Virus record (IMG/VR): IMGVR_UViG_3300009184_000235
Span: 1-22,544 of that record
DNA: 22,544 bases
Strand: one strand, 5' to 3'
Source of the DNA: a virus
Part shown: positions 1-22,544 of the stretch, one piece after another
How positions within the stretch are numbered: the first letter of the stretch is position 1
How the letters are laid out: each line of letters begins with the position of its first letter
Position numbers and translations under genes: made by a program
The notes under the pieces: model-generated
Databases searched by the model: none
Told to the model about the DNA's origin: nothing
What the model saw: the letters and a program-made list of their open reading frames with translations, nothing else

Positions 1-434
1 AGCGCAGCAAAGTCAGCGGACATGATGAGTTTAAACACCGCCTCTGGCGGTGCGCCAGCCAACCAAGCAGTCAAAGCAAACCAGACATGGGCAAAGCTCC
101 ACAGGAACAGAATCCAGTAGGTTGCCACTGGGCGCACGGATGCGGACAGACTTGCGGCCCAGCCGCCTGCTGCCTTGACCATCTCGGTCTGCTGCTCAAT
201 GGCGCTGTTAAAGGCGTCCATAACGCCGGTGTCCACAGTTGCCTCGCGCTGCGCGCCGATCTCAGCCATTTTCTGATTACCGCGCAGGGTTTCCAGTTGG
301 CATTGCTGCTCAAACATCTTTAACTCATGGGCACGCTCGTTCTTCTTGTCCATCCATTTGAGGATTTCGGGTGCCAAACGAAACACGCCCCCAAGCAGGG
401 AGCCAAAGATACCGCCACCTAATAGTTCTAACAT
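1..434 (-). CDS. Holin-like membrane protein (3TM gene-transfer-release holin type), 3' end cut by window edge
   Basis: The frame is open from ATG at 434 to the left edge (144 codons visible, no stop). A strong AAAGGA site lies 6 bases before the start, and the start is 1 base after the TGA of the preceding gene. Residues 4-20 form a glycine-rich hydrophobic segment, 25-95 a charged, probably helical stretch, and 101-140 hold hydrophobic segments that begin with the motif SVRPVATYWIL. The arginine-proline pair before an aromatic membrane helix is the hallmark I know from the 3TM holin family associated with gene-transfer agents and phages. Such proteins sit in the inner membrane and are thought to release endolysin; an internal structural role is the alternative. 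The family call is by motif memory, so it is moderate. The rest of the last membrane segment lies outside the window. Confidence 0.7.
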   Translation of the reverse strand, partial: MLELLGGGIFGSLLGGVFRLAPEILKWMDKKNERAHELKMFEQQCQLETLRGNQKMAEIGAQREATVDTGVMDAFNSAIEQQTEMVKAAGGWAASLSASVRPVATYWILFLWSFAHVWFALTAWLAGAPPEAVFKLIMSADFAA

Positions 435-435
435 A

Positions 436-687
436 TCAGTCCTTTTTGCAGGGAGAAGCAGCGTCCTCGTCATGGGAAAGTTTTACACCAGCCAGCAAGC
501 CGATAAAGCCGCCGACAATGGTTTGGAATGCGGGGCTAATTAGTTTAAAGATTTCTGCGTTGTCTACAAGCGGGTCAAACAAGCCCGCCATCAGCACAGC
601 TACCATGCCAATGATAACTACGCACAGGGTAAAGCTGACCATAAGGGTCACGAGAAACGTAAGTTTTGTCTTAATAGTATTGCTCAC
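436..687 (-). CDS. Small two-helix membrane protein, possible holin
   Basis: Encodes 83 residues from a GTG start at 687. An AGAGGGG ribosome site stands just before it, inside the end of the preceding gene, whose TGA ends 1 base earlier. An ATG two bases upstream in another frame is followed at once by TGA and cannot be the start. Two hydrophobic helices are evident, about residues 9-37 (very long, rich in V, I, L and M) and 50-69 (glycine-rich), with a short charged tail ending CKKD. Size, two membrane spans and a charged C-terminus fit class II holins, but no family is recognised. It lies between two other membrane-protein genes, supporting a lysis or membrane role. It could equally be a superinfection-exclusion or virion membrane protein. 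Confidence 0.65.
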   Translation of the reverse strand: MSNTIKTKLTFLVTLMVSFTLCVVIIGMVAVLMAGLFDPLVDNAEIFKLISPAFQTIVGGFIGLLAGVKLSHDEDAASPCKKD

Positions 688-688
688 A

Positions 689-1186
689 TCAACCCCTCTT
701 AATCAAGAATTCCCACGCCAAACTACCTATCGGCACAATCATCGCAATGGCGGCAATAAAAAGCAAGAAGTTCATAAAGGCATTACCCGCCGCTTCCCTG
801 TCCTTTTGTTTTTGCTCTGCCATTACCCTTTCCATATCAGAGCGCTCTTTGTGCATTCGCACTCGCTCTGCCATCATCTCTTCCCAGACTGGCGCATTGC
901 CGGTCATAAACAATAAGTCCTTTATGTATCGCTCGTCATCTCGTAGTGCCTTAGACGCTAACGCTATCTTCAAGGCTTCTGCGTTTATCTGGGCATTGCT
1001 CTTTTGGATACTCGCTACCCGCGCCTTGGTGGATGCGGCGTGAACTTGATCTGCCGCCGCGTAAAAGCTGCTGAACTGACCATACAAAGACTTTACATCC
1101 TTGCCTAGCGCAATTGCTTTCTTGATCTGATCCACTACGGTCTGAGCCGTAGCTATCGCCACCGTAATAGAAATCGGATCGAGCAT
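689..1186 (-). CDS. Hypothetical phage protein, helical body with C-terminal membrane anchor
   Basis: A 165-residue protein. Its ATG directly abuts the TGA of the small gene before it (TGAATG), with a GGAG/GGTGG-type ribosome site. The N-terminus (MLDPISITVAIATAQTVVDQ) is a mildly hydrophobic helix. Residues 25-132 are alanine-, lysine- and glutamate-rich and probably helical or coiled-coil, including a strongly charged stretch around 105-132. A single strong membrane helix spans about residues 138-160, followed by KRG. I recall proteins of this look as frequent but unassigned in marine and freshwater podoviruses, near lysis or tail-end genes; that is memory, not a search. The topology would suit an inner-membrane protein with a large soluble domain. 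A spanin subunit is possible, but the anchor is at the wrong end for a classical i-spanin. Confidence 0.75.
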   Translation of the reverse strand: MLDPISITVAIATAQTVVDQIKKAIALGKDVKSLYGQFSSFYAAADQVHAASTKARVASIQKSNAQINAEALKIALASKALRDDERYIKDLLFMTGNAPVWEEMMAERVRMHKERSDMERVMAEQKQKDREAAGNAFMNFLLFIAAIAMIVPIGSLAWEFLIKRG

Positions 1187-1315
1187 TCACTTGTCCACCT
1201 TCTCCCATTTCAAGCAATAGACCTTACGTTCAAATACGTCGCCCGTCCAATACCACCTCACGCAAACAAACTTTGCTGGTACGGTAATCAATACAACAGC
1301 AATAACCCATTTCAA
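1187..1315 (-). CDS. Very small membrane protein with TTG start (42 residues)
   Basis: A frame of 42 codons starts with TTG at 1315 and ends with TGA at 1187, filling the gap between two accepted genes exactly. TTG overlaps the preceding TGA by four bases (TTGA), and its own stop abuts the next ATG. The product begins MKWVIAVVLITVPAKFVCVR, an N-terminal hydrophobic helix of about 15 residues, followed by a basic and aromatic tail (KVYCLKWEKVDK). The upstream sequence TGGGTAAAAG is a fair ribosome site. No ATG exists in this frame, so the TTG start rests on spacing and coupling. There is no lipobox, so it does not look like an Rz1-type lipoprotein. Function unknown. Confidence 0.55.
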   Translation of the reverse strand: MKWVIAVVLITVPAKFVCVRWYWTGDVFERKVYCLKWEKVDK

Positions 1316-1545
1316 CTTTTACCCAGCCAGTGGCTTATGTATCCGATAATGCTACCAAAGGCAGACACAGCAACCATACCCATCCAGAATCCGCCCTTGG
1401 ATTGATTTGCCATTTCCACTAGCTTATCAATTGACGTTTCCATCTTGTCAATCTTGGCGCTCATCTCATCAAACCGGCGCTCGTAGTCCTGCACCTTCTG
1501 CCAGAGGACGCCGTAGCGCACGGGATCAATTTCGGGTGCGTTCAT
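1312..1545 (-). CDS. XhlA-like coiled-coil plus C-terminal membrane helix protein
   Basis: Encodes 77 residues. Residues 10-46 form a heptad-like amphipathic helix (FDEMSAKIDKMETSIDKLVE), and about residues 53-72 are a hydrophobic segment (FWMGMVAVSAFGSIIGYISHW) near the C-terminus. This arrangement of soluble coiled coil then membrane anchor resembles XhlA/hemolysin-type small phage proteins that act with holins; the similarity is of architecture only. The ATG at 1545 lies 3 bases after the TAA of the last adhesin gene, so it is probably read by continuing ribosomes; the ribosome site is weak. It is the first gene of a run of five membrane-protein genes, and its stop overlaps the TTG start of the next. 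Confidence 0.7.
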   Translation of the reverse strand: MNAPEIDPVRYGVLWQKVQDYERRFDEMSAKIDKMETSIDKLVEMANQSKGGFWMGMVAVSAFGSIIGYISHWLGKS

Positions 1546-1548
1546 GGC

Positions 1549-2118
1549 TTACTCGTAAAGGATGTTGATTGAGCCAAGGTCAAAGGTGTCTGTGCCGTTG
1601 GCTGTAGTAACGCGGACGCGATCAAGAGTGCCACCGAGAGCAATTGAACCCGCGCCTACATATCCAACACTAGAAGAATTTGAATTTACCAAGGTAGAAC
1701 TTGCCACCCAAGTATTACTACCAAAACTATTAATTATTGCAACTCCGTCATAGTAATTTGCCGCAACCATAAGATTTGAAATAATAAATCCACTAGCAGA
1801 GTTATTTCCTGACACTGAGTTTGCAACAGTACCAATAATACTAGAAGATGAATATCCTGTAGTTGTTACTGGACTTTGATAACCAATTTGAACTAAGATT
1901 GCTGAAGTACCGCTAGTTGAAATACTTTTAAACATCACCGTAATCCGCTTCACCCAAGTTGGTATGCTGGTGAAGTCAATGCTTGTACCGCTGGTAGATG
2001 CAACAGCAGTACCCGAAGTGATTACGCTGCTGCCCAGTGCGCCTAGCGTTGTGATGCCGGTAACAGACAAGGCTCCGGTGTTTGTAATTCCAGTTGTGCC
2101 GTTGAGCGTGATGGTCAT
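1549..2118 (-). CDS. Putative receptor-binding / tail fibre protein with GTTGIT N-terminal tag
   Basis: A 189-residue protein rich in S, T, G, N and V, typical of beta-structured phage adhesins. Residues 1-45 (starting MTITLNGTTGITNTGALSVT) are a low-complexity tag like that of the 3281-2274 gene. From about residue 46 a domain follows with the motif SIDFTSIPTWVKRITVMFKS, which I know as a recurrent C-terminal domain in phage and prophage fibre proteins without assigned enzyme function. No catalytic motif is visible. The ATG has a strong GAGGAA ribosome site that overlaps the stop region of the small gene before it. Probably displayed at the virion tail to bind a surface glycan or protein; the receptor is unknown. 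It ends the adhesin cassette. Confidence 0.75.
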   Translation of the reverse strand: MTITLNGTTGITNTGALSVTGITTLGALGSSVITSGTAVASTSGTSIDFTSIPTWVKRITVMFKSISTSGTSAILVQIGYQSPVTTTGYSSSSIIGTVANSVSGNNSASGFIISNLMVAANYYDGVAIINSFGSNTWVASSTLVNSNSSSVGYVGAGSIALGGTLDRVRVTTANGTDTFDLGSINILYE

Positions 2119-2121
2119 GAT

Positions 2122-2277
2122 TTATTCCTCTGCGGGTAGTGGTGTGTTGCCAGCCTCAACCCATTCTTTAAACTCTGGGTGGTCTTCTGCACAAGTTAGA
2201 TAGCACTTGCCATCATCCTCAATACGGGCATAGATTGCTAGGCCATCTATATTTATCAAAAGAATTTTGTAAATCAT
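2122..2277 (-). CDS. Small acidic protein between adhesin genes, possible fibre assembly helper (51 residues)
   Basis: A short frame starts with ATG at 2277, overlapping the preceding adhesin's TGA as ATGA, and stops with TAA at 2122. It encodes 51 residues, starting MIYKILLINIDGLAIYARI and ending AGNTPLPAEE. The acidic, compact composition and the tail of the form WVEAGNTPLPAEE resemble the small proteins often found directly after tail-fibre genes, some of which are assembly chaperones; this is inference from position and style. Its stop codon sits inside the ribosome site of the next adhesin gene (GAGGAATAAATCATG), so the two are probably translationally coupled. No membrane segment is visible. 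Confidence 0.75.
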   Translation of the reverse strand: MIYKILLINIDGLAIYARIEDDGKCYLTCAEDHPEFKEWVEAGNTPLPAEE

Positions 2278-3281
2278 AATTCGGCACTCCATCCAAGGTA
2301 AGCAGATGAGATATTGAGTTGACTAGATAATGCGCTGCCTTGTCCAGCAGTAAGAACCGCAGATGTTGTAATTAATACCGCCGCCATATCCGAATTTGTA
2401 TAATTGACAAAAGATGGAACACTTGTAGCAACTATAAAAGTACCTGCATACAACACGCCATAATGACCCGCTGTATTCGATTGCTCAAGTGCTGTCGGCC
2501 TAATTCTCATAGTTACGGGGAAACGAATGCTGTGATTTCCAGTTGTTGTGCTTTCATTCCAGCCTGTGCCAAAAATGCTATAACTAGTCCCAGATGCTGT
2601 AGTTCGGTAATAATACCGCTGGCACAGCATTAATTCCGTACCATAAGGCCGGTAGTCAAAGCTGGTGGCAACAGTAGTTGATGGTTCAAACTGAGCATTA
2701 CCAATCACCCAAGTGCCGCTGGTCTGTGCGCCTACCGTAAACAGGATTTCAATGCCTGTGGTTGCAGCAGCCGGTACAACAATCTGGGTGGTGTAGTTGG
2801 CAAGCGTACCTGTCACCGTAAACGTGCCGGTGGAGATAGTGGTCTTAGCCGACCAAGTATTCGCGCTGGTGGCGTAAGAGGCCGTCCATGTCACCGTAGT
2901 GAGCAGCGAGTTAGACATATTGACCGACAACGTACAGGTAGAGCCTGCCAAGTCGTAGCAGTTAAGTTGCTCAATGCGCTGGCCCACACCGACTGCCGTA
3001 ACAGACGCAGCGCCTGATACTTGTAGGTTGTTCTTGATAGCGCCAGTGCCAGCAATTTGAGCTACCGACACCGTAGCGCCGGTAGCGTAGGCGTACCAGC
3101 GGTCTATGGATGGGTAAGTGGGGGTGGTAGTAGGAACCGCAGAGCCAGACGTACCCGTAGTACCACGCTGGGCTACTTGCATGGCCCCGTTAATAAATCT
3201 GTTCTTAAACCCAAAGGTGCTGGCAGAGTCAAACTGCGTGGCTAGGGTTATGCCCGTTGTGCCTGAGATTGCTAAAGTCAT
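2274..3281 (-). CDS. Phage tail fibre / receptor-binding protein, 335 residues
   Basis: The N-terminus (MTLAISGTTGITLATQFDS) is a short tag similar to that of the 2118-1549 gene. It is followed by the motif FGFKNRFINGAMQVAQRGTT and then PSIDRWYAYATG. Near residues 200-230 come the motifs IGNAQFEPSTTVATSFDYRP and ELMLCQRYYYRT. This set (FINGAM-QR, DRW, AQxE, FDYRPYG, CQRYY) marks a widespread family of phage and prophage structural proteins thought to carry a carbohydrate-binding-like beta sandwich. Residues 230-335 form a variable-looking C-terminal domain, the likely recognition tip. The start overlaps the preceding adhesin's stop by one base. No hydrolase motif is visible, so binding rather than cleavage is inferred. 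Confidence 0.85.
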   Translation of the reverse strand: MTLAISGTTGITLATQFDSASTFGFKNRFINGAMQVAQRGTTGTSGSAVPTTTPTYPSIDRWYAYATGATVSVAQIAGTGAIKNNLQVSGAASVTAVGVGQRIEQLNCYDLAGSTCTLSVNMSNSLLTTVTWTASYATSANTWSAKTTISTGTFTVTGTLANYTTQIVVPAAATTGIEILFTVGAQTSGTWVIGNAQFEPSTTVATSFDYRPYGTELMLCQRYYYRTTASGTSYSIFGTGWNESTTTGNHSIRFPVTMRIRPTALEQSNTAGHYGVLYAGTFIVATSVPSFVNYTNSDMAAVLITTSAVLTAGQGSALSSQLNISSAYLGWSAEL

Positions 3282-3844
3282 TATGCTGCCCTCACCATTG
3301 CTGCTGTAAAGTACGAAACAGTGCTACCGCTGTTTATGGCTGGAGTTGTTCCAACTAAAAAGCCAAATATTGAAATATAATCTGTTGACCCATTTAAATA
3401 CACTAACACTGATAGTTCCGAACTAACTGTAGTACCACCATTTACTTTAAAAATAGAATTATTTTTGTATATGGCGCAATTATTTCCTGTAACTGTTGTA
3501 TTTGGATAAACTGCGGCGCTTACTTGGTAGTACCCCGCTACGTTTGGAAGAAAAGAGTACGCCGGAATGCCGCCTACAGTAGAACCTGTGTTGTTGTAAC
3601 AAGACGCTGTGTCAAAATCTTCTGTGTTAAATTGAACTTGCGTGTATGTACTTGTTGTTACAGATTGATTGGCGCTCATAGTGGCGCTAAACGCTGGCCC
3701 AGTACCCGCAAAGGTAGAGCCGGTAGACAGCAGTGTGCCGGTGTTATCAGGCAGCGTCAGCGTCCTGTTGGTGTTCGTGCTGGGTGCGGCGATGGTCAGC
3801 GTACCCGTGCCGCCAGCGTTGCCTTGGAGTGATATTGCGCTCAT
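3281..3844 (-). CDS. C1q-like jelly-roll adhesin, 187 residues
   Basis: Residues 1-45 form a tag (TIAAPSTNTNRTLTLPDNTG) that recurs at the N-terminus of many phage fibre proteins. From about residue 50 follows a domain with FSATMSANQSVTTSTYTQVQ, then FNTEDFDTASCYNN, GYYQVSAAVYPN and CAIYKNNSIF. The spacing of these beta-strand motifs resembles C1q/TNF-type trimeric jelly rolls found in phage and bacterial adhesins. Such domains trimerise and bind ligands at the tip; here it is probably a minor receptor-binding protein. The ribosome site TAAAGGAT also contains the stop codon of the preceding fibre gene, giving tight coupling. The C1q assignment is by strand pattern only; a structure prediction would settle it. 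Confidence 0.8.
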   Translation of the reverse strand: MSAISLQGNAGGTGTLTIAAPSTNTNRTLTLPDNTGTLLSTGSTFAGTGPAFSATMSANQSVTTSTYTQVQFNTEDFDTASCYNNTGSTVGGIPAYSFLPNVAGYYQVSAAVYPNTTVTGNNCAIYKNNSIFKVNGGTTVSSELSVLVYLNGSTDYISIFGFLVGTTPAINSGSTVSYFTAAMVRAA

Positions 3845-3854
3845 GGTTTATCCT

Positions 3855-4532
3855 TTAGATGACAGTCCACACTGAACCATCTGGGATGGTTACAGTGATA
3901 CCGCCGTTGATCGTTACAGGCCCAAACGTACCAGCATTGTAGTTAGTGCTAATAGTGTAGTCGGTTGTCACAGTCTGGCCGTTTTGAATGAACACCTGGT
4001 CAGCCCCACCGCCGGTAGCACCGCCGCCTAGCTGGCCCCAATCGGTGCTGTAGCCTTCGTACTTGCCGGTGGTGCTGTTGTAGCGGATCATGCCCGACTG
4101 CGGCGTGGCAGGGCGCTCACCCGTGGTGCCCACGTTGATTACCGCAGCGCCTGTGCTGGCAAAGGTCACCTGGCCAGTGGCCGTCAAGGTGGTGAACGTA
4201 GCGGCGTTAGGGATGCTGCTACCGATAGCTGGCGGCGCGGCAAAGGAATTGGTTGTCAGCGGGACGCTTACATTGTCCACCGTGTACAGCGACACGTCCG
4301 CTGATGTCTTGAGGATGTACTTGTAAGTGGTGGTTTCTGGAATCCAAACATTAGCTTGGCCGGTGGAGTCCAGAATTACCGGATTGGTGTTTTGCGTAGC
4401 TGCGGTGAAGTCCGTGTAAGTCGCCAATGGCGTGGTGGTGCCTGCTGCGTAGGTGTACAGCTTGCCACCCACCAGCGGCAAGCCGTCCGAGCCGAAGAAT
4501 TGCAGCTTTGGTGGAGGTGATAAAGATGCCAT
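3855..4532 (-). CDS. Fibre-like structural protein with head-binding-type N-terminus, 225 residues
   Basis: Residues 12-95 carry GLPLVGGKLYTYAAGTTTPL, then QNTNPVILDSTGQANVWIPE and KYILK...YTVDNV. This pattern is common at the N-terminus of podovirus fibres and tailspikes, and in style it recalls the P22 tailspike head-binding domain. Residues 138-168 hold GERPATPQSGMIRYNSTTGK, an element frequent in phage fibre stalks. The C-terminus (about 183-225) ends in SVWTVI and matches the C-terminal module of the 11157-9409 protein. No tailspike beta-helix or catalytic domain follows, so the protein is short for a tailspike (P22 gp9 is over 600 residues). It may be an adaptor that attaches the following adhesins. 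A good AAAGG ribosome site precedes the ATG. Confidence 0.8.
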   Translation of the reverse strand: MASLSPPPKLQFFGSDGLPLVGGKLYTYAAGTTTPLATYTDFTAATQNTNPVILDSTGQANVWIPETTTYKYILKTSADVSLYTVDNVSVPLTTNSFAAPPAIGSSIPNAATFTTLTATGQVTFASTGAAVINVGTTGERPATPQSGMIRYNSTTGKYEGYSTDWGQLGGGATGGGADQVFIQNGQTVTTDYTISTNYNAGTFGPVTINGGITVTIPDGSVWTVI

Positions 4533-4547
4533 TGGGTTACCTTTAAG

Positions 4548-6176
4548 TTATTGACCGCTCAAGAAGTTGAACTGGGCATTGCCTGTGTCTTGGGGCGCAA
4601 GTGAGTTTAAATTGTTTACTGCACTACGAGCGGCAAACACAGGTACATTGGCGGTTGCGCCTTCAATAATTTCTGGGGTTTTTCCAAGCCGCATCCGGCT
4701 GGCAAGCGCGTTTACTTGTTGCATACGCCGAGCCGTAGAAAGTTCTTTTGCCGCCATGCCCGCCCCCGCCGTATACGCGCCATAAGGGTTAACTGCGGTG
4801 AAGATGGCCGCTGCGGGAGTCATAGGTGAAAATTTACCTATTGTGCGCAGCATTGATTGCAAATTTCCACCTTTAGCTGCTTCACGAATTGCGTCTTGTT
4901 CTTCCGCAGTAAAAAACCGCATTTTCTTATCGTTTTTTGCTAACGCGGACAACCCTTGCGCAATTGATGGTTCTTTGCCGCCTTGAGACACTTCAGCGCG
5001 GGCAACAATGTCTTCAATCAATTCTGACTTTTTAACTTTAGCGTAGTCGGCGCGGGCGGCTTTCCATGCGTCAAGGGCAGCCTTGTCGCCGCTAACAATT
5101 GCGCTTGGCGGCGCATTTAAAATGTATTTGTCGTAATCATCAAGAAGAATACTGCCCATTCTGCGTTCAGCCGAATCCGCGCTGCCCGCAGCATTTCCAA
5201 TAATTTTGCGAAGCGCTGTTATTTCGGCAACATTTTTTGGCCTGTCAGCTTGTAATCGCGCAAGCGCAGCGTCTACTTTTGGATATACCCCAGACACATA
5301 GCCTTCCGTGGCTTCCAAATGAACAGGCAACAAACTCATTCGTTGATTAAATTCGTTTTTGTCAAATTGAAGGCTAGATTTATCTAAAATATCATAGTTG
5401 GCTTTAGATTGCTTTAATAATTCTTCTTCCGTTGGCACCGCGCCGCGTTTAGTGGGCCGCAACCCAGTGGCTGCCCCCGTGGCTACGCCAGCCGCAAGCC
5501 CTGCTAATGGGTTTCCGGTTGCTTCGGTCACAGTCTGTCCGGTTGCGGCGGCGATAGGCGCTGCAACTAACTGGCCTATTGGACGACGAGCGGCTTCTTG
5601 GCCTATTGCTAAAGTACCTTGGGCAACGGGCGACTGTAAACCTGGGGCGGCTCTCGCGGCGTCAACAATTGCACGGCCTCCACCAACAGCGCCAGCAGTG
5701 CTACCTAACGCGCCTGCGCTGCTTTGAACAACTCGTTCAACCGGCGTTTCTGCGCGGGGGCCAGGAAGCATATTAGAAATAACTTGTGACGGGCTACGAA
5801 GGTTGCCGCCAGCTAATTTGTTGTAGCCTTGAACTAGCAAGTCGCTGGTAGGAGCCGCTAGGCCGCCTGCTAACGCACCTACGCCAGCGCCGACAGGGCC
5901 ACCAAGCAAAAAGCCCGCACCCGCACCCGCCGCAACAGGCGCAAGCGCCTCGCTGGCCCCACGAATTCCTACGCCGACTTTGCGTACGGCTTCCTCACCC
6001 ATTGACAGCGCGGGCGCAAGGTATTGGAGGATTTCAGCAGGCGCATAACCTTCGTCTAACGCTTGCTTAACTTTATTGCTTGGGTTTCCTGTTTCAATTA
6101 AGTACCCTGCAATTTCCTCGTCGGAATAACCTGCGCGGCGGGCGGTATTAACTTGATCGCGGAATTGGTCAGCCAT
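4548..6176 (-). CDS. Putative DNA ejection (internal virion) protein, P22 gp16-position, 542 residues
   Basis: Third of three consecutive large genes in the position of P22 genes 7, 20 and 16. Near the N-terminus two copies of a short motif are visible, AGYSDEEIAGYL (15-26) and EGYAPAEILQYL (42-53), a repeat known from phage internal and polyvalent proteins. Residues 77-109 are a glycine-alanine hydrophobic stretch with glycine-zipper spacing, suited to membrane insertion; further Ala/Gly-rich stretches lie at about 150-240. The rest (about 250-540) is helical and charged. Ejection proteins leave the virion before DNA and form a conduit through the envelope. No lytic transglycosylase motif is evident. 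The role rests on synteny and composition, not on sequence similarity. Confidence 0.75.
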   Translation of the reverse strand: MADQFRDQVNTARRAGYSDEEIAGYLIETGNPSNKVKQALDEGYAPAEILQYLAPALSMGEEAVRKVGVGIRGASEALAPVAAGAGAGFLLGGPVGAGVGALAGGLAAPTSDLLVQGYNKLAGGNLRSPSQVISNMLPGPRAETPVERVVQSSAGALGSTAGAVGGGRAIVDAARAAPGLQSPVAQGTLAIGQEAARRPIGQLVAAPIAAATGQTVTEATGNPLAGLAAGVATGAATGLRPTKRGAVPTEEELLKQSKANYDILDKSSLQFDKNEFNQRMSLLPVHLEATEGYVSGVYPKVDAALARLQADRPKNVAEITALRKIIGNAAGSADSAERRMGSILLDDYDKYILNAPPSAIVSGDKAALDAWKAARADYAKVKKSELIEDIVARAEVSQGGKEPSIAQGLSALAKNDKKMRFFTAEEQDAIREAAKGGNLQSMLRTIGKFSPMTPAAAIFTAVNPYGAYTAGAGMAAKELSTARRMQQVNALASRMRLGKTPEIIEGATANVPVFAARSAVNNLNSLAPQDTGNAQFNFLSGQ

Positions 6177-6178
6177 GA

Positions 6179-7708
6179 TTAACGCTTTCCACCAAAAATT
6201 TGGTCTAGCCTTTTAGTCCTATCGGGGGCTACTTCTTTTACGTTAGGCCCAGCAGCGTATGCTTTAAGTTCTGGGCGTTCAAACAACGATTTGCTACCTG
6301 GGCCAGTGCTCCAAGCATTTTCAGCGCCATTAAACGTCTGATTTTTGTCGCGCCAGTTAGCATAAAAATCACGTTGTTCAACGTCGCGTTGAAGTTGAGC
6401 CTTGGCGATTTTAAGTACAAACTCATTGGCAGCTTTAGTGTTGCCAAGCTGAGCGCCAGTTTGCGTAATGCGCTGGGCGTCTGCTTCTGTTTGCGGGCCT
6501 TTTTGCTCCAATTGTTTTTGTAACACCGCAGCGCTGGCGTTAGCAAGAAACGCTTGCGAATCTGTAGCGTATTTTTCTGCGTCTTTAACACCTAACGCGC
6601 CCAGCACTTTAGCCGCTGCTGCTTTAGATTCTGTAAAAGAACCCGTATCAAATCCTTTGTTTAGGATAGCGAGATTGCTTTCAATTGCTGGTATTGATTT
6701 TAAAGCTAAACTTGCGGATGCTTTTACCGCTTTGTAATCTTCAACTAAAAATTTGCCGTATTCCTTACCTTCTTCTTTTTCTTGCACGTTAGAAACATTA
6801 ACTACATTTGCAGGCGCAAAATTAGTTTCTTTTCTAATCATGGCTGCGTATTCTGTTCGTTTTGGGTCACCTGGGGGCAATGCAGCCATCTCCCTTTGTA
6901 ATTTAGCTAAAGGCGACTCCGCAATAGGCGCAGGTGTTTTTTCCGGCGCTTGGCTAAACCCGCCTGTAGCCTGGTTATATACAGAACCACCCGCCGCAAC
7001 ATTAAGCGGCGTTAACAATCGGTTGCGTTCGGCAATCAAATCAGTACGTTCTTGTATGGCTTCTGGAACTTTAGGAAATTGACGTAAAACCGCAAGACGT
7101 TTATCAATTTGCTCTAATCTATTTGGCTGCATAGCATTGACCGACGGAGGCGCAAGCGCGTTGCCAGTTAACACTGGTGTGCCAGCATCACCAGATGCAG
7201 CCGGTGCAAGAGGAACGGGCGCGGCCGCTCCAGAAGGCATAGGTGCAGCGCCAGGTGCGGGTGTGGCGGGGACGCCAAAAGAATTAGGTCTTGGCTCCCC
7301 TTGCGCGTATGCTCGTTGTTGCTTAATCCCTTCAACTAATTGATACGCTTCGGCTAAATTTTTGCCTATTGCTTGTACTTTGGGATTTGGGTTAAGCAAC
7401 ATTTGTTGCGCCGCTTCCATAGGATCGTCTATACCCCCATGATTTTCGGCAACTTTTTGCATTATTCCGGTAACAAAGTCTTGCGCGCCTTGGACTTGTC
7501 TTAACTCCAATTCGGCTGCGCTTGATTTGGCTTTTATTTCTGCCAATCGATAAGGAGCCAATGCAGCGCCTTCGGTCATTTGTTGCTGCGCCAAACGATT
7601 TTGAGTAGCAGAATTTTCCAACTGCTGCATTTTTCCGTATTGAACAAACGGGTCAGGCAACGGCTGGAACTGGTAACCCTGCGCGATAAGTGCGTTTAGA
7701 TCGGCCAT
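6179..7708 (-). CDS. Putative internal virion / DNA ejection protein, P22 gp20-position, 509 residues
   Basis: Begins MADLNALIAQGYQFQPLPDP and is mostly helical: residues 28-75 and 95-135 are glutamine-, alanine- and glutamate-rich. About 143-190 is a proline-alanine linker, and about 330-460 is a long charged helical region with alanine-rich segments. There is no clear membrane span. It starts 8 bases after the gp7-like gene and ends 2 bases before the next gene, so the three ejection genes form one unit. P22 gp20 is 471 residues, a comparable size. The role is inferred from position, helical make-up and neighbours; I cannot assign a domain family. A structural or scaffold function inside the head is the alternative. 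Confidence 0.7.
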   Translation of the reverse strand: MADLNALIAQGYQFQPLPDPFVQYGKMQQLENSATQNRLAQQQMTEGAALAPYRLAEIKAKSSAAELELRQVQGAQDFVTGIMQKVAENHGGIDDPMEAAQQMLLNPNPKVQAIGKNLAEAYQLVEGIKQQRAYAQGEPRPNSFGVPATPAPGAAPMPSGAAAPVPLAPAASGDAGTPVLTGNALAPPSVNAMQPNRLEQIDKRLAVLRQFPKVPEAIQERTDLIAERNRLLTPLNVAAGGSVYNQATGGFSQAPEKTPAPIAESPLAKLQREMAALPPGDPKRTEYAAMIRKETNFAPANVVNVSNVQEKEEGKEYGKFLVEDYKAVKASASLALKSIPAIESNLAILNKGFDTGSFTESKAAAAKVLGALGVKDAEKYATDSQAFLANASAAVLQKQLEQKGPQTEADAQRITQTGAQLGNTKAANEFVLKIAKAQLQRDVEQRDFYANWRDKNQTFNGAENAWSTGPGSKSLFERPELKAYAAGPNVKEVAPDRTKRLDQIFGGKR

Positions 7709-7716
7709 AATTTATC

Positions 7717-8586
7717 CTATACAACTCTATTTCGACTAGCTAAATAATCGTTAAAATTCTTTTGATTTTGATACCCGCTTGCAAACGTATTAACACCACT
7801 TGCCAATGTGTTGTACATCCCCATCGTACCAGCGGCATTAGCATTACCCGCAGCCGTAATTGCATTGCCCGCTGCGGTGCCGTAATTGCCTAACGTGTTT
7901 GACGCGCCGGATGCGTAATTTGCCCCCGCTGCATTTAGTTCTCTGGTTGTAGTCTGCCCAACGCCAGCCATGCTGGCTAGACGGTTGTAGCCTGTATCGG
8001 CACGCGCTACATCAGCGCTATATCCCGTAAGCCCACGGCTAAACGCTGTATTTGACCTGTCTACTTGCGTGCCGTAACCAGTAAGGGCGCGCTGGTACGC
8101 ATTTTGGTATTCTTGCGAAGCTAAGTCCCCGCTATAACGAGACGCAGCTTTTAACGCAGTGCCAGAAATTAAACCTCCACGGGCGGCTGCGGATCGCTCA
8201 AGCGCTCTGGTCCCTTCTGACAACCGAAAAGCATACCCTGGGTCAGCTTGAAAATCATTTTTTCCAAAGCTAAACGCGTCTGGTTGGGCGTAACGTGGAT
8301 CGTTGACGTTAAATGCGGCGGGCGGGGTAAATTCACCAGCTTGCATTCTTGCCAAAGCATTGGTGCCGGCGGTAAGAAAAGGTTGCTGGCGTTCGACGCC
8401 TTCTTCGTATTGCCGTTTTTGCAACGCAAGTTGCCGGTCAGCAACATCACTTTGAATTGCTCCAGCTTCTCTAGCCGCACCGGCTTGTGTTTCAGCGGCC
8501 TCTTTCTGTCCTTTAGCGGCTAAAAGACCACCTCCTACGGTGGCACCCGCCAAAAGCCAAGTGCCTGCGCTTATTCCAAAAGTCAT
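7717..8586 (-). CDS. DNA transfer (ejection) protein, P22 gp7-like, 289 residues
   Basis: Residues 8-24 are a hydrophobic glycine/alanine segment, and about 26-68 a charged helix. At residues 116-163 stands the block PGYAFRLSEGTRALERSAAA followed by GGLISGTALKAASRY and ASQEYQNAY. I recognise this block from phage DNA-transfer proteins that occur with P22-like heads. Residues 168-203 show an imperfect internal duplication (LTGYGTQVDRSNTAFSR / LTGYSADVARADTGYNR), and 215-275 is rich in A, N and G. P22 gp7 is 229 residues and is ejected with the DNA. The ATG overlaps the stop of the cupin-like gene as ATGA. The first gene of the ejection block. Confidence 0.85.
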   Translation of the reverse strand: MTFGISAGTWLLAGATVGGGLLAAKGQKEAAETQAGAAREAGAIQSDVADRQLALQKRQYEEGVERQQPFLTAGTNALARMQAGEFTPPAAFNVNDPRYAQPDAFSFGKNDFQADPGYAFRLSEGTRALERSAAARGGLISGTALKAASRYSGDLASQEYQNAYQRALTGYGTQVDRSNTAFSRGLTGYSADVARADTGYNRLASMAGVGQTTTRELNAAGANYASGASNTLGNYGTAAGNAITAAGNANAAGTMGMYNTLASGVNTFASGYQNQKNFNDYLASRNRVV

Positions 8587-9074
8587 GGTGTGATCCTTTC
8601 AAGTTGCGCCATACTGTCAATAAGCCCCATCTCACTGTAGCTGGGCGCAATCAGTTCAGCTTCTATCTCATCCAAATATTCTTCGCCATTATGCTTGGTC
8701 ATGTGAACCGTCATCCAAATTGTGTCTTCTTCGGCTAAAACGGCGCGTTTTAAACCAACTTCAGATAAAAACCCGCATGGGGCTTCATACATCTTTTTAC
8801 CAAATTCAGTAGCTACAGACACTTTACCTTTGATGATAAAGTTTAAATGCTGGTGTCGGTGAATCTTACCTACAATCAAAGTTCCTTGCGGGATAAACAT
8901 TTGACGGCCATAAACGCTGCATCCGTAATCTTCACTTTTGGGCGAGAAATAATGCGTCAATGTGCAAGCAGGCAAACGATCTTCCATTTCGCCGTCTGCA
9001 ATTAGTTTTTGCATTTGCTCTTGCAAATTTAAAATATCCTCGCGGAATTTAACTTTTTCTACTAGATCGTTCAC
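8583..9074 (-). CDS. Cupin-like protein, 163 residues
   Basis: Starts with GTG overlapping the previous TGA (GTGA) behind a strong GGGAGG site. The core, about residues 50-125, has the cupin order of strands: IPQGTLIVGKIHRHQHLNFI with G64, H72, H74, H76 and then G83, followed by APCGFLSEVGLKRAVL where P99 and G101 fit the second cupin motif. The usual glutamate after HxH and the histidine of motif 2 are replaced (N78; R110 region), so a full metal-binding site is uncertain. Small cupin-like proteins of this kind recur in phages near structural genes with no firm function. Position is that of P22 gene 14, a head-completion gene, but I see no basis for homology. A structural role or a sugar/metal-dependent modification are both possible. 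Confidence 0.75.
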   Translation of the reverse strand: MNDLVEKVKFREDILNLQEQMQKLIADGEMEDRLPACTLTHYFSPKSEDYGCSVYGRQMFIPQGTLIVGKIHRHQHLNFIIKGKVSVATEFGKKMYEAPCGFLSEVGLKRAVLAEEDTIWMTVHMTKHNGEEYLDEIEAELIAPSYSEMGLIDSMAQLERITP

Positions 9075-9412
9075 GATACTTCCCTCCCGCTGACTCGGAT
9101 GTTGACGGCGCTGGCCGCGCTGGCGATAGCTGAAACATAAGCGCCTGTAGGCAGAATCTGGCCTACCAATTCAGAAAAAGTGTATGTTTCTGAGGCCGCA
9201 AGGCTTTTGCTTTTAACAATCAAGTTGCTGTTATCGGGCGAGTACGTCTTGGTCACCAGGTTGACGCTAATCGTAGTCGTAGACGCACTGATGTTAGTGG
9301 CCGTAAACTTGTCAATGATGGTGACCGTAATATTGGACGGCACGGTGTACTGAGTCGTTTGAGTGCCCTCAACGAACTTGGCAGGAACAAGATTTCTTGC
9401 GGTTACTGTCAT
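9071..9412 (-). CDS. Small beta-rich virion-type protein, 113 residues
   Basis: Begins MTVTARNLVPAKFVEGTQTT and is dominated by alternating T, V, I and S strands through to the end (NIRVSGREVS), a composition typical of minor beta-sandwich virion proteins. I chose the ATG at 9412, which overlaps the TGA of the fibre gene as ATGA; an upstream in-frame TTG at 9424 would add four residues and is less likely. Its own stop overlaps the GTG of the cupin-like gene. No family is recognised. Position, directly after the fibre gene and before the ejection genes, suggests a tail or neck component. Confidence 0.75.
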   Translation of the reverse strand: MTVTARNLVPAKFVEGTQTTQYTVPSNITVTIIDKFTATNISASTTTISVNLVTKTYSPDNSNLIVKSKSLAASETYTFSELVGQILPTGAYVSAIASAASAVNIRVSGREVS

Positions 9413-11157
9413 ACAACTGTCCAAGTAGAACCAGTGGAGATCGTGACTGTAACCCCAGTATTGACAGACACCGGCCCCGCTGACAAGCCGTTATTACCCG
9501 TGGCAATTGTATAGCTAGTCGCCACGGCGTTGGCATTTATCTGGATTCCGTTGCTAGAAATCATGGCAGACGAAGTTAACTCACCCGTGCTGGGCTTGTA
9601 TAACAATTTAGCGTTGCCGGTGTATATATTGACCAAGGCACCCGATGTAGCCGTAGAAAACAGCGGATACAGGTTTGTGGCCGTGGTTGTGTCATTGCTG
9701 ATCGTTGCGCCGCCCAAGGCAGGGATGTCAGCCGTTGTCAAGGCACGAAAGGTGGGCGCTGCCGCAGCGCCGCTAGACGGGCCAGCAAAAACAGTATTTA
9801 CAGCCTGAGTGGTCAACGCGCCGGTCAGCGTCCCGCTGCTAGTCACAGGGGAACCCGAAACGGTCATGATCGACGGCAGCGCCAGCCCCACCGAAGTAAC
9901 GTAGGACAGGGCGGGAATGTCGGCGGTAGTCAACGCCCTAAAGGTGGGCGCAGCAGCCGCGCCGCTGGACGGCCCCGCAAAAAGAGTGTTGACCGATTGA
10001 GTAGTCAGCGTGCCGGTCAGCGTGCCAGTAGTTGTAACCGGTGAACCGGACACCGACATGATGGAAGGCAGCGCCAGCGCCACCGAAGTAACCGAGCCTA
10101 CGCCCAAGCTGGAAAACGTGCTGTTTGTCCAATAGCCCAAAGAAGTGCTGTAAGCCAGTAAATCTTTGTTGGCTAGAGTTCCTAGCTGGACATTTGAGTC
10201 TGTGCCGCCAAGCGTAGAGCCACGATTAATTTCAACGTGAAAAGACCCAGAGCCGCCTGAACCGGCGTTAATGACAAGGCCAACTTGTATTTTAATGTTG
10301 GGCGCGACAGGTTCAACATTGGTGGGGTTGCCAGTTACTGGGTTGTACCAAATTGGATCATCGTCAGCCCAAGTTTCACCAAAAGCAGCGCCATTGGTGG
10401 TAATGCCGCGCACTGTTCCAAAAGTTGTAACTCGGCCAAAATTGTTATGCGCCAAGGATTCGGTAGCTACACCAACAATTGCGTTGTTGTCTGTAATGCC
10501 TGCAATCGTAGGTGCAAACGTAACGACGCCGCTAGCTCCAACCGTGCCGGTGTGGTAAACAATTTGAAGTGGGGAATCCGTAATGGCGGCAGAGGCTTTG
10601 CCATAGGTAAACAATTCTTCGCCAACTTGCTGGGTGATGTTTCCCCCGCCCATGCCCAGGTTCCACGCCCCTGTAACTTCGCTGTACCACATTTTGCCTG
10701 CGGCTAGCGTGGTGGCCGAGCCGCTGCCCATTTGCACCGACGTTGGGCTGCCCACAGCACCCGTTAGGCCGGACATACTGGTGATGTCAGCGTTGGCCGC
10801 TTTAAGGGCAAATGGAGCGCCTGCCGCCGTAGTGGAGCCGGTGCCGCCGTTTGCTACGTTAAGGGTGCCTGCCACCGTAATGACGCCGCTAGTGGTGACC
10901 GGCCCACCGCTGGTAGTCAAGCCAGTAGTGCCGCCCGAAACGTCTACTGAAGTGACCGTGCCAGAACCGCCCGTAGACGGTTGCGGTGGTGGCCCAATTT
11001 GCAGATCGTCCAGCGAAGTCTGATTGCCGCCAGCCCCAGCTAGGTTAAACAGGTTAAGAAAGAACCTGTACCACTCACGCGAAATCATGCCGGTGCGAGG
11101 GTCGATAACTCCAACCCGCGACGACGGAATATTCGTGATATTTGGCTGATCAGGCAT
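9409..11157 (-). CDS. Long fibre-like tail protein with internal tandem repeat, 582 residues
   Basis: Residues 13-37 hold RVGVIDPRTGMISREWYRFF, an N-terminal attachment-type motif common on phage fibre proteins. A glycine/proline linker (52-66) is followed by a degenerate repeat unit (about 68-120, with VANGGTGSTTAAGAPFAL). Residues about 125-345 form a beta-rich domain. Two 64-residue repeats occupy 356-483, and the C-terminal module (about 533-582) ends in GSTWTVV. Its place directly after the gp10-like gene is where P22 carries its tail needle gp26, but there is no needle-like coiled coil. The ATG overlaps the gp10-like gene by 8 bases and has no clear ribosome site, so coupling is likely. 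Probably a tail or head fibre. Confidence 0.8.
   Translation of the reverse strand: MPDQPNITNIPSSRVGVIDPRTGMISREWYRFFLNLFNLAGAGGNQTSLDDLQIGPPPQPSTGGSGTVTSVDVSGGTTGLTTSGGPVTTSGVITVAGTLNVANGGTGSTTAAGAPFALKAANADITSMSGLTGAVGSPTSVQMGSGSATTLAAGKMWYSEVTGAWNLGMGGGNITQQVGEELFTYGKASAAITDSPLQIVYHTGTVGASGVVTFAPTIAGITDNNAIVGVATESLAHNNFGRVTTFGTVRGITTNGAAFGETWADDDPIWYNPVTGNPTNVEPVAPNIKIQVGLVINAGSGGSGSFHVEINRGSTLGGTDSNVQLGTLANKDLLAYSTSLGYWTNSTFSSLGVGSVTSVALALPSIMSVSGSPVTTTGTLTGTLTTQSVNTLFAGPSSGAAAAPTFRALTTADIPALSYVTSVGLALPSIMTVSGSPVTSSGTLTGALTTQAVNTVFAGPSSGAAAAPTFRALTTADIPALGGATISNDTTTATNLYPLFSTATSGALVNIYTGNAKLLYKPSTGELTSSAMISSNGIQINANAVATSYTIATGNNGLSAGPVSVNTGVTVTISTGSTWTVV
9709..9900 (-). repeat. 192-bp in-frame tandem repeat, downstream copy
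   Basis: Second copy in coding direction, encoding residues 420-483 of the fibre-like protein. It begins with VTSVGLALPSIMTVSGSPV and shares with its partner the block FAGPSSGAAAAPTFRALTTA. Aligning by eye gives 55 of 64 residues identical, with many silent base differences, so the duplication is not recent. Confidence 0.9.
9901..10092 (-). repeat. 192-bp in-frame tandem repeat, upstream copy
   Basis: First copy in coding direction, encoding residues 356-419 of the fibre-like protein, starting VTSVALALPSIMSVSGSPV. The plus-strand landmark CACCGAAGTAAC ends at 9900 and at 10092, fixing the period at 192 bases. The exact multiple of three keeps the frame. Confidence 0.9.
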
Positions 11158-12595
11158 TGGTGGGCGTCACATTAAGTTGTGCGCCCGTGATTGTTATCTT
11201 CACGGGGTCGGTGCCCGATATTTCGTAAACCCTGTCACGCAGCTTTAAGGTCATGCCTAAACGGCGGTAGATTACGCGGCGGTAATACTCACCCACCTTA
11301 CCCATAGATATGGAGCGTTCATTTGACCAGGTGTGACCGCCATCGTCCGAAAAACGCAAAACCATCTGAGGATCGTCGCCTTGGCCGGTGTTAAGGCCCA
11401 CGCCTGCTTCGCAACTGATCTGCAAAGTGTGTTGAGTCGTGCGTTTAAGATCATTTGACCCCGTAGGCAGCGCCCTCCAAGACCTTAACCACTTTTGGAC
11501 ATCGCCATTGTCGGCGTACTCTTCCATGTCAAAGGCGTAGATGTTGCCGTTCTCAAAATCCCCGACGATAATTTCATCGTTGTAAGACGCTTGGCAGTTG
11601 GAACGGTGACGGACAAAATTGCCGTTATCCCAACCAGCACGCTCGTGCCAGACTTGGGTTGCCACATCGTAGACCCAGGTGGTTTGGGCAGTTGGAAAGA
11701 TCAACACATAAAAAGCATGGCCGTCTTGCTGGTAGGTGTAGCCTATAGCGTCCGAGATGCTGCCATACTGCTGAATCTGCCATTCAACGGCATGGGTAGA
11801 CACCCGTGTTCCGGTGTAGCCATTGGACCGGTAAACGATACCGCGCCCACGGGCGTCAGAACCAAGCCAGAACAGCCCATTGTCAAGTTTGGCGACTGAG
11901 TAGGGGGCAGAGCATCCAATTTCGTTAAAAGCGCCTTGGATGCGTTGTAGCGGGAAGTCCGGTAAGCCAGCGTCGTACCAGACTTCAATAGAGTTGGTGC
12001 CAAAAAGCCATGCCTCGCGGTGGTCAACGATTAGGGACACCAGTTGGTCAGGGTCGCCCTCGGCGCTGGCGAAATCCAACGGGTCTACAGACAGGCCGTC
12101 CAGCAGTTGCGTCACCCAGACGCGAGAACTGTTTGGCTCGTTAAATACAAAGTACCCATCCAGATAACCCACCTTGACCGCGCCTGGGAAGTCAGGGTCG
12201 GTAATCTGGGCAAACACGTTGGTGGTGGAGTTGAAAATGTAACTGTCTGGGTTGCAGGCGATAAATAGCTGCGTGCCGTTGTCTGACATTGACACCGGCC
12301 CCGTTCCAGTGACCGTGCCAAGCAAGGTCAAACGCCAAGCGGTGGTGGTGGTGTACAGGCTTGCTTGGTACATACTGCTGCCGGACACCACATATAGATA
12401 GTCACCCAAAACCCACAGGCCGCGAATTGGGCCTTCTCCAATCTCCACCAACCGACGCAGGCCAGGGGCGCGGGATAGGAAACCCGCAGTCATGCCGCCT
12501 TCTGGCACCGCTTCGGGGTACATATTGATCATGCGGTTGTCCGCAGCATTGACGCTGCGAGCCACATAACTAGCACCAAGGATGGGCGAGTCCAT
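11150..12595 (-). CDS. Packaged DNA stabilisation protein, P22 gp10-like, 481 residues
   Basis: The N-terminus (SPILGASYVARSVNAADNRM, then INMYPE) and the following RAPGLRRLVEIGEGPIRGLW are characteristic of the gp10-type phage stabilisation family. The family is a beta-propeller-like neck protein; P22 gp10 is 472 residues, nearly the same length. The protein is full of repeated strand motifs (LYVVSGSSMYQ, WLGSDARGRGIVYRSNGYTG, VYDVATQVWHERAGWD) that fit propeller blades. In P22 this protein binds the gp4 ring below the portal and, with the needle, keeps packaged DNA inside. It follows the gp4-like gene by 2 bases and overlaps the fibre gene by 8, in P22 order. Assignment is strong from sequence style, length and synteny together. 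Confidence 0.93.
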   Translation of the reverse strand: MDSPILGASYVARSVNAADNRMINMYPEAVPEGGMTAGFLSRAPGLRRLVEIGEGPIRGLWVLGDYLYVVSGSSMYQASLYTTTTAWRLTLLGTVTGTGPVSMSDNGTQLFIACNPDSYIFNSTTNVFAQITDPDFPGAVKVGYLDGYFVFNEPNSSRVWVTQLLDGLSVDPLDFASAEGDPDQLVSLIVDHREAWLFGTNSIEVWYDAGLPDFPLQRIQGAFNEIGCSAPYSVAKLDNGLFWLGSDARGRGIVYRSNGYTGTRVSTHAVEWQIQQYGSISDAIGYTYQQDGHAFYVLIFPTAQTTWVYDVATQVWHERAGWDNGNFVRHRSNCQASYNDEIIVGDFENGNIYAFDMEEYADNGDVQKWLRSWRALPTGSNDLKRTTQHTLQISCEAGVGLNTGQGDDPQMVLRFSDDGGHTWSNERSISMGKVGEYYRRVIYRRLGMTLKLRDRVYEISGTDPVKITITGAQLNVTPTNA

Positions 12596-12597
12596 GC

Positions 12598-13314
12598 TTA
12601 ATAGTTTCCGGCGTAGATGTTAAATCTTTGTCTAGTGGCTACGATAGCGTAAGGCATTGACATCACATCATCAGGATTGTTGATGCGTTTTAAGTTGCGC
12701 TTGCTGGTCATAGCAATGCGAGAAACTTGGGGGCTGGGTTCAATACCAAACTCAGGCGCAAACTCGCAAGCCAAGTTGTAGGTAAACGCACGCAAATAAC
12801 CTGGTGGGAACAGAATTTCTGTTACCAAGGTGGCCGGTTGAGTTAATTCTTCAACCGAAATAAAGTGCCATTCCAAGTCCCGTGTTGGCTTGGGGTAAAT
12901 GTACATATCCACATCAGGATAAGTCATGTTGGTAAAAATGACTTGCGGGTAAGTGGACGTTACCGTCTTGACAGCAATTCCGTCGTATTGCTGCTGATTG
13001 ATCATTTTTATGCCAAAACTGACGTTGGTACTTGCGTCGCGGTAGTAGGTTGCGTCGTCCAGCAAAATGGGACGGTTGCCTACAAAGTCGCCTGTTGGGC
13101 CAAGGGTGCGGTTGATAAAGCCAGCGGGCCAAGTAAACACTTGGTCTTGAGTGCTGAACACCGACAGCCGTTCGGTGTTCCAGCTATCAATCATCTGGTT
13201 GAGCGCCATCAAGGCGTCTTGCGACGTAGCGGCAGATGGTGTTTCGCCTTCAGCCAACACCCCAAGCAACCTTAATGCTCGATTGATCTGATCGCCAGCG
13301 GTGTATGTCGCCAT
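12598..13314 (-). CDS. Tail accessory / portal adaptor protein, P22 gp4-like, 238 residues
   Basis: The N-terminal block AGDQINRALRLLGVLAEGET, then SAATSQDALMALNQMIDSWN, is typical of the gp4-type tail accessory factors. These bind under the portal as a 12-mer and lengthen the DNA channel. Later segments include LFPPGYLRAFTYNLACEFAP and QVSRIAMTSKRNLKRINN, a helical C-terminus common to this family. The protein is longer than P22 gp4 (166 residues); P22 gp4 has been reported to have peptidoglycan-hydrolase activity, and I see no clear catalytic motif here. The ATG has a strong GGAG site. It precedes the gp10-like gene by 2 bases, as in P22. Confidence 0.9.
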   Translation of the reverse strand: MATYTAGDQINRALRLLGVLAEGETPSAATSQDALMALNQMIDSWNTERLSVFSTQDQVFTWPAGFINRTLGPTGDFVGNRPILLDDATYYRDASTNVSFGIKMINQQQYDGIAVKTVTSTYPQVIFTNMTYPDVDMYIYPKPTRDLEWHFISVEELTQPATLVTEILFPPGYLRAFTYNLACEFAPEFGIEPSPQVSRIAMTSKRNLKRINNPDDVMSMPYAIVATRQRFNIYAGNY

Positions 13315-13316
13315 GA

Positions 13317-13502
13317 CTAGGCTCCTTCAGTTTCAGTTCTACGACGGCGCTTTACTTCCAGTGCGTTTACAGGAGCCGCCTCAGTGACTTGGGGCGTATC
13401 CAGAGTATATCGTGTCCAGCCGTTTTTCTCATCGTAATCGGCTTCAAGTTCCATAGTCGCCACTTTGCGGCCATGAACTGGGTGTGATAAATATATTTCC
13501 AT
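13317..13502 (-). CDS. Hypothetical small protein, 61 residues
   Basis: Encodes a small protein beginning MEIYLSHPVHGRKVATMELE, with an aromatic patch (NGWTRYTL) and a strongly basic end (LEVKRRRRTETEGA). No family is recognised. The ATG lies only 6 bases after a strong stem-loop, and no Shine-Dalgarno sequence is seen in the single-stranded gap, so translation may depend on the hairpin state. It ends 2 bases before the gp4-like gene start. The basic tail could contact nucleic acid or an acidic virion surface; that is speculation. Confidence 0.75.
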   Translation of the reverse strand: MEIYLSHPVHGRKVATMELEADYDEKNGWTRYTLDTPQVTEAAPVNALEVKRRRRTETEGA

Positions 13503-13508
13503 ATTGAA

Positions 13509-13529
13509 AAGGGGGCTTTTGGCCCCCTT
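13509..13529 (-). terminator. Strong stem-loop, possible Rho-independent terminator or attenuator
   Basis: On the minus strand the sequence reads AAGGGGGC, loop CAAAA, GCCCCCTT, then TTCAATATG. The 8-bp perfect GC-rich stem is followed by only a short T run, so termination may be partial. It lies between the small head-fibre-like gene (stop at 13540) and the ATG at 13502, that is at the border between the head genes and the neck/tail genes. Confidence 0.65.
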
Positions 13530-13539
13530 CCCGTTCGGT

Positions 13540-13800
13540 TTAAGACGAAGCCATGATCCCTAGCGACTTCAAACCCGTAATAATGCCGTTGACATTAGTT
13601 TGTAGGGCAGAAATCTGCGCCGTGGTCAAAGCACCGACAGTAGCGGTGGTGAGCGTGCTGAAGTTCAGTGAGGTCAACGCTGCAAGTTGGTTAGTAGGAG
13701 TAGCGCCGAAAAATCCGGCAGTACCACCCGTTTTACCCATTACTGCACCATCAAGCTGCGGGTCTTCATAAGCGACACCAGTTGATTTGTTATTTGGCAT
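13540..13800 (-). CDS. Putative head-fibre or decoration-type small protein, 86 residues
   Basis: Begins MPNNKSTGVAYEDPQLDGAV, then MGKTGGTAGFFGAT. A repetitive low-complexity part follows (LAALTSLNFSTLTTATVGAL, TTAQISALQ), and the C-terminus is a helix-like segment (LQTNVNGIITGLKSLGIMAS). The N-terminal GVAYEDPQLDG block recurs, as I remember, on small proteins next to phage coat genes, sometimes called head fibres. It has an AAGGAA ribosome site and is bracketed by two strong stem-loops (13816-13835 before it and 13509-13529 after it), so it may be expressed at a level of its own. Function is inferred from position and composition. Confidence 0.7.
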   Translation of the reverse strand: MPNNKSTGVAYEDPQLDGAVMGKTGGTAGFFGATPTNQLAALTSLNFSTLTTATVGALTTAQISALQTNVNGIITGLKSLGIMASS

Positions 13801-13815
13801 ATTGTTTCCTTAGTA

Positions 13816-13835
13816 AATGGGGCCGAAGCCCCATT
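13816..13835 (-). promoter_or_regulatory. Stem-loop with UUCG tetraloop between coat-proximal genes
   Basis: On the minus strand: AATGGGGC, TTCG, GCCCCATT. This is an 8-bp perfect stem closed by C-G around a UUCG tetraloop, an exceptionally stable RNA fold. It is followed by TACTAAGGAAACAATATG, so there is no T run; it is more likely an mRNA processing or stability element, or a pause site, than a classical terminator. The ribosome site of the next gene stands just outside the stem. Confidence 0.7.
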
Positions 13836-13840
13836 CAAGT

Positions 13841-14263
13841 TTAAGCAATGCGATACACAGTGTAAGCAGCATCGCCGGTCTTGCGGAACAAGAATTGTCC
13901 CGCGCCACCAACACCCGCTGCACTGCCGGTAATAGCAACAACCAAGTTGCCCACCGCAGTAATGCCAGTGCCCACAGCCATAGTAATCAATCCGGTCGAA
14001 GTGCCCAGGTTAATAACTGTCAACTCAAACGTGCTGTTAACTTTTGCGTTGGTGAACACCGCGTCAATTGCCGTAGCAGTAGGCATGGTGTACGTTGCCG
14101 CCGTGGTAGACGGATTGCCTACCAAGATGCCGCCAGTAACTTGTGCAACGGTCAAAGTGGCCGTAGCAGTCGCCGTATTAGGCGCTGCTTGAACGCCCAT
14201 GATGATTTCATTGGTGTTGCCATCAGTAAACTGATAGCCACCGCCAGAGTTAGGAATAGCCAT
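13841..14263 (-). CDS. Putative head decoration-type beta protein, 140 residues
   Basis: Begins MAIPNSGGGYQFTDGNTNEI and is very rich in A, T, V and G with short strands (ATATATLTVAQVTGGILVGN) and ends FRKTGDAAYTVYRIA. It follows the coat gene by 26 bases with an AAAGGAAA ribosome site. Proteins of similar make-up follow the coat gene in many phages with P22-type coats; a surface decoration or cement role is a reasonable inference, not shown by any motif. No cysteine is present and no membrane segment is seen. It ends 5 bases before a UUCG stem-loop, so it may share high expression with the coat gene. Confidence 0.75.
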   Translation of the reverse strand: MAIPNSGGGYQFTDGNTNEIIMGVQAAPNTATATATLTVAQVTGGILVGNPSTTAATYTMPTATAIDAVFTNAKVNSTFELTVINLGTSTGLITMAVGTGITAVGNLVVAITGSAAGVGGAGQFLFRKTGDAAYTVYRIA

Positions 14264-14289
14264 GATAAATTTCCTTTAGAAAGAATTGA

Positions 14290-15498
14290 TTAACCCCAGA
14301 TGCGGCAGGCCATCTGTGGACGAATGGTGCTGAAACCATACAAAACGTCAATACGGCAAGGCATACGGTCATTGTTGATGTCGTACTGACGCACGATACG
14401 CAAGCTGATACCGTTATGCACTGCACGCGAAGCCATGTCAACGCCTTGGGGCAGCAACAAGTCAGCGGTAGCAAACGTGATGGCGTCCTTGTGGTAGACC
14501 AAGTTTTGTGCGTAAGCAGTAGAAGCGGTGCCCACGAAGGTCACAACAGCACTAGCTACTGGCAGGGCGGTCATGGTAGCCAGTGCGTGAGCAGCGGAAT
14601 ACATGGGAGCCACAGTCACAGTCCAATCGCCAGCCGAAGCAGTTGCGTCAGCCAAAGCCACAAACTGGAACAGCGAACCAGTGGTTTCACGGGTTTGCGG
14701 GTTCACAGCAGAGCAAGCTGCAACGGTAAACACGTCACCGGCCTTGATGGTTGTAGTTACCGAGCCTTGGGTCAAAACAAGGGTAGAAGAACCTTCAGAA
14801 GTTACAGTGGTTTTTACAGTGGTAGATGCAGCAGCATCACGCGAACCCGTAGTGTGTTGCTTGATGGATTGGCTCATGTTGACTTCTTCGTAGCCCAACA
14901 CGCCAGTGCCCATCATGCCGTTCTTAAACTGCTTGCTGATGGTGTCGGTGGGGTTGAACAAGCCTTTCATGCCTTCGACCAGACCGGCGTTAGCAGCGGG
15001 GTTAACCGTTGCGTAACGTGGCGACATCGTAGCTGCGTTCTCGTTCAACTTCTGCTGGGCTTGCAACAGCACCAAAGAAGTTGAAGGGGTCGTGCCAGGA
15101 GTGCCGACAGTGTTACCGATAGTCTTGTACGCATTGGCAACATCAGCATCAATGCTGGAGGCCAACTGGCTAATACGAGGTTTCAACACACGCTCTGCAA
15201 AATCGTCCAATTGCATGGTCAATTCAGCGGAAGTGAAGTTCACGCCAATATGCTTTTGCGAGGCGACAGACAAAGTGGTGAACTGCTCGTTGTCATCCTG
15301 AACTTGCAGGGCGGCACCGTCAGTGACCAAAGCGCGGTCAGGAAGGCGAATACGCAGAGTAGAACCGATCTTGGCACCTTCAACAGCGAAGCTGTCGTCG
15401 TACTGACGGTTTACGTTACGGGTGATCACCAGGTTGTTCTCTAGAATCTCCAGAGCCTTCCGAGTGATCATGTCAATGGTTAGGATACTATTAGCCAT
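14290..15498 (-). CDS. Major capsid (coat) protein, P22 gp5 family, 402 residues
   Basis: The N-terminus (LTIDMITRKALEILENNLVI, then TRNVNRQYDDSF) and the stretch IGSTLRIRLPDRALVTDG are typical of P22-type coat proteins with the HK97 fold. Further family-like parts are ASQKHIGVNFTSAELTMQLD, FAERVLKPRISQLASSIDAD and PRYATVNPAANAGLVEG. P22 coat is 430 residues, so the length fits. Residues about 225-320 probably include the inserted beta domain. It follows the scaffold gene by 21 bases with an AAGGAC ribosome site, in P22 order. It assembles around the scaffold into the procapsid and contacts the portal at one vertex. The C-terminus reads RPQMACRIWG, a pattern I have seen in this family. Confidence 0.93.
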   Translation of the reverse strand: MANSILTIDMITRKALEILENNLVITRNVNRQYDDSFAVEGAKIGSTLRIRLPDRALVTDGAALQVQDDNEQFTTLSVASQKHIGVNFTSAELTMQLDDFAERVLKPRISQLASSIDADVANAYKTIGNTVGTPGTTPSTSLVLLQAQQKLNENAATMSPRYATVNPAANAGLVEGMKGLFNPTDTISKQFKNGMMGTGVLGYEEVNMSQSIKQHTTGSRDAAASTTVKTTVTSEGSSTLVLTQGSVTTTIKAGDVFTVAACSAVNPQTRETTGSLFQFVALADATASAGDWTVTVAPMYSAAHALATMTALPVASAVVTFVGTASTAYAQNLVYHKDAITFATADLLLPQGVDMASRAVHNGISLRIVRQYDINNDRMPCRIDVLYGFSTIRPQMACRIWG

Positions 15499-15519
15499 GA
15501 AAAAAAGTCCTTAAAAAAG

Positions 15520-16281
15520 TTAGCGGTTTTGCGCTTCCCACTTCTTTCGTTGCCGCAGCCGTTCAGCTTCAATCCACTGCGAATCCGTCATAGTCTTGGT
15601 AGACCGAGGGTCCGTAGTGTCATAAGCCGGTGATCCAGTGGATCGGGCAGTGACAGGCGAAATCGGCGCTGGCGCTGATGTAGTACGTTTCATTGGGGGA
15701 TCAGCTGCCAATTTGGCCTCAATCTTCCCAATTTCCTTTGCCTGTGCAAGTGGCGCTAATCGTGAAATACGTTCCGCGTCTTTGGGGTTGGTTCCGAGAT
15801 AGTAAGCTAACTCAGGCCCAATGTCCGAAGACCGGATCGTTTCTGCCATCACTTCAGTAACCGGAAGTTTGGGGTTGTACGCTACTTGTTCAAAGTCATC
15901 GTACTTGCTCCGCGCTTCTTCTTCCTTGTCGTGATAACTCTCAAGAACTTGCGACTGTTGCCTCGCTGCGTCACGCTGGGCAATCAATTGTTCAGCCTTT
16001 TGATAGGCCAGCGCGTCGGCGTAAGCCTCGGCGCTTTCAAATTGATCGGCAGACTGAACCGGCGGTGCCCTCAAGGTTTGCGTTTCCGCAACCCTTTGCG
16101 CTTGTTCCCGTTCCCACTTTCGTTGCTCTCTTGCGAGGCGTTTTCCAATAGCTGCATCAAGTTCCTCTTGCGAGAATGTCTTGCTTGCTTCTGCTTCCGG
16201 CGCTATAACTTCGGTCTGAGGTGCAGCCGTTGCCACCTCTTCCGGCGCGGTTTCAACTACCGCTAGGTTTTCGTCAGACAT
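15520..16281 (-). CDS. Capsid scaffolding protein, 253 residues
   Basis: The product is acidic, alanine/glutamate-rich at the N-terminus (residues 1-35), then a long charged helix with KRLAREQRKWEREQAQRVAE (about 47-66) and more helical segments to about 200. A proline/serine/threonine linker (about 200-225) leads to a basic C-terminal helix, SQWIEAERLRQRKKWEAQNR. A helical body with a basic coat-binding C-terminus is the known plan of P22-like scaffolds (P22 gp8, 303 residues). It lies directly before the coat gene. Its ATG is preceded by a weak GGAA site near two small hairpins, so translation may be controlled; P22 scaffold is known to be autoregulated after transcription. No protease motif is seen. 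Confidence 0.88.
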   Translation of the reverse strand: MSDENLAVVETAPEEVATAAPQTEVIAPEAEASKTFSQEELDAAIGKRLAREQRKWEREQAQRVAETQTLRAPPVQSADQFESAEAYADALAYQKAEQLIAQRDAARQQSQVLESYHDKEEEARSKYDDFEQVAYNPKLPVTEVMAETIRSSDIGPELAYYLGTNPKDAERISRLAPLAQAKEIGKIEAKLAADPPMKRTTSAPAPISPVTARSTGSPAYDTTDPRSTKTMTDSQWIEAERLRQRKKWEAQNR

Positions 16282-16302
16282 TTTTTCGATTCCATAGAAT
16301 CC

Positions 16303-16318
16303 CTGGTGAACGCACCAG
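16303..16318 (-). promoter_or_regulatory. Hairpin in the leader of the scaffold gene
   Basis: Minus strand CTGGTG, CGTT, CACCAG forms a 6-bp stem with a 4-base loop, 21 bases before the scaffold ATG. A second short inverted repeat (GATTC-TATG-GAATC) follows between it and the start and partly covers the only GGAA ribosome site. A leader role is inferred; no promoter is recognised here. Confidence 0.4.
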
Positions 16319-16333
16319 TACGTTTTGCTTCAG

Positions 16334-16600
16334 CTATTCGAAAACAACTGTTGCGGTAACTGTACCCGAAATTACTACATAAATGCCGCTACCGCAATAA
16401 AGTCCGTCTAACGGAAATACATACGATGTCGCGGCGGCTGGCGTGAACACAGCCAACACCGTTTTGGTGGTGGTGGCCGCTGCCGAGTCATAAACAGTAA
16501 TAGTAGGCGTAGCCGACGCGCCGCTTACAAAGATACCTTTGAGTTTGCCCGCTGCTGGCTTGATGTTGGCCGTAGCAGAGATTGCGGTGTAATTTGCCAT
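16334..16600 (-). CDS. Small beta-structured phage protein, 88 residues
   Basis: Begins MANYTAISATANIKPAAGKL, then GIFVSGASATPTITVYDS, and ends GIYVVISGTVTATVVFE. Alternating strands and a GKLxGIFVSxASxTPTITVYD pattern fit a small beta sandwich that I recall as common in phage structural gene clusters, without an assigned function. A TAAGGA ribosome site is 6 bases before the ATG. It stands between the Dps-like gene and the scaffold gene; a decoration or minor head protein role is inferred only from that. A gap of 52 bases to the scaffold gene holds the leader hairpin. Confidence 0.75.
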   Translation of the reverse strand: MANYTAISATANIKPAAGKLKGIFVSGASATPTITVYDSAAATTTKTVLAVFTPAAATSYVFPLDGLYCGSGIYVVISGTVTATVVFE

Positions 16601-16609
16601 GATGTGTCC

Positions 16610-16972
16610 TTATGCCAAAAAGCGGAGTTTATACAGAGTACGCAAATAAATCTCAACAATATTGTCGATCAGTTGCTGCAACGTTGAGTCAGATTCATCA
16701 CAGATTTCGTAACGGCCTTTTTCAATTTCATCAAGCTGGCCCTGCAAAAACTCAATGATGTTTGTGGTCTTTTTGGCCGCTGGAATAGCAATCGGGCCAA
16801 TTAAACCATGACGGCCTTGGTAGGCTTCGGCAAAATCGTCCGCTGCTCCAATAATGCGCTCGTAAAAGATATTAAGCGCAACGTGCTTGGAATAGCTGCG
16901 TGTGTTCAAGTGAACACTGTGCGCCACATTGCGGCCCAAGAACAGTAGCCCCATTAATTGTGCGGCGGTCAT
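16610..16972 (-). CDS. Dps/ferritin-like small helical protein, 120 residues
   Basis: Almost entirely helical. Residues 15-53 carry VAHSVHLNTRSYSKHVALNI, then FYERIIGAADDFAEAYQG. Aligned on H30, the tyrosine at +7, aspartate at +15 (D45) and glutamate at +19 (E49) fall at the same spacing as in Dps ferroxidase segments; H18 or H21 could supply the first histidine. The aspartate at +4 in Dps is asparagine here (N34). At 120 residues it is shorter than Dps (about 150-170) and lacks an extended N-terminus. I recall a phage family of unknown function with this HLxTxSYxxHxAL pattern. Its ATG overlaps the portal stop (ATGA), so it is made with head proteins. It may bind iron, DNA, or be a structural four-helix protein without ferroxidase activity. 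Confidence 0.7.
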   Translation of the reverse strand: MTAAQLMGLLFLGRNVAHSVHLNTRSYSKHVALNIFYERIIGAADDFAEAYQGRHGLIGPIAIPAAKKTTNIIEFLQGQLDEIEKGRYEICDESDSTLQQLIDNIVEIYLRTLYKLRFLA

Positions 16973-19158
16973 TGTGGCTGCTCCATTGGTGGCATAGGCT
17001 GTGGCATTTCAGGCATACCTTCCATGCCCACGTCCATCTGTTGTTCGGGCATCTCAGGAATGCCGCCAATCTGGCCGTTAGACTCCATTGCAGCGGCTAC
17101 CACGCCCATAGCAATATCTTGAATTTGTTGCTCATTCATACCAGCTTGTGTGGCCGTAATGCGCTGAGTCTCGGCTTGGTACGCTTTAATCTCAGCCTCG
17201 TAATCCTTGCGGCGCTGCTCCTGCATTTCAATGGACTTGCCGACGTTTTGGATCATCTGGTGCATCTGCTCCATCTCTTGACCCATTGCTTGCATCTGTT
17301 GCTGTGCGGCTTGCAATTCTGGATTGTCTTCACCATCGCTCATCAGTTTAGGGTCGATGGTCTTGGCAAAACGCTTTGCCATCTCTTGGGCACCAGGCCA
17401 ATCCATGTTTTTCACAAACAGATCACCGGCAACAGACCATAGCTGCGGGTTGCCCTGCAACAGTTGGCCCATCGCCTCCAGCGCTTCTTGGCGCTTGGTC
17501 GCGTAACCTGGGCCGGTGGTTGCCACCACGTCGTACTTGCCCACGCCGGGGTTGTAAATCTTGTCGATCACAATTCCATTCTGGTCCATGATCTTCTTGA
17601 CCGGCTCTTGCTGCATTGGGTCAATCTTGACCATGCTGGTCTCGCCGTCCTCGCCAATAATGCGAGCAATACGCTGGGTGTCGTAGATTTTGGGGATTAG
17701 GTCAATCAATTGGCGGGTCAGATACCGCACGCCACGGGCCAAGTTGTCGCCAAAGTGGTAAGTCCCAACATCACCCTCACGCTGACGCGCAAGAATTGCT
17801 TTTCCTGAGCGTTCGTTGGATGTCATGCCCAAAGATGCGTTATATTGGCCGGTGGACGCTTTAATATCTTCAGACGCCCCTGCTTTAGCCTGTAGCAGCC
17901 CGCTGGAGGCCATTGGCGGCTGCGCCCGCTGTGGTAGTGGCAGCGTAGCGCCCGCGCCGTCTGTAACGTCAGGATTAACCTCTAAATACGGCCAGTTAGT
18001 CGTGTTAGCGGTCTTCCACTGGTTTTCGTAACCTTCAAACTGGCCGCCATAGCCAATAAACGGTGCTTTGGGTGCCAAAGCCAGCATCTCTGCCTCTTGG
18101 GACACCCAGTAGTTGTACATCCGCTGCGCGTCTTTAGCGTTTCTAACCAACCCAGACACATACAAACGGCCATCAACCTCAAATTCATTGCCAACAATGC
18201 GGACAATCGGGATATATTGCCCTGCCCAATCGCGTTCTTCCAAGATTTCGTAGCCGTTTATCTTGCAATACTTGATCTTGGCGCGGTCAGACTGCCTAGA
18301 CTTCTTGGGTTTACCGTAAATAGCGCGTAATTGCTTGTCTTCGGGCGTTCCATCAAAAGCTGTGACGTTGCCAGGATACAAATTGAGCGTGTCGCTGTCG
18401 TAATCAACGTAGTAGTAGTCCGCAATGCGAATAGTGTCCTCATTGAGCCACTGCGACAAGTTTTGGTCGCCTACTCCAAGCGTTTGCAGCGTAGTAATAG
18501 GCGCAGAATTAGGGTACTTGCGCTCATACTCGGCTTTGGGGATGTCCTCGGTCACAAAGCACCACTTGGCGTCTTGGCCGCAGGGGTCTTGGATGGTTGG
18601 ATCCATGTAAACCGAGAAACTATTACGAACTCGGCCTATTTTGATGTCCTGGTCAAAGGTATTGTCGTCGCAATACTCGGTCAGGAGCCGGAAGTAGCCT
18701 TCTCCGTAGGAGACTTGGTTTTCGCAGGCGGTGTCGTAAGCGACATCTGCGTCCGAGATATATTCAATATGTCTGACCATGCCGTTGAAGACTTCGGCAA
18801 CGTCAATATCGGCCTTGTCGTCGGCTGGAATAACTTTGCCTGTTGGGCGGTTTTGTCGTTGGTCATTGGTTACTTGCCGGACGTGCTGCGGCAGTTTATT
18901 AATCGTTAAACAAGGGCGCGCGTTGATTGTCTGCCCTTGCACCGCGCCACGGGTCGCCAGCACATCAGCAGGCCATTGCCAGTGATTGTCGGGCGAGCCA
19001 GCATAAAACTTCAGATCGTCAATCTCATCCTCGCGGGATTCGGACAACGCCGCAATTGCCATGTCCAAGCGGCTGCGGGCAGTTGCCAGCACATCTGAAT
19101 CGCTGCCACCAACATTGGCGACATTGCCTACCGCTACCATGCCGGTGTAATCAGCCAT
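16969..19158 (-). CDS. Portal protein, P22 gp1 type, 729 residues
   Basis: Family-typical segments run through the first 500 residues: DDLKFYAGSPDNHWQWPADV, PCLTINKLPQHVRQVTNDQR, the following QNRPTGKVIPAD, YDTACENQVSYGEGYFRLLT and SFSVYMDPTIQDPCGQDAKW. Later come YNYWVSQEAEMLALAPKAPF and ASLGMTSNERSGKAILARQR. Length matches P22 portal (725 residues). Residues from about 600 form a long Q/E/M-rich helix fitting the C-terminal barrel helix of P22 portal, and the last about 35 are Met/Pro/Gln-rich. The dodecameric ring is the DNA channel and terminase docking site. The ATG overlaps the preceding stop (TAATG) with an AGG ribosome site. Confidence 0.95.
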   Translation of the reverse strand: MADYTGMVAVGNVANVGGSDSDVLATARSRLDMAIAALSESREDEIDDLKFYAGSPDNHWQWPADVLATRGAVQGQTINARPCLTINKLPQHVRQVTNDQRQNRPTGKVIPADDKADIDVAEVFNGMVRHIEYISDADVAYDTACENQVSYGEGYFRLLTEYCDDNTFDQDIKIGRVRNSFSVYMDPTIQDPCGQDAKWCFVTEDIPKAEYERKYPNSAPITTLQTLGVGDQNLSQWLNEDTIRIADYYYVDYDSDTLNLYPGNVTAFDGTPEDKQLRAIYGKPKKSRQSDRAKIKYCKINGYEILEERDWAGQYIPIVRIVGNEFEVDGRLYVSGLVRNAKDAQRMYNYWVSQEAEMLALAPKAPFIGYGGQFEGYENQWKTANTTNWPYLEVNPDVTDGAGATLPLPQRAQPPMASSGLLQAKAGASEDIKASTGQYNASLGMTSNERSGKAILARQREGDVGTYHFGDNLARGVRYLTRQLIDLIPKIYDTQRIARIIGEDGETSMVKIDPMQQEPVKKIMDQNGIVIDKIYNPGVGKYDVVATTGPGYATKRQEALEAMGQLLQGNPQLWSVAGDLFVKNMDWPGAQEMAKRFAKTIDPKLMSDGEDNPELQAAQQQMQAMGQEMEQMHQMIQNVGKSIEMQEQRRKDYEAEIKAYQAETQRITATQAGMNEQQIQDIAMGVVAAAMESNGQIGGIPEMPEQQMDVGMEGMPEMPQPMPPMEQPQ

Positions 19159-19718
19159 TATTTCTTACCTAAATTTATGTTGACATTGCGCCCTGCTCCT
19201 TGCGGGATAACGCGTTCAGCATAGTTGTGGATAACTCCAAATGGGCCAGTCATTGCAGCAGCATAACCTTGATTTTGGCTCATTGGGTTAAAATTATACT
19301 GATCTTGCACAATTAGGTTTCCATTTGCATCAGTTGTGTAATTAAACCTACCTAGCGTTGTTTGAAGATTTCCCCCCGCATCGCCAAGCGAAAACAGGCT
19401 TGGTGTGGTGGACATTGGGCGGGCAGCGCCTTCTTTCATTTTACTACGGGCCAAATTGCCGTAGTCAAAATACTGCACATTTCCCCGTTCTGCCGTGCTA
19501 TCAATCAAATTACGAAGATACAACAACTCTTCTGGCGTAAAGTTTTTTTCCGTTATTTCGTCTTTGTTACCTTGTATTGTCTCTAAAAAAGTACGCCCCG
19601 CAGTTGGAAAAGAACTAGCAGGCAATTTTTTAAGAATCCAACTAATAAGTGGATCGGCCATAGACCCACCGTCAGCCAACGCATTTTTGCTTTTTGGCAA
19701 TAATGCGTTTACAGGCAC
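19158..19718 (-). CDS. Hypothetical protein between terminase and portal, 186 residues
   Basis: Starts with GTG at 19718 behind a good AAAGG site, sharing one base with the preceding TAG. I do not recognise it. Residues 50-85 are a predicted helical part with TPEELLYLRNLIDSTAERGN and YFDYGNLARSK; 105-145 hold SLFSLGDAGGNLQTTLGRFN and YTTDANGNLIVQDQYNFNP; the end is NVNINLGKK. The TLGxFxYTxDxxGNxxVxDxYxFN pattern recurs in phage proteins of various lengths as I remember, suggesting a portable domain rather than a dedicated packaging factor. The gene is visibly more A/T-rich than the terminase and portal genes around it, which hints at separate acquisition. An internal ATG at residue 20 is an alternative start. 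Confidence 0.75.
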   Translation of the reverse strand: MPVNALLPKSKNALADGGSMADPLISWILKKLPASSFPTAGRTFLETIQGNKDEITEKNFTPEELLYLRNLIDSTAERGNVQYFDYGNLARSKMKEGAARPMSTTPSLFSLGDAGGNLQTTLGRFNYTTDANGNLIVQDQYNFNPMSQNQGYAAAMTGPFGVIHNYAERVIPQGAGRNVNINLGKK

Positions 19719-19873
19719 TATTTGCCTTTCTTAGCCGTCTTAGCCGAGTCTTTAAAGTCTTTGGCTGAAGGCGCTGCCTTGCTTCCAACTTTGTTCATCT
19801 TCTCGCCAGAGCCAGCTTTGATGCGCTCTTGCTTGGCGTGAATTGCGGCATAAAGCCCAGGTTTAGTTGCCAT
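19718..19873 (-). CDS. Small basic lysine-rich protein, 51 residues
   Basis: A 51-codon frame fills the space between two genes: ATG at 19873, 2 bases after the preceding TAA, and TAG at 19718 that shares its last base with the next gene's GTG. The product starts MATKPGLYAAIHAKQERIKA and ends with a lysine-rich tail (SAKTAKKGK); it has very few acidic residues. A moderate GGAAG site precedes the start. The KPGLYxNIHAKRxRIxxGSGEKM-like pattern is familiar from many phages near packaging genes, with unknown function. Its charge would allow nucleic-acid binding, which is inference. Confidence 0.8.
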   Translation of the reverse strand: MATKPGLYAAIHAKQERIKAGSGEKMNKVGSKAAPSAKDFKDSAKTAKKGK

Positions 19874-19875
19874 GA

Positions 19876-20124
19876 TTAACACTTCCATCTTGCTAAAGCA
19901 GCAGCTTTGCGGGTGGGATTACCCTTTTCATCTTTCATTGGCCCAGGCACGCCAGACATACGGGCGCAGAACGAATCCTTGCGTGCGCCGCCTTGGGGTT
20001 GCGGAGCTTTTAAATTAGAGCCGGTTGCCGCGTTGTACTTCTCGCGCCCTTTGGCCGTCAAGCCAGCGCCTTGGGATGTAGGCAGTTTCTCGCCGCGTCC
20101 AACAGATAGAGATACTTTTTTCAT
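19876..20124 (-). CDS. Small conserved-type basic phage protein, 82 residues
   Basis: Contains the run LTAKGREKYNAATGSNLKAP, then PQGGARKDSFCARMSGVPGP and KGNPTRKAAALARWKC. I recognise this block (AGLTAKGRxKYN...SFCARMSG...RKAAALARWxC) as a frequent small protein in diverse phages, of unknown function, usually near the terminase or portal. I chose ATG at 20124, which overlaps the large-terminase TGA as ATGA and has a GGATGGG site; an in-frame ATG at 20136 would add four residues but has a poor site. Two cysteines (in SFCARM and at the C-terminus) are conserved in what I recall of the family. The protein is strongly basic and could bind DNA or RNA. Confidence 0.85.
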   Translation of the reverse strand: MKKVSLSVGRGEKLPTSQGAGLTAKGREKYNAATGSNLKAPQPQGGARKDSFCARMSGVPGPMKDEKGNPTRKAAALARWKC

Positions 20125-21644
20125 GAACCCATCCATGAAGTGTGCATTGCGCCGTCTTGAGCGTTATAGCGGCGAGTTGGCTCAGTATACTCGCGGTGAG
20201 CCACAGGAAAAGCAAACGTCACGCATATTGCGTCCGCTGCGTCTGGCGATGCAAGTCCCCGCGCTTTCATTTCTTTCTTGCTCTCCAAGAAGATTGTTCC
20301 ACGTGAATCAGGCTTCATCTTAGGCGAAATTAAATCCGTCTTCAAGAACCTGTCGGTCGGGATACTAGCAGATTTCAGCCATTCCCTCATCTCGCCCCAC
20401 ATCTGGGCGCGCATATTTCCGTACATTATCGGGTTTTTAGCCTTATTTCCAAAGTTTACACCCTTGATCTTGTACCGCTGCTCCTTGAGCCGGTCCACAA
20501 TCCCAGCCCCCAGCCCACCCTCGTCGATCACCACCAGCGCCGGTTTGTACTCCTCAATGGCGTCGATCACATACCCCACCACCGTCATCGTGTCATCCCC
20601 ACGGTGGCGCGTGATGTTAACAATATCCCTGCCTTGGCGCACCGCGATGACCGTGGCGTCCGCGCCGTAGCGCGCCGGATCGACTCCAATGATGATGGGC
20701 GCGGACAAGTCCTTGTACTTCTCCCGCCCCATTGCCTCATCCACGATGTCAGACCCAATGAACTGATCGTCGCCCGCGCTGGGGAACATACCGTAGACCT
20801 CGACGTGCGATTGGCTGGAGTCTGGCCCGTACTCTTGGATGATCCGCTCATAGACCTGTTTGTCCGTACCCTCTACCGTGCGCGCGTCCACCACCTTGGT
20901 TTTCCAAAACGCCCGCTTGGAGTTGAACGCTTCGTAGAAGTACCCCGTGTTGCGCCGTGGGTTGGAGAACGCTAGCCAGAACCTGTTGGGTGTGTTCTCC
21001 GTGAAAAAGCCCGCAGTCACCGCCCAGATCGCGTCGTCGATACCTGACGCCTCATCGAACACTACCAGCACCCCGTCGTAGTTATGCACACCCGCGTAGG
21101 CGTCGGGATTCTCCGCTGACCACAGCCGCCCTTCGACGCCCCAGTACCTGGTGCCCTTCTTCAAGTCCCGCTCGACCAGTTCAGTCAGCCACTTGGCGGG
21201 CATCAGCCGCGTGGCGCTGACCTCAAACCAGTGCGAGTTGATCGCCATTGCCAGCCACTTGGTAATCTCGGCCCAGGTGATTGATCTGAGCTGGCTCTCC
21301 GAGTTGGCCGAGATGATGGTCGTCGAGCCTATGCGCGTTGCCAGCATCCAGATTGTGATCCAACTGACCAAGGCCGACTTGCCAATACCGCGTCCAGACG
21401 AGATGGCGCTTTGCAATACTGCGTAATCTAGCTGGCCTTTGTTTGCTTCGATGTGCTCGGCGATGTCTTGCAGCACCTCGCGCTGCCACTTGCGTGGTCC
21501 CTTGAAGTTCTCCAGCGGCGTGCCCTTGACGCCCCACGGAAATACAAGCGCTACAAAGTTCAGCGGGTTGTCCTTGATACGCGGCGTCCACAGACGCGCC
21601 ATCAGGGCTTGTTCGTCTTCAGCGCTGTATTTGGTGGACTGCAT
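20121..21644 (-). CDS. terL: Terminase large subunit, 507 residues
   Basis: ATP-driven packaging motor with a nuclease domain. Walker A is SSGRGIGKSA (residues 82-91), and Walker B is GVLVVFDEAS (191-200) with D197 and catalytic E198. A coupling-motif-like FSNPRR is at 226-231. The RNase H-like nuclease begins at IIIGVDPARYGADATVIAVR (317-336) with D322; the second acidic strand is LVVIDEGG (370-377) with D374; the third is ASPDAADAIC (465-474) with D468 or D471. All expected acidic residues are present, and the length matches P22 gp2 (499). The ATG lies 2 bases after the HNH stop, and no good ribosome site is seen, so it probably depends on ribosomes finishing the HNH gene. The 3' end overlaps the next gene (ATGA). 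Confidence 0.95.
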   Translation of the reverse strand: MQSTKYSAEDEQALMARLWTPRIKDNPLNFVALVFPWGVKGTPLENFKGPRKWQREVLQDIAEHIEANKGQLDYAVLQSAISSGRGIGKSALVSWITIWMLATRIGSTTIISANSESQLRSITWAEITKWLAMAINSHWFEVSATRLMPAKWLTELVERDLKKGTRYWGVEGRLWSAENPDAYAGVHNYDGVLVVFDEASGIDDAIWAVTAGFFTENTPNRFWLAFSNPRRNTGYFYEAFNSKRAFWKTKVVDARTVEGTDKQVYERIIQEYGPDSSQSHVEVYGMFPSAGDDQFIGSDIVDEAMGREKYKDLSAPIIIGVDPARYGADATVIAVRQGRDIVNITRHRGDDTMTVVGYVIDAIEEYKPALVVIDEGGLGAGIVDRLKEQRYKIKGVNFGNKAKNPIMYGNMRAQMWGEMREWLKSASIPTDRFLKTDLISPKMKPDSRGTIFLESKKEMKARGLASPDAADAICVTFAFPVAHREYTEPTRRYNAQDGAMHTSWMGS

Positions 21645-21646
21645 AT

Positions 21647-22138
21647 TTATGGCCGATGTGGGTGATACAGAATTTCAGCTTGTTGTCGTGCTGCAACCGC
21701 GTCGTCTAGGTTTTGAAACAAGCCAAGATTCGTGGATTTCCCGTTTACTTCAATGTGCGCTTGCCAGCGTTTATCGCGTTTGTGCCATGTTACACCCAAA
21801 TACCCCGACGCGCTTTTGGTTTTGCGCGCGCGGTTTTGATGATTTTGAGCGCATGAAACATCGCGCAAATTAATTATTCTATTGTCAGATTTAATGTGAT
21901 TGATATGATCTATTTGCCCAGTAGGCCAAACACCATGCACATATAGCCACACCAACCTGTGCACAAGGTGCAGTTTGTTGTCTATGCTGCGCTGTAAATA
22001 CCCCCCAGTGCATAAAGAGCCTACAAGATTTCCAGCGGGTTGATTTTTAATCTTTACTTTGCGTGTTAATTGCCCCGTGATTGGGCTGTAATCGAACAGA
22101 AAGTGCAGGCGCGCTTGCGTTAGAATTTGTGTAGTCAT
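21647..22138 (-). CDS. HNH homing-type endonuclease with C-terminal AP2 domain, 163 residues
   Basis: An N-terminal segment (LHFLFDYSPITGQLTRKVKI) leads into the HNH core: H60 in LVHRLVWLYVHG, D78-H79 in GQIDHINHIKSDNRIINLRD, then N99 and N102 in AQNHQNRARK. This is the pattern of short phage HNH enzymes. Residues about 111-155 (SGYLGVTWHKRDKRWQAHIE, then VNGKSTNLGLFQNLDDAVAA) form an AP2 DNA-binding domain. Such genes are free-standing mobile elements that nick a target and spread into phages lacking them; some are proposed to help terminase cutting. The start at 22138 lies 92 bases inside the small-terminase frame with its own AAGGA site. The gene is noticeably more A/T-rich than the large terminase, consistent with later arrival. 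Confidence 0.92.
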   Translation of the reverse strand: MTTQILTQARLHFLFDYSPITGQLTRKVKIKNQPAGNLVGSLCTGGYLQRSIDNKLHLVHRLVWLYVHGVWPTGQIDHINHIKSDNRIINLRDVSCAQNHQNRARKTKSASGYLGVTWHKRDKRWQAHIEVNGKSTNLGLFQNLDDAVAARQQAEILYHPHRP

Positions 22139-22544
22139 TGCCGTCCTTATTACGGTTATTGATTAGAAATCCTGCATCGTTTGCGCGATGTGGGGTTTCG
22201 TCTATTGTAACCTCAATGACGCGCATCTCTGCTTCTTGCAGCGCCTGCGTGATGGATATGCGCTGGTCGATGTCCACCGTGATGGACTGCTTGGCAACCC
22301 AACCGTGTTGGTGCTTCAAGATTTCAAGCGCCGCCTTGGCGTCGCCTTCTCTGGCTGCTTTGTGCAGGATGTCGGCCATCTCGCGTTCGCCGTCAGCCTT
22401 GCCTTTGCGCGCGGCCATCTCGGCCAGCGCGTCAAATTGGCACAAGTGCTGGTACTCCTCTGGCCGCAGCCCTGACGCCAGAGCCAACGTGTCGCCCTTG
22501 AGTCCTAGCTTGGCAGCGTCGTATATCGCCTGCAAGCGCGATTC
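22047..22544 (-). CDS. Putative terminase small subunit, 5' end cut by window edge
   Basis: The frame is open to the right edge (165 codons visible); an in-frame TTG at 22535 is unlikely to be the true start. The segment EMADILHKAAREGDAKAALE, then ILKHQHGWVAKQSITVDIDQ and ISITQALQEAEMRVIEV, resembles the middle and C-terminal part of small terminases that bind the packaging site and hand DNA to the large subunit. Upstream residues (LKGDTLALASGLRPEEYQHL) look like a helix-turn-helix region. The last about 30 residues (from NDYTNSNA onward) overlap the HNH gene in another frame and are of low complexity. Synteny with the large terminase supports the call. Confidence 0.75.
   Translation of the reverse strand, partial: ESRLQAIYDAAKLGLKGDTLALASGLRPEEYQHLCQFDALAEMAARKGKADGEREMADILHKAAREGDAKAALEILKHQHGWVAKQSITVDIDQRISITQALQEAEMRVIEVTIDETPHRANDAGFLINNRNKDGNDYTNSNASAPALSVRLQPNHGAINTQSKD
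22144..22148 (-). promoter_or_regulatory. Internal ribosome binding site of the HNH gene
   Basis: Minus strand AAGGA followed by CGGCA and ATG, 5-base spacing, located inside the small-terminase reading frame. It decides the HNH start at 22138 over later starts and shows that the overlap of the two genes is functional. Confidence 0.75.

Follow-up and report, generated by a model that had tools for sequence, protein, structure and literature searches.

A phage gene adjoining a P22-type portal gene probably encodes a minimal Dps-like protein of the DUF5856/T4 RI.-1 family

The window, a 22,544-nucleotide stretch of viral DNA, contains a minus-strand gene (16610–16972) for a 120-residue protein. 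Taken as a whole, this gene is best explained as coding for a ferritin-superfamily protein of minimal, Dps-like form that belongs to the DUF5856/T4 RI.-1 family, a reading that we consider probable with moderate confidence. The open reading frame is present with the coordinates and length given in the original prediction, and the likeness to Dps and ferritins proposed there is supported by fold match, profile homology, and invariant ligand residues.

More than 1,200 phage records, those of T4 relatives among them, contain matches to the family, yet its members go under the names DUF5856 or transcriptional regulator. Parts of the present assignment had been made before: the label given in PHROG points toward Dps, the member in Munch is annotated as "ferritin-like", and Sajous1 gp217 has been called a ferritin (PMC10892097). 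The present analysis adds that the ligand set is invariant, tests homology to Dps against controls, assigns RI.-1, and brings three separate virion detections together in one family. An invariant Dps-type metal site would give the family a testable chemistry and would tie rI.-1, a long-known T4 gene whose role is unclear, to the ferritins; it also prompts one to ask why a tailed phage should produce, and perhaps package, a protein that handles iron.

By sequence, the 120-residue protein is a member of the DUF5856 family. It matches Pfam DUF5856 (PF19174) over positions 1–94 of 94 (E 1.5e-18; 68.1 bits against a curated cut-off of 34.6), as well as phrog_858, labeled "starvation-inducible transcriptional regulator" (E 2.4e-21). 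Homologs were found by tblastn in 1,269 phage records, mostly of T4-like and Vi01-like myophages, with at least 80% of the protein covered in 1,268 of them. The set used for comparison comprises 368 loci and 248 distinct homologs, which reduce to 57 representatives at less than 80% identity and to 27 at less than 60%; the DUF5856 profile is matched by all 72 members of the alignment from which our own profile was built. T4-type RI.-1 (also known as MobD.6) belongs to the family, as seen in RB49, RB5, and Klebsiella phage ValerieMcCarty03 (VMC03), and the RB5 and ValerieMcCarty03 members score far above the Pfam cut-off. The window protein is like the DUF5856, phrog_858, and T4 RI.-1 proteins in its full-length match, invariant residues, and predicted fold, but its gene lies behind a P22-type portal gene, whereas the T4-type members lie behind rI.

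The original prediction depended on a four-helix fold, and the AlphaFold2 model (mean pLDDT 95.5) is indeed a four-helix bundle matching Dps, with helices at residues 3–23, 27–55, 72–90, and 96–118. The top 19 Foldseek matches in the PDB are all Dps proteins (probability 0.98–1.00), with weak E-values, the best being 0.017. VIA-align gives Z 14.2 and an rmsd of 2.4 Å over 119 residues for MsDps2, and Z 13.1 for E. coli Dps; because helical bundles can reach Z scores of about 13–14 through their common arrangement, structure alone is not decisive, but together with the profile and ligand evidence it is. The model of one T4-type RI.-1 is a ferritin-superfamily bundle as well, with Dps and YciE/YciF among its best matches.

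Homology to Dps is detected at the level of profiles. With the single sequence, a search of PDB sequences returned nothing useful, and Pfam Ferritin (PF00210) gave no match for the 120-residue protein and matched 2 of the 72 alignment members at E about 0.05. NCBIfam matches were weak and scattered, with Dps found for 3 of the 72 (best E 0.033). When the 72-member profile was searched against all PDB sequences with hmmsearch, the first seven matches were all Dps-family proteins, among them HP-NAP (E 0.0012), and the alignment to HP-NAP brings the four ligands into register with one 3-residue gap in the A-B loop. When the profile was compared by hhalign with one of 28 bacterial Dps proteins, the probability was 93.8 and the score 48.2 over 110 columns, against 0.5 and 15.0 for the reversed Dps profile and at most 3.8 and 20.3 for 20 column shuffles.

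The ligands of Dps, which we take to be H51, H63, D67, D78, and E82 in E. coli numbering (−12, 0, +4, +15, and +19), have four equivalents in the window protein according to the profile alignments, all encoded on the minus strand. These are H21 (codon 16910–16912; E. coli Dps H51, HP-NAP H25), H30 (16883–16885; H63, H37), D45 (16838–16840; D78, D52), and E49 (16826–16828; E82, E56). Each is kept in 248 of 248 homologs, and together they make up four of only six invariant columns in the alignment (A1). The original prediction, which placed H18, H21, H30, N34, Y37, D45, and E49 correctly, hinged on H30, D45, and E49 not varying freely among homologs, and none of them varies at all. Two further residues are nearly invariant: an extra histidine, H18 (codon 16919–16921, minus strand; 243/248), and Y37 (247/248). 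The distances H30–D45 (15) and D45–E49 (4) do not vary among the 57 representatives below 80% identity, while H21–H30 is 9 in 53 of them, 12 in three, and 13 in one; RB49 and other members with a longer loop have the Dps value of 12. The choice between H18 and H21 as the first Dps histidine, left open originally, falls to H21 and not H18, because H21 is invariant, aligns by profile with HP-NAP H25 and E. coli-type H51, and stands at a distance of 12 where the loop is longer. As originally stated, the Dps aspartate at +4 is replaced by N34: the acidic residue at this position (E. coli D67) is absent from the 120-residue protein and rare among the 248 homologs, which mostly have G, Q, or N there. 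Even in a single sequence the motif is improbable, arising by chance in 113 of 200,000 shuffles of the protein and occurring in 11 of 14,812 six-frame ORFs of the collected loci, but it is the conservation among homologs that decides the matter. With fold, profile, and ligands taken together, we regard a Dps-like fold and homology to Dps as nearly certain.

In comparison with the Dps family (E. coli Dps, HP-NAP, MrgA, and MsDps2), the protein has in common the four-helix fold, the equivalents of H51, H63, D78, and E82 with Dps spacing for the last three, and the confinement of the ligands to helices A and B. It differs in having 120 residues against about 145–170 (some 35 fewer), an A-B loop that is 3 residues shorter in most family members, and the extra H18, and in lacking the +4 acid, the short BC helix (the AlphaFold2 model has no helix at residues 55–72), and a basic tail. 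Because the +4 acid, BC helix, basic tail, and about 35 residues are missing, we class it as a Dps-like variant rather than as Dps, although the protein most likely works like Dps. A basic tail is not universal among Dps proteins; here helix A starts at residue 3 of the model, the pI is 6.0, and the family median is 5.7. DNA binding through such a tail is rejected because of charge and length, and an acidic, tailless protein is unlikely to bind DNA in the manner of E. coli Dps. DNA protection, if any, would thus proceed by removal of iron and peroxide and not by coating of the DNA.

H30 and D45/E49 lie on one helix (27–55) of the AlphaFold2 model, 15–19 residues and hence, at 1.5 Å per residue, about 22–28 Å apart. 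With this separation one metal could be bound only across an antiparallel dimer, as in Dps. Judging from the helix geometry of the monomer model, antiparallel pairing would bring H21 and H30 of one chain to D45 and E49 of the other. H18, which precedes H21 by one turn, is a candidate stand-in for the missing +4 acid. We predict a metal site in the protein with high confidence, and the bound metal would most likely be iron. The protein may then oxidize Fe(II) and consume peroxide, which would lessen Fenton damage around the phage DNA; this putative iron/peroxide chemistry we judge to be evenly poised. The inactivated ferritin-like fold that the original prediction offered as an option is disfavored because the ligands are invariant. 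Alternatively, the four-helix protein could have a structural role without redox chemistry, its conserved residues binding zinc or only stabilizing a dimer. The missing +4 acid and the short chain would fit such a role, as would the HxxH pair formed by H18 and H21, HxxH being a common zinc-binding pattern. However, the exact Dps set and spacing are kept in 248 of 248 homologs, and two acids with two histidines across a dimer are the iron/manganese arrangement of Dps, so we consider a zinc or purely structural role unlikely.

The gene directly upstream encodes a P22-type portal protein (16969–19158, minus strand; PF16510 E 4.5e-175, phrog_156 E 5.7e-132), and its stop overlaps the start of the DUF5856 gene by four nucleotides (ATGA, 16969–16972, minus strand). 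The same overlap is found in 63 of 82 loci of the window clade, the start lies a few nucleotides from the portal stop in 17 others, and the remaining two lie at contig edges; the gene order is the same in two complete phage genomes. The gene had been described as translationally coupled to that of the portal. The overlap is there, but it does not establish strict coupling, since the DUF5856 gene has its own SD-like GGAG (16981–16984, minus strand) 8 nt before the ATG; as gene overlaps are also common in this genome, the portal overlap is weak evidence by itself. The next gene downstream (16334–16600, minus strand) encodes 88 residues with no Pfam match and weak PHROG matches, and it lies between the DUF5856 gene and the scaffold and coat genes.

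Other genes of the window include one at 7717–8586 matching phrog_598 (DNA ejection; E 8.5e-32), a P22-type ejection protein, and one at 8583–9074 whose cupin-like product has an HxH pattern and matches phrog_12032 (short tail fiber; E 3.2e-32). Three small genes at 436–1545, some with likely transmembrane segments, are possibly lysis genes, and one of them has a weak holin match (E 0.092). An HNH-type ORF recognized by eye (21647–22138) lies between the likely small (22047–22535) and large (20121–21644) terminase genes and overlaps the small one.

Published proteomes of purified virions from three phage lineages include relatives roughly 28–36% identical to the window protein. LIMEstone1 ORF078, a family member by its PF19174 match (E 8.8e-29), is listed as an "unknown structural protein" and was a "confirmed structural protein" by virion mass spectrometry, with 3 unique peptides and 28% coverage (PMC3296691). 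Sajous1 gp217, called ferritin by Phyre2, gave 10 spectra (PMC10892097), and gp108 and gp100 of ValerieMcCarty03 and ValerieMcCarty04 gave 26 and 27, above their authors' virion cut-off of 15 (PMC13119998). Counts for Sajous1 and LIMEstone1 are low, one Utah university group is apparently behind two of the three studies, and contamination is possible in that a protein cage could co-purify. The papers on CBA120 and EspM4VN do not mention the family protein. Sajous1 and LIMEstone1 belong to the Ackermannviridae, where the neighbors of the gene are a DNA primase gene and other virion genes instead of the portal gene. On our analysis, the suggestion in the original prediction that this is a virion protein gains support from these three relatives. 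The window protein would be made alongside the head proteins and may be carried inside or on the surface of the particle, as its relatives seem to be; that it is a virion component in this phage is putative, and we give it even weight for and against.

On the basis of gp217, it has been put forward for Sajous1 that such a virion protein carries iron for entry via host iron-uptake systems, the "Ferrojan horse" (PMC10892097). The same authors found that TonB- and FeoB-deficient Salmonella were infected equally well by Sajous1 (PMC10892097), and the portal-linked context in the window clade points to the head and not to tail fibers, which leaves this route of entry highly improbable here. Extending our preferred reading to the whole DUF5856 family, including T4 RI.-1, its members would be miniature ferritins carried by the virion, with H18 taking the place of the missing aspartate in a rearranged metal site, and would handle iron or peroxide around packaged DNA, a generalization that we offer only tentatively and regard as doubtful.

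A Dps-like protein could instead act solely in the infected cell, as a stress enzyme removing Fe(II) and peroxide, with its adjacency to the portal gene being incidental. Other phage groups carry true Dps and Mn-catalase, which are taken as oxidative-stress aids (PMC8008677; PMC6669764). Those of the gut Gratiaviridae, like the window protein, are phage-encoded members of the ferritin superfamily (PMC8008677), but they belong to the Dps and catalase families proper according to their authors and are set apart from the 120-residue protein by that description. The variable gene neighborhoods of the DUF5856 family agree with a role confined to the cell, as do laboratory sublines of T4 in which rI.-1 is frameshifted (PMC8573959) and must be dispensable. 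A cell-only enzyme would nevertheless leave unexplained both the virion detections in three phages and the conserved portal overlap in the window clade, and we consider it somewhat unlikely.

Across the family, neighboring genes are varied (HNH, terminase, tail fiber, RusA, and rI) and not always structural, and the neighbor tallies revealed no single conserved gene partner. As members also occur far from head genes, the portal neighborhood is particular to the window clade. Genes for a GroES co-chaperonin lie near the DUF5856 gene in two different phages (L084, 3561–3809; L279, 5907–6098). The main functional rival to a Dps-like virion protein comes from the link of T4 RI.-1 to lysis inhibition: the protein may be an infection-stage accessory and not a part of the virion, tuning lysis inhibition or cell state, like T4 RI.-1, by means of a Dps-like dimer that senses metal or redox state. 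In favor of this, T4-type RI.-1 (RB49, RB5, and VMC03) is a family member whose gene overlaps that of the antiholin, rI; lysis inhibition in T4 lasts slightly longer when rI.-1 is over-expressed (Golec 2010, via review PMC6832632); and some members adjoin endolysin, lysozyme, or holin-like genes. However, a link to the lysis cassette through neighboring rI, endolysin, and lysozyme genes did not hold across the family, for which the tallies give no general association with lysis genes, and the partner in the window clade is the portal gene. In addition, RaK2 has a homolog but neither T holin nor RI antiholin (PMC3622015), and a lysis-inhibition role also runs against the virion detections in three lineages. 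On balance we hold it to be improbable. The "holin" beside the member in P19250A looks HNH-type in related loci.

The DUF5856 family is viral. Of 299 proteobacterial genomes, 2 have it, one having been chosen as the center for that reason, while Dps was found in 28 of 80. A scan of bacterial genomes with the single protein gave matches only in contigs binned in MAGs; these contigs (L371–L376), assigned to Rhodoferax, other Burkholderiales, and Methylococcaceae, carry homologs 69–98% identical to the window protein and hint at proteobacterial hosts. Predicted proteins of Pithovirus and Fadolivirus (BFVD A0A481ZC29 and A0A7D3V608) match the model of the window protein (probability 1.00), and giant viruses of eukaryotes may therefore have proteins of this kind too.
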